Positions 1 to 64,000 of a stretch of DNA of 64,000 bases are shown piece after piece. How positions within the stretch are numbered: position 1 is the first letter of the stretch; each line of letters begins with the position of its first letter. Below the pieces are notes generated by a model. The model did no database searches, was not told the DNA's origin, and saw nothing but the letters and a program-made list of their open reading frames with translations. The translations under genes and the position numbers were made by a program. Origin of the DNA: Gallionellales bacterium GWA2_54_124 (lineage in GTDB: Bacteria; Pseudomonadota; Gammaproteobacteria; Burkholderiales; Gallionellaceae); NCBI GenBank assembly GCA_001801025.1, contig MGWO01000004.1, positions 124,001 to 188,000 on the forward strand. Reading direction: 5' to 3'.

Positions 1-42
1 AAACAATATCCGAATCCGGCCCCATAGACTCTAAAATGCATT

Positions 43-3000
43 TTACTCGCTGATTAAGGGCTGACCGTCTTCGACGTTGATCTCTTCGGCGAAAACTGGG
101 AACAGCAGCGGTAGCAACAGCAAGGTAAACAGCGTTGCAGAGATGATGCCGCCGACGATCACCACGGCAAAGGGCCGCTGCGTTTCAGACCCGATGCCGT
201 GCGACAAGGCTGCGGGTAAAAGACCGATACCCGCCATCATCGCGGTCATCAGGATAGGGCGCAGGCGCGCAACAGCCCCGTCCATCACACTCCCGGCGAG
301 GGCCTTCCCGTTACGCATCCCCTCCATGAACTGCTCGACCATGATCACCCCGTTTTGCACCGAAATGCCGGCCACTGCGATAAACCCGACCGCAGCAGAC
401 ACGGACATATGTAAACCTGCCAATCCCAACCCGGCGAGTCCGCCGATCAGTGTGAACGGCACCATCAAAATCACCAGCAAGGCTTTTCGCATCGATTTAA
501 AGGCCCAGAACAGCAACACGAAGATCATCAGAATCGATACCGGCACAATCACCTTCAGACGTTTGATCGCGCGCTGCTGATTCTCAAACTGTCCGCCCCA
601 GGTCATGGTGTAACCCGGCGGCAAAGTGACTTGTGCATTGACCTTATCCATCGCTTCGGCCACAAAACTCCCCTGATCGCGTTTTAGCAAGTTAGCTTTC
701 ACCGCCACCACCCGTCCGCCGCCCTCGCGCCCGACCCGTGCAGCACCTTGCCTTACTTCTATACTGGCAATTGAACCCAACGGAATCGCCCCCCCGTTAG
801 CGAGTGCAATCGGCAGATCACCGACATCATCAACTGCATTGCGATTTCGTTCGTTGATGCGCACCGTCACGTCGAAACGGCGGTCTCCCTCATAAAATAC
901 ATTAACTGTACTGCCAGCCAGCACCGTCTGTATAGTCGCATTCACGTCACTGATATTAAGCCCGTAGCGCGACATACGCTGACGGTCCAGCGTAATGTTT
1001 AACTCGGTTTGCCCGCCCACTTTAATCGCGGCCACATCGGCAGAGCCGCGTATACCTGCAAGAATGCCTGCCACCTGCGTTGACTTATCTTCAAGTATTT
1101 CCAGATCAGGGCCGAAAATTTTGACCGAAATTTCCCCCTTCACACCGGACAAAGCTTCTTCGACATTATCCTGTATCACCTGAGAAAAATTGGTCGGCAC
1201 GCCCGGGATTTCCTGAATTTTTCGAGTCATATCCGCGATCAGCGCCTCCTTGTCGGCAAAACGCCACACATCATGCGGATTTAAATCCGCCATCACCTCG
1301 AGATTATTCGGTCCCTTAGGATCCGTGCCGTCATCTGGGCGTCCGACCTGCGTGGCGACATTATTCACTTCAGGATAAGCATTCATAATTTTTCGCACCT
1401 CGCGCTCGACCTCCTTGGTTTTGTCGAGCGCGGTCGCCGGCGGCAGGCTGATGGTCAGCCAGATATTCCCTTCATCGAGTTTGGGTAAAAACTCACTCCC
1501 CAGCAACGGCGACAAGGCCAGCGTAATGGCCAGCAAACCGATCGCTCCCGCGACGATGGCTTTTCGATAATCTGCCGCACGAACCAACAAGTTGCGATAG
1601 CGCTCTTGCAGGCGATGCATCCATTCGCTGTGCTGTTCGGCCAGATCCTTATTTTTAACTGCAAAACTCAGCAGCGCCGGCAACAGGGTGAGGGTGAGCA
1701 GGATCGCACCCAGCAGCGCAAAACTCAGCGTAAAAGCCACGGGAGAAAAAATCTTCCCCTCGACTCGCTGAAACGTAAAAATCGGCAAAAAAGCCAGAAT
1801 AATAATCGCTTTAGAAAACAGAATCGGCGTGCCCATCTCAATGCAATTTTGTTTGATCAGATGGATGCGCCATCCGTAAGAATGGTGCTGCGGCAGTTCA
1901 TCGGCCTTAGCCAGCGCGAGCTTCACCATCAGCGCCTCGACCAACACCACGGCGCTGTCGATGATAATCCCGAAATCGACCGCACCCAGCGAAATCAGGT
2001 TGGCTGACACGCCTCTCGCATCGATCAGAATGAAGGCAAACAGCAAGGCCAGCGGAATGATGGCAGCCACCGCCAGCGCTGCATACCAGTTGCGCAGAAA
2101 TAGGATCAGGATCGCCACCACCAGCAGCGCGCCGATGATCAGATTCTCCGTCACCGTGCGCACGGTATGTTTGACCAGTTCGGTGCGATCATAGTAAGGC
2201 ACGATTTTCACGCCGGGCGGCAATTTCATAGTGAGTTCTGCAATGCGCACTTTGAGCGCTTCTACCACCTTGGTCGCATTTTGCCCCTTGGTCATCTGCA
2301 CGATACCCTGCACCACATTATCGTGTTCGTTAAACGCTACCATACCGGAACGAGGACGGTCGCCGATAGCCACCTCTCCCACATCGCCCACCATCACGGT
2401 TTTTCCGTCGCGTGCTACGACTACAACTCGGGCGATGTCATCTAAACTTTGGAACAGACCGATGCTACGCACCACCAGCGACTCATCGCCGCGTTTCAAG
2501 ATGCCGCCGCCGCCGTTGCTGCTGTTCGCATTCAATGCCAGCGACACCTGATCAATGGTGACATTGAATTTTCGCAAATTCGACGGGTTAACCCTGACCT
2601 GATATTCCTTGACCGTCCCGCCAAAACTGACCACATCGGCGACCCCCTGAACCTGACGCAAGGCCGGGCGCAACACCCAGTCCTGCAAGGCACGAACCTC
2701 GGAGGGCGCCATATTCTCAGGTACCTCCAGCACATAACGGTAAATTTCACCGACCGCATTCGTCAATGGCGCAAGTACCGGCTGTGTACCGGGCGGCAGA
2801 TTGACGTTCTGCAATTTTTCCAGCACCTGCTGACGTGCGAAATAATCATCGGTGTTGTCAGAAAAGGTCAGAGTGATGATCGAGAGCCCTGTGATCGACA
2901 CCGAGCGCAGTTGCGTCATGCGCGGTACGCCGCTCATTTCCCGCTCGATCGGCAGCGTCACACTGCGTTCGACTTCTTCGGGCGCCTTACCCTGCACTTG

Positions 3001-3153
3001 CGTGACGATCTGCACCTGCACATCCTGAACATCGGGAAACGCTTCGATCGGCAGGTTATCCAGCGCACGCCAGCCGAATACCAGCAGCACCAGCGAGCCT
3101 GCCAGCACGAACACGCGCTGTTGCAGCGCGAAGGTAATCAGTTTTTCCAGCAT
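43..3153 (-). CDS. czcA: Heavy-metal efflux RND transporter, CzcA type
   Basis: This is the inner-membrane proton-driven pump of a tripartite metal efflux system that moves divalent cations to the outside. The protein has 1036 residues, the usual RND length. It has an N-terminal membrane helix (about 12-30), a large periplasmic loop, a helix block (about 335-480), a second periplasmic loop and a terminal helix block. The helix carrying the proton relay reads DFGIIIDSAVVLVE, with D393, D399 and E406. This acidic triad is the signature of CzcA/CnrA/NccA pumps for Co, Zn, Cd or Ni; CusA pumps for Cu/Ag have a different motif. The start codon overlaps the stop of the adaptor gene, so it is the third gene of a three-gene operon. 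No metal-sensing regulator is seen next to it. The substrate is inferred from the motif only. Confidence 0.93.
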   Translation of the reverse strand: MLEKLITFALQQRVFVLAGSLVLLVFGWRALDNLPIEAFPDVQDVQVQIVTQVQGKAPEEVERSVTLPIEREMSGVPRMTQLRSVSITGLSIITLTFSDNTDDYFARQQVLEKLQNVNLPPGTQPVLAPLTNAVGEIYRYVLEVPENMAPSEVRALQDWVLRPALRQVQGVADVVSFGGTVKEYQVRVNPSNLRKFNVTIDQVSLALNANSSNGGGGILKRGDESLVVRSIGLFQSLDDIARVVVVARDGKTVMVGDVGEVAIGDRPRSGMVAFNEHDNVVQGIVQMTKGQNATKVVEALKVRIAELTMKLPPGVKIVPYYDRTELVKHTVRTVTENLIIGALLVVAILILFLRNWYAALAVAAIIPLALLFAFILIDARGVSANLISLGAVDFGIIIDSAVVLVEALMVKLALAKADELPQHHSYGWRIHLIKQNCIEMGTPILFSKAIIILAFLPIFTFQRVEGKIFSPVAFTLSFALLGAILLTLTLLPALLSFAVKNKDLAEQHSEWMHRLQERYRNLLVRAADYRKAIVAGAIGLLAITLALSPLLGSEFLPKLDEGNIWLTISLPPATALDKTKEVEREVRKIMNAYPEVNNVATQVGRPDDGTDPKGPNNLEVMADLNPHDVWRFADKEALIADMTRKIQEIPGVPTNFSQVIQDNVEEALSGVKGEISVKIFGPDLEILEDKSTQVAGILAGIRGSADVAAIKVGGQTELNITLDRQRMSRYGLNISDVNATIQTVLAGSTVNVFYEGDRRFDVTVRINERNRNAVDDVGDLPIALANGGAIPLGSIASIEVRQGAARVGREGGGRVVAVKANLLKRDQGSFVAEAMDKVNAQVTLPPGYTMTWGGQFENQQRAIKRLKVIVPVSILMIFVLLFWAFKSMRKALLVILMVPFTLIGGLAGLGLAGLHMSVSAAVGFIAVAGISVQNGVIMVEQFMEGMRNGKALAGSVMDGAVARLRPILMTAMMAGIGLLPAALSHGIGSETQRPFAVVIVGGIISATLFTLLLLPLLFPVFAEEINVEDGQPLISE

Positions 3154-4298
3154 CAGTCGATACCCGCAAGTTCGGCGTTGAGCAGCAATGCGCCTGTGGT
3201 CACAACCCGCTCACCCACTTTAAGTCCTTCTTTGATATAGCTCTCGTTGTGCCCCTGCAAGCCGAGCGTGACACGGCGGCGCTGCAGCACCCCCGCGCTT
3301 TGTTCGACGAACACATAACTGAACAGTCCTTGCGTGACGATCGCCGTATTCGGCACACGCGGCAAACTGTCATGCACACTGGCGATCGGCCAGACGCGCG
3401 CATACATTTCGGGTTTGAGTTTCAGATGTAGATTATCGATTTCACAACGCACCTGCATGCGCCGTGTCGCAGGATCGAGCGCACCGGCGATCACCGTAAT
3501 TTTTCCGGTAAACAGTTCATTCGGATATGCATCAACCTGCGCCATCATGGCCTGCCCTACACTCACCTTACCCATTTGCTGCTCAGGCAAATCGACCTGT
3601 ATCCACACATGAGCCGGATCGGTGATAACAAACAAGGGATTTGGGGCATCAGGGCGCACTTCGCTGCCTGAACTGACCTGTCGTTCGCTGACCACACCCG
3701 CGTGAGGTGACACCAAAACAAACTGCCCCGGCGCACGACCCGGGTTTCCAGTCAGATTATTCAATCGGGCGCGGGCGCGCGCCGCTTCCGCTTCCGCCTG
3801 ATGACTGTCGGCTTCGGCATTTTCCAGATCCTTGCGCGCAATCCCCTTGGCATCAAACAACAAACGCGCGCGCTCAAAAGCTTCCTGTTTGCGCAGCAAA
3901 TCGGCATCCGCACGACTGCTGTCCGCCACCGCCTGCGCATAATCGGGCGAATCGAGCACCAGGATTCCTTCGCCCTTTGCAACCTGACGACCTGTTTCCG
4001 CCAAAATTTTCACAACCCGCCCTGCTACAGGCGAAAAAACCCGTGCCGTACGGTTGTCATCATAGGCAATCCGGGCATTCATGGGTTCGACCAATGGTTC
4101 GGGAAAAGCTTCAACAGCCGCGATTTTAATGAAAGACAACTGCGGTGCATTGGCATCAAAATGCAAGGTATCCGTTAATTTATGCGCCGCTGGCACTGGC
4201 TGCACACCCTCGTCAGTCACATGCGGCCAAGAAAAATAAATCACGAACAGCAATACAACGACTGATACCGCCACAATACGTTTATCGAATTTGATCAT
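3153..4298 (-). CDS. czcB: Periplasmic adaptor subunit of RND efflux system (membrane fusion protein)
   Basis: This adaptor protein links the RND pump to the outer-membrane channel. It has 381 residues: an N-terminal membrane anchor (about 7-24), a barrel-sandwich/lipoyl half (FSPVAGRVVKILAETGRQV), an alanine- and arginine-rich alpha-hairpin (about 120-185), the second lipoyl half (VSPHAGVVSERQV) and a C-terminal beta-barrel region. Four-base overlaps with the genes on both sides point to translational coupling. No His-rich metal-binding N-terminus of the kind some CzcB proteins carry is visible. Assignment to the CzcB/CusB family rests on this architecture and on the neighbouring CzcA-type pump. 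Confidence 0.9.
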   Translation of the reverse strand: MIKFDKRIVAVSVVVLLFVIYFSWPHVTDEGVQPVPAAHKLTDTLHFDANAPQLSFIKIAAVEAFPEPLVEPMNARIAYDDNRTARVFSPVAGRVVKILAETGRQVAKGEGILVLDSPDYAQAVADSSRADADLLRKQEAFERARLLFDAKGIARKDLENAEADSHQAEAEAARARARLNNLTGNPGRAPGQFVLVSPHAGVVSERQVSSGSEVRPDAPNPLFVITDPAHVWIQVDLPEQQMGKVSVGQAMMAQVDAYPNELFTGKITVIAGALDPATRRMQVRCEIDNLHLKLKPEMYARVWPIASVHDSLPRVPNTAIVTQGLFSYVFVEQSAGVLQRRRVTLGLQGHNESYIKEGLKVGERVVTTGALLLNAELAGID

Positions 4299-5842
4299 GA
4301 AGCATTCACTCCCTGTAACGAATTTGGTACAACAGCCTTATCAGCCGGCCAATTCCACCAGCCGCCACCCAAGGCCTGATACAAGACCGCGGTATCACCC
4401 AGTCGCGCCGTTTGCGCTTGCACCAGGCTTAATGTGGTGAGCTGATAGGCTTGTTCTGCGAGTAACAAAGCCTGATAACTGACATAACCCAGCTGATATT
4501 GATTGCGGGTGAGCGCCAGCACTTTTTTGCTCGCCTGCTCGGAGGCCGCAGCCGCTGCAAGCGTCTGTGCGTCAAATTCGATGTTGTGCAGCGTATCGGC
4601 CACATTCTGCAAGGCCGCGATCACCGTGCCGCGATACTGTGCAGCCGCCTGAGCCAGTGCCTGTTCGGCGCCTTTAGATTGCGCCTTGAGCGTGCCGCCG
4701 TCAAAAATCGTCTGTGCGACATTGCCTATCACGCTAAAAAACCCGCCACCGGTGCGAAACATCCAGTCGGGTGCCGCCGCCATCCCGCCCATTGCCGCTT
4801 GAACCGAAAATTGCGGTAAACGATTAGCGATTGCAACACCATATTGTGCACTGGCGTATTGCAGTTTCGCCTCAGCAATACACACGTCGGGACGCTGTTC
4901 AACCAACTGAGACGGAAGACTCAAGGGCAATTCGGCAGGCAACTGCAAGTCGGTCAGTTCAAAGGTTTCAGGCACATCCAGATCGGGCGTATGACCCGAG
5001 AGCGCGCGAATCAGATCGCGCGTTTGCTCCAGTTGATTGCGTAAGGTCGGCAATACCTGTTGCGACTGGGCTAAGGCGGATTCTGCCGCCGCCAAATCGA
5101 TTTCGGCAAGATAACCCAACGCCAGCTGCCGGCGCATGATCTCAACATTTTCATGATTGATTGCAATCACCCGCTCAACTGCAGCCAACTGCGCACGCAC
5201 ACTCGCCTCCTGAAATGCGGCGGCAACCAGATTAGAAGCAAGGGTAATATAAGTCGCCTGCAACTGCATCTGCTGCATTTGCGCCTGCGCCTCGGCCGAC
5301 TCTACCCGCCGCCGCTGTGAACCGAATACATCCGGTACGTAGCCGATATTGAGCTGCGCGACATGGAAATTGTAATACGCTGGGCCATTGAACTTCGGGC
5401 CAGCCGGATTCGAGTAGGTTTGAATCAGCGTACCGTTGCCCTGCATTCCCGGTGAACTCCCCCCGTTATTACCTGCCAGCTTGTTGCGTGAGGGTGAATA
5501 ACTCACGCCGACAGTCGGATAGAAAAACCCCTGTTGTGCAATCACGCTTTGCTGTGCCTGACGCAACGCCGCCTGCGCCGCTTCGATATCGGGATTTGCA
5601 AGAAAAGCGCGTTCAATAAGTGCGTTGAGTTTTGCGGAACCAAACAACAACCACCAGTCCGCCGGAATCTGCTTAGTCGCGCTAAAGAATTGCGCCTTGC
5701 CGTGCAAGCTATTGGCTGAGGCAGTCGCAACAATCGCCTGCGGCGCATAAGTAATGGCCTGAGGCGCTACCGGGCGCTTGAAGTCCGGGCCGGCAGTACA
5801 CCCTGACAGCAGCACGATCAAAAACAGTACTTTTCTAATCAA
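4295..5842 (-). CDS. Outer membrane efflux lipoprotein, NodT/TolC family
   Basis: This is the outer-membrane channel of the metal efflux system. The mature part starts with a lipobox (FLIVLLSGC) followed by TAGPDFKRP, the classic NodT-family opening. The rest shows the two TolC-like repeats, with long coiled alpha-helices rich in Ala and Gln. The frame is open upstream to 5959, but that extension (MLVLDCLNSM...) does not look like a signal peptide and runs over a decayed integrase on the other strand. A TTG at 5842 (TTG ATT AGA AAA GTA) puts a short basic n-region directly before the hydrophobic lipoprotein signal, so it is preferred. The exact start remains uncertain. It is the first gene of the operon, so the promoter should lie around 5850-5960. 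Confidence 0.85.
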   Translation of the reverse strand: MIRKVLFLIVLLSGCTAGPDFKRPVAPQAITYAPQAIVATASANSLHGKAQFFSATKQIPADWWLLFGSAKLNALIERAFLANPDIEAAQAALRQAQQSVIAQQGFFYPTVGVSYSPSRNKLAGNNGGSSPGMQGNGTLIQTYSNPAGPKFNGPAYYNFHVAQLNIGYVPDVFGSQRRRVESAEAQAQMQQMQLQATYITLASNLVAAAFQEASVRAQLAAVERVIAINHENVEIMRRQLALGYLAEIDLAAAESALAQSQQVLPTLRNQLEQTRDLIRALSGHTPDLDVPETFELTDLQLPAELPLSLPSQLVEQRPDVCIAEAKLQYASAQYGVAIANRLPQFSVQAAMGGMAAAPDWMFRTGGGFFSVIGNVAQTIFDGGTLKAQSKGAEQALAQAAAQYRGTVIAALQNVADTLHNIEFDAQTLAAAAASEQASKKVLALTRNQYQLGYVSYQALLLAEQAYQLTTLSLVQAQTARLGDTAVLYQALGGGWWNWPADKAVVPNSLQGVNAS

Positions 5843-5963
5843 GATAATCAATCCGTAAAAGTCAGCAAAAATCCGCCAGAGGAAGCAAAGGACGCGAATA
5901 CTAGCAGATTTATGTGAAGATACTTCCGTCATGGAGTTTAGACAGTCCAAGACAAGCACGTCA

Positions 5964-6389
5964 TCGATTGATGGCGATGCGCTTTGCGTGATTCAGAAAA
6001 AAACAAAGTACGCATCCCTGTTGATGCAGGTGTGAATGGCATGACGATTGCCAGCGTGATCAAGTCATGCCGGGATAGTATTGTGAGCCTCTGATTTGTT
6101 CACCATTCAAAAAATGCCAATCTTACCCAACCCGGTGATCAGGTCTGGATTGACACCATCTCCCACCGATTTGCAGACACAATGGATATTGCCAGAGTAA
6201 AAGGCGAGGAAAGAAAAACCCCGCCATCATTCCACGAGATACGTTCGCTCGCCATCAGATTGTATGCAAATCAATACAACCCGGAGTTTTTCACAGGCAA
6301 TCGCCGGCCATAAAGACGCATCAATGACTGCTATATATCGTGATGTTCGTGGTGTGGAATGGGTGCAAGTACAAGCTAATATTGGTTGA
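5964..6389 (+). pseudogene. Decayed phage tyrosine integrase, C-terminal catalytic domain
   Basis: Three pieces on the plus strand reassemble into the end of a lambda/P22-like integrase. The first piece (frame of 5964) gives IDGDALCVIQKKTK. After a frame change in the A-rich run near 5997-6007 the second piece gives VRIPVDAGVNGMTIASVIKS, then an in-frame TGA at 6092-6094, FVHHSKN, and the box PPSFHEIRSLAIRLY with the catalytic H-x-x-R. A second frame change, explained by one extra T in the T5 run at 6287-6291, restores SQAIAGHKDASMTAIYRDV with the GHK box and the nucleophile tyrosine, and ends at the TGA at 6387. The N-terminal half is missing. No att site or tRNA was recognised beside it, and no other phage gene is present. 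Confidence 0.85.
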
Positions 6390-6524
6390 GGTTTTGGGGG
6401 AATTCTGGAAAAGAAAAAATATATTTATAAATCAAAAAGTTACACAATAGACAGATATTTCCCATGCAAACAAATAATACAGAAACGTTGTTATTCATCA
6501 TTATCACGCTCAATTATGGCTCAT

Positions 6525-6553
6525 AAAAAAACCGGCACAGGGCCGGCTTTTTT
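6525..6553 (-). terminator. Rho-independent terminator after pfp
   Basis: A GC hairpin (CCGGC 6532-6536 pairing with GCCGG 6542-6546) is flanked by A6-7 on one side and T6 on the other. It lies 16 bases past the pfp stop and could work in either direction. Confidence 0.75.
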
Positions 6554-6568
6554 AATGCAAAAAGTTAA

Positions 6569-7756
6569 TTACAGACGGCCGATTTTAGGCAACTCCCCCA
6601 CCAGCGGCGCGACATAGTCGATCCACGCCTGCGTCACATCATTGCCCGCAGCATTGATATACTCGTCCTTCATTTCAGTCGCTTCACGCGCAACAGATGA
6701 CAGCGGCGTGATGAAGCATTCGCTCTGATAGGGCACACTCGACAGACGGCGGATTGACACGGAACCTGGAACACCCGTTTTCGCCGCATGGTTCACCGCA
6801 AAATCGCCCACCTGACGCGCCTCAGTGGCATCAATCGGAGAGATGATGGTCGGGAAAGAGCGTTGCAGATAACCGAATGTATCCGCGCGTACACGCACTT
6901 TTTCGCCCGGGAAAGCGGCTTTCACCAGCGCGGCCAGCGTATCGCCCAGTGCACCGCTGCCGGAGAGCTGAATATTGCCGTGTGAATCGCGCTCGCCACT
7001 TGTTGAAATCGGATTGCCATCCTTATCGGTGATCCCTTCGGACACCGCGATCACACAGCGGCCATATTTAGCCACCGCATCGCGCACATCCTGCTGGAAA
7101 GATTCAACATTGAACACGCGTTCCGGCAAATAGATCAGATGGGGGCCATCCGTTTCAGACTGGCGCGCAAGCGCGGCAGCTGCGGTCAAAAATCCGGCGC
7201 TACGCCCCATCACCACGTTAACCTTGATCCCCGGCAGCGCGTTGTTGTCGCGGTCGTCCCCCATGAAGGCCAGCGCAACAAAGCGGGCAGCAGACGCAAA
7301 GCCCGGGCAGTGATCGGTCACCTTCAGATCGTTATCGATGGTCTTGGGGATATGCACGGTACAAAAATCGTAATTCGCCTCTTTCGCCATCTCGGCGATA
7401 ATATGCGCCGTTTCAGCCGAGTCATTGCCGCCCACGTAGAAAAAGTAACGAACGTCGTGCTTTTTGAAGACTTCAAAAACTTTTTCGCATTCGGCACGAC
7501 CGGGTTTCAAACGCACCGAACCCAATGCAGCAGCAGGTGTTGCCGCAACCAACTCTAATTGCTCAACGCTTTGCGTGGTCAGATCGATGAAATCTTCCTT
7601 CATGATACCGGCGATGCCATGGTGCGCACCGAGAATACCGGTAATACAAGCGTGTTTTCGTGCTGCCAGAATCGCGCCTACCAGTGACTGATTGATCACC
7701 GCTGTAGGGCCGCCTGATTGACCGATAACCATCTTGCCGATAAGTTGCTTAGCCAT
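6569..7756 (-). CDS. pfp: Pyrophosphate-dependent 6-phosphofructokinase
   Basis: The enzyme phosphorylates fructose 6-phosphate to fructose 1,6-bisphosphate using PPi instead of ATP, reversibly, in the cytoplasm. The 395-residue protein has the phosphate-donor loop GQSGGPTAVIN near the N-terminus, GGNDSAETA (about 113-121; ATP enzymes have GGDGS here), and PKTIDNDLKVTDHCPGF with the catalytic TIDND. A small residue is replaced by an acidic-side-chain pattern at the donor site, as in PPi-type enzymes. A clear ribosome-binding site (AGGAG) precedes the ATG. The gene diverges from ppa, the soluble pyrophosphatase that competes for the same phosphoryl donor. No separate ATP-dependent phosphofructokinase is seen in the window. 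Confidence 0.95.
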   Translation of the reverse strand: MAKQLIGKMVIGQSGGPTAVINQSLVGAILAARKHACITGILGAHHGIAGIMKEDFIDLTTQSVEQLELVAATPAAALGSVRLKPGRAECEKVFEVFKKHDVRYFFYVGGNDSAETAHIIAEMAKEANYDFCTVHIPKTIDNDLKVTDHCPGFASAARFVALAFMGDDRDNNALPGIKVNVVMGRSAGFLTAAAALARQSETDGPHLIYLPERVFNVESFQQDVRDAVAKYGRCVIAVSEGITDKDGNPISTSGERDSHGNIQLSGSGALGDTLAALVKAAFPGEKVRVRADTFGYLQRSFPTIISPIDATEARQVGDFAVNHAAKTGVPGSVSIRRLSSVPYQSECFITPLSSVAREATEMKDEYINAAGNDVTQAWIDYVAPLVGELPKIGRL

Positions 7757-7824
7757 AACATCGTCTCCTTAAAATTATAATGAAGGCATTTTAACCGAAT
7801 ACGACACGACTGCGCCGCATCGCT

Positions 7825-7830
7825 TATAAT
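7825..7830 (+). promoter_or_regulatory. ppa: -10 element of the ppa-folD promoter
   Basis: A perfect TATAAT lies 46 bases upstream of the ppa start codon. The -35 position (about 7802-7807, CGACAC) is a weak match, so this is called from the -10 box and its position alone. Confidence 0.45.
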
Positions 7831-7870
7831 TGTGCCGTCTTTTCATTACAACTTACACCAAGGAGATGCC

Positions 7871-8413
7871 ATGAGCTTGCTGAACGTCCGTCCCGGAAAC
7901 AAATTACCCCACGAATGCAATGTCATCATTGAAATCCCGAAACACGCAGACCCTGTCAAATATGAAGTAGACAAGGCATCCGGCGTGCTGGTCGTCGATC
8001 GCTTCATCGGCTCCTTGATGCGTTACCCCTGTAACTACGGCTTCATCCCTGAAACCATCGCTGACGATGGCGATCCGGTCGATGTGCTGGTCATCACCCC
8101 GTTCCCTATCGTACACGGCGCAATCATCCCCTGCCGCCCTGTTGGCGTATTGATGATGAGCGACGAAGGCGGCGACGATGCGAAAATTATCGCCGTACCG
8201 ACCGATAAGCTCACTCCGCTGTATCACGAAATCAAAACCTACGAAGATCTGCCTAAGATCACGCTCGAGCAGATCAAGCATTTCTTCGAACTGTACAAGG
8301 CGCTCGAACCCGGCAAGTGGGTCAAAATCCGCGGCTGGGAAGGCGTTGATGCTGCACACAACGAAATCACGAACGGTCTGGCCGCCTACAAAAAAGAAGT
8401 TGCGGGTAAATAA
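7871..8413 (+). CDS. ppa: Inorganic pyrophosphatase (family I)
   Basis: This cytoplasmic Mg-dependent enzyme hydrolyses PPi to two phosphates and pulls biosynthetic reactions forward. The 180-residue protein has the family I metal-binding signature [10 protein letters not shown], the [11 protein letters not shown] block and the C-terminal [10 protein letters not shown] segment. The start at 7871 (MSLLNVRPG) is chosen because AAGGAG sits six bases before it. An in-frame ATG at 7832 lacks such a site and would lie at the predicted transcription start. The stop codon overlaps the folD start (TAATG), so the two are co-transcribed. Confidence 0.96.
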
Positions 8414-9273
8414 TGACAGCACACATCATTGACGGCAAGGCCATTGCAGCTCAGGTGCGTGCCGAGTGGAAAGTCCGCGCAGACACCTTGATCGCCCGCG
8501 GCATCACGCCCGGCATGGCGGTGATCATCGTAGGAAACGATCCCGCTTCCAAGGTATATGTGGCCAACAAAGTACGCGCCTGTGCGGAGCTGGGCCTTTA
8601 CTCGATACACGTGGAACTGCCCGCGGATACAACGGAAACTGCGCTGCTAGCTGAGGTCGAGAAGTTAAATCGCGATCCGCTGATACACGGCATCCTGGTG
8701 CAACTGCCGCTGCCAAAACATCTGGATGCGCATAAAGTCATTGAAGCGATCAATCCCGACAAGGATGTAGACGGTTTCCATGAAAAAAATGTCGGCGCAC
8801 TGGTGACGGGCCAGACGCCCTTCCCTTCCTGCACGCCTTATGGCGTGATGGTGATGCTGGAAAAAACCGGCATCAGTATTGAGGGCAAGCACGCGGTGAT
8901 CGTCGGGCGCAGCAATATCGTCGGCAAACCGATGGCGCTGCTGTTGCTGCATAAAAATGCGACCGTCACGATCTGCACCTCCAAAACGGTTGATCTGGCC
9001 AAACACACTCGGGATGCGGACATTCTGGTCGCCGCTGTCGGTCGCCCCAACTTCATCACAGGCGACATGGTGAAACCCGGCGCTGTCGTTATTGACGTGG
9101 GCATCAACCGCAACGCGGAAGGTAAACTTTGCGGCGACGTGGATTTTGCCAGCGTGAAACCCGTAGCGGGCTACATCACCCCGGTACCGGGCGGCGTGGG
9201 TCCGATGACCATCACCATGCTGGTTGCCAATACGGTCAGAGCTGCAGAACGACTGTCGGCAGTGAACAAGTAA
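8413..9273 (+). CDS. folD: Bifunctional methylenetetrahydrofolate dehydrogenase / methenyl-THF cyclohydrolase
   Basis: FolD interconverts 5,10-methylene-, 5,10-methenyl- and 10-formyl-tetrahydrofolate with NADP in the cytoplasm. The 286-residue protein carries the catalytic segment [14 protein letters not shown] (Tyr and Lys of the Y-x3-K motif), the family block [21 protein letters not shown], the nucleotide-binding [15 protein letters not shown] and the C-terminal [14 protein letters not shown]. Its length is standard. The ATG overlaps the ppa stop by one base, and a strong terminator follows, closing the ppa-folD unit. Confidence 0.97.
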
Positions 9274-9289
9274 TTCAACCCGACAGATG

Positions 9290-9317
9290 ACAAAATGACC
9301 GCAAGCGGTCATTTTGT
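9290..9317 (+). terminator. Terminator of the ppa-folD operon
   Basis: A perfect 13-bp stem (ACAAAATGACCGC, AA loop, complementary arm) lies 16 bases after folD. The A/T-rich base of the stem gives a T-rich 3' end, so it should act on transcripts from either strand. Confidence 0.85.
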
Positions 9318-9419
9318 TTGTGAGCCGCAGCAGGACACAATTGTTTCCCGCACCCGGCACATGTAGGCATCATTCTTCCACAGAGAAAAAACAAGAGAAG
9401 TAACAGCAGGGGGAAACCA

Positions 9420-11282
9420 ATGAGTGCGACAAAACAAAAACTGCCCGCTTTGCTGCTGGGCGCAATCGGCGTGGTCTATGGCGACATCGGCACCAGCCCG
9501 CTGTATGCTCTAAAAGAGACCTTTTCAGGCCACCATGCGCTGCCGGTGATAGAAGCGAACATACTCGGCGTGCTCTCGGTCATGTTCTGGACCATCATGC
9601 TGCTAGTCTCGCTCAAATATGTGATTGTCATCATGCGCGCAGACAATCGCGGCGAAGGCGGTTCACTGGCATTACTCGCACTGGTCAGCGAACTCACCTC
9701 CAAACGCCCAAAAACCCGATGGGCCATCACCGTACTCGGGGTATTTGCGGCCACTTTGTTTTATGGCGACAGCATGATCACCCCGGCCATCTCGGTTTTA
9801 TCCGCAGTGGAAGGTCTGACGGTCATCTCGCCGCAGTTCAATACCTTCGTCCTGCCCATTACCCTGATTGTGCTGACGGCGCTGTTCTTTATCCAGAAAC
9901 ACGGCACCGGCATCGTAGGCCTGGCCTTTGGCCCGATCATGATCTTCTGGTTCGCTTGTCTTGCGACCTTCGGCATCCAGTCCATCGCACAGACACCCCA
10001 TGTACTGTGGGCACTCAATCCGGCCTATGCCTGGCATTTTTTAAGCCTTGACCCCTGGGTTTCCTTTCTGGCATTGGGTGCCATGGTACTCGCCGTCACT
10101 GGCGGCGAAGCGCTGTATACCGACATGGGGCACTTCGGAAAATTCCCGATCCGGCTTACCTGGTTCTCCTTCGTACTCCCGGCACTGGTGTTGAATTATT
10201 TTGGTCAGGGCGCGCTGCTGCTGCAAAATCCGCACGCCATTGAAAATCCGTTCTATCTGTTAGCACCCGCCTGGGCACTGATACCGATGGTGCTGCTTGC
10301 GACCGCCGCCACCGTGATCGCATCGCAGGCCGTCATTTCAGGTGCTTTCTCGGTGGCCAGCCAGTCGGTGCAAATGGGCTTTTTGCCGCGCATGGAGATC
10401 CGTCAAACCTCAGATAAAGCACAGGGTCAGATTTATGTCCCGCTGACCAACTGGACGCTGTATCTGTCGGTGGTATTTCTGGTTCTGACCTTCCAGAGTT
10501 CCAGCAATCTCGCGTCCGCTTACGGCATCGCGGTCACCGGCACGATGATGATCGACACGATACTGATCGCCTTCGTGCTGGTCGCCTGGCGCTGGTCCCC
10601 CCCGCTGGTGTTTATCTTGATTGGCACCTTCTTTTGCGTCGACCTAGCCTACTTTTCAGCTAATGCAATGAAAATTCCGCAAGGCGGCTGGTTCCCGCTC
10701 GGCATGGCGGTCATTTCCTTCACCGTGCTCACGACCTGGAAGCGCGGACGCCAGTTACTGTTTGCTGAAATTGCCCGCAAAGCCGTTCCTATCCAGGTCG
10801 TACTGGACAGTTCAGATTCAATCAGCCGGGTGCACGGCACAGCGGTATTTCTGACCGGCACGGGCGATGGCGCACCCTCCTCCTTGCTGCATAATCTCAA
10901 ACACAATCAGGTGTTGCACGAACGCAACATACTACTGACGGTGATCGTCGAGGACAAACCCTACGTCACGAAAGGCAACCGCATCCTGGTTAATGATTTG
11001 GGAAATAATTTTTACCGCGTGAGGGTCTTCTACGGTTTCATGGAAAGACCGGATCTGCCGGCCGCCCTTGAACTTTGTTCATCCTGGGGGCTGCCGTTCG
11101 ACATGACGACGACCTCGTTCTTCATTTCCCGCGCGATGATCGTGTCCGCCCCCAACCCCGGCATGATGAAATGGCGTGAACGCTTATTCATGGCGCTGTC
11201 CAGAAATGCAATGAATGCGGCCGATTTCTTCAAAATCCCGACTAATCGCGTCATCGAAATGGGCACGCGTGTAGAAATCTGA
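9420..11282 (+). CDS. kup: Low-affinity K+ uptake permease Kup
   Basis: This inner-membrane potassium:proton symporter of the KUP/HAK/KT family has 620 residues. The N-terminal signature [20 protein letters not shown] is complete. About twelve membrane helices follow up to roughly residue 450, then a soluble C-terminal domain of about 170 residues. The ATG at 9420 has an AGGGGG-type ribosome-binding site. It stands alone between a terminator and the next small gene. Confidence 0.96.
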
Positions 11283-11294
11283 CCCATAGCCGCC

Positions 11295-11300
11295 TATAAT
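11295..11300 (+). promoter_or_regulatory. -10 element for the 23-codon gene
   Basis: A perfect TATAAT lies 42 bases upstream of the small gene at 11342. No good -35 box is visible at 17 bases, so confidence is modest. Confidence 0.4.
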
Positions 11301-11341
11301 CGCACAGAGTTACTATTCGTTCACCTAAAAGGAGAAGCATC

Positions 11342-11413
11342 ATGGCCAAAGGTCAACAGCGCAAAAATAAGGAAGTAAAAAAACCAAAGAAGGAAGCGCC
11401 ACCGGTCAAATAG
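11342..11413 (+). CDS. Small basic protein of 23 residues, function unknown
   Basis: The micro-gene reads MAKGQQRKNKEVKKPKKEAPPVK. It has its own -10 box (11295-11300) and a near-ideal ribosome-binding site (AAAAGGAGAA, six bases before the ATG). The peptide is almost entirely Lys, Arg, Gln and Pro and carries no membrane segment, so a nucleic-acid or ribosome contact is possible, but that is inference. Similar MAKGQ...KKPKK peptides are, from memory, common small hypotheticals in proteobacteria. It is too short for ordinary gene calling. GC hairpins follow (CCGGGT/ACCCGG and CCGGCG/CGCCGG, 11414-11445), without a T tract on this strand. Confidence 0.72.
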   Translation: MAKGQQRKNKEVKKPKKEAPPVK

Positions 11414-11471
11414 CCCGGGTTTGACCCGGCGGCTGGTTGCGCCGGAAAAAATTCAGTCTGCCTGCAATATA

Positions 11472-11477
11472 TAATTC
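11472..11477 (+). promoter_or_regulatory. acnA: Possible -10 element of acnA
   Basis: TATAAT sits 33 bases before the acnA start. The -35 region is poor. The call is tentative. Confidence 0.35.
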
Positions 11478-11509
11478 CCACTTCATCTCGCGTATCCGGA
11501 GCCTTTGCC

Positions 11510-14200
<2,691 letters not shown>

Positions 14201-14213
14201 CGCTTACATGACA

Positions 14214-14236
14214 GGGGCAGGCGCTATGCCTGCCCC
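14214..14236 (+). terminator. Hairpin after acnA
   Basis: A perfect 9-bp GC stem (GGGGCAGGC / GCCTGCCCC) with a five-base loop begins 13 bases past the acnA stop. No T tract follows, so it may be an attenuated terminator or an mRNA 3'-end stabiliser. Confidence 0.5.
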
Positions 14237-14280
14237 GAATCAATTCCGGCGTAGAATGCGCGCTTAACAGGAGGCCTGCA

Positions 14281-14577
14281 TTGGAAAATCTGTACAATAT
14301 CCTTGGCGTATCACCGACCGCCTCTAGCGATGAAATAAAGAAGGCTTATCGCTCGCTGGCCATGCGGCATCATCCGGACAGAAACGAGCATCCGAATTCG
14401 CTGAATCGATTCAACGCCATTCAGGCCGCCTATGATTTGCTGTCAGATCCTGCCAAAAGAGCGGAATACAATCAGAGCATCAACAACAAAATCATCATTG
14501 ATCCTGAGGAAGCAGCATCCGCATTGTGGCATTCGTTGTATCAGCGGTGCAAAGCCAACTCAGGCTCAGTCAATTAA
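14281..14577 (+). CDS. Short J-domain protein (DnaJ-like co-chaperone)
   Basis: The 98-residue protein is essentially one J domain: YNILGVSPTASSDEIKKAYR, then the HPD motif in RHHPDRN, then FNAIQAAYDLLSDPAKRAEYN. J domains recruit and stimulate Hsp70 (DnaK). There is no Gly/Phe region, zinc centre or substrate domain, so the client specificity probably comes from a partner. It starts with TTG; AACAGGAGG six bases upstream is a strong ribosome-binding site and decides the start. It leads a run of three unknown genes with gaps of 12 bases, an overlap, and 15 bases, which suggests one operon. Confidence 0.88.
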   Translation: MENLYNILGVSPTASSDEIKKAYRSLAMRHHPDRNEHPNSLNRFNAIQAAYDLLSDPAKRAEYNQSINNKIIIDPEEAASALWHSLYQRCKANSGSVN

Positions 14578-14589
14578 GATTGCAAATTT

Positions 14590-15099
14590 ATGAAGAAAAT
14601 ACACGCTGAATTCGCCTACCAGTCCCGGGAACTAGGCATACAAATCGAAGATACGCTGGGCGATCCGCCTGACCGTAAAACCTATGCCAAAGTGGTCAAG
14701 TCGCTGATCGACGAATTCGCCAACGGCTCGGAAATTGATGACGTGAACCTGCTGGCCTTCGCGCTGGTAGATCACCTGCGCTTTATCGATATCCCCGGCC
14801 TGTTCACCCAATGCGAGCACTATGATCAGGGCGATACCGCAAAGGTGCTCAGCATGGTGGCCTGCAACGACGATGCGGCAGGTCGCGCTGTCATCGCGGT
14901 AGCTGCGAGCCGGCCCGAACTGGCACGCCGCGCGATTATCACGGCCTTTTTGTACAAAAACCCGAAACGCTGGACAGAAGAAGATCACTCGTTAGAATCG
15001 CTGGGTAAAAACGACAATGGCGACGATGAAGAAGAAGATCAGCTCACAGCGGGCCACAATATTGAACACTTATTCGATGGAGAGCAAAATGCCGGATAA
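14590..15099 (+). CDS. Uncharacterised protein, second gene of the J-domain cluster
   Basis: I do not recognise this 169-residue protein. It looks soluble and alpha-helical (helices around 5-15, 29-45 and 53-130), with no signal peptide or membrane segment. The C-terminal tail (about 130-169) is strongly acidic (DNGDDEEEDQ) and probably disordered. It begins 12 bases after the J-domain gene, and its end overlaps the start of the next gene by 11 bases, so coupled expression is likely. No catalytic motif can be pointed to. Confidence 0.8.
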   Translation: MKKIHAEFAYQSRELGIQIEDTLGDPPDRKTYAKVVKSLIDEFANGSEIDDVNLLAFALVDHLRFIDIPGLFTQCEHYDQGDTAKVLSMVACNDDAAGRAVIAVAASRPELARRAIITAFLYKNPKRWTEEDHSLESLGKNDNGDDEEEDQLTAGHNIEHLFDGEQNAG

Positions 15100-15874
15100 A
15101 ATCAACTACCCCGCGCTGAGCCGTCAGGTCACTGAGATGGTGCTCTCCGGTGCGACTGAGCACGCCGAAGAAGCCTTCAGCGACACCGCAGAACAGTTTG
15201 GCGATCTGGCAGTGTCTGAAGTGCTCGAAGCCATGCCGCCGGAAGTGGCCTCAATGCACCTTGCCGCCTTCGACGGTGGAAAGCTGTCGCTGGCAACCTT
15301 ACTGATTTCGCCCAAAGCCTGGGCTCAGAGTCTGGCCTATTTCCCGGCGGTATGGAATATAGAGCAGATCGAAGATGAACCGGAAATGCTCGCCGAATCG
15401 CTATTCGCGCATATTCACGGCGTCCTGTTCGCAAGCGACGATCTGGACCGCCGCACCGCGCTGATCAATGAAGCACTCGCAACAGACTGGGGAACCACGG
15501 CCTTTGCCACCCTGCTCTCGACCGCCATCGATGATATCATTGAGCTTGCCAACGATATCGAAGCACGCGGCCCGCATATGGCCGGGCAAACCACCTCGGA
15601 TCACGACATCATTCCGCTCGCGCTGGCCATCGCCAGAAGCGATACCGATGCCTGGGATCGCGTACTCTTTGAACTCTTCCCCGACTGGCAGCCCGGTGAA
15701 AACCAGTTGCACGTACAACCTGACGAAGGTGACGATCCCTACGGCTACGGATATGGCTACGAATATGCAACACCGCGCAGCACGCAAGCCCTGCTGATCC
15801 GGCTGCGCAAACAAGTCCCTGTCAGCAAAAAACAGCGCAACCGTCCGAGCATGGGCGAAGATATTTTTTCATAA
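15089..15874 (+). CDS. Uncharacterised protein, third gene of the J-domain cluster
   Basis: I do not recognise this 261-residue protein. The start at 15089 (MPDKINYPALS) is chosen over an in-frame ATG at 15017 because GGAGAG lies just before it and the upstream extension runs through the preceding gene. The protein appears soluble and helical. Near the C-terminus there is a Gly/Tyr-rich stretch (DPYGYGYGYEYATP, about 217-230) followed by a basic tail (KKQRNR). The first 60 residues (HAEEAFSDTAEQFGDLAVSE) loosely resemble helical-repeat scaffolds. No enzyme motif is visible. Confidence 0.8.
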   Translation: MPDKINYPALSRQVTEMVLSGATEHAEEAFSDTAEQFGDLAVSEVLEAMPPEVASMHLAAFDGGKLSLATLLISPKAWAQSLAYFPAVWNIEQIEDEPEMLAESLFAHIHGVLFASDDLDRRTALINEALATDWGTTAFATLLSTAIDDIIELANDIEARGPHMAGQTTSDHDIIPLALAIARSDTDAWDRVLFELFPDWQPGENQLHVQPDEGDDPYGYGYGYEYATPRSTQALLIRLRKQVPVSKKQRNRPSMGEDIFS

Positions 15875-15889
15875 GCGGATGCTACGCTG

Positions 15890-16762
15890 ATGAAACTCGC
15901 AAGCTTCACCAAACGCCAGCCTAATTTGCTCGTGGCCCTGGAAACTTTAGCGCAACGGACGCGCGTCGATGCACAAGCCGATGCACTCATCGAGGAATTA
16001 TCCGGAATCACGGTGCTGGTCGCTAAAAAATTTACCAATGAGCGCACCGCGGAAGGCCTGCAGGAGGCACTCCATCTGACAACGGGCTGTATTTCGCTGG
16101 GGCTCAGTCAGGCAGAAATCCCGCACCACGCCGATTCAGAACTGAATTTCCTGCTGTCACAGGGCGCAGAACAGGTGTTTCAGGCGGGATTCCGGCATAT
16201 CAAAGCGCTGGCGCTGATGCCATCGCAGACCATGGTCACGGATTTTGACAGCGATCCGTATATCCAGCAGCGCAATATCAAGGCGCTGCTTTCGGAACTG
16301 TGCCGTGCAGAACCCAACAGCAACTGGAGTGGCGATGAAGACTACCGCCGTGAATATCGAGCCCGCAGCGAGAACCAAAGCATTATCGATTGCGCAAAAT
16401 GGTTGCGTAAAAATCATTTCGCAGGCCCAGTCAATGACCGGGAGCTCGATGCCAATGCCGTGATCTCCATTTCGGTCATTTTTGCCATTACAGGGGATGG
16501 CCGGATTGTCGCGCGTACCGGACAAAAAGAGATCGAAAACCTGATCCAGCGCGCCCGCAAATCAACGCCTGATGTGAATGGCAACTGGGATAAATTTTTG
16601 GCAAAAATTCCAGCCGCGCATCAACCCTGGCTGTCTGCGCGCATGGATGAGTATCGCGATACTCTGGTCAAAAAAATCCTGTCGAAAACCCGAATAAAAA
16701 CAATGGTTACCGAAATTCAAAACTATCATGCGGGTCTGGAGCAAGACGTCGATTACGACTAA
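15890..16762 (+). CDS. Uncharacterised protein, fourth gene of the J-domain cluster
   Basis: I do not recognise this 290-residue protein. It is predicted soluble and mostly helical, with no signal peptide. A central acidic/aromatic segment (SNWSGDEDYRREYRA, about 144-158) is followed by a more hydrophobic strand-like region (VISISVIFAITGDGRIV). It begins 15 bases after the previous gene and ends 25 bases before the convergent K+ channel gene, so the four-gene unit is bounded here. The Shine-Dalgarno match is weak, consistent with translational coupling. Confidence 0.8.
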   Translation: MKLASFTKRQPNLLVALETLAQRTRVDAQADALIEELSGITVLVAKKFTNERTAEGLQEALHLTTGCISLGLSQAEIPHHADSELNFLLSQGAEQVFQAGFRHIKALALMPSQTMVTDFDSDPYIQQRNIKALLSELCRAEPNSNWSGDEDYRREYRARSENQSIIDCAKWLRKNHFAGPVNDRELDANAVISISVIFAITGDGRIVARTGQKEIENLIQRARKSTPDVNGNWDKFLAKIPAAHQPWLSARMDEYRDTLVKKILSKTRIKTMVTEIQNYHAGLEQDVDYD

Positions 16763-16787
16763 TCAGCCCATGCCTGCCGGAACGCCT

Positions 16788-17819
16788 CTAGACACTCAGC
16801 TCTCCCCGGATCAATTGTTCAAGCCGCGTGCGGCCTTGCGGCGTCGTCATCACCATCAACACATCCCCCTGTTGCAAATGGTAATTCGATGAAGGATTGT
16901 ACTGCCAGACGCCGTTGCGCTGAATGGCCAGCACCATACAATCCTTATTCTCATGATACAAAACATGCAGAGTCTGATTTTCCAGATTCTCAGGAATCAG
17001 TATTTCCTCCATGCGTAACTTACTATCCGATTTGAACATCTCGTCCAGAAAATTCATCACATTGGGTCGTACCATTGCAGAAACGAGGCTCAGTCCGCCG
17101 CTGTAATCCGGTGAGATAACTTCATCAGCGCCTACCCTGCGGGTCTTTTCCGCATTTTTCATATCGTGGCAGCGCGCCACAACGCGCAAACCGGGGTTGA
17201 GCTGTTTAGCGCTCAAACTGATCACGAGATTCGCGCTATCATCGTGCGCCACGGCAAATACGCCTTTGGCATCCATCACACCAGCTTCGAGCAGCACATC
17301 GTTATCGGTCGCATCCCCTTGCAGATAAAGCTGTTCCGGGTGCGTATCCAGATAACGCTGGATCACTTTCATGTCACTTTCAATTACTACAAAAGGCCTG
17401 CCGGTCAGCTCAAGCTCATGCGCGACATTCCGGCCCACAAGACCTACACCGCATACGATATAGTGATTCTTCAATTGTGCGATTTTTTTCTGCATCTTCT
17501 TTCTCCGCCAGGCCACATTAATATCACTTTCGAGCATAAAAGCCGTAAAAGTAGAGAGCACGTAACCCAACACACCGATACCTGACATGCCGATCAATAC
17601 GGTAAACAGCCGTCCGTAGTGGTATTGAGACACATCGACAATCTCACCGAAACCGATGGTCGAGATCGTGATGAACGTCATATAAAAGCAATCCACCCAC
17701 GAGTGCTGCCACCCGCCCAGAATATGGTAACCAACCGTGCCAATCACAAACACCGCAACCAATAAAAGCAGTGCAATCAAAAGATTGCGCATCACGCGAG
17801 ATTGCTGATGTGCCACCAT
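16788..17819 (-). CDS. Two-helix K+ channel with cytoplasmic RCK (TrkA-N/TrkA-C) domain
   Basis: This inner-membrane potassium channel of the Kch/MthK type has 343 residues: helix 1 (about 12-32), a pore loop with the filter STIGFGEI (a TVGYG variant) and helix 2. A TrkA-N/RCK domain follows, with the nucleotide-binding GVGLVGRNVAHEL and an acidic residue in VVIESD, and then a TrkA-C domain (about 265-343). The frame is open to 17870, but the start at 17819 (MVAHQQS) follows the deformylase stop by one base and has AGGA upstream, so it is preferred. Gating by a nucleotide or ligand through the RCK domain is inferred from the family. Confidence 0.9.
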   Translation of the reverse strand: MVAHQQSRVMRNLLIALLLLVAVFVIGTVGYHILGGWQHSWVDCFYMTFITISTIGFGEIVDVSQYHYGRLFTVLIGMSGIGVLGYVLSTFTAFMLESDINVAWRRKKMQKKIAQLKNHYIVCGVGLVGRNVAHELELTGRPFVVIESDMKVIQRYLDTHPEQLYLQGDATDNDVLLEAGVMDAKGVFAVAHDDSANLVISLSAKQLNPGLRVVARCHDMKNAEKTRRVGADEVISPDYSGGLSLVSAMVRPNVMNFLDEMFKSDSKLRMEEILIPENLENQTLHVLYHENKDCMVLAIQRNGVWQYNPSSNYHLQQGDVLMVMTTPQGRTRLEQLIRGELSV

Positions 17820-17820
17820 G

Positions 17821-18348
17821 TTATTCGTCCTGGTGCAAATCGTCGGGGAACAACACGTCCTTATAGCCAAAATTGCGCAGGTCGGTCATGCGCATCGGGT
17901 ATAAAACGCCATCGAGATGATCGCATTCGTGTTGCACCACCCTTGCGTGAAAACCGCTGACGCTGCGGTCTATCGGACAGCCTTTTTCATCAACACCCTG
18001 ATAACGAATCGCGTGGTAGCGGGCAACACGCCCCCGGAGACCGGGTACACTCAAACAGCCTTCCCAGTCATCTTCCATCAGGTCATCGATCGGTGTCACA
18101 ACGGGGTTAATCAGCACGGTATAGGGTACCGATCCAGCGTCCGGATAACGTGCACTTTCCTCAGCACCAAAAATAACCACACGCAATCCCACCCCGATCT
18201 GTGGCGCGGCAAGTCCCGCCCCGTTCATCGCCTGCATGGTATCTTGCATATCGCTCAACAATCCCGGCAGTGCAGCAAAATCTGTCACCGGCTTTGCAAC
18301 CTCCAGCAGGCGCACGTCCCCCATGCGTAATACAGGCTTAATCGCCAT
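17821..18348 (-). CDS. def: Peptide deformylase
   Basis: This metalloenzyme (Fe/Zn) removes the N-formyl group from nascent proteins. All three motifs are present in the 175-residue protein: [18 protein letters not shown] (Cys metal ligand) and QHECDHLDG (two His ligands and the catalytic Glu). The start [10 protein letters not shown] at 18348 overlaps the end of the upstream phosphorylase gene by 11 bases. The longer open frame to 18510 reads backwards through that gene and is not credible. There is no fmt gene beside it, unlike the usual def-fmt pair, so it may be a second deformylase of the genome. Confidence 0.94.
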
Positions 18349-19093
18349 AACACCCCTCATCCGTACAAACACGTTCCAAAATTGTGCGCACCCGCCCCAT
18401 TGCACTTCGGGCCGTCGCATTAACCGACTCCATATTAATCGCGAACTGACTGTCGCCCCGCCCCGCCGCATAATTGACCACCACCGCCATCGAGGCATAG
18501 GCAAGATCAAGTTCCCTTGCCAGCGCAGCCTCCGGCATGCCGGTCATCCCGACCATATCGGCACCATCGCGCTCATAGCGATTAACCTCGGCGACACTGT
18601 CCAGACGCGGCCCCTGCGTCGCGGCATAGGTACCGCCATCCAGACACGGTTGCTGAACCTGCCGGGCACTATGCAAAATGCGCGCGCGCAGCACCGCATC
18701 ATAAGGTTGAGTAAAATCGATGTTCTTATAACTGGTGTTGCGGGAGTTGAAAAACGTGCAATCACGTCCATGCGTGTAATCGATCACCTGATCCGGCACC
18801 ACCAGCAATCCGGGAGTCAGATCGCCACGAATACCGCCCACAGTCGTCACCGAAATCACTTCATTTACGCCCTGTTCGCGCAATGCCCACAGATTGGCAC
18901 GATAATTCACCAGATGTGGCGGGATGGTATAACCGTAACCGTGACGCGCGAGAAAAATTACCTCATGCTCATTGAGCGTGCCGAACAAAAAAGCACAAGA
19001 CGGCTCGCCAAACGGCGTGCGCATCACCTGCCGGTGGGTGATTTTCAGATTGGCCAGTTCCGTCAGGCCGCGACCACCTATGATTGCCAACAT
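18338..19093 (-). CDS. S-methyl-5'-thioinosine phosphorylase (MTAP/PNP family)
   Basis: The enzyme cleaves a thiopurine nucleoside with phosphate, salvaging purine and 5-methylthioribose 1-phosphate from polyamine synthesis. The 251-residue protein begins [11 protein letters not shown] and contains [50 protein letters not shown] and [18 protein letters not shown]. These blocks resemble the Pseudomonas methylthioinosine phosphorylase more than the adenosine enzyme, so the hypoxanthine-releasing activity is preferred. The next gene upstream in the operon is hpt, which would salvage exactly that hypoxanthine. Methylthioadenosine specificity cannot be excluded. Confidence 0.87.
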
Positions 19094-19120
19094 ATAAATA
19101 CCTTTTTAGGATTCAGGATC

Positions 19121-19669
19121 TCAATCCTGATTTCTGACCGCATACACTGCAGGCAAATTTCGCCACAGCCCTTCAATGTCCATGCCATAACCGAACACAA
19201 AGCGGTCAGGCACAACAAGCCCCACGAAGTCGGCCGCGACAGGTTTAGGCCTGCCGTGTTGCTTATCGGCGAACACCGCGCTGTAACAGGCTTTAGCCCC
19301 AAGCGACATGACGCGTTCACGCAAAGCCGCCAGGGTATGCCCCTCATCCAGAATATCGTCTACCAGCAAGACAACACGCCCCTTCACCGACTCATGGGGT
19401 GCGACCTTCCAGTGCATCGCACCACCGGCCCGCGCATCCCCGTAACGCGATACGTGCACATAATCGAAATCAAGCGGGAAATTCAGCAGCGGCAACAACT
19501 GCCCGGAAAACACCACCGCCCCGCCCATCACCGACAACACCAGCGGAAAATGCCCTGCCAGGGCTGCGTTGATTTCATCCGCCACCTTGTGCAGTGCAGC
19601 TTGCACGTGCGCTTCCGGACACAGCAGCTCCGCCTGCTGCAAAACTTCACGGGCGCGCTGATCGTGCAT
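19121..19669 (-). CDS. hpt: Hypoxanthine-guanine phosphoribosyltransferase
   Basis: The enzyme joins hypoxanthine or guanine to PRPP to give IMP or GMP. The 182-residue protein has the PRPP loop VVLLVDDILDEGHTL and a C-terminal purine-contact region (FVFGYGMDIEGLWRNL). The segment DYVHVSRYG is the flexible active-site loop. It sits between galU (3 bases upstream in transcription) and the thioinosine phosphorylase, giving a plausible methylthioinosine-hypoxanthine-IMP salvage pair. Confidence 0.9.
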   Translation of the reverse strand: MHDQRAREVLQQAELLCPEAHVQAALHKVADEINAALAGHFPLVLSVMGGAVVFSGQLLPLLNFPLDFDYVHVSRYGDARAGGAMHWKVAPHESVKGRVVLLVDDILDEGHTLAALRERVMSLGAKACYSAVFADKQHGRPKPVAADFVGLVVPDRFVFGYGMDIEGLWRNLPAVYAVRNQD

Positions 19670-19672
19670 CGT

Positions 19673-20556
19673 TCAGGACACCTTCAGACTTTTCAGATAC
19701 TCGGCAAATTGCTCTTTGACTTCCGGATGCACGAGTCCCATCGCAACAGTCGCCTGTAAAAATCCAATTTTCGAGCCACAATCGTAGCGCGTGCCTTTAT
19801 ACCGGTATGCCAGTACGCGTTCTTCCTCAATCAGCGCCGCTATCCCGTCGGTCAGCTGAATTTCGCCACCCGTTCCTTTGCCGACTCTGTGCAGGTGATG
19901 AAAAATACGCGGCGTGAGTACATAGCGTCCCACGACAGCCAAGGTCGTCGGAGCATCTTCAGGGCGCGGCTTTTCGACGATCCCTGTCACTTGTTCTAGC
20001 TCATGATTCACGCGTGCGCTGCTGACAATACCGTACTGGCGTGTCAATTCACGCGGCACATCCTGCACGCCCAGTACAGAGCTGTGGTGGCGATCAAACA
20101 CCTCAACCATTTGACGGGTCACAGAGACATCGCTGACCATGAAATCGTCCGCCAGAATCACCACAAACGGCTCGTTCTTGATCACCGGTTGCGCGCAGAG
20201 CACAGCATGCCCCAGTCCCAGCGGCTCGGACTGACGGATATAGATGCAATTAACGCCTTCAGGAATAACTTCCTGCGTCAGCCGCAGCAGTTCGAGCTTG
20301 CCCTTCTTCTCCAGCTCCGCTTCCAGTTCGTAAGCGGTATCGAAATGATCCTCGATCGAACGCTTACTGCGCCCGGTAACAAAAATCATGTCTGTCACAC
20401 CGGCGGCAACGGCTTCTTCAACTGCATATTGAATCAGAGGCTTATCCACAATCGCCATCATTTCCTTAGGGCTGGCCTTGGTCGCCGGCAAAAATCGCGT
20501 CCCCATGCCTGCTACCGGAAAAACGGCCTTGCGGATGATTTTTAACGGTCTTGTCA

Positions 20557-20557
<1 letters not shown>
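19673..20557 (-). CDS. galU: UTP-glucose-1-phosphate uridylyltransferase
   Basis: GalU makes UDP-glucose, the donor for envelope and exopolysaccharide sugars. The 294-residue protein has the nucleotidyltransferase signature [21 protein letters not shown] at its N-terminus, then [32 protein letters not shown]-like [12 protein letters not shown] and [18 protein letters not shown]. The ATG overlaps the ligA stop (TAATG), so it is translationally coupled to the DNA ligase gene. The polysaccharide locus at the far end of the window would use its product. Confidence 0.95.
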
Positions 20558-23678
<3,121 letters not shown>

Positions 23679-23744
23679 GTTATCTATACCTGAATGCTAT
23701 GACGAATTTCGGGCGCTCATTATCTCAAGCACCATGGGAAAAAG

Positions 23745-24794
23745 CTATGCCAATGGCAATTCGGGGGAACTGACCCCGATGCTCGCGACTTCCTGTAAGG
23801 CTTTTAAGAACTCAGGATGCTCATGCAAGCTGGCCATCGGTACAGGATGGTGGGCACCGCGCATATGGATGATGCGTGCGCGACTCACCGCTGGCATATC
23901 CCAATGCAAGCCGGCCAGCAGTTCATCGGCCGATTCAGGCTTATTGCACACCACCACCATGTCGCATCCTGCATTTAAAGCCGCTGACGCGCGCTGCACG
24001 ATACCGCCGGCAACCGTCGCTCCTTCCATAGACAAATCATCGCTGAAAATGCAGCCTTCAAACCCTAACTGCCCGCGCAAAATTTCCTTCAGCCAGACAG
24101 GCGAAAATCCCGCAGGACGTGCATCGACCTTAGGATAGATGACATGGGCCGGCATCACCGCAGTCAGGCCGAAATTGATCATTTGCCTGAACGGCACAAG
24201 ATCACACAGCTCGATATCGACAAACTCGCGCTCATCGACAGGAATCGCCAGATGCGAATCGGCCGCGACGAACCCGTGTCCCGGAAAATGCTTGCCGACG
24301 GTGTGCATACCGCCTTGTTTTAGCCCCAGCAGCAAGTGATGCGCCAATTCAGCAATTGCCTGAGGATCGCTGTGAAACGCGCGATCGCCGATGACTCCGC
24401 TTTGCTCATAGTCCACATCCAGCACCGGCGTAAAACTAAAATCCACGCCGCACCCGCGCAACTCTGACGACATCACAAAGCCTGCCTGCTGCGCCAGATG
24501 GCGCGCGCGCTGCGGATGGCGGTCCCAAATCCGGCCCAGTTCGCGCATCGGCGGGATGCGGGTAAACCCGTCCCTGAAACGCTGCACCCGACCGCCTTCA
24601 TGATCCACGGCAATTAACAAAGGTGTTGAGCGCAGCGCGCGTATCGATGAAGTTAACTCGATCAGTTGCGCCGGCGACTCGTAATTGCGCTTGAACAAAA
24701 TCACCCCGCCCACCAGCGGATGCAACAGGCGGACTCTATCGTCATCCGTCAGTTGCGTCCCCAACACATCCAGCATTACCGGCCCTAAACCCAT
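23745..24794 (-). CDS. nagZ: Beta-N-acetylhexosaminidase NagZ
   Basis: This cytoplasmic family-3 glycosidase releases GlcNAc from muropeptides during peptidoglycan recycling. The 349-residue protein starts [10 protein letters not shown] and has [10 protein letters not shown], the family signature KHFPGHG and the mobile loop with the nucleophile in [11 protein letters not shown]. The ATG at 24794 follows GGAG by five bases. A GTG six bases earlier is in frame but lies inside that ribosome-binding site. It is the last gene of the recO-pdxJ-acpS group. Confidence 0.94.
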
Positions 24795-24808
24795 AACCAC
24801 TCCAATAT

Positions 24809-25189
24809 TTAAATAGTTTCCAGCACGACAAAGGCAACGATGGTGTTGCGTTCATCGCTGATGGACAGATGATGCGCACAAATACCCAGCTGCGCGAGAT
24901 ACGCACGCAATAGCGTATCGAATTGCAGCACCGGCTTGCCCAAGCCGTCGTGCGTCACCGAGATACGGCTCAAGCTCACCGGATGCCTCAACCCGCTGCC
25001 CGCAGCCTTAGCAAAGGCTTCTTTGGCTGCAAATCGCTTGGCCAGAAAACGGGCGGGATGCGCATGGGCATGAAACTCCGGCATTTCAGACTCACTGAGC
25101 AAACGCTGCGCCAGCCGTTCACCGTGCCGCTGCCACATCGCAGCAATACGATCGTATTCGACGATGTCCGTTCCGATACCAAAAATCAT
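24809..25189 (-). CDS. acpS: Holo-[acyl-carrier-protein] synthase
   Basis: AcpS transfers 4'-phosphopantetheine from CoA to apo-ACP. The 126-residue protein has the two motifs of the family: [12 protein letters not shown] near the start and [18 protein letters not shown] in the middle. It overlaps pdxJ by four bases (ATGA), as in many proteobacteria. Confidence 0.95.
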
Positions 25190-25905
25190 GACTGCGTGAT
25201 CAACGCCTTCATTTTTCGCACTGCGGCATCCAGGCCGATAAACACGGACTCGGCGATAATCGCATGGCCGATATTGAGTTCGATGATATTGGGAATGGCA
25301 GCGATGGCCTGTACATTATGGTAATGCAAGCCGTGCCCTGCGTTGACCTGCAACCCTTGCGCATGAGCATATTCAACTGCGGCACGGATGCGTTCCAGTT
25401 CATACGCCCGCGCCGGCACGCTGTCCGCATCGGCGTATTTGCCGGTATGCAGTTCAATCACGGGCGCACCCGCACGCACCGCCGCGTCGATCTGCGCGTT
25501 ATCCGCATCGATGAACAACGACACCCGAATACCCGCGTCGGCACAGCGCTCGCAAGCCGACTTTACTTCATCGAAATAGCGCAGCACATTCAGCCCGCCT
25601 TCGGTCGTGAGTTCCTCGCGGCGTTCAGGCACCAGACACAGATCGTGCGGCTTGATGCGCAACGCGTTGGCGATCATCTCTTCCGTTACCGCACATTCGA
25701 GATTCATGCGGGTTTGCAGCATGCCGCGCAAGACCTCGACGTCCGCATCCTGAATGTGACGGCGGTCTTCGCGCAGATGGATCGTGATCGCATCCGCGCC
25801 CGCTTCCTCGCAGATCAGCGCTGCGCGTACCAGATTCGGATATCGCGCCCCCCTTGCCTGACGCAAGGTGGCGACGTGATCGATATTCAGTCCTAATTTG
25901 ATCAT
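25186..25905 (-). CDS. pdxJ: Pyridoxine 5'-phosphate synthase
   Basis: PdxJ condenses 1-deoxyxylulose 5-phosphate with 3-amino-2-oxopropyl phosphate to pyridoxine phosphate. The 239-residue TIM-barrel protein shows [16 protein letters not shown] at the N-terminus, [28 protein letters not shown] and the phosphate-binding [12 protein letters not shown]. It has four-base overlaps with both recO and acpS. Confidence 0.97.
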
Positions 25906-26627
25906 AATTTTTGCAGGTCCTTAATTAATTCTCGCGTATGCAGTTGTTTTCCACCCAGATGATGGCCCAGCAGCATGCGCATCAGTTGTTTGCTCTGTTG
26001 CGCCACAACAGGGTCGCTGTAATCATCTACCGCCATGGACAACAACGTGTGTCCGGCAATTTTCATCCCGCTGTGATTGTCAGGCGTATCGGCTGACGCA
26101 CCCCGCTCGACAAAATAGCGGTAAGTTTTTTCTGCCTGTACCGGACTGCCGCTAGCGGCGTCAGTTTCAAGATCCAGCGCATACCCCAGTTCCTGCAGCA
26201 AATGTTTTTCAAAACAGCGCAAGGTCGCGGCATGGTCTGTCTCGTGCGCCAGCCGATACAGCGTCGCACGGTAATAATCGAACAGCTGCTCATGCGCATC
26301 GTCCCGCGCGAGCAGGTTAATCAGCAACTCGTTGAGATAAAAGCCGCACATCAGCGCCCTGCCCTGCAAATAAGGCTGACCGCCCTGCCACTCCGCGCTG
26401 TGCAGCGTGCGCACTTCCCCCTTGCCGAACCACGACAGCCGCAGCGGCTGAAAACTCATCAGCACGCCGCGCAATGCCGATCTCGGACGCCGCGCACCGC
26501 GCGCCACAATCGCCAGCCTGCCGTATTCCCGGCTATAGACATCGAGCAACAGGCTGGTTTCCCTGAACGGGTGGCTGTGCAAAACAAACGCCAACTCATC
26601 CTGATGCCTGTTTTGCCGGGTTGTCAT
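25902..26627 (-). CDS. recO: DNA repair protein RecO
   Basis: RecO loads RecA on SSB-coated DNA with RecR (whose gene is at about 41 kb) and RecF. The 241-residue protein has an N-terminal OB fold ([32 protein letters not shown], split here by family landmarks at about 15-45) and a helical C-terminal domain. No zinc-finger cysteines are visible, as in many proteobacterial RecO proteins. It follows era by 28 bases. Confidence 0.93.
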
Positions 26628-26655
26628 TCTAAAAACTTATCAATTATCAATTGAT

Positions 26656-27567
26656 TTATTCGTATCCTAAGGTTTGCAGGATGCGCGAGTCGTCGGCCCA
26701 ACCGCTGCGAACTTTGATGAACACTTCGAGAAACACCTTGCCGTCGAACAATTTTTCCATATCAAGACGCGCCTGAGTCGCGATTTCCTTGATTTTCTCG
26801 CCTTTTTTGCCGAGCAGCATCGCCTTGTGCGCTTCCTTATCCACCAGAATGGCGGCACTGATGCGGCGCAGTTTCTTGTCCATCTCGAATTTTTCGATCA
26901 CAACGCTCACAGAATAAGGCAATTCTTCACCGGTGAAGCGGAAGACCTTTTCACGCAGGATTTCTGAGGCCAAAAATCGTTCACTGCGATCGGTGACATC
27001 ATCCGCATCATAGATCAGCCCGCCTTCAGGCAGGAAGCTGCGCAAGGTATCGCGTAACTCTTCGATCTTTTTGCCGAATTTCGCGCTGACCGGTACGATA
27101 TCAGCGAATTTAAAATCTTTTGCGATGCGCTCGGCAAAATCAAACAGCTGCCCCTTGTCCGCCACTTCATCAATCTTGTTGATCACCAGCAACACAGGAC
27201 GATTATCCGGCAACAGTTTCAAGACTTCCTGATCCCGCTCATCGTAGCGTAACGCTTCCAGCACATACATTACGACCTGAACATCACGCAAACTGCTGGT
27301 CACCACGCGATTCATCCCGCGATTGAGCGCATTGAGATGCTTAAGCTGAAAGCCCGGCGTATCGACAAACACGAATTGCGAATGATCATCGGTGTAAATC
27401 CCGTTGATCCGGTGACGCGTAGTTTGCGCCTTGCGCGAGGTAATGCTGATTTTCTGCCCGATAAGATGGTTGAGCAGCGTGGATTTACCAACATTCGGGC
27501 GACCTACGATGGCGATATAGCCGCTGCGATAGGAGTCATCCGGCGCGTTTGTTGTTTCTTCAGTCAT
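26656..27567 (-). CDS. era: GTPase Era
   Basis: Era binds 16S rRNA and helps 30S assembly. The protein has a GTPase domain with G1 GRPNVGKST, the G3 motif DTPGFQ and G4 NKID, followed by a C-terminal KH domain (about 215-303) with the GxxG-like loop [10 protein letters not shown]. The ATG at 27567 is chosen; a TTG four codons earlier is the only alternative. The start lies inside the end of rnc, so translation is coupled. Confidence 0.96.
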
Positions 27568-28261
27568 TGTTTTTTCCAATTAATTGATAGGCAGCAAGTG
27601 CCGCCTGTTGTTCGGCGTTTCGGCGGCTGGTACCCGCTCCCCGTGTAGATATTTTGAGCGATGGAATCGTGCATTCCACCTGAAACAATTGCTCATGTGC
27701 GACCCCCAGCGTATCGACCACGCTGTAGACAGGTAAAAGTTGCCGCCTGCCCTGCAGATATTCCTGCAACAACGTCTTTGCATCCTTGCCCAGTGTCTTC
27801 ATATCCACCTTCGCAAGGTAGGGCACAAACAAATTTAACACCGCCGCCTCAGCCGCGACATAACCGCCATCGATAAAAATGGCGCCGAACAGGGCTTCGA
27901 CGGCATCGGCCAGGATCGACGGACGTTTATGACCGCCGCTCTTCAACTCCCCCTCGCCCAGTTTCAACTGAGCGCCCAGATTGAGTTGCTGCGCAAATAA
28001 CACCAGGGTGGATTCCTTGACCAGATTGGATCTTAAACGCGACAAATCCCCTTCGGTCAAATCCGGATGTTCGCTGAACAGATGTTTGGCGATCACGCAG
28101 CCTAAAATGCTGTCGCCCAGAAACTCCAGCCGTTCGTTGTGATCGGGTGCAAAACTGCGATGCGTCAGTGCGCGCTGCAGCAATTGGGGCTGTATAAATA
28201 CATACCCCAACTGGCGGCACAGCGCTGTGTAGCCTTTATCTGGACGCACTGTTAAAGTCAA
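27560..28261 (-). CDS. rnc: Ribonuclease III
   Basis: RNase III cleaves double-stranded RNA in rRNA and mRNA maturation. The 233-residue protein has the catalytic signature [11 protein letters not shown], the second acidic cluster ([15 protein letters not shown]) and a C-terminal double-stranded RNA-binding domain (about 158-228). No ATG exists near the start. TTG at 28261 and GTG at 28249 are both possible, and neither has a clear ribosome-binding site. Both lie inside the end of the DUF4845 gene, so coupled initiation is likely. Confidence 0.95.
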
Positions 28262-28598
28262 TTAAGAGACTGATATTAGCGGCCAGCGGAATTTTTACCG
28301 TATAACTCGCGCTCAAGACAGGACGTCCCGAACTGGTATCGATTTCGATATCCTCAGCCTTAATCGCAGTGATATTATCGATCGAAGCACGCCGGCTAAA
28401 TGACAGCCGAATATCCCGCATCGAAGCTTTTTGCATCTCCGGATCGTTAGCTATCGTGGCAAACAACTTGTTGATTTCACCGTTTTGCATATACACCGGA
28501 ATCAACTTAAGACCCATTGTGCTGACCAGCACCAGCAGAAAAGCGCCGAAAATAAATCCGGAAAAACTCAGACCGCGCTGCCGCTTCAACGTATTCAT
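28236..28598 (-). CDS. DUF4845 family membrane protein
   Basis: This small inner-membrane protein of 120 residues has one N-terminal helix (FSGFIFGAFLLVLVSTMGL, about 12-30) and a C-terminal extracytoplasmic beta-rich domain. Its function is unknown. It is regularly found between lepB and rnc in betaproteobacteria, as here, which is the main support for the family call. Its pilin-like opening (RQRGLSFSGF) is reminiscent of type IV pseudopilin signals, but no processed pilin features follow. Confidence 0.87.
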   Translation of the reverse strand: MNTLKRQRGLSFSGFIFGAFLLVLVSTMGLKLIPVYMQNGEINKLFATIANDPEMQKASMRDIRLSFSRRASIDNITAIKAEDIEIDTSSGRPVLSASYTVKIPLAANISLLIDFNSASR

Positions 28599-28616
28599 AG
28601 CATGCTCTCCTGTTGA

Positions 28617-29417
28617 TTAAATGGGCGAACCGATACGCTTCAAATCCGAAAAATTCATCCACACCAAAAAGGCGCGGCCGACAATCTGATTATCGGGCAC
28701 GAACCCCCAATAGCGACTATCGCGACTGTTATCGCGATTATCACCCATCATAAAATAATTTCCCGCAGGAACCGTACAGCGCACCGTTGATTCGCTGTAA
28801 GTACAGTTTTCATGCCCCTTGAATTCGGCCACAGAATTCAAGTGCACATTCGGCATGCCCGGATTGACCAGCAACGCGTGTCGGCGTTCGCCCAGCGTCT
28901 CGTCGCGCCGCTCGGTATGCACAAAATTAAGACCGCTTTCGACGTAATTGTAGTCCCCGTCGGCAACTTGTACCTGTTCCACCCCGTTGATCGAGAGATG
29001 CTTGTCGCGGTATTCGACCACATCCCCAGGCAGACCGACCACGCGCTTGATGTAATCAATCGATGGATTTTCCGGATAATGAAATACCATCACGTCCCCC
29101 CGTGCAGGATTATTCAACTGCACGATTTTCTGGTTGATGATCGGCAGCCGAATGCCATAGGTGAACTTATTCACCAGAATAAAATCCCCCACCTGCAAAG
29201 TCGGAATCATCGAACCCGAAGGGATTTTGAACGGCTCAGCAATAAATGAGCGGATGCAGAACACAATCAGAATAACAGGGAAGAAACTCTTGGCATACTC
29301 AACCCACCACGGCTCGGCAACCCCGGCAGCGCGGCTATTCGCCAGTGCGAAACGGTCCAGCAACCAGATACTGCCTGACACCAGCAACAGCACAAACATG
29401 ATTAAAGCAAAATCCAT
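28617..29417 (-). CDS. lepB: Signal peptidase I
   Basis: LepB removes signal peptides on the outer face of the inner membrane. The 266-residue protein has two N-terminal membrane helices (about 3-20 and 44-60), the nucleophile box PSGSMIPTL (Ser69), the general-base segment DYIKRVVGLPGD (Lys) and GDNRDNSRDSRYWGFVP. It lies between lepA and DUF4845 in the usual order. Confidence 0.97.
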   Translation of the reverse strand: MDFALIMFVLLLVSGSIWLLDRFALANSRAAGVAEPWWVEYAKSFFPVILIVFCIRSFIAEPFKIPSGSMIPTLQVGDFILVNKFTYGIRLPIINQKIVQLNNPARGDVMVFHYPENPSIDYIKRVVGLPGDVVEYRDKHLSINGVEQVQVADGDYNYVESGLNFVHTERRDETLGERRHALLVNPGMPNVHLNSVAEFKGHENCTYSESTVRCTVPAGNYFMMGDNRDNSRDSRYWGFVPDNQIVGRAFLVWMNFSDLKRIGSPI

Positions 29418-29480
29418 TTTAATTCCCTAAGTCAGGCAAGACAAAACCAAAAAACATCATTCACGCGGAGATTGCAGTAA

Positions 29481-31271
29481 TTAGTCATCCACACGCAAAA
29501 TTGCCAGAAACGCCTCTTGCGGAATTTCCACATTGCCGACCTGCTTCATGCGTTTTTTACCGGCTTTTTGCTTTTCCAGCAGCTTTTTCTTGCGGGAGAT
29601 ATCGCCGCCGTAGCACTTGGCCAGCACGTTCTTGCGCATGGCCTTGACGTTCTCGCGCGCAATGATATTCGCACCGATCGTCGCCTGTATCGCCACATCG
29701 TACATCTGGCGCGGGATCAACTCGCGCATTTTCGCCGCGACTTCGCGACCGCGATACTGGCTGTTGGCACGATGCACAATAATTGCCAGCGCATCGACCT
29801 TTTCGCCGTTGATCAGCATATCGACCTTAACCACGTCAGCGGGACGATACTCCTTAAACTCATAATCCATCGACGCATAGCCGCGCGACACCGATTTGAG
29901 ACGGTCGAAAAAGTCCATCACGATTTCCGCCATCGGCATCTCGTAGATCAGTTTCACCTGTTTGCCGTGATAGCTGATGTTGATCTGCTGACCGCGCTTC
30001 TGGGTGCACAGGGTGATCACAGCACCGACGTACTCGTTCGGCATGTACAGATTCACCGTGACGACGGGCTCCCTGATCTGATCGATCTTGGACGGATCTG
30101 GCATTTTGGACGGGTTATCGACCGTGACGACCGACCCATCGCGCAGCACCACCTCGTAAATCACGGTAGGCGCGGTGGTAATGAGATCCATATCGAACTC
30201 GCGTTCCAGACGCTCCTGCACGATCTCCATGTGCAACAAGCCCAGAAAACCGCAACGGAATCCGAAACCCAACGCTTGTGAGACCTCAGGCTCATAATGC
30301 AGCGCAGCATCATTGAGCTTGAGTTTTTCCAGCGAATCGCGCAGCGCTTCGTATTGATTCGACTCTACCGGAAATAAACCTGAAAAAACCTGCGACTGCA
30401 CTTCTTTAAAGCCCGGCAACGCCTCGGCAGCGGGTCTTGCCTGATGTGTAATCGTATCGCCCACACGCGCAGATTTAAGTTCCTTGATCCCTGCGATAAC
30501 AAAACCTACCTGCCCTGCACTCAGTGTTTCACGCGGCTGCGATTTTGGCGTAAACACACCGATATGCTCAGTCAGATGGTGCGCACCGGTCGCCATGAAG
30601 AGGATTTTTTCCTTAGGCTTCAACGTGCCGTTCATCACCCGCACCAGCATCACGACACCCACATAATTATCGAACCACGAATCGACGATCAGGGCCTGCA
30701 ACGGTGCCGTCACATCCCCCTTAGGCGGCGGCACTTTGACGATCAGCGATTCGAGCACATCTTCAATGCCGACCCCCGTCTTAGCCGAACAATGCACCGC
30801 ATCGTGCGCTTCGATACCGATAACCTCTTCGATTTCTTCGATGGCATTATCAGGGTCTGCAGAAGGCAAATCGATCTTATTCAACACCGGCACCACTTCA
30901 ACGCCCAGATCCAGCGCGGTATAGCAGTTGGCTACCGTCTGAGCCTCAACCCCTTGAGAAGCATCGACCACCAGCAGCGCGCCTTCACAGGCGGACAGAG
31001 AACGCGACACTTCGTAGGAGAAGTCGACGTGTCCCGGGGTGTCAATCAGGTTCAGGTTATACACCTTCCCGTCACGCGCCTTGTAGCTTAAGGCTGCCGT
31101 CTGTGCCTTGATGGTAATACCGCGTTCGCGCTCGATATCCATGGAGTCAAGAACTTGCGCATCCATTTCACGATCTGAGAGGCCGCCGCACAAATGTATG
31201 ATCCGATCGGCCAGCGTGGACTTGCCGTGATCGATGTGAGCAATAATAGAAAAATTACGGATTAGCTGCAT
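29481..31271 (-). CDS. lepA: Elongation factor 4 (LepA)
   Basis: LepA is a ribosome-associated GTPase that acts on stalled or mistranslocated ribosomes and in initiation. The 596-residue protein starts [20 protein letters not shown], with G1 in [10 protein letters not shown]3 DTPGH and G4 NKIDLP, and carries the LepA-specific C-terminal domain with the [20 protein letters not shown] segment split across its end. The ATG at 31271 is chosen because GGAA lies five bases upstream and family members begin there; an ATG at 31313 adds an unrelated 14 residues. Confidence 0.97.
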
Positions 31272-31427
31272 GAAATTCCAAATTAAAACTGCCGACTCCG
31301 ACAGCCTGAGCACATCAGGAAGCCTGCAGTATTTTGCAAAAGGCGAATTCTAGCCGATTTAGGCAATATACGCAGGACTGTGATCGTCGAGCCCCAAAAA
31401 AATTACCGGCTTGAGGCTCGCGGCTGA

Positions 31428-32786
31428 TTATTTTTCATCCAAGCGGATCGCAAAATAGGACGCACTGTCGCCCCGGCGCACCAGCAGTGCAATATTGCGC
31501 CCTGCCGGTAATGGCCGGATGATCTCAATGAGCTGATTTAATGAGCGCAGCGGCGTATTGCCGAGCGCTAGCAGCACATCGCCTGCCTGTAGACCAGCGG
31601 CTCTGGCGGCGCTGCCTTTTACCTCAAGCACCTGCAAACCGCTGCGCGACTCAGCGCGACCGGAATCAGTCAAAACCAGCCCAAGGCGGTCAATCAAACG
31701 CCCCGCTCCATCAGCCCGGTTTGCCTCTGCCACGCCCTCATCCTGCATTCTGACCACTTCGACGATGACCTGCCGGGTAGCCCCCTTGCGCCACAACTCA
31801 ACCTTCACTTTGCCCCCCGGCTTGCAAGCCGAAACAATACGCGGCAAGTCAGCAGAACTCGCAACCGGCTTGCCGTCAAACTTAAGGATCACATCGCTCG
31901 GTTCAATGCCCGCCTTATCCGCCGGTCCACCCTTTTCAACGCTGCTGATCAGCGCACCTTCAGGCAGGCTCAAACCGAATGAATCGGCCAGCTCGCGCGT
32001 CATTTCCTGTATCGTCACGCCAATTCGTCCGCGCGCCACACTGCCCGTCCTGCGTAATTGATCCGCCACTTGCGTTGCCACATCGATAGGGATGGCAAAA
32101 GATAAGCCCATTGATCCGCCTGAACGGGTGTAGATTTGCGAATTGATACCGACCACCTCGCCGCTCATATTGAACAGCGGCCCGCCCGAGTTCCCGGGGT
32201 TAATCGCGACATCGGTCTGAATGAAGGGAACAAAATTATCCTGCGGCAGCGAGCGCCCTTTGGCACTGACGATACCGGCAGTCACGCTGCTGTCGAAACC
32301 GAATGGCGAACCAATGGCGATCACCCACTCACCGACTTTGAGCCTGCCCGGATCGCCCAGCACTACTTTGGGCAAGCCGGCCGCCTCTATTTTCAGCAGC
32401 GCCACATCAGAACGTTTGTCAGCGCCGATCACCTTTGCACTGTATTCGCGCTTGTCGGTGAGCCTAACGGTAATTTTATCGGCGTGATCCACCACATGCG
32501 CATTGGTCATGATGTAACCGTCTGCACTGATGATAAAGCCGGAACCTAACGACTGCGACTCCTGCGCACGCGGCATTTGCGGCGCAAAGCGCCTGAAAAA
32601 TTCGAAGAAAGGATCGCCTGCAGAAAAATCAGGCTGCGCGATGCGCTGCGTGGTACTGATATTGACAACCGCACCGGCCTGTTTTTCAACCAGCGCCGTA
32701 AAATCGGGAAAACCGTTCGCATAAACCGGAACAACACACAAAACACAAGCAAGCAATACCAGCCGATTAAATAACTCTTTTAGCAT
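31428..32786 (-). CDS. mucD: Periplasmic serine endoprotease, DegQ/MucD type
   Basis: This HtrA-family protease/chaperone degrades misfolded envelope proteins. The 452-residue protein has a signal peptide (LVLLACVLCVVPVYA, about 9-23), a trypsin-like domain with the triad His (TNAHVVDHAD), Asp (RSDVALLKI) and Ser (GNSGGPLFN), and two PDZ domains (about 260-350 and 370-450). The ATG at 32786 has GAGGAG six bases upstream; the TTG at 32792 is inside that spacing. Its place in the rpoE-rseABC operon fits the sigma-E stress response. Confidence 0.95.
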   Translation of the reverse strand: MLKELFNRLVLLACVLCVVPVYANGFPDFTALVEKQAGAVVNISTTQRIAQPDFSAGDPFFEFFRRFAPQMPRAQESQSLGSGFIISADGYIMTNAHVVDHADKITVRLTDKREYSAKVIGADKRSDVALLKIEAAGLPKVVLGDPGRLKVGEWVIAIGSPFGFDSSVTAGIVSAKGRSLPQDNFVPFIQTDVAINPGNSGGPLFNMSGEVVGINSQIYTRSGGSMGLSFAIPIDVATQVADQLRRTGSVARGRIGVTIQEMTRELADSFGLSLPEGALISSVEKGGPADKAGIEPSDVILKFDGKPVASSADLPRIVSACKPGGKVKVELWRKGATRQVIVEVVRMQDEGVAEANRADGAGRLIDRLGLVLTDSGRAESRSGLQVLEVKGSAARAAGLQAGDVLLALGNTPLRSLNQLIEIIRPLPAGRNIALLVRRGDSASYFAIRLDEK

Positions 32787-32826
32787 GCGCAACTCCTCAC
32801 AATAAAAAAATCAAAAATGACACCAC

Positions 32827-33255
32827 TCACTCGATAAATAAACGGGTGATATAAGGCTGCTGACGCGACGGATGAATTGAAATCCATTTGGCAATCGCAA
32901 ACCCCGCGATCACCCCCGACAAGGCACCCGCTGCGACATAACCATCCTGCCCGCCCGACCAGACACTGGCCAGCGTTGCGGCAGCAAACATCAATGCCAA
33001 TGGCAGCAGATATACGAGACTGATGCCACGCAAAACCGTACCGTCAACAGTGGCGACGATCACCTCGTCACCGACCGCGGCATTGATCCGGTTTTCCACC
33101 TGAAATTCACGGGGTTTATTGCAAAACAGCTGCGTCACTTTGCTAGAGCCGCATCCCTTACCCTCGCACACTGAGCACCCGCTGGCGCCGTCGGCCCGCA
33201 CCAGCGTCACCCCGGCTTCATTTCGCACCACAACAGCCCGTGTCTCCAGCATCAT
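32827..33255 (-). CDS. rseC: RseC/MucC family sigma-E modulator
   Basis: This 142-residue inner-membrane protein has an N-terminal cytoplasmic part with a four-cysteine cluster (CSVCEGKGCGSSK plus a later Cys in LFCNKP), which in RseC/RsxC-type proteins relates to redox or Fe-S chemistry. Two membrane helices (about 78-98 and 104-122) follow. It overlaps the rseB stop by four bases. Its role in setting sigma-E activity is inferred from family and synteny. Confidence 0.88.
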   Translation of the reverse strand: MMLETRAVVVRNEAGVTLVRADGASGCSVCEGKGCGSSKVTQLFCNKPREFQVENRINAAVGDEVIVATVDGTVLRGISLVYLLPLALMFAAATLASVWSGGQDGYVAAGALSGVIAGFAIAKWISIHPSRQQPYITRLFIE

Positions 33256-34196
33256 TTATTACCGTTAAAACGAATAGAGTCCAGCACCTGCATAACCGCA
33301 CGGGGAGGCACTTCACCCACCACATTGTACAAATGTTTATCCACAACCTTGTGATACAGGTTGACCGCACCGCGGCTGGTGATACCCTCGTTATCATCCT
33401 CGTCGGCGTCGGCAGGCTCAATAAACACCGAAATCGCACTTAGCCCATCCGAAAACACCAGTTGCGACACCGGCGCATGCTTACCACGCATCGGACGCAT
33501 GATTTCCATCGTCTTCTTAAAACCGCCCGGCAGCGCATCGACAACCCAACCGCTGCTAACAACAGGCTTGTTCTGCACCGGTTTATTCCGACCAAATCCC
33601 GGCAGCGCAGCACTACTGACCACCCAGCTTCGATCAATATCACCGCCGATTTTCAGCTCGGTAAATGCGTATTGTTCGACAACCTGATTTTTTTCATTCA
33701 ACACAGCCGATTTGAGCAGCAATCCGGATTCGGTATGCACCCAGATTTTATGGGCATAACGCAGACTATCCCGAGGCTGGTACAAGACAACCTGCGCGTT
33801 GTAACCTGCCACCCGGTCCGTGCCCAGCTCTTTAGCCTGATAATTTTCATTCAGTGCCGCCAATTGATCCGGCAGCAGAAACGGAAAACGCCCGGCCTGC
33901 TGACTATCTACCTGCACCATTTTATGATTTTGATAACACCAGACTTGCCCGTGATGGCGAATAATTTCGCGCTTTGGACCATCCAGACTCTCCAGCTTTT
34001 CATACTCACTGTCGGTTTCTACGACATGCGATATTCTAGACGTCTCAACATGGTTACCGTACTGATAAACGAACACACCACTGTAATTGGTCTGATGACC
34101 TGCAAAAGCAGCCGTTTTCAACCACTCCGGGATAGAGGCGGCATCAGCCGTTCCGGCTGCAAGACACAGACCTAACAAGCCTGCCCATACTTTCAT
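33252..34196 (-). CDS. rseB: Sigma-E regulatory protein RseB/MucB
   Basis: This periplasmic protein shields the anti-sigma factor RseA from proteolysis and senses LPS or lipid stress. It has 314 residues, a cleavable signal peptide (AGLLGLCLAAGTADA), the large lipid-binding domain (about 22-200) and a smaller C-terminal domain (about 210-310). It overlaps rseA by four bases and rseC by four bases, so the three are co-translated. Confidence 0.92.
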   Translation of the reverse strand: MKVWAGLLGLCLAAGTADAASIPEWLKTAAFAGHQTNYSGVFVYQYGNHVETSRISHVVETDSEYEKLESLDGPKREIIRHHGQVWCYQNHKMVQVDSQQAGRFPFLLPDQLAALNENYQAKELGTDRVAGYNAQVVLYQPRDSLRYAHKIWVHTESGLLLKSAVLNEKNQVVEQYAFTELKIGGDIDRSWVVSSAALPGFGRNKPVQNKPVVSSGWVVDALPGGFKKTMEIMRPMRGKHAPVSQLVFSDGLSAISVFIEPADADEDDNEGITSRGAVNLYHKVVDKHLYNVVGEVPPRAVMQVLDSIRFNGNK

Positions 34197-34693
34197 TGCG
34201 ACTTTTCCTCAGGACTGAACGTCACCGTGCGTATATACGACGCACCGCCATTCATATCGTTGCTGGGAGAAAACTCCTGATGCGCCATCAGGTAATCGTT
34301 AGACTTAGGTTGAATCTGCATATTGACGGGGCGAATATTGGACTGCTGCATCGCCATCTGCGGCGCAGTTTCAGGGCTGATCTGCAAAGACATCCATGAC
34401 ACAACGCCGACCGCCAGCAAGGAAGCGGCCGCCGACAGCGCAAACACGCGCGCCTTTTGCTTGAGCGCCCGACTGCGCGGCGCCAAAATGGTGGGTTCAT
34501 TCTGCAAGCGTTCACGTACGATGGCGCTGATGTCGCGATGAACATATTCCGGCTGACGCAGCACATCACCGATCATATGATAAACGGCCCAATCGCTTTG
34601 CGCCGCAGGCTCGCGTTTAATCTGTCCCAACACGCTATCCGCTTCGTCTTCGAACAACTCGCCATCCATCAGAGCCGAAATTTCATGTTTCAT
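34193..34693 (-). CDS. rseA: Sigma-E anti-sigma factor RseA/MucA
   Basis: This inner-membrane anti-sigma factor has an N-terminal cytoplasmic domain (MKHEISALMDGELFEDEAD, the RpoE-binding opening), one membrane helix (about 84-104, VFALSAAASLLAVGVVSWM) and a periplasmic tail bound by RseB. Two ATGs occur in tandem after AGGTGG. The second (34693) has the better five-base spacing and gives MKHE. The rpoE stop overlaps the first ATG (TAATG). Confidence 0.9.
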   Translation of the reverse strand: MKHEISALMDGELFEDEADSVLGQIKREPAAQSDWAVYHMIGDVLRQPEYVHRDISAIVRERLQNEPTILAPRSRALKQKARVFALSAAASLLAVGVVSWMSLQISPETAPQMAMQQSNIRPVNMQIQPKSNDYLMAHQEFSPSNDMNGGASYIRTVTFSPEEKSQ

Positions 34694-34695
34694 CA

Positions 34696-35295
34696 TTACC
34701 ACCTATTATCTTGACTGGTTTCCAACAACGGGCGCAGCTTCTCAGCAACCGCTTCACGTGCCCTGAAAATTCTAGATCGCACCGTGCCGACAGGGCAGTT
34801 CATCACGCTGGCAATTTCTTCGTAGCTCAAGCCCTCGATTTCTCTTAAGGTGAGCGCACTGCGCAGATCTTCCGGCAACTGTTGCAACGCTGCTTGCACG
34901 ACACTGACAACCTGTTTGCTCATGAGTTCATTTTCAGGCGTACTTATTTCATGCAACAGTCCTGCATCCTCAAACGATTCGGCTTCTTCAGCATCAAAAG
35001 GCGTACTGGTGGGTGCGCGGCGCTTATTCGCCAACAGATAGTTTTTTGCCGTGTTGATGCCGATGCGATACAGCCAGGTATAAAACGCACTGTCGCCGCG
35101 AAAGCCGGGCAAGGCACGATAGGCCTTGATAAAAGCCTCCTGCGTGACGTCCTCCGCCTCGCCGGTATCGCGCACAAAGCGTGAAATGAGGCGCCCCAGC
35201 TTACGCTGATATTTTGCAACCAACAGATCGAAGGCGTGCTTATCCCCGCGCTGCACGCGCTCGACCAACTGCTGATCAACTTCCCGATCACCCAT
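34696..35295 (-). CDS. rpoE: RNA polymerase sigma-E factor (AlgU/RpoE)
   Basis: This ECF sigma factor controls the envelope stress response. The protein has region 2 (FDLLVAKYQRKLGRLISRFV ... DVTQEAFIKAYRALPGFRG) and region 4 (ALTLREIEGLSYEEIASVM ... GTVRSRIFRAREAV). The start MGDREVDQQLV at 35295 matches family members. The frame is open to 35334, but that extension is not conserved in style. It leads the rseA-rseB-rseC-mucD operon and diverges from nadB, as in Pseudomonas and many betaproteobacteria. Confidence 0.95.
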   Translation of the reverse strand: MGDREVDQQLVERVQRGDKHAFDLLVAKYQRKLGRLISRFVRDTGEAEDVTQEAFIKAYRALPGFRGDSAFYTWLYRIGINTAKNYLLANKRRAPTSTPFDAEEAESFEDAGLLHEISTPENELMSKQVVSVVQAALQQLPEDLRSALTLREIEGLSYEEIASVMNCPVGTVRSRIFRAREAVAEKLRPLLETSQDNRW

Positions 35296-35341
35296 CCCTG
35301 ACAATTCCGATTGAAATAGCACAAAACATGCCACAGCGCAC

Positions 35342-35370
35342 AGTATAACCGCTCAGAGCACACTCGTCAG
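35342..35370 (-). promoter_or_regulatory. rpoE: Possible sigma-70-type promoter of rpoE
   Basis: Reading the minus strand, CTGACG (35365-35370) and TATACT (35342-35347) are separated by 17 bases, 47 bases upstream of the rpoE start. A separate sigma-E self-promoter (GGAACTT-like) was not found in this short gap. Confidence 0.5.
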
Positions 35371-35423
35371 CCTGCCGCACAATCACAGGAATTCTGCCGG
35401 CAAAAATAAATCATATTCTTTCT

Positions 35424-37046
35424 ATGCGACAGTTTGCTATAGTTCGTCAATTGAAATGGACGAGAACCCAATTGCTTCAATTTGACACTCTGATTATCGG
35501 CAGCGGCCTCGCAGGACTGACTCTGGCACTCAAACTTGCCGACGGGCAAAAGATCGGCCTGATTACCAAAAAAGCATTGCTCGACGGCGCGAGCGGCTGG
35601 GCGCAAGGCGGAATTGCCGCCGTTTTATCAGGAGAAGACACTCAGGAAGCGCACACTCAGGACACCTTGCTGGCAGGCGCCGGCCTGTGCGACGAAGCCG
35701 CGACCCGTTACGTCGTCGAACATGGCAAGCGCTCAATCGAATGGCTGATACAGCAGGGCGTGCCTTTTACCCGCGACAACACAAGCGATACGGGCTATCA
35801 CCTGACGCGTGAAGGCGGACACGACCGGCGGCGCATCTTCCATGCCGCCGATGCAACCGGTCATGCCGTACAAAAAACGCTGATCGAAAAAATCCTCGAA
35901 CACCCCAATATCACCGTACTCGAAGCGTATATGTCGGTGGATCTCATCACCGGAAAAAAGCTGGGTTTAACAGATAACCGCTGCTACGGCGCCTATGCGC
36001 TGAACACAGCGACTGACGAAGTCGTCACCATCAGCGCCCAAAACACCATACTGGCCACCGGTGGCAGCGGCAAGGTATATCTGTACACCACAAACCCGGA
36101 CACGGCGACTGGCGACGGCATCGCCATGGCGTGGCGCGCCGGTTGCCGCATTGCCAACATGGAGTTTATCCAGTTTCATCCCACCTGTTTGTATCATCCG
36201 CACGCCAAATCATTCCTGATCAGCGAGGCGGTACGCGGCGAAGGCGGCATCCTCAAGCTGCCCGATGGCACCCGCTTCATGCCCAAACACGACACGCGCG
36301 CCGAACTTGCACCGCGCGACATCGTAGCGCGTGCGATAGACCACGAAATGAAAAAAGGCGGCTTCGATTGCGTCTATCTGGATATTTCGCATCAATCGGT
36401 CGAGTTTTTACAGGAACACTTCCCCAATATCTTTGCCCGCTGCCTGAAACTGGGCATAAACATCAGTCAGGAGCCGATTCCCGTCGTGCCCGCAGCACAT
36501 TACACCTGCGGCGGCATCGTGACCGACCTCTGCGCGCGCACCGATGTCAGAAATCTGTATGCGATCGGCGAAACGGCTTACAGCGGACTGCACGGCGCAA
36601 ACCGGCTGGCGAGCAACTCGCTGCTCGAATGTCTGGTGTTTGCCGATGCCGCAGCACAGGATATTTTAAGCCGCCCGAAACAGTCGGCACCGTTGCTACC
36701 CGAATGGGATGACAGTCAGGTGAGGGATGCGGACGAACATATCGTGATCTCGCACAACTGGGCAGAACTGCGCCACTTCATGTGGGACTATGTCGGCATC
36801 GTACGCACCAATAAACGCCTGCAGCGCGCGCAGCATCGCGTCCAGTTGCTGCAAAAAGAGATCGATGAGTACTATGCAAACTTTCACATCAGCGCCGATT
36901 TGCTGGAGCTGCGCAATCTGGTCACCAATGCCGACCTAATCGTCCAGAGCGCACTGTCTCGTCACGAGAGCCGCGGACTGCATTACAGCCGGGATTACCC
37001 TGAAACGCTAGAGCTCCCGAGCCCTACCATCCTGACTCCCCACTAA
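35424..37046 (+). CDS. nadB: L-aspartate oxidase
   Basis: NadB oxidises L-aspartate to iminoaspartate with FAD, the first step of NAD synthesis. The protein (540 residues from this start) has the FAD-binding FDTLIIGSGLAGLTLALKL, the GASGWAQGGIAAV flavin loop, HHTREGGHDRRR-like TREGGHDRRRIFHAAD and the C-terminal GETAYSGLHGANRLASNSLLECLVF. The start is uncertain. 35424 is the only ATG, but an extended -10 box (TG at 35435-35436 and TATAGT at 35438-35443) lies inside this extension. Initiation at TTG 35472 (LLQFDTL) would then fit better. Confidence 0.95.
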   Translation: MRQFAIVRQLKWTRTQLLQFDTLIIGSGLAGLTLALKLADGQKIGLITKKALLDGASGWAQGGIAAVLSGEDTQEAHTQDTLLAGAGLCDEAATRYVVEHGKRSIEWLIQQGVPFTRDNTSDTGYHLTREGGHDRRRIFHAADATGHAVQKTLIEKILEHPNITVLEAYMSVDLITGKKLGLTDNRCYGAYALNTATDEVVTISAQNTILATGGSGKVYLYTTNPDTATGDGIAMAWRAGCRIANMEFIQFHPTCLYHPHAKSFLISEAVRGEGGILKLPDGTRFMPKHDTRAELAPRDIVARAIDHEMKKGGFDCVYLDISHQSVEFLQEHFPNIFARCLKLGINISQEPIPVVPAAHYTCGGIVTDLCARTDVRNLYAIGETAYSGLHGANRLASNSLLECLVFADAAAQDILSRPKQSAPLLPEWDDSQVRDADEHIVISHNWAELRHFMWDYVGIVRTNKRLQRAQHRVQLLQKEIDEYYANFHISADLLELRNLVTNADLIVQSALSRHESRGLHYSRDYPETLELPSPTILTPH

Positions 37047-37450
37047 CGGTCCAGCCTCAGGCGCACGCGCAGATCACGGAAATCGTCAGCATTCATTGCA
37101 TCAGCAAAGATCACCTGACAAACCGGCAATCTGCGCCCGGCCTGCCTCACGCACAACACGACACACAAGGGCATCACAAGCGTAGAAGCACACAGCTCAC
37201 CTGCTACGGCATCGCCTGAAGAATCGCTCACAAGAAGCTGTGTTTTATCCAGTGTAAAACTGCGTTGCGTGGTACGCTGCTGCAACAAAAAATTGGCCGT
37301 TACCGCAAGGGTCAGCCCGGCACACGCCCAAAGAGGGAGAGAGGTCAGAATAATCGACACGACGGCCAGCGCATGAATCGCTGTCAAAAGCAGGAAGTAG
37401 GTTCGGGACGGTTTAAGGGAAAACGACTTGAGCACAGGCGCCCGGAGCAC
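37043..37450 (-). CDS. YgfX-like small membrane protein
   Basis: This 135-residue protein has two adjacent N-terminal membrane helices (about 18-37 and 38-55), a basic start (LKPSRTYFLLLTAIHALAVV) and a C-terminal cytoplasmic beta-rich domain. This is the layout of the YgfX family (called the CptA toxin in E. coli, where it pairs with SdhE/YgfY). The position next to nadB and near rpoE matches the Pseudomonas sdhE-ygfX-nadB-algU order, but no sdhE partner gene is present here. Start is a GTG that overlaps the kinase stop (TAGTG). Its end overlaps the nadB stop on the other strand. The family call is moderate. Confidence 0.65.
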   Translation of the reverse strand: MLRAPVLKSFSLKPSRTYFLLLTAIHALAVVSIILTSLPLWACAGLTLAVTANFLLQQRTTQRSFTLDKTQLLVSDSSGDAVAGELCASTLVMPLCVVLCVRQAGRRLPVCQVIFADAMNADDFRDLRVRLRLDR

Positions 37451-38625
37451 TACCGTTGGGTATAAATCAGCACAAGCAACACCAGCACAATCAGCAGCAT
37501 GACCAGCAGCTTAAAACTGCCACCACCGTCGGGTGCTGCCGGACGCGCCTGAATCGTTGGACGCGCTTTATTCAAGGGCGAAACAGGCGCTCTCATCCTC
37601 AGCGTTTTAGACAACTCGTCCATATCCTCGGATGTCGTAGTCAACGCGGCCAGCCGCATGGTCGCTTCATTCGAATCAAATGCCCGTGACAATCCCAGTG
37701 TGGCGACAGCAGGCTCCAACTGCTCGGTATCCTGACGCAGCTCATTGACCACGATGCCGGCGAGTTTTTTGCCCTGCGGTATCTCGACAGGCTGCTCAGA
37801 GCGCGGCAAGGTATCGCGACAGGCACGCAAATCCGTCGCAAAATCCTTCGCATTCTGGTAGCGGTCATCGAGTTCTTTAGCTAACGCTTTCGCCACGATG
37901 AAATTCAGCATATCCGGCACACGCGGATTGAGTTTTCCGGGGGCCACGGGCACCGTATTGAGGGTCTGAAACATGATGGCGTTCACGTTATCCCCCATAA
38001 AGGGCGACTCACCGGTGAGCATCTCGTACAACATCACGCCCAGGGAAAAAATATCGGAACGCTGATCGAGGGTTTTACCCAAAACCTGCTCAGGCGACAT
38101 GTATTTTGGCGAGCCCAGCACCATACCCGTCTGAGTACGGACGGCGGAGGACGCCATACGCGCAATGCCGAAATCGGTGATTTTCACATGTCCGTCGCGT
38201 ATCACCATGATGTTGGAAGGTTTAATATCACGATGCACAATTTCGTGCTCGTGAGCATAAGCCAAACCTGCGGCAACTTGCGCGACGATATCCAGCACCT
38301 GATCTACCGGCAGCATGCCGTTGTCGCGCATAAGATCGCGCAACTCGCAACCTTCGAGGAACTCCATGGCGATATAGGCGATATCACCGCTTTTGCCCAC
38401 ATCGTAAATGGTGACGATATTCGGATGATTCAGACGACCTGCGGCACGCGCCTCCTGATAGAAACGCCCCTCGTACTCATCCTTTTCTTCCTGAGCAAGC
38501 CCGAGATTGATCGTCTTGATCGCGACAATGCGGTCAATCAGAGGGTCGCGCGCCCGGTAAACGACGCCCATCGCACCCTGCCCCAGCTCTGAGATCACTT
38601 CATAGCGTCCCAAATGGCGTGTCAT
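37450..38625 (-). CDS. Membrane-anchored Ser/Thr protein kinase
   Basis: This Hanks-type kinase has 391 residues: glycine loop ELGQGAMGVVYRA, catalytic Lys in VAIKTINL, the HRDIKPSNIMV catalytic loop, DFGIARMAS, and GSPKYMSPEQV of the activation segment, all within about residues 7-270. A linker follows, then a single C-terminal membrane helix (LLVMLLIVLVLLVLIYTQR) that ends the protein, so there is no extracellular sensor domain. The ATG at 38625 has AGGTGG five bases upstream; a GTG at 38634 lies before that site. It sits 46 bases after a nucleotide cyclase gene on the same strand, suggesting a signalling pair. Confidence 0.93.
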   Translation of the reverse strand: MTRHLGRYEVISELGQGAMGVVYRARDPLIDRIVAIKTINLGLAQEEKDEYEGRFYQEARAAGRLNHPNIVTIYDVGKSGDIAYIAMEFLEGCELRDLMRDNGMLPVDQVLDIVAQVAAGLAYAHEHEIVHRDIKPSNIMVIRDGHVKITDFGIARMASSAVRTQTGMVLGSPKYMSPEQVLGKTLDQRSDIFSLGVMLYEMLTGESPFMGDNVNAIMFQTLNTVPVAPGKLNPRVPDMLNFIVAKALAKELDDRYQNAKDFATDLRACRDTLPRSEQPVEIPQGKKLAGIVVNELRQDTEQLEPAVATLGLSRAFDSNEATMRLAALTTTSEDMDELSKTLRMRAPVSPLNKARPTIQARPAAPDGGGSFKLLVMLLIVLVLLVLIYTQR

Positions 38626-38671
38626 CTCAGCCACCTAGAAGTCGCGATTTTATTTATCCGGCTAAGCATTG

Positions 38672-39994
38672 CTAATTACATACCTTAGGCTTAAAACTGT
38701 GAGTCTTACCCGGCTCAATAGTGACTTCCTCACTGTAAATACCGAAGCTCGTATGTGTCAGAATAATTTTATGCTTGCCGGGTTTGACCGTAACCGACAA
38801 ACGGCCCGAAGAAATTTTTCCCTTGTTAGCGCTGTCCACAAAGAGCTGGACATCATCCTTATCTTTGCACATAACGGAAATCGTAGACTCCACAACCGAA
38901 TCGGGCTTTCCGTCAACAGCTTCGTCGCCGCCCTTCTTAGCCTGCACGCGCTCAGCGCTCCGCTCTACGGCAATCTGCTTTTTAACGGCAGCCAGATCAA
39001 GCTTTTGTTTTTCCAGCGCTTTAGAACTGGATTTGTCGCCCGATGCAAGCTTAACTTCGTGCGTTCTGGGCGATGCGGCTGCGACAGCGGATTTAGCAAC
39101 AGCGCCTTTATCCATCAACGGCGTCGCGGCAACCACCCCTGAGGCTTTTGCCGGCTCAGGCTGAACAGCAACAACCGCGCTCTCAGACGGCATGATTTCG
39201 ACCACAGAGGGAGGGGGCGCTTCCTTTTTATCGGGTATGAGCACGAACATCCCGACAAGCAGCAGCAACGGCACAGCGACCAAACCGATATAAATCCGAC
39301 GTTGCCGGGCATCCGGCTGTTTTATTTTTTCACTCAAGACCATCGGTTTAATCGCGACCGTACGCCCTATCGCACGAACCTTGCCCAGCAACGCGCCAAC
39401 GCGACTGCTGCCAGCGGGAGGAGTGAAATGCTCCGCCTTGCCGGTCTGATCGCCCGGATAGCCGATGGCATAAATCTCATGCTCACGCACATGTTTGTCG
39501 GTACGCGACCCCTGATAATGGAACATCCCGGTGTATTGATCGGAAAGTCTGGATACGGCATCGAAATACGAACGGGTCACCAGAATTTGACTGGGATCTG
39601 CAAAAGCCATTACGCGTTGCGCGACGTTGATGCCATCGCCGACGATATTGGGCTGACCATTGATATCCCGCACCAGACGGACCGGACCTAAGTTGATGCC
39701 GATACGCACCAGCAAAGGAGGATCGGTCGCAGGATCTTCGGCGAGCAAACTGGCGCGCAGACGCAGCGCAGCGGTCAAAGCAGACTCGACATCGCCTAAA
39801 AAATTCACTGCGGCCCCATCACCCGTATCAAGAATGATGCGATCATTGACGGGAACGTCATGTATCGCCTCTGAAAGATAGGTATTGAACCTGTCCTTCA
39901 GAGAAATTTGCCCGGATACCGCCTTTTTTGAATATTCAACGATATCCAAAAACAGCACGCTGCAAATGATGGTTTTATTGCTGCGATCTTCCAT
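38672..39994 (-). CDS. Class III nucleotidyl cyclase-like protein with C-terminal PEGA-like domain
   Basis: The 440-residue protein has an N-terminal cyclase homology domain (about 8-185), with the first metal Asp in VLFLDIVEYS (D17), the second in DTGDGAAVNF (D59) and the transition-state Asn/Arg in GDGINVAQRVMAFA. The Lys that fixes adenine in true adenylate cyclases (K-T-x-G-D) is a Leu here (ILDTGD), so substrate and activity are open. A membrane helix (about 235-252, IGLVAVPLLLLVGMFVLI) is followed by an Ala/Lys/Glu-rich linker and a PEGA-like beta domain (LSVTVKPGKHKIILTH ... VTIEPGKTHSF). It is placed before the Ser/Thr kinase gene in the same transcript direction. Confidence 0.85.
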   Translation of the reverse strand: MEDRSNKTIICSVLFLDIVEYSKKAVSGQISLKDRFNTYLSEAIHDVPVNDRIILDTGDGAAVNFLGDVESALTAALRLRASLLAEDPATDPPLLVRIGINLGPVRLVRDINGQPNIVGDGINVAQRVMAFADPSQILVTRSYFDAVSRLSDQYTGMFHYQGSRTDKHVREHEIYAIGYPGDQTGKAEHFTPPAGSSRVGALLGKVRAIGRTVAIKPMVLSEKIKQPDARQRRIYIGLVAVPLLLLVGMFVLIPDKKEAPPPSVVEIMPSESAVVAVQPEPAKASGVVAATPLMDKGAVAKSAVAAASPRTHEVKLASGDKSSSKALEKQKLDLAAVKKQIAVERSAERVQAKKGGDEAVDGKPDSVVESTISVMCKDKDDVQLFVDSANKGKISSGRLSVTVKPGKHKIILTHTSFGIYSEEVTIEPGKTHSFKPKVCN

Positions 39995-40043
39995 TCAGCT
40001 TTTATTCACTAATAGTAACTGGGTTAATTCGTTAACCGGACGT

Positions 40044-40952
40044 TCAACGCTTAACACCACGACTCCCGCTGCTACGGCTACCGCTACGACGATTTCCGCC
40101 ACCGGGATTACGGGTTCGCCCCGGCACAGACGGCTTAGGCGCGACAAATTTAGGGGCGGGCGGCTCGACTTCATCGGTGCTAATGCCGACCCAATCGAGC
40201 ACTTGCGCGATTTCTCCCTCGCCCAGTTCAGCGCTCATCCCGCGCTTTAACCGCGGCGGCAGGTTGATTATACCGAAGCGCACCCGCATCAGTCGACTCA
40301 CCGGCAAGCCCAGTGCATCAAAAGTACGCCGCACGATACGATTGCGCCCTTCTTTCAACATCACCTTGTACCAGTGATTGAAGCCTTCGCCACCGTTATC
40401 CTCCAGTTTATCAAAGGTCACCGGCCCGTCTTCGAGCATCACGCCTTCTTTGAGCACTTGAGTGACCTGTTCCTCGGTCATGGTGCCCTGCACGCGCACG
40501 GCATATTCGCGCTCGACTTCAAACCGGGGGTGCATCAGACGGTTAGCCAGTTCACCGGAAGTCGTAAAAATCAGCAGCCCGCTGGTATTAAAATCCAGCC
40601 GCCCGATGGCGATCCATTTCTGACCGCGCAATTTAGGCAATTTATCGAACACGCTCGCGCGCTTTTCCGGATCATCTCGGCTGACAATTTCGCCTTCCGG
40701 CTTGTGGTATAGCAACACGCGCGCAGTGTGGTCGCGCTCACCGACGCGTATCGTGCGGCGTTCGGTTTTCACCAGATCGCCCGGCACAACGCGCATACCC
40801 AGCGTTGCAGGCTCACCGTTCACGCTCACGCGTCCCGTGGCAATCCACTCTTCCATGTTACGGCGCGAACCGAATCCTGCCTGAGCTAATACCTTCTGCA
40901 ACTTCTCGCCGGCTTCCGGCTGGTATTCCGCTTCAATTTCCTGTTCTATCAT
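40044..40952 (-). CDS. rluB: 23S rRNA pseudouridine synthase, RsuA/RluB family
   Basis: The enzyme makes a pseudouridine in 23S rRNA (U2605 in E. coli for RluB). The 302-residue protein has an N-terminal S4 domain ([22 protein letters not shown]) and the RsuA-family catalytic block [17 protein letters not shown] with the catalytic Asp. A Gly/Arg/Ser-rich basic tail ([18 protein letters not shown]) at the C-terminus probably contacts RNA. It overlaps the recR end by four bases. RluB is preferred to RluE/RsuA because of the basic tail; the exact target is inferred. Confidence 0.9.
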
Positions 40953-41539
40953 AACTCACGTCTTTCTAGCACGGCTTGCGCCAATGTCCCACTATCTACC
41001 TGCTCCAGCTCGCCGCCAACCGGCAAACCACGCGCAATACGCGACACTTTAACACCTAAGGACTGCAAAAGGGTTGCCAAATAATGCGCAGTCGCATCGC
41101 CCTCTACCGTAAAATTGGTCGCCAGGATCACTTCGCAAGGGTGTTGCTGCACACGCCTGACCAGATTATCCAGTTGCAATTCCTTCGCGCCGATGCCGTC
41201 GAGGGGGGATAACCGTCCCATCAGCACGTAATACATCCCGCGAAAACACTGCGTCTGCTCTATCATCAGCTGGTCAGCTGGCATCTCCACAACGCACAAC
41301 AAATTCTCGTCGCGGGCAGCGGAGGCACACAAACCGCACACCGGCTGCTCGGAGAAATTATTGCAGCGAGAACAATGCTGGACATTTTCCGCGGCCCTTT
41401 CAAGCGCCTCGGCCAAATGCAATGCCCCTTTGCGATCGCGCTGCAGCAAATGATAGGCCATGCGCTGAGCCGATTTTGGACCTACGCCCGGCAGACAGCG
41501 CAACGCGGAAATCAACTCATCGAGATGCGAGAGCGCCAT
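40949..41539 (-). CDS. recR: Recombination mediator protein RecR
   Basis: RecR works with RecO to load RecA at gaps. The 196-residue protein has the helix-hairpin-helix [20 protein letters not shown], a zinc finger ([16 protein letters not shown]) and a Toprim domain ([18 protein letters not shown] onward). It is co-directional and overlapping with ybaB and rluB, in the classic dnaX-ybaB-recR cluster. Confidence 0.97.
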
Positions 41540-41862
41540 TAAAAGGGCAGCTTCATCCCGGGCGGCAAGCCCATGCCTGCACCAAAACCACTCATGCGCT
41601 GCTCTGTCGTCGCGGCGACTTGTTTAACCGCATCGTTAAGCGCCAATACGATCAGATCTTCGAGCATTTCCTTATCCGCCAGCACGCTGTCATCGAGCGC
41701 TACGCGGCGCACTTCATGTGCACAGCTCATGGTGACTTTGACCAGCCCTGAGGCTGCCTGCCCGACAACCTCGATGGTCGCCAATTCGGCCTGCGCCTGC
41801 TGCATATTTTTCTGCATTTGCTGCGCCTGTTTCATCAAGCCGCCCAATCCGCCCTTCATCAT
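41539..41862 (-). CDS. ybaB: Nucleoid-associated protein YbaB/EbfC
   Basis: This small DNA-binding protein forms a homodimer. It has 107 residues. The N-terminal helix [18 protein letters not shown], the central [12 protein letters not shown] and the C-terminal [16 protein letters not shown] are typical. It lies 9 bases after dnaX, and its stop overlaps the recR start. Confidence 0.95.
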
Positions 41863-41871
41863 ACGAAACTC

Positions 41872-43554
41872 CTATTGATTAACATATTTGATTGATTCGG
41901 GCACCACCGTGGCACCCAGCTCAGTGACCGCACCTAAAACGAAGGCATCCGAGGCGACCGAGTCGAGCGCCTGCTGCTGCCTCGTCTCACGCGTTTGATG
42001 CTCGATCTTGGCAGGCGTCGCCGCTTCCACTTTTCCCAACACAACGGATAGTTTCAAAGGGCGCGCAAAATAATCGCTTAACGCCGTTTGCAAATTATCC
42101 GTCGCCATCTTGGTCTGCAGATGTTTATGCTCCTGCGCCAGCCGCAACACAACCTGCTGCTCGGACACCGAATCCAGCACGCAGTGCTTGGCCAACTGCT
42201 GCGCCATCGCCTGCACATTCAACCTGCCCAGCAAATAATTCCAGTCGGGCGGCGCATCATCCGCATACCGGACGGGTGCCGCAGTTGAAACGGGTACAAT
42301 CTGTTCCAACACAGGCACCGCGACAGCGGCCGGCACAACTGGCGCCGGGGGCGTTGCGACAGGCGCTGCAACATGAGCCGCACGAGACTGAACGGGTTGG
42401 GCTGCTTGAACCACCGGAGCGGTCTGAACGGCAGCTTGCGTAAAGCCTTTTACGGGTAACGCGACACGCGAAGGTGCAAACGCCAGCATGCGCAGCAGCG
42501 TCATGCTGAATCCGGCATATTCATCGGGCGCCAGTTCGATTTCGGCACGCCCGTGTATTGCAATTTGATAAAACAGCTGCACTTCTTCAGGTGTGAAACT
42601 CGCGGCAAGTTCAAGCACACGCACACGCTCCGGATCGTCCTCTGCAATCGCCTGCGGCACGGTCTGCGCCAGCGCAATACGGTGCAGCAAAGAGGCCAAT
42701 TCCTGCAAAGCGGCATCGAACGCGATGCTGCGAGTCGCCATCGATTCGGCAACGCCGAGCAAGTCTGCACCATTTTGCCGGTGCAGTGCATGCAGCAATT
42801 CGAAAAGATATCCCTGATCGATCGCACCCAGCATGCTGCGCATCGCGGACTCTTCGAGCTTACCGGAGGAAAAAGCGATCGCCTGATCAGTCAGACTCAG
42901 TGCATCGCGCATACTTCCCTGCGCTGCGCGTGCCACCAGATTCAGCGCGCCCAGTTCAAACTCAATGCGTTCCTCCGTCAGCACATGTTGCAGGTGAGCG
43001 ACGATCAGTGCGGGCGGCAACTGCTTCAAGTTGAACTGCAGGCAGCGCGACAACACGGTGACCGGGATTTTTTGCGGATCGGTGGTCGCCAGTATGAATT
43101 TCACATGCGCGGGTGGCTCTTCGAGCGTTTTCAACATCGCATTGAAGGCGGATTTCGACAGCATGTGCACTTCGTCGATGATATACACCTTGAAGCGCGC
43201 GGAGGTCGGCGCATACAACGCGCTCTCCAGCAACTCGCGCATGTTGTCGACCTGCGTATTGGACGCCGCATCAAGCTCAATCAGATCGACAAAGCGCCCG
43301 CTGTCGATTTCCGTACAGGCACTGCACACACCGCACGGCGTGGCGGTAATGCCGGTCAGACAATTGAGAGATTTGGCGAAAATACGGGCAATCGTGGTTT
43401 TCCCCACCCCGCGCGTACCCGTAAACAGATAGGCGTGATGCAGGCGATTTTGCGATAACGCGTTGCCCAGCGCCCTGACGACATGCTCCTGGCCTGCCAG
43501 TTGCGCGAAATTTTTAGGGCGCCATTTACGGGCGAGGACAGAGGTATCGGACAA
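41872..43554 (-). CDS. dnaX: DNA polymerase III subunit gamma/tau
   Basis: This is the clamp-loader ATPase subunit. The 560-residue protein has an AAA+ module with Walker A GTRGVGKTT, a four-Cys zinc-binding site (CLTGITATPCGVCSAC) and Walker B-like IIDEVHML. The sensor SRC motif follows (TVLSRCLQF), then domain III, then an Ala/Pro/Val-rich linker and tau-specific domains. No A-rich slippery heptamer of the kind that yields gamma in E. coli was noticed at the linker. It is followed by ybaB and recR and preceded by the SRP RNA gene. Confidence 0.97.
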   Translation of the reverse strand: MSDTSVLARKWRPKNFAQLAGQEHVVRALGNALSQNRLHHAYLFTGTRGVGKTTIARIFAKSLNCLTGITATPCGVCSACTEIDSGRFVDLIELDAASNTQVDNMRELLESALYAPTSARFKVYIIDEVHMLSKSAFNAMLKTLEEPPAHVKFILATTDPQKIPVTVLSRCLQFNLKQLPPALIVAHLQHVLTEERIEFELGALNLVARAAQGSMRDALSLTDQAIAFSSGKLEESAMRSMLGAIDQGYLFELLHALHRQNGADLLGVAESMATRSIAFDAALQELASLLHRIALAQTVPQAIAEDDPERVRVLELAASFTPEEVQLFYQIAIHGRAEIELAPDEYAGFSMTLLRMLAFAPSRVALPVKGFTQAAVQTAPVVQAAQPVQSRAAHVAAPVATPPAPVVPAAVAVPVLEQIVPVSTAAPVRYADDAPPDWNYLLGRLNVQAMAQQLAKHCVLDSVSEQQVVLRLAQEHKHLQTKMATDNLQTALSDYFARPLKLSVVLGKVEAATPAKIEHQTRETRQQQALDSVASDAFVLGAVTELGATVVPESIKYVNQ

Positions 43555-43749
43555 ATTATGCCACGTCAGAAAAGATTAACACCTGATTCAAACTGATGCG
43601 CGCATTTAATTCTAAACTGCCGCGCAACAACTGAAGACGACTGGCCTGCGCGAGGACTATCACACCCCGCATCACAAGCCAAAACACAGCCATGGAAAAA
43701 TTCTGCGTAAAAAACTTCTTCATCGCGCCCTCCCATGACCACACATAAG

Positions 43750-43848
43750 GAGGCGAGCCTTACCCCCGGCACTTGCAGTAATTAGCTGTGGCTGCTTCCT
43801 TCCGGACCTGACCAGATTCACTACCCTGCAATGCGGGGAGACCCGCCA
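43750..43848 (-). ncRNA. ffs: Signal recognition particle 4.5S RNA
   Basis: Reading the minus strand, the conserved SRP apical region GGTCAGGTCCGG followed by AAGGAAGCAGCCA (symmetric and asymmetric loops that bind Ffh) lies in the middle. The arms GGCGGGTCTCCCCGC and GCCGGGGGTAAGGCTCGCC pair to form the long hairpin. About 100 nucleotides is the normal size. The position just upstream of dnaX is the typical proteobacterial place. The 190 bases between it and dnaX hold no supportable gene. Confidence 0.95.
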
Positions 43849-43881
43849 ATTCGTTACCAAGCGGGCTTGCGCCGCACTTTA

Positions 43882-45411
43882 TTAAACTTTGATTTCCCGC
43901 ACCGGTATCATACCGATGCGCTTCTTCCATTCTGCCGGCCCCGTCGTATGCACCGAACGCCCTTGCGTATCGACTGCCACCGTCACCGGCATATCCACCA
44001 CATCAAATTCGTAGATCGCTTCCATCCCCAAGTCGGCAAAAGCGACAACCCGGGCACTGCGTATCGCTTTCGACACCAAATAAGCGGCGCCGCCTACTGC
44101 AATCAAAGACACCGCAGCGTGCTTTTTGATCGCCTCAATTGCCACCGGACCCCGCTCTGCCTTACCCACCATCCCCATTAAGCCGGTTTCTGCCAGCATG
44201 GTTTCGGTGAATTTATCCATCCGCGTCGCGGTGGTAGGACCTGCAGGACCGACTGCTTCGCCGGCGACAGGATCAACCGGCCCGACATAATAAATGAAGC
44301 GACCATTAAAATCCACGCCCTCGGGCAATTTTTCTCCGCGAGCCAGCATTTCGACGATGCGTTTGTGCGCAGCGTCGCGTCCTGTCAGCAACTTTCCGGA
44401 GAGTAACACGGTATCACCCGGCTGCCACTGACTAATTTGCTCGCGCGTCACGGTATCAAGATTCACGCGCAGCGCATCCTTTGCCGGCTGCCAGTGTACA
44501 TCGGGATAATCGGATAAGGCCGGCGGCGTAAATTCCGCACGTCCGCTGCCATCGAGCTCGAAGTGAATGTGCCGCGTCGCCGCACAATTAGGGATGATAG
44601 CAATCGGTTTAGACGCCGCATGGGTCGGATAGTCGAGAATTTTGACATCCATCACCGTAGTTAAGCCGCCCAGTCCCTGCGCGCCGATGCCGAGCGCGTT
44701 GACCTTGTCGTACAACTCGATGCGCAGCGCTTCGAGGGTGTTTTGTGCACCGCGCGCCTTGAGCTCATGCATATCCATCGGTTCCATCAGGGACTCCTTG
44801 GCCAGCAATACCGCCTTTTCTGCCGTGCCGCCGATCCCAATCCCCAGCATGCCCGGCGGACACCAGCCCGCCCCCATGCCTTCGACGCTCTTCAAAACCC
44901 ACTCGACGATATCGTCGCCCGGATTGAGCATCTTCATCACCGCCTTGTTCTCAGAGCCGCCGCCCTTAGCCGCGATACGCACCTCGACACGATCGCCCTG
45001 CACCAGTTCGACGTGCACCACCGCCGGCGTATTGTCATGGGTATTTTTGCGACTCCCTGCAGGATCCGACACGATGGAGGCGCGCAGCACATTGTCCGGA
45101 TTCAGATAAGCGCGCCGCACCCCTTCATTGACCATGCCAACGATATCAAGCTCAGCTTCCCAGCGCACCTGCATCCCGATGCGCACAAACGCGACGACGA
45201 TACCGGTATCCTGACAGATGGGACGGTGACCTGCCGCGCACATGCGAGAATTAGTCAGTATCTGCGCCATCGCATCCTTTGCCGCGACCGATTCCTCGGC
45301 GTTATATGCGCGTGCCAGCGACTGTATGAAGTCGGCGGGATGGTAATAAGAGATGAATTGCAACGCATCAGCGATGCTGTCAATGAAATCCTGCTGGCGA
45401 ATGATAGTCAT
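43882..45411 (-). CDS. fumA: Class I (Fe-S) fumarate hydratase
   Basis: This TCA-cycle enzyme interconverts fumarate and malate with an oxygen-sensitive [4Fe-4S] cluster. The 509-residue protein has an N-terminal alpha domain with the cluster cysteines in CQDTGIVV, CPPGMLGIGIGG and NCAATRH, and the C-terminal beta domain with GPTTATRMD and LIAVGGAAYL. The start MTIIRQQDFI at 45411 has AAAAGGA seven bases upstream; an ATG at 45432 lies before that site. A class II fumarase is not seen in the window. Confidence 0.95.
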   Translation of the reverse strand: MTIIRQQDFIDSIADALQFISYYHPADFIQSLARAYNAEESVAAKDAMAQILTNSRMCAAGHRPICQDTGIVVAFVRIGMQVRWEAELDIVGMVNEGVRRAYLNPDNVLRASIVSDPAGSRKNTHDNTPAVVHVELVQGDRVEVRIAAKGGGSENKAVMKMLNPGDDIVEWVLKSVEGMGAGWCPPGMLGIGIGGTAEKAVLLAKESLMEPMDMHELKARGAQNTLEALRIELYDKVNALGIGAQGLGGLTTVMDVKILDYPTHAASKPIAIIPNCAATRHIHFELDGSGRAEFTPPALSDYPDVHWQPAKDALRVNLDTVTREQISQWQPGDTVLLSGKLLTGRDAAHKRIVEMLARGEKLPEGVDFNGRFIYYVGPVDPVAGEAVGPAGPTTATRMDKFTETMLAETGLMGMVGKAERGPVAIEAIKKHAAVSLIAVGGAAYLVSKAIRSARVVAFADLGMEAIYEFDVVDMPVTVAVDTQGRSVHTTGPAEWKKRIGMIPVREIKV

Positions 45412-45432
45412 GGCAAATCCTTTTGAATGCAA

Positions 45433-45690
45433 CGGTGCGATTATAGCGTGCTAACCGGCAATACCGACATGCACACCGGCAATCTTTCGTACTTCGGGAT
45501 CGCGACGATGATGTGACGAAAATCCTGGCAAGCCATCTTGTCCTTGCCATTCCGCAAATATCGCTGCTTGCGGAGCATGAAACACCCGCCCTTCACCGCA
45601 GGTAACAAATCACATGTCCAGAACCCGGCTTTCAGCCCGAAACCTGTTCGCAGCATTTTTGCCTTGCCAGACGCAAGCACCCAACTTAAA
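45433..45690. other. Intergenic stretch with an inverted repeat, no supported gene
   Basis: Between fumA and the toxin-antitoxin operator lie about 280 bases. An inverted repeat (TCCGCAA at 45551-45557, TTGCGGA at 45568-45574, ten-base loop) is visible. A 79-codon open frame on the minus strand (45441-45680) contains AGFWTCDLLPAVKGGCFM, but no ribosome-binding site or known domain supports it. The stretch may be a dispersed repeat element; this could not be checked. Confidence 0.35.
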
Positions 45691-45712
45691 CTTGATCAAC
45701 TTATTGATCAAG
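45691..45712. promoter_or_regulatory. Palindromic operator of the yefM-yoeB operon
   Basis: CTTGATCAA (45691-45699) and its exact complement TTGATCAAG (45704-45712) are separated by CTTA, ending ten bases before the antitoxin ATG. Antitoxin or toxin-antitoxin complexes of this family bind such palindromes to repress their own operon. Confidence 0.75.
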
Positions 45713-45722
45713 TGAGAACATC

Positions 45723-45983
45723 ATGAAAGTTGTTACCTATTCGTATGCGCGCAATTCACTCAAATCTGTTTTGGATGGTGTTGTTCAGGATGCAGATGTG
45801 ACAATAATCAGCCGACGGGATGCCGAGGGGGATGCGGTGGTCATGTCACTGGACAGCTACAACAGCATCATGGAAACATTGTACCTGACAAGCAATCCGG
45901 CAAATTCAGCTGCATTGGCCCGTGCAATAGCGCAAGACAAAGCAGGCCAGACACAGAAACGTCAATTGCTTGAGGTTGAGTAG
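45723..45983 (+). CDS. yefM: YefM-type antitoxin (Phd/YefM family)
   Basis: The 86-residue protein has the N-terminal Phd/YefM DNA-binding fold ([21 protein letters not shown], then [27 protein letters not shown]) and a C-terminal tail that should wrap around and neutralise the toxin. It is followed after two bases by the YoeB toxin gene and preceded by a perfect palindromic operator. Autorepression together with the toxin is the expected control. Confidence 0.92.
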
Positions 45984-45985
45984 AT

Positions 45986-46249
45986 ATGCGTGCCATCCAG
46001 TTTGTGCCGGACGCATGGGAGGCTTACCTTTATTGGCTCGGGCAGGACAAGAAAACACTTAAGCGGGTTAATGCACTCATTACCGCGGCTTCACGCGATC
46101 CTTTCAGTGGCATAGGCAAGCCGGAACCACTTCGTGGCGATTTATCTGGTTACTGGTCGCGGCGCATAGACGATGCGAATCGCTTGGTCTATCGCGCCAC
46201 TGATTCCGAGTTGGTAATAGTCGCCTGTCGTTTTCACTACGATAGTTAG
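45986..46249 (+). CDS. yoeB: YoeB-type mRNA interferase toxin (Txe/YoeB family)
   Basis: This ribosome-dependent endoribonuclease has 87 residues. Catalytic residues known for E. coli YoeB (Glu46, Arg65, His83, Tyr84) are all present one position later: E47 in GIGKPEPL, R66 in DDANRLVYR, and H84-Y85 in CRFHYDS at the C-terminus. The toxin therefore looks functional. It is the second gene of the yefM-yoeB operon. Confidence 0.94.
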
Positions 46250-46310
46250 TTGATTATGGCCCTACGCGAAAGGGGGAACCCCGGCAGCCAGAAACAAATT
46301 CACACATCGA

Positions 46311-48257
46311 CTACTGCCACTCAGTCATACCGCCGTTCACATAGCCCTGATATCCTTCGATACCCAATTCCTGCAGCAACGGCAGTACGCTGACATCCTC
46401 GACACCCAGAGCGAACACGCGAATATCGAGCGAGCGCGTAATATTGACCACCGACGAGATGAAAAACTGATTCTCAAGGTTGCCATGCAGATTGCGGATA
46501 TAGGCAGGACTCAGTTTCACATACAGCGGCTTTAGTCGCTGCAGATATTCAAAAGCCGAATGATGCAGACCGAAATTATCCACCGCAAACTGACCGCCTA
46601 ACTTACGCATATCGGCAACAAAGCTCTCGATACCGACCCGGTCCTGCACGATGCCAAATTCGGTAAATTCGAAGACCAGACGGCGCGCCACCGAAGGATG
46701 CGCGTGCATCGCCGTGCTCAACCAGCTGAGCAGCTCCACATCATGGATAGAATGAATCGAGAAATTGATCGCGACCAAGTCATCGCCGCCCGACGCCTGC
46801 ATGCGCCCGAACAAACGCTTTAACACCGACAGATCGAAGGCGGGCGTTAACTGGTAGCGATTGGCCATCGGAATAAAATGCTCGGCGAGCACCATCTCGC
46901 CCTCCGGATTGATCAGACGCCCGACCACCTCCGATTGCAGCTTGAGTTCGCCGCCAAAATACATGACGGGTTGAGCGAGCAACATCACGCGCTCGGCCGC
47001 AATCGCATCCAGAATCAACTCCTTCCAGTATTGCGAGCCTTTGATTTTTTCCTCGTCGCGCAGATTTTGCAGCTGACTCAAACCCGCCCCCTGCGAGATG
47101 GATTGCAGCAACTCCATGTCGCACTGCGACAGCAAGGCATTGAGCGTCACCTTTTGCCCGGCGAAATACACCCCGCCACACCCATAGTTCAGGCGCGCTT
47201 CAGATCCTATATTGCCCACCGCCGAACCCAGCGCCACACACAAGGCATCGCCCAGCTGCACCGCCTGATCGCGCGTAATATTGAACGCCATCACGGCAAA
47301 AGTCGGGCCGTTAATACGGCAACGCAACAATTCGCTGTCAGGCCAGACCCCGCGCAAGCCCGCGGCAACATCTTTGAGCAAGGCATCTCCGTCCTTGTAG
47401 CCGTTTTTGACGTTGTAGGCGTTAAAATCAGCCACCTGCAACAGGAACATCGTACCCGAGACCATGTCAGCGCCGTTTTCCAGCAGGGCATGCACATGCT
47501 GCTCGAAGCCGCGCCGGTTATCCAGACCCGTCAGCAGATCGCGCCGCGATTCATCGCGATAACGCGTCGCCTGTTTCACTTCGTGCTCGATGATGGCAAA
47601 CAGCTTGACCGACATCGAATTGATCGCTTTGACCACCCGCCTCAATTCGCGTGCGGCGGGCATGGTCTTGATCTGCTGAAAATCGCGTTCGCTGATGGCG
47701 TGTGCGACGCGTTCGATCTCATGCAGCGGTCGCAATATTCTCGACAAAAAGGCGTGCACCGCAAAAAGGGACAGCCCATACAGCAGCAGCATTCCCAAAG
47801 TAGCCTCGACCGTGGTGCGCCACAACTGCTTATAGGCAAAATTAGGATGGCTCGTGACGACCACCCGCCCCAACTGCTGCCAGCCTTTGCTGATCAGCGA
47901 CTCGGCAGACGGCGCATTCAAGGCAAACACGCGCGTGAACCAGACGGGCACGCCGACCGGTGCCGGCGCCAGCGTCTTTTCGATCAGTTTGTCGCCTTTG
48001 GCGCTCACCACCACGATGGACTGATAAAAACCGCGGTCGAATACCGCATTGACGGTAATTTCGGCACGCAACTCGTCCTTGTCCGCTAAAGCCGGCGGCA
48101 ATACCAGCCCGAGAGAGGTGGCCACATCCTGCGCATGCGAGGTCAACTGCTCCTGCATATACACGCGCGCATTCACCAGATAGATGCCCTCCACGAGGGC
48201 CAGCAACACCAGAAAGGCGATGGACGTGCCAATAAACAACTGTCTGAACAAAGTCAT
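46311..48257 (-). CDS. lapD: LapD-type c-di-GMP receptor with degenerate GGDEF and EAL domains
   Basis: LapD senses cytoplasmic c-di-GMP and then sequesters the periplasmic protease LapG, so that adhesin stays on the surface. The 648-residue protein has helix 1 (about 9-29), a periplasmic LapD/MoxY-type domain (LTSHAQDVATSLGL, then GFYQSIVVVS, PVWFTRVFALNAP, KGWQQLGRVVVTSHP), helix 2 (about 152-170), HAMP, GGDEF and EAL. The cyclase motif GGDEF is NGPTF (316-320), and the phosphodiesterase motif is SEVVGRL instead of xEALxR, so both enzymes should be dead. The ATG at 48257 has AGGAG six bases upstream; upstream codons to 48329 are rejected. The LapG gene is two genes upstream. Confidence 0.9.
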   Translation of the reverse strand: MTLFRQLFIGTSIAFLVLLALVEGIYLVNARVYMQEQLTSHAQDVATSLGLVLPPALADKDELRAEITVNAVFDRGFYQSIVVVSAKGDKLIEKTLAPAPVGVPVWFTRVFALNAPSAESLISKGWQQLGRVVVTSHPNFAYKQLWRTTVEATLGMLLLYGLSLFAVHAFLSRILRPLHEIERVAHAISERDFQQIKTMPAARELRRVVKAINSMSVKLFAIIEHEVKQATRYRDESRRDLLTGLDNRRGFEQHVHALLENGADMVSGTMFLLQVADFNAYNVKNGYKDGDALLKDVAAGLRGVWPDSELLRCRINGPTFAVMAFNITRDQAVQLGDALCVALGSAVGNIGSEARLNYGCGGVYFAGQKVTLNALLSQCDMELLQSISQGAGLSQLQNLRDEEKIKGSQYWKELILDAIAAERVMLLAQPVMYFGGELKLQSEVVGRLINPEGEMVLAEHFIPMANRYQLTPAFDLSVLKRLFGRMQASGGDDLVAINFSIHSIHDVELLSWLSTAMHAHPSVARRLVFEFTEFGIVQDRVGIESFVADMRKLGGQFAVDNFGLHHSAFEYLQRLKPLYVKLSPAYIRNLHGNLENQFFISSVVNITRSLDIRVFALGVEDVSVLPLLQELGIEGYQGYVNGGMTEWQ

Positions 48258-48325
48258 GCCATTCTCCTGCGGCAACTTAAAGCCCGCGAATTTACCGGTG
48301 TTTAACGAATAACGGCAGCGTCTGA

Positions 48326-49750
48326 TCAACGCCCGTAATTGTCATCGAAACGCTCAATATCATCTTCACCCAAATACTCGCCCACCTGTATCTCAAGGAT
48401 GTGCAACGGAATTTTCCCCCTGTTTTCCAGACGATGTTTAGTTCCCATCGGAATATAGGTACTTTCGTTTTTGTTCACAGTAATGATCTGCTCACCTTTC
48501 GTGACCGTCGCAGTACCGGAAACCACGACCCAATGCTCAGAACGGTGAGCGTGGCTTTGCAAACTCAACCTCGCGCCCGGCATCACGGTGATCCGTTTGA
48601 GTTTAGAACCCTCCTGCCCCTCTTCAAGCACGGTATAAGTACCCCATGGACGATTAACAGTCAGGTGACATAAATGTTCGGAAGCACCGCTACCGTGCAA
48701 TGCATCCACGACTTCGCGCACCCGCTGGGTTTGATCGCTGCGGGAAATCAGAATGGCATCCGCGGTTTCAACGATGCAAAGATCTTCAACCCCGATGGCG
48801 GCCACCAACCGCTTCTCAGAACGGATCAGTGTGTTTTTACATCCCAGCGCAATCACATTACCCTGCAATGCATTACCGTCTGCATCCTTTTGTGAAATTT
48901 CATGAACGGCGTGCCAACTGCCGACATCATTCCAGCCAAAGTCACAAGGGATCAGCGACACACGGCTTGATTTTTCAAGAACACCGTAGTCGATTGAAAT
49001 GGAGGGCATTGCCGGGAATATTTTCTCGACCGCCTGCTGGAAATCGCCCCCCGCCCGGCTCTCGGCCAGCACGGACTGAACTAACTGATACACTTGCGGT
49101 AAATGCTGCTCAATTTCAGCCAGAATAACCGAGGCACGCCATACGAACATGCCGGAATTCCAATAATAGCCGCCCTCTGCTAAAAATTGTTCAGCCGTAG
49201 AGTGATCGGGTTTTTCGGTAAATCGTTCGACTTCCAGAACGCAGGATTCAGGATTCAGGATGCTGCCGTCATTTTTAGTTTTAATGTAGCCGAAGCCGGT
49301 ATCCGGACGAACAGGCTTGATACCGAAGGTAACAAGCCTACCTGTCGCAGCAACCTCGATGGCCGTTTGCAAGCAACGGCTAAAAGCCGGCACATCTTTG
49401 ATCACATGATCAGCCGGCAACACCACCATCACAGAATCCCCCCCGTTGACAACGCAGCGCGCTGCGGCGATTGCAATCGCGGGGGCCGTATTGCGGCCGA
49501 CCGGTTCAAATAACGACGGATAGGCAAGCAAAGAATGGTAGGCCTCGCCCTTAGCGTGCGCTTCCTGCGTAACAATCAGAATATTTTGCGGCGAGATCAT
49601 AGGAGACAGCCTGTCTATGGTCGCTTGCAGCATCGTCGCATCGCCATCGAGGGCTAAAAATTGCTTAGGCAAACTCTGCCGGGACAGGGGCCACAAACGA
49701 CTACCGCTACCCCCCGCAAGAATTACCGCAAAAACTTCATTTTCACTCAT
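48326..49750 (-). CDS. manC: Mannose-1-phosphate guanylyltransferase / mannose-6-phosphate isomerase
   Basis: The enzyme makes GDP-mannose for surface polysaccharides. The 474-residue protein has an N-terminal nucleotidyltransferase domain (VILAGGSGSRLWPLSRQSLPKQFL, then FTEKPDHSTAEQFL) and a C-terminal cupin domain of the type II isomerase (RPWGTYTVLEEG, PGARLSLQSHAHRSEHWVVVSG, YIPMGTKHRLENRG). ATG at 49750 (MSENEVFAV) is chosen over a TTG at 49765. It separates lapG from lapD, so polymer precursor supply and adhesin control share one stretch. Confidence 0.94.
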   Translation of the reverse strand: MSENEVFAVILAGGSGSRLWPLSRQSLPKQFLALDGDATMLQATIDRLSPMISPQNILIVTQEAHAKGEAYHSLLAYPSLFEPVGRNTAPAIAIAAARCVVNGGDSVMVVLPADHVIKDVPAFSRCLQTAIEVAATGRLVTFGIKPVRPDTGFGYIKTKNDGSILNPESCVLEVERFTEKPDHSTAEQFLAEGGYYWNSGMFVWRASVILAEIEQHLPQVYQLVQSVLAESRAGGDFQQAVEKIFPAMPSISIDYGVLEKSSRVSLIPCDFGWNDVGSWHAVHEISQKDADGNALQGNVIALGCKNTLIRSEKRLVAAIGVEDLCIVETADAILISRSDQTQRVREVVDALHGSGASEHLCHLTVNRPWGTYTVLEEGQEGSKLKRITVMPGARLSLQSHAHRSEHWVVVSGTATVTKGEQIITVNKNESTYIPMGTKHRLENRGKIPLHILEIQVGEYLGEDDIERFDDNYGR

Positions 49751-49800
49751 CACATTCACACCCAAGAATTGATACCAATAGATTTCCCGTACATGCAGTG

Positions 49801-50496
49801 TTACATCGTGCGCTCTTTTTCCATCTTATCCAGCAAATCCCGCCACAAACGGATCTGACTGGATTTCCCGCCCGCCGTCGTGGAACCCGGCAGCCAGACG
49901 TCTTCGTCGTTGAAGCTGTACACAGGCACCAGATCGGTGCGTTCGGACGCCAGCAGAACATTCTTGTTCAAATTATCCAGAATATAAGGGTCTGCATCCA
50001 CCGTCGGATAGTAGGCCAGCACCATGTGCGCCTCGTTCCAGCGCAAGGCACGCACATAGGTGATGCGCAGATTTTGTACAGGGATCCCCAGCGCTTTTAA
50101 ACTAAAATATTTGCCGATCGCATAATCTTCACAATCGGCCCCTTCGGACGCCAGGGATTCAACAGGAGTTGCCCAGTAATCCGGCGTGCCCCAGTGCCTG
50201 GCATCGGTGTAGTATCTCACCCGATTCCAATACCAGTTGAAATCCTCCAGATCACGGGATATATCAGATGCCGACAGTGCCATTCCCCGCTGTTTTGCAG
50301 CATGCTTGCTCTGCTCGCCTCGCCAGTCGATCAGCCGCTCGGGCGCATCGTTTCCCCAACGAGATGCGACATAGCGCATCAATCCGGGAGAAAATTCTAC
50401 GACAGCCCCCGTCACGACGCTCGAGCACAGTAACAACAACCCACAACAGATCGCTTTGACAAGCCAAGAATATAAAAACAGACGCGGCACCGGCAT
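49801..50496 (-). CDS. lapG: LapG-type transglutaminase-like cysteine protease
   Basis: LapG is a periplasmic calcium-dependent protease that clips the N-terminus of LapA-type adhesins and releases biofilm cells; LapD holds it inactive when c-di-GMP is high. The protein has a signal/anchor (LVKAICCGLLLLCSSVVTGAV, about 12-32) and the catalytic domain with GADCEDYAIGKYFSL, then NEAHMVLAYY and YILDNLNKNV. The Cys, His and Asp are 35 and 17 residues apart, exactly the spacing of Legionella and Pseudomonas LapG (C-H-D). ATG 50496 is chosen; TTG at 50508 is the alternative. The presence of lapD 1.5 kb away supports the assignment strongly. Confidence 0.91.
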   Translation of the reverse strand: MPVPRLFLYSWLVKAICCGLLLLCSSVVTGAVVEFSPGLMRYVASRWGNDAPERLIDWRGEQSKHAAKQRGMALSASDISRDLEDFNWYWNRVRYYTDARHWGTPDYWATPVESLASEGADCEDYAIGKYFSLKALGIPVQNLRITYVRALRWNEAHMVLAYYPTVDADPYILDNLNKNVLLASERTDLVPVYSFNDEDVWLPGSTTAGGKSSQIRLWRDLLDKMEKERTM

Positions 50497-50528
50497 GCCC
50501 TCAATCAATAAATTTAGTACAGCTCAAC

Positions 50529-50557
50529 AAAAAAAGGGGAGCATGCGCCCCCCTTTT
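50529..50557 (-). terminator. Terminator after the alanine-rich protein gene
   Basis: On the minus strand AAAAGGGG and CCCCTTTT arms enclose GGCGCATGCT and run into T7. It lies 16 bases past the gene and 32 bases before lapG, so lapG probably has its own promoter or is read through. Confidence 0.8.
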
Positions 50558-50572
50558 ATATACATCAACTTA

Positions 50573-51220
50573 TTATGCAATGCTGACCGGAATCACAGAG
50601 TTTGTCGTAGCTGGAGCACCTGGAACGACAGGAGCGGCCGCACCCGCAGCGGTTGCGCCCGCATTCGCTGCAGAAATAATTGCCGCCGTGTAGTTCAAAG
50701 CGCCAGGGGCAGCCAAAGCCGCATTGGAAACCAACGCTGCGGCGGCATTTATCGAAGCTGGCGTAGCACCAGGTGCAGCTGATTCAACAGCGACGGCAGC
50801 TCTAACAGCAGCGGAGGTAACATCAGAAGCTGCGAGACTAATTGACTGCGTTGTTGCGCCAGGCGCAGCAGTAGCCGCTGTGATGACAGCCGCTACTGCA
50901 GACGACGTAATAGCCGATGTAAATTGTGGTGCAGCTGTGATCGCAGCAGAAGTAATCAATGCAGCAGAAGATGGCGCAGCAGCAATAGCAGCAGAGACGA
51001 TCTCAGCGGCGGCCGCTGTGGAAGTTGATCCAGCTACGGCAGCAGCGACTATGCTGGCCAATGCTTGCTCAGCCGCGAGTTTAGCAGCAGGTGTCGTAGC
51101 ACTTGCAACAGCAGCAATGGCACTTTGTACATTAGCTGGAACAGCAGCAACGGCCAACCCCGATGAGGACATCAAAGCTAAAGCCAGAAACAGCGAGCTG
51201 ATTTTAAATTTTTTGTTCAT
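50573..51220 (-). CDS. Exported alanine-rich repeat protein, function unknown
   Basis: I do not recognise this 215-residue protein. It starts MNKKFKISSLFLALALMS with a clear signal peptide (cleavage after AVA, about 25). The ATG at 51220 has GGAGA upstream; an earlier ATG at 51247 adds nine residues. The mature part is made almost wholly of Ala, Ser, Thr, Val and Ile, with five or so loose repeats of the form AAPxxxxxxIxxAA (AAAPSSAALITSA, AAPQFTSAITSSA, AAPGATTQSISLAA, AAPGATPASINAAAA, AAPGALNYTAAIISA). Near the C-terminus is ATAAGA, which contains the TAAG sequence that LapG cuts in LapA. Because Ala is so abundant this may be chance. A structural or matrix role is possible but not shown. 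Confidence 0.85.
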   Translation of the reverse strand: MNKKFKISSLFLALALMSSSGLAVAAVPANVQSAIAAVASATTPAAKLAAEQALASIVAAAVAGSTSTAAAAEIVSAAIAAAPSSAALITSAAITAAPQFTSAITSSAVAAVITAATAAPGATTQSISLAASDVTSAAVRAAVAVESAAPGATPASINAAAALVSNAALAAPGALNYTAAIISAANAGATAAGAAAPVVPGAPATTNSVIPVSIA

Positions 51221-51303
51221 GATAAATCTCCAAGTAGTTTTAAACAATTAATTAATAAATACATATTGTTACGCGATCATACAGAAAAAACAAAAAAACA
51301 TCA

Positions 51304-51921
51304 TCACATATTGATTCTCATCTGTTTTGCCCTCGTTATTGCCTCTTCGACCTGCAACCTGCTTTCCTGTTGAAAATCCAATAAACGTAATTTTCCTACT
51401 GTAACAACTTGTCGCAATACCGAAGGGCCCCATGGATCCAGTATTGCAGCACGCTTAAGCGCAAATTCCACCCGGGCAAGCTCTTCATGATCAACAGGTA
51501 ACGCTAATTTACGGTTAAGCTGCAGAAGCCAATCACCGGTCGTCATTCTGGCCGCCCACAAATAAGCCGAATTAGGACGCAACGTGATTGCCAGATCAAG
51601 GTTGACAATTGCCTTGCGCAAAAAATCAGCCTGCAACGCAGGATTAAAACCCAACATCTGCGCCAGTATAAAATCAGTCTGAGCAAGGTATTCCGGCACC
51701 ACCGGATTTCCCGGATCCCAGGTTCGCGCCAGCAACAATAGTGCTCTGGACTGATCCAGAGTGACCGGATCCAACTGTACCGAACGCTTGGCCAAGCCAT
51801 CTATATACGCGCAAGGCCTAAGCCTTATAAAGTCGGCCACACCGACCCGTGCCAACCAATATAAAGATGTCAAAACCAGCAAGGTCAGTGTTGCTTTAAT
51901 AAGCAAACCCGGCTTCAACAT
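51304..51921 (-). CDS. VpsP-like exopolysaccharide accessory protein
   Basis: The 205-residue protein has an N-terminal membrane helix (about 7-25, IKATLTLLVLTSLYWLARV) and a soluble part built of TPR-like helical repeats (FNPALQADFLRKAIVNLDLAITLRPNSAYLWAARMTTGDWLL, shown here by its landmarks at about 93-135, and a second at 146-175). Similar proteins sit in Vibrio VPS-like and methanolan-type clusters. Its end is 82 bases upstream of the alanine-rich gene, and its start overlaps the CpsB-type phosphatase gene by seven bases. Role in polymer assembly is inferred from location. Confidence 0.72.
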   Translation of the reverse strand: MLKPGLLIKATLTLLVLTSLYWLARVGVADFIRLRPCAYIDGLAKRSVQLDPVTLDQSRALLLLARTWDPGNPVVPEYLAQTDFILAQMLGFNPALQADFLRKAIVNLDLAITLRPNSAYLWAARMTTGDWLLQLNRKLALPVDHEELARVEFALKRAAILDPWGPSVLRQVVTVGKLRLLDFQQESRLQVEEAITRAKQMRINM

Positions 51922-52667
51922 TGCAGACGGCCCTGCCCAATTCCCTCTTGAGTCACCCCAAGAATTTTCGCCGGATTCAAACGTGTCAACTGCTCTGCGA
52001 TCCCCGCGCCAAAGTTTTCAAACAGGCATTGTCTCGCTGCCTTCATCTTCGGTGCACGATGTGTCAAATTATGCGCATCACTGGCAATGACATGCACCCA
52101 CCCCCGCTCCAGTAGCAAAGCTGCACTTTGCCTGGCGGGCACACCAAAATCCCCAATTACAGAAGCCGCAGTAACCTGCAACAAACAACCAATATCGATA
52201 TATGGCGCAATTGCTTCGACGTTCTGCATGATCACTTTATTGCGTTCCGGATGCGCGATCAAAGGCCGGATATTCTGTGCTAACAACCATCTTGCCAATT
52301 TCTCGGTCCCCAAAGGGATATGACCGTACGGAAACTCAAGCAACAATATACGAAACCCATTCAGCGTGCCCAGAAACGGCAACTCATCCTGCTCCAGCAA
52401 CTCAATGACTTCGGATGATAGCCTGACTTCACCCGCAGCATAGATCTGCAACGGGATCCCCGCCTGCTGCAGCGCCCGACGAAACTGTTCAGTCGCTACA
52501 ACCGCCGACGAACGGATATTTTCGTATCGCCCGGGATGAATATGGGGCGTCATTGCCGCATGGGTAATGCCATCTAAAACTGCCACACGCGCCAGATTTA
52601 GCGAGTCTTCCATCGACTCAGCACCATCATCAATGCCCGGCAAATAGTGGCAGTGCAAATCGATCAT
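51915..52667 (-). CDS. Tyrosine-protein phosphatase, CpsB/YwqE (PHP) family
   Basis: This manganese-dependent phosphatase removes phosphate from the Wzc-type tyrosine kinase. The 250-residue protein has the metal-binding DLHCHYLPGIDDGA, MTPHIHPGRY, the GEVRLSSEVIELL region, LIAHPERN and the late DAHN ligands (ASDAHNLTHRAPKM). It is next to its expected substrate gene, the tyrosine kinase, with a five-base gap. Confidence 0.9.
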   Translation of the reverse strand: MIDLHCHYLPGIDDGAESMEDSLNLARVAVLDGITHAAMTPHIHPGRYENIRSSAVVATEQFRRALQQAGIPLQIYAAGEVRLSSEVIELLEQDELPFLGTLNGFRILLLEFPYGHIPLGTEKLARWLLAQNIRPLIAHPERNKVIMQNVEAIAPYIDIGCLLQVTAASVIGDFGVPARQSAALLLERGWVHVIASDAHNLTHRAPKMKAARQCLFENFGAGIAEQLTRLNPAKILGVTQEGIGQGRLQC

Positions 52668-52672
52668 TACTT

Positions 52673-54874
52673 TTAAGCGCCAGCCTTATCCGCATCTTCA
52701 CCATAGTAGGCATGGTAATTATATTTCCCATAACCACCATAGTATTCTTCATTCTTGAAGTTTGCCTGATTGAGCACGACACCAAACATCGATGCCCCAC
52801 CGCGCTGCAATGAGCGTATCGCTATACGTGCCAACTGGAATGGCGTCGCATCAGCTCTCAGCACGAACACCACCCCAGTCGCCATGCTGGACAAAATTAC
52901 CGCATCGCTGACCAATTTCACAGGTGGTGAGTCGATGATTATGGTGTCATAAGTCTCGCTCAATTTCGCTAGCAGCTCCTTAAATTTCTCGGACAGCAAC
53001 AACTCAAGCGGATTGGGCGGAATACTCCCGGCTGTCAACACCTCCAGCGTACTCCCCTCAATCTTGTAAACACACTTGTCTATGGTTTGCATACCCAACA
53101 CCAGCATGGATAAACCTGGATGTGTATTATCCAAACCAAGCACCTTGGCAACCGAAGGACGGCGCATATCCGCGTCGATCAGCAGCACGCGTTTGGTCTG
53201 CGCATGCGCCAGTGCAAGATTAATCGCCACCGTGGACTTACCTTCACCGGGAACAGAGGATGTCACCACCAGCGTCTTTTTAGGATGATCTATTCCAGAC
53301 AACAGGATACCGGTTCTGATGGTTTTTATTGCCTCTGCAAATAAAGATTTTGGTGCATCCCTATAATGCAGGCCGGCGCTCTGCCCGGCAGTCAAGTCAA
53401 GCAGAGGGACCGCCGCCAACATCGGCAAACCGAGTTTCCGCTCCGCATCCTCCGCCGAACGTACGCTGGTATCCAAACGCTCAAGCAAAAATGCAATGCC
53501 AATCCCCAGCAGCAAACTCAGTATAAAAGCAGAGCCGATAACGATTTTCTTTTTCGGTTTCACCGCATAGTCACTGACAATCGCAGGATCTACCACCCGC
53601 GCTACGACGGTCTGCATATCACCCACAGCACTGGTCCCCTTTAACTGCCCCATGAACATGTCATAGAGTTCACGATTGGTTTTAACCTCACGTTCCAAAG
53701 AGGTGAGTTCAAACTCCTTACGGTTTGACCCCTGAATAGCCTGCTTTGCCTGCGCTACTGCACCGGCAAGGGCGGCCTCGTTAGCTCGAGCCACTTCATA
53801 CTCGCGCTCTAACCCTGCCACTGCCTCAGCAACCTTCAGTCGCAAATTTTCACGGGTTTGCTTCAACTCGGCTTGCGCATCAAGCAGCTTTGGATGCTGA
53901 CTGCCATAGCGATTTGCCAGTTCAGAAACCTTTCGTTCATGGTCGGCGACAGCACTCATCATGCTAGCCACTTGCGGATTACGCTGAATAATCGGATGAG
54001 CAAGCTCAGATCCCTTAGCACGTCTTACCTGTTCAACATTAGTCTGAGCCTGGGCGCGCACCATACGAGCTTCGGTTAAACTGCCTAATGAAGAGCCGAG
54101 CTGACTGGTAGCCCCGCCAAGATCCAAGCCTTTTGCTTCAATGATATTATGCTGCTCTCGATACTCTTGCAGCGCGCGTTCTGACTTATCAAGATTGTCT
54201 TTTAAAGCCACCAGCCGAACATTCATCCAGCTCGTTGCCTTCTGCGTCATCTTATATTTTGCATCAAGGTCCAGCTCGATATAAGTTTCAGCCACTGCGT
54301 TCGCAATGATGGCAGCCATTTCGCGGTCCGCTGAAATCACCGATATCGTAATCATCTGGCTGGTTCGTGAAGGCTCTATCGCAACCATGCCAGCCAGCGC
54401 GGTAGCAGTATTTTTTCGAACCTTTTTCTCGTCTTTTGCCACACCACTGTCTGATCCGATTCCCAGACTAACTAAGGCACTATGGATAAAAGAACTCTTA
54501 ACCGGCGCATTGAATAACGGATGCGTAGTCAACTTCAATTTATCAACAACCGCTTCCATCAACGCACGGGATTTAAGCATTTCAACTTGAGTTGTGTAAT
54601 ACCCCTGATCCGATCCCGCCCCACTATAGGCCGCATCCATGGAGGCCAACTTCGATTTATTCTGCTCGACCAGCAACGTCACCGAGGAACTATAAATCGG
54701 CGTCATCATGAATACAATCACGGTTACCAGCAGCGTGATAAAGAATGCCAGACCGAGTATCCCCCACTTACGCCGCTGAATAATTCGCAAGTAGCTTTTA
54801 ATATCGAGCGGAGCGGACTCTTCATCCCCGTCAGGGGTTTCAACACTGTACATATTACTTTTGAGTCTGTGCAT
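52673..54874 (-). CDS. Polysaccharide co-polymerase / tyrosine autokinase, Wzc family
   Basis: This inner-membrane protein controls chain length and export. It has 733 residues: an N-terminal Wzz domain with helix 1 (about 37-57), a long periplasmic coiled region (about 200-410), helix 2 (about 446-466), and a cytoplasmic BY-kinase with Walker A VVTSSVPGEGKST, Walker A' LLIDADMRRP and Walker B-like IIIDSPPV. The C-terminal tail has seven tyrosines (YY, Y, Y, Y, YY), the autophosphorylation cluster. The ATG overlaps the wza stop (TAATG). Confidence 0.94.
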   Translation of the reverse strand: MHRLKSNMYSVETPDGDEESAPLDIKSYLRIIQRRKWGILGLAFFITLLVTVIVFMMTPIYSSSVTLLVEQNKSKLASMDAAYSGAGSDQGYYTTQVEMLKSRALMEAVVDKLKLTTHPLFNAPVKSSFIHSALVSLGIGSDSGVAKDEKKVRKNTATALAGMVAIEPSRTSQMITISVISADREMAAIIANAVAETYIELDLDAKYKMTQKATSWMNVRLVALKDNLDKSERALQEYREQHNIIEAKGLDLGGATSQLGSSLGSLTEARMVRAQAQTNVEQVRRAKGSELAHPIIQRNPQVASMMSAVADHERKVSELANRYGSQHPKLLDAQAELKQTRENLRLKVAEAVAGLEREYEVARANEAALAGAVAQAKQAIQGSNRKEFELTSLEREVKTNRELYDMFMGQLKGTSAVGDMQTVVARVVDPAIVSDYAVKPKKKIVIGSAFILSLLLGIGIAFLLERLDTSVRSAEDAERKLGLPMLAAVPLLDLTAGQSAGLHYRDAPKSLFAEAIKTIRTGILLSGIDHPKKTLVVTSSVPGEGKSTVAINLALAHAQTKRVLLIDADMRRPSVAKVLGLDNTHPGLSMLVLGMQTIDKCVYKIEGSTLEVLTAGSIPPNPLELLLSEKFKELLAKLSETYDTIIIDSPPVKLVSDAVILSSMATGVVFVLRADATPFQLARIAIRSLQRGGASMFGVVLNQANFKNEEYYGGYGKYNYHAYYGEDADKAGA

Positions 54875-55476
54875 TAGAAGAAGCTTTCTTCAACTGTGAT
54901 TGTATCGCCGGGAAAAACGGGGCCGTCCATACTGATTTTTGTTTGTTTGTGCTCCGCATCCGTTTCACGCATCACAAAAATTTTGCTTTCTGAAGCCCGC
55001 TCTTTCAGGCCACCAGCAAGTGCAACGGCCTTACGAACGGAAATACCCGGCTGATACGGATAAGCACCGGAACTATTGACCTGACCATTGATAAAGAAGG
55101 GGCGATAGGCTTCAATACTAACTGAAACACGTGGATTAATCAGGTAGCCGCCTCGCAAACCGTCTGCAACCCTATTTTCCAGCTCGACTAAGGATAAACC
55201 TAGCGCCCTGACCTCACCAAAGGGGAACGTGATCAGCCCGGAATCAGGCAGCCTGTAATTACGACGGGATAAATCATCCTCGCCATAGACCGAAATATTA
55301 ATCACATCTCCCGTACCCAAGCGGTAACCGCGACTATCATTTACAGACGAGTTGTCTTTGGCCAAATCGGCCGCAGTTGCAACCGCTGGCAGCATCGCCA
55401 AACCAGCGATCAACAAACTGCATTGAAAAACACGTCGCACAATAAACATACGATTACTATTCGTTAAAGCAGTCAA
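54874..55476 (-). CDS. Polysaccharide export outer membrane protein, Wza-like
   Basis: This outer-membrane export channel has a Poly_export domain (YRLGTGDVINISVYGEDDLS) and a SLBB domain (FINGQVNSSGAYPYQPGISVRKAVALAGG). The 200-residue length marks a short form. It has a signal peptide without a Cys lipobox (LLIAGLAMLPAVATAAD). The TTG at 55476 has GGGGTGA upstream with four bases spacing; an ATG at 55449 has no such site. The gene is coupled to the Wzc-type kinase gene. Confidence 0.9.
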   Translation of the reverse strand: MTALTNSNRMFIVRRVFQCSLLIAGLAMLPAVATAADLAKDNSSVNDSRGYRLGTGDVINISVYGEDDLSRRNYRLPDSGLITFPFGEVRALGLSLVELENRVADGLRGGYLINPRVSVSIEAYRPFFINGQVNSSGAYPYQPGISVRKAVALAGGLKERASESKIFVMRETDAEHKQTKISMDGPVFPGDTITVEESFF

Positions 55477-55517
55477 ATCACCCCCCGTTAGATCAACAAA
55501 TAAACTCGCGGCCAGAC

Positions 55518-56735
55518 TTAAAGCGTGCCATCCAAAAACAACATTGAAATCGATTGCGTATTCGTCAAAGCCGCATTGGTCGAATTACGTTTCGAATTTT
55601 GATACTCAACCCCTGCATTTAACCAATGATTGACAGCATAGGACAATTTTGCACCATAGGTCTGGCGCTTATTGACCTGAGTAGAATTTCCCTGATAGGT
55701 ATCCAGACCATCACCCACCATCAATGTCGACTTAATATGGCTAGACCATTCATGAGACCAGTCAACTTTCGAATCACGCATGATCACAAAACTGCCTACA
55801 CCGCCGGATTCAGCCGCTTTTTGCGACAAAGTCAAATTCACGACAGAATAGGTTAGCGGCGACCAGGAAACATTTGCATCCCAAGCCGTAGCACTTGTCG
55901 TCGGTGACGTGCCCATATTGAATGATTTGCTGACCTTACCGACCCTGACATTACCGGTCGTTTTGGCCGTTGCTTCCCATTTCACACCGACCATGTACTG
56001 CTGCTCTTTACTGTCGCGAGTCTTAGACGCCGCATCAAGATAACCAATGCTGGTAGTTCCAGCCTGAAGAATCATGCTGGTTGCAGGCGCAACTCGATAA
56101 TAGAACGTTCCGATCAGATTGGTCTTATCGTTATTGAGCAACTGAGTCAGCGTACTCTTGTTGGTGTCATAGCGCTTGTAATCCTGACCTGCCGCCAGTT
56201 CAAACTGCCCTTGCGCGCCATCTGCACCGTAGTGCACCATGCCCTTAATCCCAGTGGTATGCCACAGTTCGACCAATTGACTCGGGACAGCACCATTTTT
56301 GGTTTCATTCCGGCCGTCATGCCCTTTGATGTAATCCACGTTAATCAGCGAGTTAACCCGGGTTGACCAGTCATTATTGGCTGCCAAGCCAAAGTTATGG
56401 TCGTAAAAATTATCGATCGTACTACCTGTGTAATTGGCATAGGTACCAGAATAATTCGCGCTGTACACCTGACCGTGAGTCGGCATCTCAATTGCGAGCT
56501 TAGGCGTCAAACGTGTAAAATTGGATGATGTTCTGGCCACGCTTGCCATACCGACGTTATCATTACGGCCTAGCGCTAGACCCAGCGTTGGCTTAATCTC
56601 GAAGCCACCCGCATTGATGGCCCCAGAATCAGCACTTTGTTTGGCATTTTCCTGTCCATCGGCAGCAACAGCATTGGCGGTCAGCATGACACTGACGATT
56701 GCAATCGACAATTTAGAAAGTTTGAGCGACATCAT
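55518..56735 (-). CDS. Outer-membrane beta-barrel protein of the EPS locus (EpsL-like)
   Basis: The protein has 405 residues: a signal peptide (LSIAIVSVMLTANAVAA, about 8-24), then many alternating amphipathic strands of the kind in VYSANYSGTYANYTGS and LINVDYIKGHDG. The final residues are hydrophobic (MLFLDGTL). This fits an outer-membrane barrel with about 16 to 18 strands. It lies between the polymerase gene and wza, where EPS clusters carry an OMP_b-brl_2 or Eps barrel of unclear role (secretin-independent export or anchoring). Two tandem ATGs at 56735 and 56732 follow AAGGGGAAA; either can serve. Confidence 0.8.
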   Translation of the reverse strand: MMSLKLSKLSIAIVSVMLTANAVAADGQENAKQSADSGAINAGGFEIKPTLGLALGRNDNVGMASVARTSSNFTRLTPKLAIEMPTHGQVYSANYSGTYANYTGSTIDNFYDHNFGLAANNDWSTRVNSLINVDYIKGHDGRNETKNGAVPSQLVELWHTTGIKGMVHYGADGAQGQFELAAGQDYKRYDTNKSTLTQLLNNDKTNLIGTFYYRVAPATSMILQAGTTSIGYLDAASKTRDSKEQQYMVGVKWEATAKTTGNVRVGKVSKSFNMGTSPTTSATAWDANVSWSPLTYSVVNLTLSQKAAESGGVGSFVIMRDSKVDWSHEWSSHIKSTLMVGDGLDTYQGNSTQVNKRQTYGAKLSYAVNHWLNAGVEYQNSKRNSTNAALTNTQSISMLFLDGTL

Positions 56736-56789
56736 TTTCCCCTTGGAAAGAATTCAATAAAAAAATTTTTAACACATTACCAGATAGTG

Positions 56790-58298
56790 CTACTTCTTTA
56801 CCAGCAATTTGAGCAAATAAGGCATGCTCAATAAAATCAAAAACAACATTGCATTGGCTGGATTTTGAAAATTAAAATCAACCATGCCATGTATCAGCAA
56901 CGAGGTTACCCCCATCAGACCTGCAAAAAGCATCCCGCGAGTAAACTGATCACAAGGATTAAGTAACAATTTAAAGGATTGCCAGAGACTGTGGATCAAC
57001 AGCATTGCCAGCAGCAGCAATCCTGTCAAACCCGTTTCACTTGCGAATTCGACAAAATCATTATGCGGATGATCAAAGTAGCCCCGAACATCTGCGGGCC
57101 GGTAATGCGGGAAGGCCAGATGATATGTCCCTCCCCCCGTACCTAACCACGGATAATTTCGCACTATCTGCAATGAAGGAATAGCAGCCTCCCCTCTCTC
57201 TTCAACCGATTGCTCCTGCTGCTGCACCGCTCGCACTCCAGATGGCTGAATAACTGCAGCCTGTTTTTCCAAATTGGTGCTTTCAATACGTTGAACGACC
57301 TTTTCTACCCCCACCACACCGCCGATAATGATGACATCCAGAACAATTAGGCTGGTAATAAACACCACTGTCGAATGTAATCTTTTCGTCGCATGCTTGT
57401 CGGTCAAATTCCGCGACACCCACTTAGATAAGATGACCGTCACCACACCGATGATCAGCAAACTAGCGAAAAAGGCAGAATTTCCGCCGCGCGACCGGCT
57501 TGCAACTAACCCCACCACCATGATGATCAAAGACAACCTGAGCATCGCCTTACCTGTCAGTAGCACAGCCAGCCAGCCATGCAGACGCTGCCGCCAGTTC
57601 ATTACAGTATGTCCATCCAGCTTAGCGATCATCAATCCTATGCCCATGGCCAGCGTCATTTCAAGATAACCGGCATATTGATTAGGCGATACAAATGTTC
57701 CGTGCGCTCTGGCCGACTCCATATCCACAAAAAAAATCTGGAATGTTGTGCCACTCGCCATCAGAACCACGCCTGTCAATGCCTGCAACAAGCCTGAAAT
57801 TACTACAACACGTGCGAGCAATTCAATTCGCCTTTGCGTATCTATCAACGTTACAACCAGCCAAAATGCTGCAAATAAAATTAAGGCCTTAGCCAGATAC
57901 AATCCCGTTGAATAAGGATCAATCGAAAGCGTGGCGATCTCGGCAAATGGCGCTCGCATACTCAGCAAAGCCGCCGGCCACCCAATCAGTTGAACACCTA
58001 GCAATCCTATCCACAACCCCGACAAAATGATCGGCGACTTCGCCCTTTTCCAGGCAATTTCAAGCGCATTACCTGCAGGCAGCCAAACAACCCAAAGCAA
58101 TATAAGTCCTGTCAACAATCCCAGCAGTGCCAGCGCCCAAGGACGATTGCTCGCCAATGGCAACGGTGTATAAACGATCAATGCCAGCAACGCCCAAAGC
58201 TGCCCGCGAGGTCTGGAATCTGCGTGCCGCAATCGAGAAGTGCGACTGTCATAACGATGACCGCTGCTCTCAATATCTGTTAATAAGTGATGACTCAT
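56790..58298 (-). CDS. O-antigen ligase / Wzy polymerase family membrane protein
   Basis: The polytopic inner-membrane protein (502 residues, about eleven to twelve helices) has the polymerase signature region: a periplasmic loop with RNYPWLGTGGGTYHLAFPHYRPADVRG and FDHPHNDFVEFASETGLTGL, where HNDF-x-E is the family hallmark. It should polymerise lipid-linked repeat units. Start MSHHLLTDIES at 58298 is chosen; the frame is open to 58361, with no clear ribosome site for either. Confidence 0.88.
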   Translation of the reverse strand: MSHHLLTDIESSGHRYDSRTSRLRHADSRPRGQLWALLALIVYTPLPLASNRPWALALLGLLTGLILLWVVWLPAGNALEIAWKRAKSPIILSGLWIGLLGVQLIGWPAALLSMRAPFAEIATLSIDPYSTGLYLAKALILFAAFWLVVTLIDTQRRIELLARVVVISGLLQALTGVVLMASGTTFQIFFVDMESARAHGTFVSPNQYAGYLEMTLAMGIGLMIAKLDGHTVMNWRQRLHGWLAVLLTGKAMLRLSLIIMVVGLVASRSRGGNSAFFASLLIIGVVTVILSKWVSRNLTDKHATKRLHSTVVFITSLIVLDVIIIGGVVGVEKVVQRIESTNLEKQAAVIQPSGVRAVQQQEQSVEERGEAAIPSLQIVRNYPWLGTGGGTYHLAFPHYRPADVRGYFDHPHNDFVEFASETGLTGLLLLAMLLIHSLWQSFKLLLNPCDQFTRGMLFAGLMGVTSLLIHGMVDFNFQNPANAMLFLILLSMPYLLKLLVKK

Positions 58299-58365
58299 AG
58301 TGTCTTTTACAGATGACTTAAAAATAGCCCAAGCCGCATTACAATTAGCTTCGGCACTCAACTCA

Positions 58366-59628
58366 TTAACGCGGTTTGCGCCGCTCGCACTCGAACGGCC
58401 TGAAAATTTTAGTGCCGGTTATTTCATGGCGGCGGTTGCGCTTATGCAACCGGAAAGGAACCGGTACAGGTATTCCGCCCAACTGAAACTGCGGGCGCCG
58501 GTCACGTCTGCCGCCGGTACGCTCGGCGCGCCGCTCGCGCTTGACCATCCAGCGCGGCGTTTTAAATTTGACAATACTCCAGTACAGCCAGACATAGACG
58601 AAGACAAAAGCGAGCGTTGCCAGTATCAGCAACGTGGAATTATCCCAGAACAGCACCGCCAGCAATGCCGTCACGGCCTTTAAAAACCAGAAATAAGGCG
58701 CGGTCATCGAATTGCATTGCACCTTGTGGCGGGGATCACTGGAGGCCCACTGCCGGTGATTCAAGCGCCTGAAAATCAACGTGTGCAGATGCATGCCGTC
58801 CGGATTCCAGGGCGACTTGCCGTGCAAAAACTTTCTGCGGTAAATCGAAAACAGCGTTTCGCAAACCGGATGAACCAGCAGCAAGGCCGCAAACCACGGC
58901 GACACCTCAGGGTGTCGCGCCACGATCAGCACCGCGAGCTCTGCAAGCCAGAAGCCAATCAGATAGGATCCGCCATCCCCTAAAAATATCTTGCCATGCG
59001 GATAATTCCACAGCAAAAACCCTAACAGCGACCCCAGCAACGCGAGCGATGCATTCAATAAAAAGTAATCCTGCAACTCAAAAGAGACCAGCGCGATTGC
59101 CGCCAGCATAAATCCCGCAAATCCGCTGACGATGCCGTTAAAGCCGTCGATGATATTGATCGCATTGACCACACCGCCCACCGCAAAGAGTGTCAGCACA
59201 ATGGCGACAAGCGGCCACTGCAACAACCAGTCCAGCGGCGCGATGCCCAGATGATTGACGATAGCGCCCAGCAACCAGACACCGATACCGGCTGAGACCA
59301 TAGACAAGACCAATCGCTTGCTGACGCTGACCCGCTTGGTCAAATCTTCGACCAATCCACCCGCGAAGGCAGGAATCGCTGCCAGCATCAGCAAACCGAA
59401 CTGACTGATCACATTCACATCGGGATTGATAACCCTGTCAAACGCATACGCCACCAGCAACCCCAAGGCAATCGAGACGCCACCGATGCGCGGAGTCGGT
59501 TGTGCGTGAAATTTTTGCGGCCCGGCATCGGTATAGTCGTTGGACAGATGCGCGTGCAAGCGATTGAAGCGCACTAACAGGTAGCACGCAACAAAGGACA
59601 CGAGTAAGCCGGGTAAAACTATCAACAT
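58366..59628 (-). CDS. Polyprenyl-phosphate sugar-1-phosphate transferase (MraY/WecA family)
   Basis: This inner-membrane enzyme starts glycan synthesis by transferring a sugar-1-phosphate to undecaprenyl phosphate. The 420-residue protein has about eleven helices and the family motifs TPRIGGVSIALGLL, NAINIIDGFNGIVSG, FLGDGGSYLIGFW and PDGMHLHTLIFRRL. The C-terminal tail (about 355-420) is basic and rich in Arg. A WecA-like GlcNAc-1-P transfer is plausible; the sugar cannot be told from sequence. Confidence 0.92.
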   Translation of the reverse strand: MLIVLPGLLVSFVACYLLVRFNRLHAHLSNDYTDAGPQKFHAQPTPRIGGVSIALGLLVAYAFDRVINPDVNVISQFGLLMLAAIPAFAGGLVEDLTKRVSVSKRLVLSMVSAGIGVWLLGAIVNHLGIAPLDWLLQWPLVAIVLTLFAVGGVVNAINIIDGFNGIVSGFAGFMLAAIALVSFELQDYFLLNASLALLGSLLGFLLWNYPHGKIFLGDGGSYLIGFWLAELAVLIVARHPEVSPWFAALLLVHPVCETLFSIYRRKFLHGKSPWNPDGMHLHTLIFRRLNHRQWASSDPRHKVQCNSMTAPYFWFLKAVTALLAVLFWDNSTLLILATLAFVFVYVWLYWSIVKFKTPRWMVKRERRAERTGGRRDRRPQFQLGGIPVPVPFRLHKRNRRHEITGTKIFRPFECERRKPR

Positions 59629-59717
59629 TGATTAAGCACCATTTGAATCGACAATTGCGACTTGCATCGACAATGACACAGTAGCGTGACAATTTAGCGA
59701 CATCAGTCGCGGATGTA

Positions 59718-59737
59718 TATAGGCCAAAAGGCCTATA
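59718..59737. repeat. Perfect inverted repeat in the 59.6-59.9 kb gap
   Basis: TATAGGCC (59718-59725), AAAA, GGCCTATA (59730-59737) form an 8-bp stem with a four-base loop. It lies 89 bases before the transferase gene at 59628. No T tract follows on the minus strand. The rest of the 246-base gap (59629-59874) shows no gene. It may be an operator or a weak terminator. Confidence 0.5.
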
Positions 59738-59874
59738 CCGAACAGTTATTACTGATTTAATTCGTTTTTATATTCAACACAATCCAAATAAACTCGAAAA
59801 TGCAACGACGAATGTACTGAATTGCGTCAATACACCTCGTAACACGCTCTCACACCCAACCTTTCCGTTCAATT

Positions 59875-61011
59875 TCATCCCTTATCAGCCGTGGCGATAA
59901 GTGCCGCCACCTCATCGAGCACTTGCCTGTAACGCCCAATGACAATCTTTTCATCAAACTCAAGCTCCATTTTTCTGCGCCCCGCCAGCCCCATGTCCGC
60001 CCGTACAGAATCAGTCAGTTCCAGCATTGTCTGCATTTTTTCCGCCAAATCATGTGCATCGGCCACACGACAGAACAAACCACTCACCCCATTTTCAACC
60101 GCATCGCGGCATCCAACCGTATCCGTCGTAACGATAGAGCGCCCCATCGCAGCCGCTTCCAGCAGCGAGCGCGGAACACCTTCACGATAGGAAGGAAGAA
60201 CCACACAGTCGGCTGCAGCCAGATAGGGTTTGACATCATCGGCCACCCCCAGATATTCAACGATCCCTTCCTTAACCCATTCATCCATCTGCTCAGTAGA
60301 TACCGCAGTTTTATTTTGCACATCCAGAAAGCCCAGCATCTGAAATCGGGCGGTCGGATATTGATTACGAATCAATCGGGCTGCTTCGACGTACTCCCCC
60401 ACCCCTTTGTCCCACAACAATCGGGCGACCAGTAAAAAACAAAATGGTCGATTTCCTGACGGCAGCGCAGGTGTACAAACAAAGGTCTCAAGATTAATTC
60501 CAGAACCCGGCAAACGACTGACTTTATCAGCAGACACCAGGCCATTTTCAACAAACAGCCCCAGATCTTCATTATTCTGAAAGAAAACGTGCCGTGAGCC
60601 CGACATAGCCGCCTTATATAATCCGCGCACCAGCAGGGTCAGCAAGTTGTCGCGAATAAATACCGTTCCGAGCCCCGCGATATTGTTTACCACAGGAATT
60701 CCCAGCACATGGGAAGCCAGCGAACCATAGATATTGGGTTTGATCGTATACCCCAGATAGACGTCAGGTTTTTCACGATACAGCAGGCTTGTAAATCTTA
60801 AAAACAGCAGCAAATCCCGACCGGGATGGGTCCCCTTATTATCCATAGGTAAAGCGACAAAGCGGCAACCCAAGTCCGCTAAGCGTGAAGCATAGTCATC
60901 GTAAGGCGCAACAGCCACGACCTCATGACCATCCGCCACGAGCGAGCGGATTAAACCGGCACGAAAATTAACCAGATTCCAAGCCGTGTTCAGCACAATC
61001 ATGACTTTCAT
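59875..61011 (-). CDS. Glycosyltransferase family 4 protein (GT-B fold)
   Basis: This cytoplasmic glycosyltransferase of the PglA/WbaZ type has 378 residues: an N-terminal GT-B half (LNTAWNLVNFRAGLIRSLVADGHEV), a Lys/Pro-rich middle (LGYTIKPNIYGSLASHVLGIPVVNNIAGLGT) and a donor-binding half with LLVARLLWDKGVGEYVEAARLI and the E-x7-E motif in SYREGVPRSLLEAAAMG. It should add a sugar to the lipid-linked unit; donor unknown. It follows asnB by 43 bases. Confidence 0.92.
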   Translation of the reverse strand: MKVMIVLNTAWNLVNFRAGLIRSLVADGHEVVAVAPYDDYASRLADLGCRFVALPMDNKGTHPGRDLLLFLRFTSLLYREKPDVYLGYTIKPNIYGSLASHVLGIPVVNNIAGLGTVFIRDNLLTLLVRGLYKAAMSGSRHVFFQNNEDLGLFVENGLVSADKVSRLPGSGINLETFVCTPALPSGNRPFCFLLVARLLWDKGVGEYVEAARLIRNQYPTARFQMLGFLDVQNKTAVSTEQMDEWVKEGIVEYLGVADDVKPYLAAADCVVLPSYREGVPRSLLEAAAMGRSIVTTDTVGCRDAVENGVSGLFCRVADAHDLAEKMQTMLELTDSVRADMGLAGRRKMELEFDEKIVIGRYRQVLDEVAALIATADKG

Positions 61012-61054
61012 AAACTCACCTTAATATAACTCCGAACTCAGCACTCTGTTGCAT

Positions 61055-63040
61055 TCAGTGATTAGCTTCCAGCCACGCCTGAAACATCAGCACGCACCAA
61101 AGACGGGCCATCCAGTTCCGCTTACCGCTTAAATGCTCGGCCCACATTTGTCTGATTGGAGCGGGATGAAAATAGCCTTCCCGTTGCAGACGCACCTCAT
61201 CCAGCAGCTCCTCTGCCCACTCGCGCAAGGGTCCGCGCAACCAGTCATGCAACGGAACACCGAAACCCATTTTCGGGCGATCGATCAGCTCACGCGGCAC
61301 ATGGCGATACAGCACCTGACGCAAGGGCCATTTTGATTGCCCGTCACGCAACTTATATTCCAGCGGCAGACGCCACGCGAACTCCACGAGCCGGTGGTCC
61401 AGAAACGGCACCCGGCCTTCCAGCGACACGCCCATCCCGGCACGATCAACTTTGGCCAGAATATCATCGGGCAAATAACTGATCGCATCGAGCAGCATCA
61501 TTTGTTCGACTTCTCCCATCCCTTCCAGATCCGGGCGCCCACCCGTCAAGCGAGTTGCCGGCTCTTGCCCGCCGATGACCCAGTCAGCCGGATTTTCAAG
61601 GTGAGAGACCATCCCCAGATACAGCTGATCGACAGTGCGGCTCGCCAGCACTCGCGCCCCCTTGTGCAACTTATCCCCCAACATACTCCAGCGCGCGCCA
61701 CCCGGAATCCGATGTGCCAGCTTATCCCAGGTATCAGGAGATAGCGCCGTAATCCCGCCAGCCGCCAAGACCCGCAGCGGCACCGGCACGGCTGATAACT
61801 TTTTCCACAAACGCTGAGTCAGCACATAGCGGTTGTAACCGCAAAACAACTCGTCTCCCGCATCCCCCGACAATGACACCGTCACATGCTGTTTTGCCAG
61901 CTGACTGACCAAAAAAGTGGGAATCTGCGATGAATCGGCAAACGGCTCGCAATACAATTCGGGCAAGCGCGGAATCACATCCATCGCCTGACGGGGCGTC
62001 ACGTACAGCTCTGTGTGCTCGGTTCCCAGGTGACTCGCGACCGCGCGGGCATGTTCAGCCTCGTTATAGCCCGGCTCATTAAAACCGATCGTGAATGTTT
62101 TGACCGGACGCGACGACTGCGCTTGCATTAAGGCGACCACCGTACTTGAATCTATCCCGCCGGATAAAAACGCACCCAGCGGCACATCCGCCATCATCTG
62201 CTGGCGCACGGCGTCTTTAGCCAGCGACTCCAATGCATCCACCGCCTCATCAGCCGTACCTGAGTAGGGCTGCGCAATACCTGCCTTCGCCACACTGACC
62301 ATATCCCAATATTGACTATGGACAGGCTCAGATTCCATCAACGAGACAGACAATAAACAACCGGGTTCGAGTTTATAAATGTCTTGATAGATCGAATGCG
62401 GGGCGGGAATATAGTTGTGCCTGAGCAATAAGCACAATGCCCCCCGATCAATGTCCGCCGAAAAATCCGGATGCGCCTTGAGGGACTTCAACTCCGAGCC
62501 GAATAAAAACACCCGCTGTGCACCCTCACCCTGCCAGCCGTAGTACAACGGCTTTTCGCCCATACGATCGCGTGCAAGTGTCAGCTTATTCTCGACGCGA
62601 TCCCACAGAGCGATCGCAAACATCCCGATACACTTTTTGAGTGTCGCCTCCAGTCCCCACGTCTCAATTCCAGCCAGCAAGGTTTCGGTATCCGAGTGCC
62701 CAATCCACTCCGCACCCGTCTTTGTATTTCTTTCCTCAGCACTCAGTACTTGGTTTTTATGCTCAGCACTCGTTCTTTCCAGTTCTGTCCTGAGTTTAAG
62801 ATGGTTATAAATTTCCCCGTTAAACGCTATGACATAACGTCCCTGCGCAGACAACATCGGCTGATGACCTGCCGGCGACAAATCCACGATTGCAAGTCGA
62901 CGATGCCCCATATTTATTTTCTGAGCGGCATCGCTCCAATATCCTCCATCGTCAGGGCCGCGCAAATAAATCTGGTCAGCCATACTTCGCAAAACAGCAT
63001 CATCAGCGTTCCCGCCTAAAAACCCGGTCAATCCACACAT
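61055..63040 (-). CDS. asnB: Asparagine synthase (glutamine-hydrolysing) of the EPS locus
   Basis: The enzyme uses glutamine nitrogen to amidate aspartate or, in polysaccharide loci, sugar acids. The 661-residue protein begins MCGLTGFLGG, so Cys2 is the glutaminase nucleophile after Met removal; this decides the start at 63040 rather than the frame opening at 63046. The synthetase half has the PPi loop LSGGIDSSTVVALM and SGDAGDELFCGYNRY. Residues about 90-108 (SAEHKNQVLSAEERNTKTG) have no counterpart in usual AsnB proteins, where ELE is followed within a few residues by the WxGHSDTE motif. That segment is encoded by a CTCAGYACT-type repeat also found downstream at 63.1-63.7 kb. The frame stays open, so the enzyme may be intact. 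Confidence 0.92.
   Translation of the reverse strand: MCGLTGFLGGNADDAVLRSMADQIYLRGPDDGGYWSDAAQKINMGHRRLAIVDLSPAGHQPMLSAQGRYVIAFNGEIYNHLKLRTELERTSAEHKNQVLSAEERNTKTGAEWIGHSDTETLLAGIETWGLEATLKKCIGMFAIALWDRVENKLTLARDRMGEKPLYYGWQGEGAQRVFLFGSELKSLKAHPDFSADIDRGALCLLLRHNYIPAPHSIYQDIYKLEPGCLLSVSLMESEPVHSQYWDMVSVAKAGIAQPYSGTADEAVDALESLAKDAVRQQMMADVPLGAFLSGGIDSSTVVALMQAQSSRPVKTFTIGFNEPGYNEAEHARAVASHLGTEHTELYVTPRQAMDVIPRLPELYCEPFADSSQIPTFLVSQLAKQHVTVSLSGDAGDELFCGYNRYVLTQRLWKKLSAVPVPLRVLAAGGITALSPDTWDKLAHRIPGGARWSMLGDKLHKGARVLASRTVDQLYLGMVSHLENPADWVIGGQEPATRLTGGRPDLEGMGEVEQMMLLDAISYLPDDILAKVDRAGMGVSLEGRVPFLDHRLVEFAWRLPLEYKLRDGQSKWPLRQVLYRHVPRELIDRPKMGFGVPLHDWLRGPLREWAEELLDEVRLQREGYFHPAPIRQMWAEHLSGKRNWMARLWCVLMFQAWLEANH
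62720..62782. repeat. CTCAGYACT-type repeat inserted in the asnB coding region
   Basis: The stretch reads CTTTCCTCAGCACT, CAGTACTTGG, then TTTTTATGCTCAGCACT and CGTTCTTTCC on the plus strand. It shares the core CTCAGCACT/CTCAGTACT and the neighbouring CTTTCC with the repeats at 63127-63180 and 63606-63725. It is read in frame on the minus strand inside the glutaminase domain of asnB. Confidence 0.7.
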
Positions 63041-63126
63041 CAGCAAAGCCCTTTACTCACACTAAGGATTGAATATCTCTACACCGGCAGGCTCAAAATC
63101 AGCCACATTCTTCATTCCCCTCCCCT

Positions 63127-63180
63127 TTTACAGAATCTTTAAGCCCTTTAGCTTTCCTCAGCACTTGTTTTCCCTCAGCA
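63127..63180. repeat. Left flank repeat of the four-helix-bundle gene
   Basis: The stretch begins TTTACAGAAT, continues through CTTTAAGCCCTTTAGCTTTC and contains CTCAGCACTTG and CTCAGCACT. The right flank from 63570 repeats TTTACAGAAT, then CGCCCTTTG and CTCAGCACTTG in the same orientation, so the two form degenerate direct repeats around the gene at 63181-63558. Confidence 0.7.
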
Positions 63181-63558
63181 CTATCTTTTATTCTGTACTG
63201 TCTTTTTAACTGAGGCTCTGAGACCGCCAACCAACCGAGCAACCTCCTCAGCCAGCACAAATATCTCATCGAATGTAGCCCGGTCAATGTAGCCAACATC
63301 AATAGCGACATAAAGCTGACAACGTACTTCAGCACAAGAGGCTTTCGCAACAACCAGAAATTGATGAAACTCCGCCGAACTACTGCGCTCGAACCCCTCG
63401 GCAATATTCGACATAACAGAAACAGCAGCTCGCTGAATTTGATCTTTCAAACCGTAATCTTTAGCGAAAGTACCATGGGTAGAAATACGATAAATCGATG
63501 CGGAAAGCATTCTGGCCTTTTGCCACGCAATCAAATCCTCAAATCGCGAAACCCCCAT
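63181..63558 (-). CDS. Four-helix-bundle protein (S23 / 23S rRNA intervening-sequence family)
   Basis: The 125-residue protein is a small all-helical protein with the family landmarks [13 protein letters not shown] at the start, [38 protein letters not shown] and a C-terminal basic tail ([12 protein letters not shown]). Homologues are found in 23S rRNA intervening sequences, in diversity-generating retroelements (Avd relatives) and dispersed in polysaccharide loci; their function is not settled. It is flanked on both sides by CTCAGYACT repeats and lies 141 bases upstream of asnB in transcription order. It has no clear partner gene in the operon. Confidence 0.9.
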
Positions 63559-63569
63559 ACACCCTCCCG

Positions 63570-63725
63570 GTTTACAGAATATCTACGCCCTTTGTTTCGC
63601 CTTTGCACTCAGCACTTGCCTTTTACTCAGTACTCTGTACTTTGTTTTTCTCAACACTTGCCTTTGTCTCTGTACTTTGTTTTTCTCAGAACTGTTTTTA
63701 CTGCCTTTGTCTCAGTACTTGTTTT
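63570..63725. repeat. Right flank repeat array of the four-helix-bundle gene
   Basis: After TTTACAGAAT the sequence holds about five degenerate copies of a 16-18 base unit of the form CTCWGYACTTTGTTTTT: CTCAGCACTTGCC, CTCAGTACTCTGTACTTTG, CTCAACACTTGCC, CTCTGTACTTTG, CTCAGAACTG and CTCAGTACTTG, spaced by T-rich runs. No other gene lies in this stretch. Confidence 0.75.
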
Positions 63726-64000
63726 TTATCCTTTAACAATCCAGCTAAAGAAATCCACCCAGTTAAAATCCGGAAACACGATGTACGGCGGATACAGTTG
63801 GCCTTTGCGTGAATACATCCCGCGTATCGCCCACCAGGGGTCATTCAGATAACTTGGCATCCCATCAAACTCGGCTGTTCGTTTCCATACATCATCTGCA
63901 TTCACGACCTGACCATCACGCGTCAGCGCAATCCACTCCGTATTTGAATCGACAAACATCCAGCCATGACTGGTTTTTACCTCCGTAATGGCATGTGAGG
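63726..64000 (-). CDS. Transglutaminase-like domain protein, 5' end cut by window edge
   Basis: The frame runs off the window end, so only the C-terminal 91 residues or so are seen. Upstream of an internal ATG at 63959 it continues SHAITEVKTSHGWMFVDSNTEWIA, split here at HAITEV and GWMFVDSN, which is the His and Asp part of a transglutaminase core (HAxxEV ... GWxxVD). The C-terminal tail ends with an aromatic membrane-like segment (FNWVDFFSWIVKG). It is upstream of the four-helix-bundle gene in transcription order, so it may lead this part of the EPS locus. The catalytic Cys lies outside the window. Confidence 0.7.
   Translation of the reverse strand, partial: SHAITEVKTSHGWMFVDSNTEWIALTRDGQVVNADDVWKRTAEFDGMPSYLNDPWWAIRGMYSRKGQLYPPYIVFPDFNWVDFFSWIVKG

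Follow-up and report, generated by a model that had tools for sequence, protein, structure and literature searches.

The window, a 64,000-nucleotide stretch of contig MGWO01000004.1 (C4) of Gallionellales bacterium GWA2_54_124, carries near its end a gene for a four-helix-bundle protein of the S23/IVP family, located just upstream of an asnB-like amidotransferase gene and not inside a 23S rRNA gene (Table 1). The protein matched PF05635 at 121.4 bits (cut-off 33.8) and TIGR02436 at 110.2 bits (cut-off 24). PF05635 was the sole Pfam family matched, with no match to an enzyme family or to the Y1 HUH transposases, and solved structures are available for relatives (2gsc and 2rld). A profile search of the whole genome identified this one IVP gene. 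The asnB-like protein scored 435.6 bits against TIGR01536 (cut-off 267.1) and 537.4 bits against TIGR03108, below the cut-off of 816.9.

Table 1. Features of the IVP locus (window coordinates).
Feature	Coordinates	Strand	Remarks
IVP / S23 four-helix-bundle protein gene, 125 aa	63181..63558	-	PF05635 and TIGR02436 profile matches
5'-side array: AGTACTG/AGTGCTG units (- strand reading), A-rich spacers	63570..63733		lag-7 segment 63624-63645
3'-side array, overlapping the 3' end of the ORF	63118..63199		orientation as on the other flank; under the lag-7 threshold
Gene-less block of the window's unit, in frame within the asnB reading frame	62735..62770		about 16-17 extra residues relative to L197/L198
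asnB-like amidotransferase (context; carries the intragenic block, outside the element)	61055..63046	-	TIGR01536, TIGR03108 profiles
Lone CTCAGCACTC copy directly outside the asnB 3' end	61037..61046		word search

A sequence-only reading of this DNA had placed a degenerate CTCAGYACT repeat on both sides of the 125-residue gene and in a block inside asnB, and word search and self-comparison recovered it at all of these positions. The window holds 9 copies, all on the + strand between 61037 and 63719, compared with a mean of 0.50 and a maximum of 3 in 100 dinucleotide shuffles of the window. Genome-wide, the word was found 47 times and its reversed control 26 times; of the matches to the word, 13 fall within C4:185037-188890 (window 61037-64890), including one cluster just past the window end, and 2 lie inside an epimerase-like gene at C4:207569-207591 (here and below, the names epimerase, guaB, guaA, MurU, coq7 and RAYT are by-eye sequence readings made with no family search). 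A TTTACAGAAT block is present at 63118-63165 and again, with 75% identity, at 63562-63609. Since CTCAGYACT has the same orientation on both flanks, where it is separated by A-rich spacers, the window arms are direct and form no terminal inverted repeats or stem. Moreover, the strict lag-7 score of 9 was reached by only two stretches in the surrounding 15 kb, namely, the 63624-63645 segment on the 5' side of the gene and the cluster past the window end; the asnB block and the 3' flank remain below this score. Thus, only the 5' arm passes the threshold, although the word stands on both flanks. The window arms are decayed.

The asnB block was also considered as a chance occurrence, a possibility rejected because the orthologues L197 and L198 lack the corresponding residues. 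The window's unit is common to a clade: AGTxCTG or AGGACTG stands beside IVP genes encoding 64-76% identical proteins at seven loci (L069, L072, L073, L068, L074, L086 and L085). By contrast, CTCAGYACT itself, initially considered as a general feature, was absent from 30 other family loci, where the units differ. Gene-less arrays, which the sequence-only reading had envisaged, were indeed found (see below). The particular word is local, whereas the pattern of an array beside an IVP gene is general.

Tandem arrays beside IVP genes and covariation of unit and protein

Among 153 IVP loci from many phyla, a sample that was not random (it includes the 30 best-scoring family loci, 20 picked from larger contigs and the best 80 of at least 591 stretches), 142 carry a tandem array of 7-, 8- or 9-nt units within 200 bp of the gene, and 102 carry arrays on both sides. 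The corresponding numbers were 72/500 (either side) and 4/500 (both sides) for random positions, and 92/387 and 14/387 for real ORFs at least 1 kb away, whereas lags of 4, 5, 10, 11 and 13 were found at no more than 4 of the 153 loci. Where heptamer arms stand on both sides, they are inverted in 79 of 86 loci and not inverted in 7, and unit similarity between the two arms is 0.79, compared with 0.50 between loci. At the threshold of the inversion count, 25/153 loci have no heptamer arm; 8- or 9-nt arrays are present at roughly half of them. All six cyanobacterial plasmid IVP genes scored have heptamer arms. Given this mostly inverted arrangement, the arms of a transcript, or of one strand of the DNA, can pair and leave the gene in the loop between them; the computed fold of one element has its arms paired (z = -4.13).

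Note that the first-pass figure of 48/51 family loci included three duplicates, which were removed for the inversion count, and that this count also skips four short loci of the 29 phylum loci. The open frame was picked by motif, the exact motif being missing in 18/153 frames and present as a close variant in 16 of those 18. At L055 the wrong frame was taken, so that its arms and protein are misplaced in the inversion, Mantel, no-shared-neighbour, lag-array and control-ORF counts.

The repeat unit varies by locus but tracks the protein clade, across phyla and insertion sites. Mantel comparison of unit with protein gave r of 0.27 for 56 named loci and 0.60 for 46 family loci (0/2000 permutations each), values that, like the pair counts below, rest on related and hence non-independent rows. 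Unit similarity was 0.72, against a background of 0.50, in the 82 locus pairs whose IVP proteins are at least 60% identical and for which no neighbour gene in common was detected; in 57 of these pairs the flank is shorter than 2 kb in at least one locus, and the 25 pairs with at least 2 kb on both sides of both loci gave 0.73. Similarly, units of the same IVP subfamily in different genomes are alike (0.73; 174 pairs), whereas those of different subfamilies within one genome are not (0.44; 10 pairs).

Filled sites, empty sites and gene-less arrays

The comparison of filled and empty sites for target-site duplication, suggested by the sequence-only reading, was carried out on plasmid relatives from cyanobacteria, and direct 5-bp duplications were obtained at two of the four comparable sites. 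At site A, the filled and empty plasmids are 97.2-97.8% identical and GTAAT is directly duplicated; at site B (91.6%), TTCTA is duplicated and one junction-adjacent base also differs. Site B2 has a duplication of only 3 bp with 35 extra bp, and at site G (L387) the 'empty' plasmid carries 42 unrelated bp in the place of the element. Clean junctions were not obtained at sites C (L376) and D (L375 versus PCC 7002) or at the gene-less sites E and F. At the empty sites, arms and gene are missing together. However, a more distant plasmid, L374, already holds a gene-less hairpin at site A, so that the empty plasmid may instead have lost the element precisely, and the polarity accommodates either reading. 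Furthermore, the elements L377, L305 and L376 are 78-82% identical over ~417 bp and have unrelated flanks, that is, they occupy three unrelated contexts. Duplicate copies on two Calothrix plasmids share the surrounding gene order and so look like a common backbone. For L302 of Nostoc edaphicum, a search for a second record to compare found none.

Arrays of units known from IVP loci also occur without the gene, scattered through intergenic regions and also in frame within coding sequences, and many of them are hairpins. Arrays of the window's unit, AGTRCTGAGTRCTGAGT, were found in 21/150 genomes, versus 2 for the reversed control. Six of these 21 genomes have no IVP match, indicating that the protein is not needed for the arrays to persist. 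In-frame copies were found inside MurU-like and epimerase-like coding sequences in addition to asnB.

A probable small mobile element and the competing explanations

Taken together, the filled and empty sites, the unit that tracks the protein clade and the dispersed gene-less arrays argue that the gene and its arms constitute a small mobile element. The window locus is probably a decayed copy of such an element, which is very widespread and consists of an S23/IVP gene between short arrays of 7-nt (in some clades, 8- or 9-nt) units. Thus, relatives with filled and empty plasmid sites lend good support to the proposal of a single transposable unit made up of gene and repeats, but in the window itself the arms are direct and decayed, and no empty site was found for this copy. 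As to the mechanism, a ring of the IVP protein would recognise its own repeat unit as a hairpin, in RNA or single-stranded DNA, and would serve both the element that encodes it (in cis) and hairpins lacking the gene (in trans). For insertion, the element might rely on a host function that makes a short staggered opening in the target, of about 5 bp judging from the two clean sites. Slippage, together with copying from one inverted arm to the other, would lengthen the arms and homogenise them. Transcribed spacers could accommodate an insertion because the hairpin is removed from the RNA, possibly by RNase III, which is reported to cut the Coxiella insert discussed below in vitro. We infer this mode of movement for a protein that matches no enzyme family and shows no co-occurrence with reverse transcriptase.

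An unlikely alternative holds that the host retains the arms as hairpins for RNA processing or termination and that IVP is an immobile autoregulator of its own operon. Consistent with this, the arms fold, RNase III cuts the Coxiella insert in vitro (available text of PMC4990558), and the IVP genes adjoining guaB are co-directional with it in 25/25 cases, a count covering 30 guaB places in which most IVP rows were checked by script and the remaining rows by eye, with no further pair. The upstream neighbour is likewise co-directional at 111/136 loci, compared with 315/566 in a crude control based on longest-ORF calls. However, an operon regulator would not account for the patchy presence of the gene (78/150 genomes of one family, with some copies broken), the empty sites, the same element in unrelated contexts or the in-frame copies within three coding sequences.

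Co-directional insertion in operons, together with insertions in rRNA, could also point to movement via RNA, with a reverse transcriptase acting in trans, as Avd works with one in diversity-generating retroelements; the accessible part of PMC10053308 reports that Avd and PF05635 are homologous, based on sequence and structure alignment. We consider this route very unlikely, because RVT_1 was found in 37/78 genomes with IVP and in 28/72 without (p = 0.32) and, in contrast to the Avd systems, the genome of the window has no reverse transcriptase match anywhere.

It is highly improbable that the arrays are ordinary simple repeats grown by replication slippage in tolerant spacers, with IVP genes sharing the same permissive spots. 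Several observations do fit: heptamers are reported to be the most frequent class of long simple repeat in most of the surveyed genomes (PMC4679880, citing Mrazek 2007, in the text available), the asnB orthologues L195 and L196 hold unrelated repeats at the shared spot, a coq7-like site is occupied by a RAYT-like gene in genome G090, lag-7 arrays without IVP lie downstream of guaB in many genomes, and arrays also lie near 92/387 control ORFs. Yet slippage leaves unexplained the same inverted unit on both sides of the gene (79/86), a unit that tracks the protein without shared neighbours and the joint absence of arms and gene at empty sites, and is already largely refuted by the inverted arms, the covariation and empty site A. 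There is equally little to recommend a Y1 (HUH) transposase of the RAYT kind moving the hairpins with IVP as an accessory: short palindromic elements with a rare gene do resemble the logic of REPINs and Y1_Tnp is present in 67/78 IVP genomes versus 50/72 others (p = 0.018), but this is a weak association, which differences in genome size and completeness may confound, and genome G057 has IVP and dispersed arrays yet no Y1 match.

Relation to rRNA insertions and other dispersed repeats

REPINs are small palindromic dispersed elements accompanied by a rare gene, RAYT, flanked by the same repeats. The IVP element appears similar in these respects; however, RAYTs are HUH (Y1) transposases, whereas the window IVP matches PF05635 only, and REP ends are not known to be tandem 7-mers. 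Like MITEs and like the palindromic elements of Rickettsia, the latter of which insert in frame into protein genes, the elements described here are short, carry inverted repeats and can be found in frame, but their termini are tandem arrays of a short unit that changes between elements, and an IVP gene may lie in the loop. Known heptanucleotide repeats include the STRR of cyanobacteria, which share with the IVP arrays the 7-nt unit and a dispersed, mostly intergenic distribution. The same is true of TAACTGA in Beggiatoaceae (PMC4679880), GGGAATC in Xanthomonas and Nostoc (PMC4692102) and the Geobacter elements (PMC2700814), for which the accessible portions of the reports make no tie to IVP genes; in the text available, GGGAATC-type repeats are described as generally not associated with mobile elements (PMC4692102). 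A literature search, with most subscription papers and bioRxiv outside its coverage, found no general link of IVP genes to dispersed heptamers.

The same protein family and a stem of terminal inverted repeats are found in the 23S rRNA intervening sequences (IVS) with an S23 ORF of Leptospira, Coxiella and others. In genome G368, related to that of the window, the IVP copies L267 and L268 lie inside 23S genes, that is, they are IVS with heptamer arms, whereas almost every copy examined, including the one in the window, stands elsewhere than in rRNA, either between protein genes or within one. Some bacterial rRNA-gene inserts appear to be a special case of the IVP element. In the Coxiella burnetii IVS, GACAGAT heptamers precede the ORF in strain-variable number, according to the available text of PMC4990558, which treats the heptamers of this one species, whereas here the unit varies by protein clade.

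A broader reading, whose chances of holding and of failing we put level, is that S23/IVP is the core of an unrecognised, very widespread class of mobile elements, spanning many bacterial phyla and at least one archaeal contig. Each element would end in inverted arrays of a 7-9 nt unit private to it and read by its protein, and would carry no nuclease or recombinase of its own; gene-less copies would make up a large part of what is classed as heptanucleotide 'simple repeats' and STRR in bacterial genomes, and 23S IVS would be copies that landed in rRNA. So far, the function of the S23/IVP family has been obscure, its members being familiar from 23S rRNA inserts, solved structures and kinship to Avd; a private unit beside family members makes the nature and origin of IVS experimentally tractable. 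IVP elements are also one possible origin of the dispersed heptamers reported independently from cyanobacteria, Beggiatoaceae, Geobacter and Xanthomonas, and a protein that reads repeats, with units that can be swapped, could be developed into a tool. Finally, IVP-type arrays can add short peptides in frame to conserved enzymes: one MurU-like codon site holds in-frame arrays of four different units.

Repeat arms of IVP genes

The sequence-only reading had placed CTCAGYACT repeats on both flanks of a four-helix-bundle gene and inside asnB. Nine copies indeed lie around this gene (0.5 expected), which encodes a protein of the S23 or 23S rRNA intervening-sequence family (IVP); all are on the plus strand, so that both flanks carry the word in one common direction, and asnB holds one cluster, in frame. 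Further clusters are found directly beyond the window end and in an epimerase-like gene 20 kb further along. In a profile search of the whole genome, the window gene was the only PF05635 or TIGR02436 match. Two stretches in the 15 kb around it passed a score of 9 at lag 7 (a 7-nt period), one on the 5' side of the gene and one beyond the window end, whereas neither the 3' flank nor the block in asnB reached this score. The block in the epimerase-like gene was well over it, at lags 7 and 14 (a multiple of 7) and at no other lag.

The CTCAGYACT word itself is local, being found in none of the first 30 (best-scoring) other IVP loci of the same family, which are flanked by other degenerate heptamers, such as GGATTGA, GGATTCG, GTTAGTC, GTAGCTG and AGTGGGA. 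By contrast, the anatomy of repeat arms is general. We scored 153 loci in total, seeking arms within 200 bp of the IVP gene; the 80 named loci from many phyla were the best-scoring 80 of at least 591 matching stretches, and 25 of the 29 loci in the phylum sample were used, four being left out as short. Of these loci, 142 had an array at lag 7, 8 or 9 on one side or more, and 102 had arrays on both sides. The corresponding control counts were 72 and 4 for 500 random positions, and 92 and 14 for 387 other ORFs of these loci. Lags 4, 5, 10, 11 and 13 occurred near IVP genes in at most 4 of the 153 loci. Where heptamers stood on both sides (86 loci), the arms were inverted in 79 and not inverted in 7, and the two arms of one locus were more similar in unit (0.79) than arms of different loci (0.50). 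The window copy falls outside this set of 86, the 5' arm alone being over the threshold. These data show an element composed of arms and gene; in the RNA fold of one such element, the arms are paired (z = -4.13).

Heptamer arms were lacking in 25 loci, about half of which, including the archaeal contig L162, have 8- or 9-mers. Units of 8 or 9 nt in place of 7 were seen in L162, L095, L100, L105, L114, L129, L143 and L189. In another locus, L080, a near-perfect run of ~17 TTTTAAC units begins ~40 nt after the IVP gene, which suggests a recent expansion.

Locations of the features and loci discussed
Feature	Location	Strand	Description
IVP gene	window 63181-63558	-	full PF05635 / TIGR02436 protein
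asnB loop with repeat block	window 62713-62790
Two-hairpin core copies	L254 (G000:C7:64640-64719), L255 (G000:C4:65400-65476), L256-L266
Locus with TTTTAAC run	L080 (G083:C1:1373404-1385712)

Inheritance of the unit and probable mobility of the element

The repeat unit belongs to the IVP protein and is inherited with it. Unit similarity was correlated with protein identity among the 56 named loci (Mantel r 0.27) and the 46 family loci (r 0.60), values reached in 0 of 2000 permutations each. Pairs of loci with at least 60% IVP identity had a unit similarity of 0.74 when they shared a neighbouring gene (n=161) and of 0.72, against a background of 0.50, when no common neighbour was detected (n=82); many of the latter have short flanks; the 25 pairs with at least 2 kb of flank on both sides at both loci averaged 0.73. 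Because pairs are not independent, the Mantel and pair figures describe a pattern rather than a calibrated probability. Different IVP subfamilies within one genome have different units (mean similarity 0.44, 10 pairs), and the AGTxCTG or AGGACTG unit of the window's subfamily recurs in further genera of the same bacterial family, as well as in contigs with Planctomycetota and Thermodesulfovibrionales in their titles.

The element is present at some and absent at other orthologous sites of cyanobacterial plasmids, and it probably moves. Filled and empty junctions could be lined up at four (A, B, B2 and G) of the eight sites A, B, B2, C, D, E, F and G. Site A, on Nostocales conjugative plasmids, is filled in two strains of Trichormus variabilis and in Scytonema NIES-4073. 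Six plasmids with 97.2-97.8% identity have the site empty (one each from Aulosira and Microchaete, two each from Nostoc and Tolypothrix), and four of these six were read at sequence level. GTAAT stands on each side of the insert when the site is filled and once when it is empty. In Nostoc C052 the gene at this site is truncated, and in Brasilonema there is a hairpin without the gene; as Brasilonema is a more distant relative, the empty state may be original or a precise loss. At site B, TTCTA occurs on each side in the filled L377 and once in the empty Nostoc C057 (L379, 91.6% identity), with one base differing just outside; in L384, also filled, the right-hand copy is altered. The chance of a 5-bp match across two random junctions is about 0.007. 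The direct duplication is 5 bp at A and B. Sites B2 and G are less clear-cut: B2 has only 3 bp plus 35 extra bp, and of two plasmids related at site G, one carries 42 unrelated bp and the other a hairpin that lacks the gene.

The elements at sites A, B and C share 78-82% identity over about 417 bp and their flanks are unrelated, so that one arms-plus-gene unit is found in three contexts. The proposal that gene and repeats form one transposable unit is well supported by the plasmids; the window copy fits it less well, its flanks being direct repeats and its 5' arm alone passing. Arm-flanked IVP genes were also observed inside CRISPR loci on cyanobacterial plasmids (L303, L304 and L375), in cas6-cas4 intervals, with a type I-D cas1 adjacent in L303, and in a cas10-cmr3 (type III-B) interval.

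Gene-less arrays and insertion hot spots

A search of related genomes for the unit with and without the gene recovered both: AGTRCTGAGTRCTGAGT was present in 21 of 150 family genomes (reversed control, 2), and of the 30 loci among the matches listed one was an IVP element and the rest were gene-less, many being short hairpins, intergenic or in frame within enzymes. Such arrays occurred in 5 of 6 genomes typed with an AGTxCTG-type IVP versus 16 of 144 others (p = 0.0002), a count in which one of the five (G081) was typed through the same search, the matches include the elements' own arms, and some of the 144 hold IVPs outside the typing. The sixth typed genome, lacking the array, is that of the window.

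Some positions collect arrays repeatedly. One codon position of a MurU-like gene, readable in 15 of 30 loci, carries ACTCAGC, GTATCCC, AAATCCC or ACTCCCC arrays depending on the species and is arrayless in others. At the position of the asnB block, two orthologues (L197, L198) have no extra residues and two others (L195, L196) have apparent translations of other, unrelated repeats; the loop is therefore tolerant and repeat-collecting, and appears to be an insertion hot spot for repeats that keep the reading frame. In 21 of the 30 genomes read (L337-L366), the first 100 nt after guaB include the start of a lag-7 array, and in 7 an IVP gene follows guaB; all 25 IVP genes identified beside guaB are co-directional with it. 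In the 7 of 30 cases where the array starts at the guaB stop codon, that stop reads TAG and keeps the phase of the 7-nt unit; the remaining 23 genes use TAG in 2 cases and TAA or TGA in 21.

We also found a dispersed two-hairpin core of roughly 60 nt, mostly set within heptamers of varying unit, with compensating stem changes (ATGCC/GGCAT, AGACC/GGTCT and AGGCC/GGCCT are exchanged together). The window's genome, G000, in which the window spans C4:124001-188000, has two copies (L254 and L255), and L264 has the core without heptamers.

Relation to 23S rRNA intervening sequences and possible mechanism

In genome G368, two IVP copies interrupt 23S rRNA genes that are full-length (positions 1-2925 of the Rfam LSU model). 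One arm of these intervening sequences (IVSs), TCAGGGATCAG, is over the lag-7 threshold; the opposite arm, CTGATTCCTGA, is more degenerate and was identified by eye. G368 also has an IVP copy between genes, flanked by GAGTGAG arms, and its rRNA operon contains a GAGTGAG array that lacks the gene. The Coxiella IVS is described as having a 28-bp terminal stem and, ahead of its ORF, GACAGAT heptamers varying in number by strain, and as being cut by RNase III in vitro (PMC4990558). In the parts available to us, that paper treats these features as those of its own IVS, without generalisation, and cites previous proposals of IVSs as transposition remnants or as mobile.

Each of the three components (the IVP protein family, the IVSs and the heptamer repeats) is already known separately; we found no literature joining the three, most subscription papers and bioRxiv being outside our coverage. 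We rate the IVP element as akin to small inverted-repeat mobile elements and to IVSs; a bolder reading would make IVP elements a class of their own. Mechanistically, a ring of IVP may recognise its repeat unit and could act in trans on gene-less hairpins, the host would make a staggered cut for insertion, the arms might be homogenised by slippage or by copying from arm to arm, and insertion would be tolerated via excision from RNA. No dependence on reverse transcriptase is visible, and the window's whole genome has no RVT_1 match. At one further place, a spacer between coq7-like and cytochrome-like genes (L237, G090:C92) where relatives have IVP elements, we noted by eye an apparent RAYT gene with REP-like repeats.
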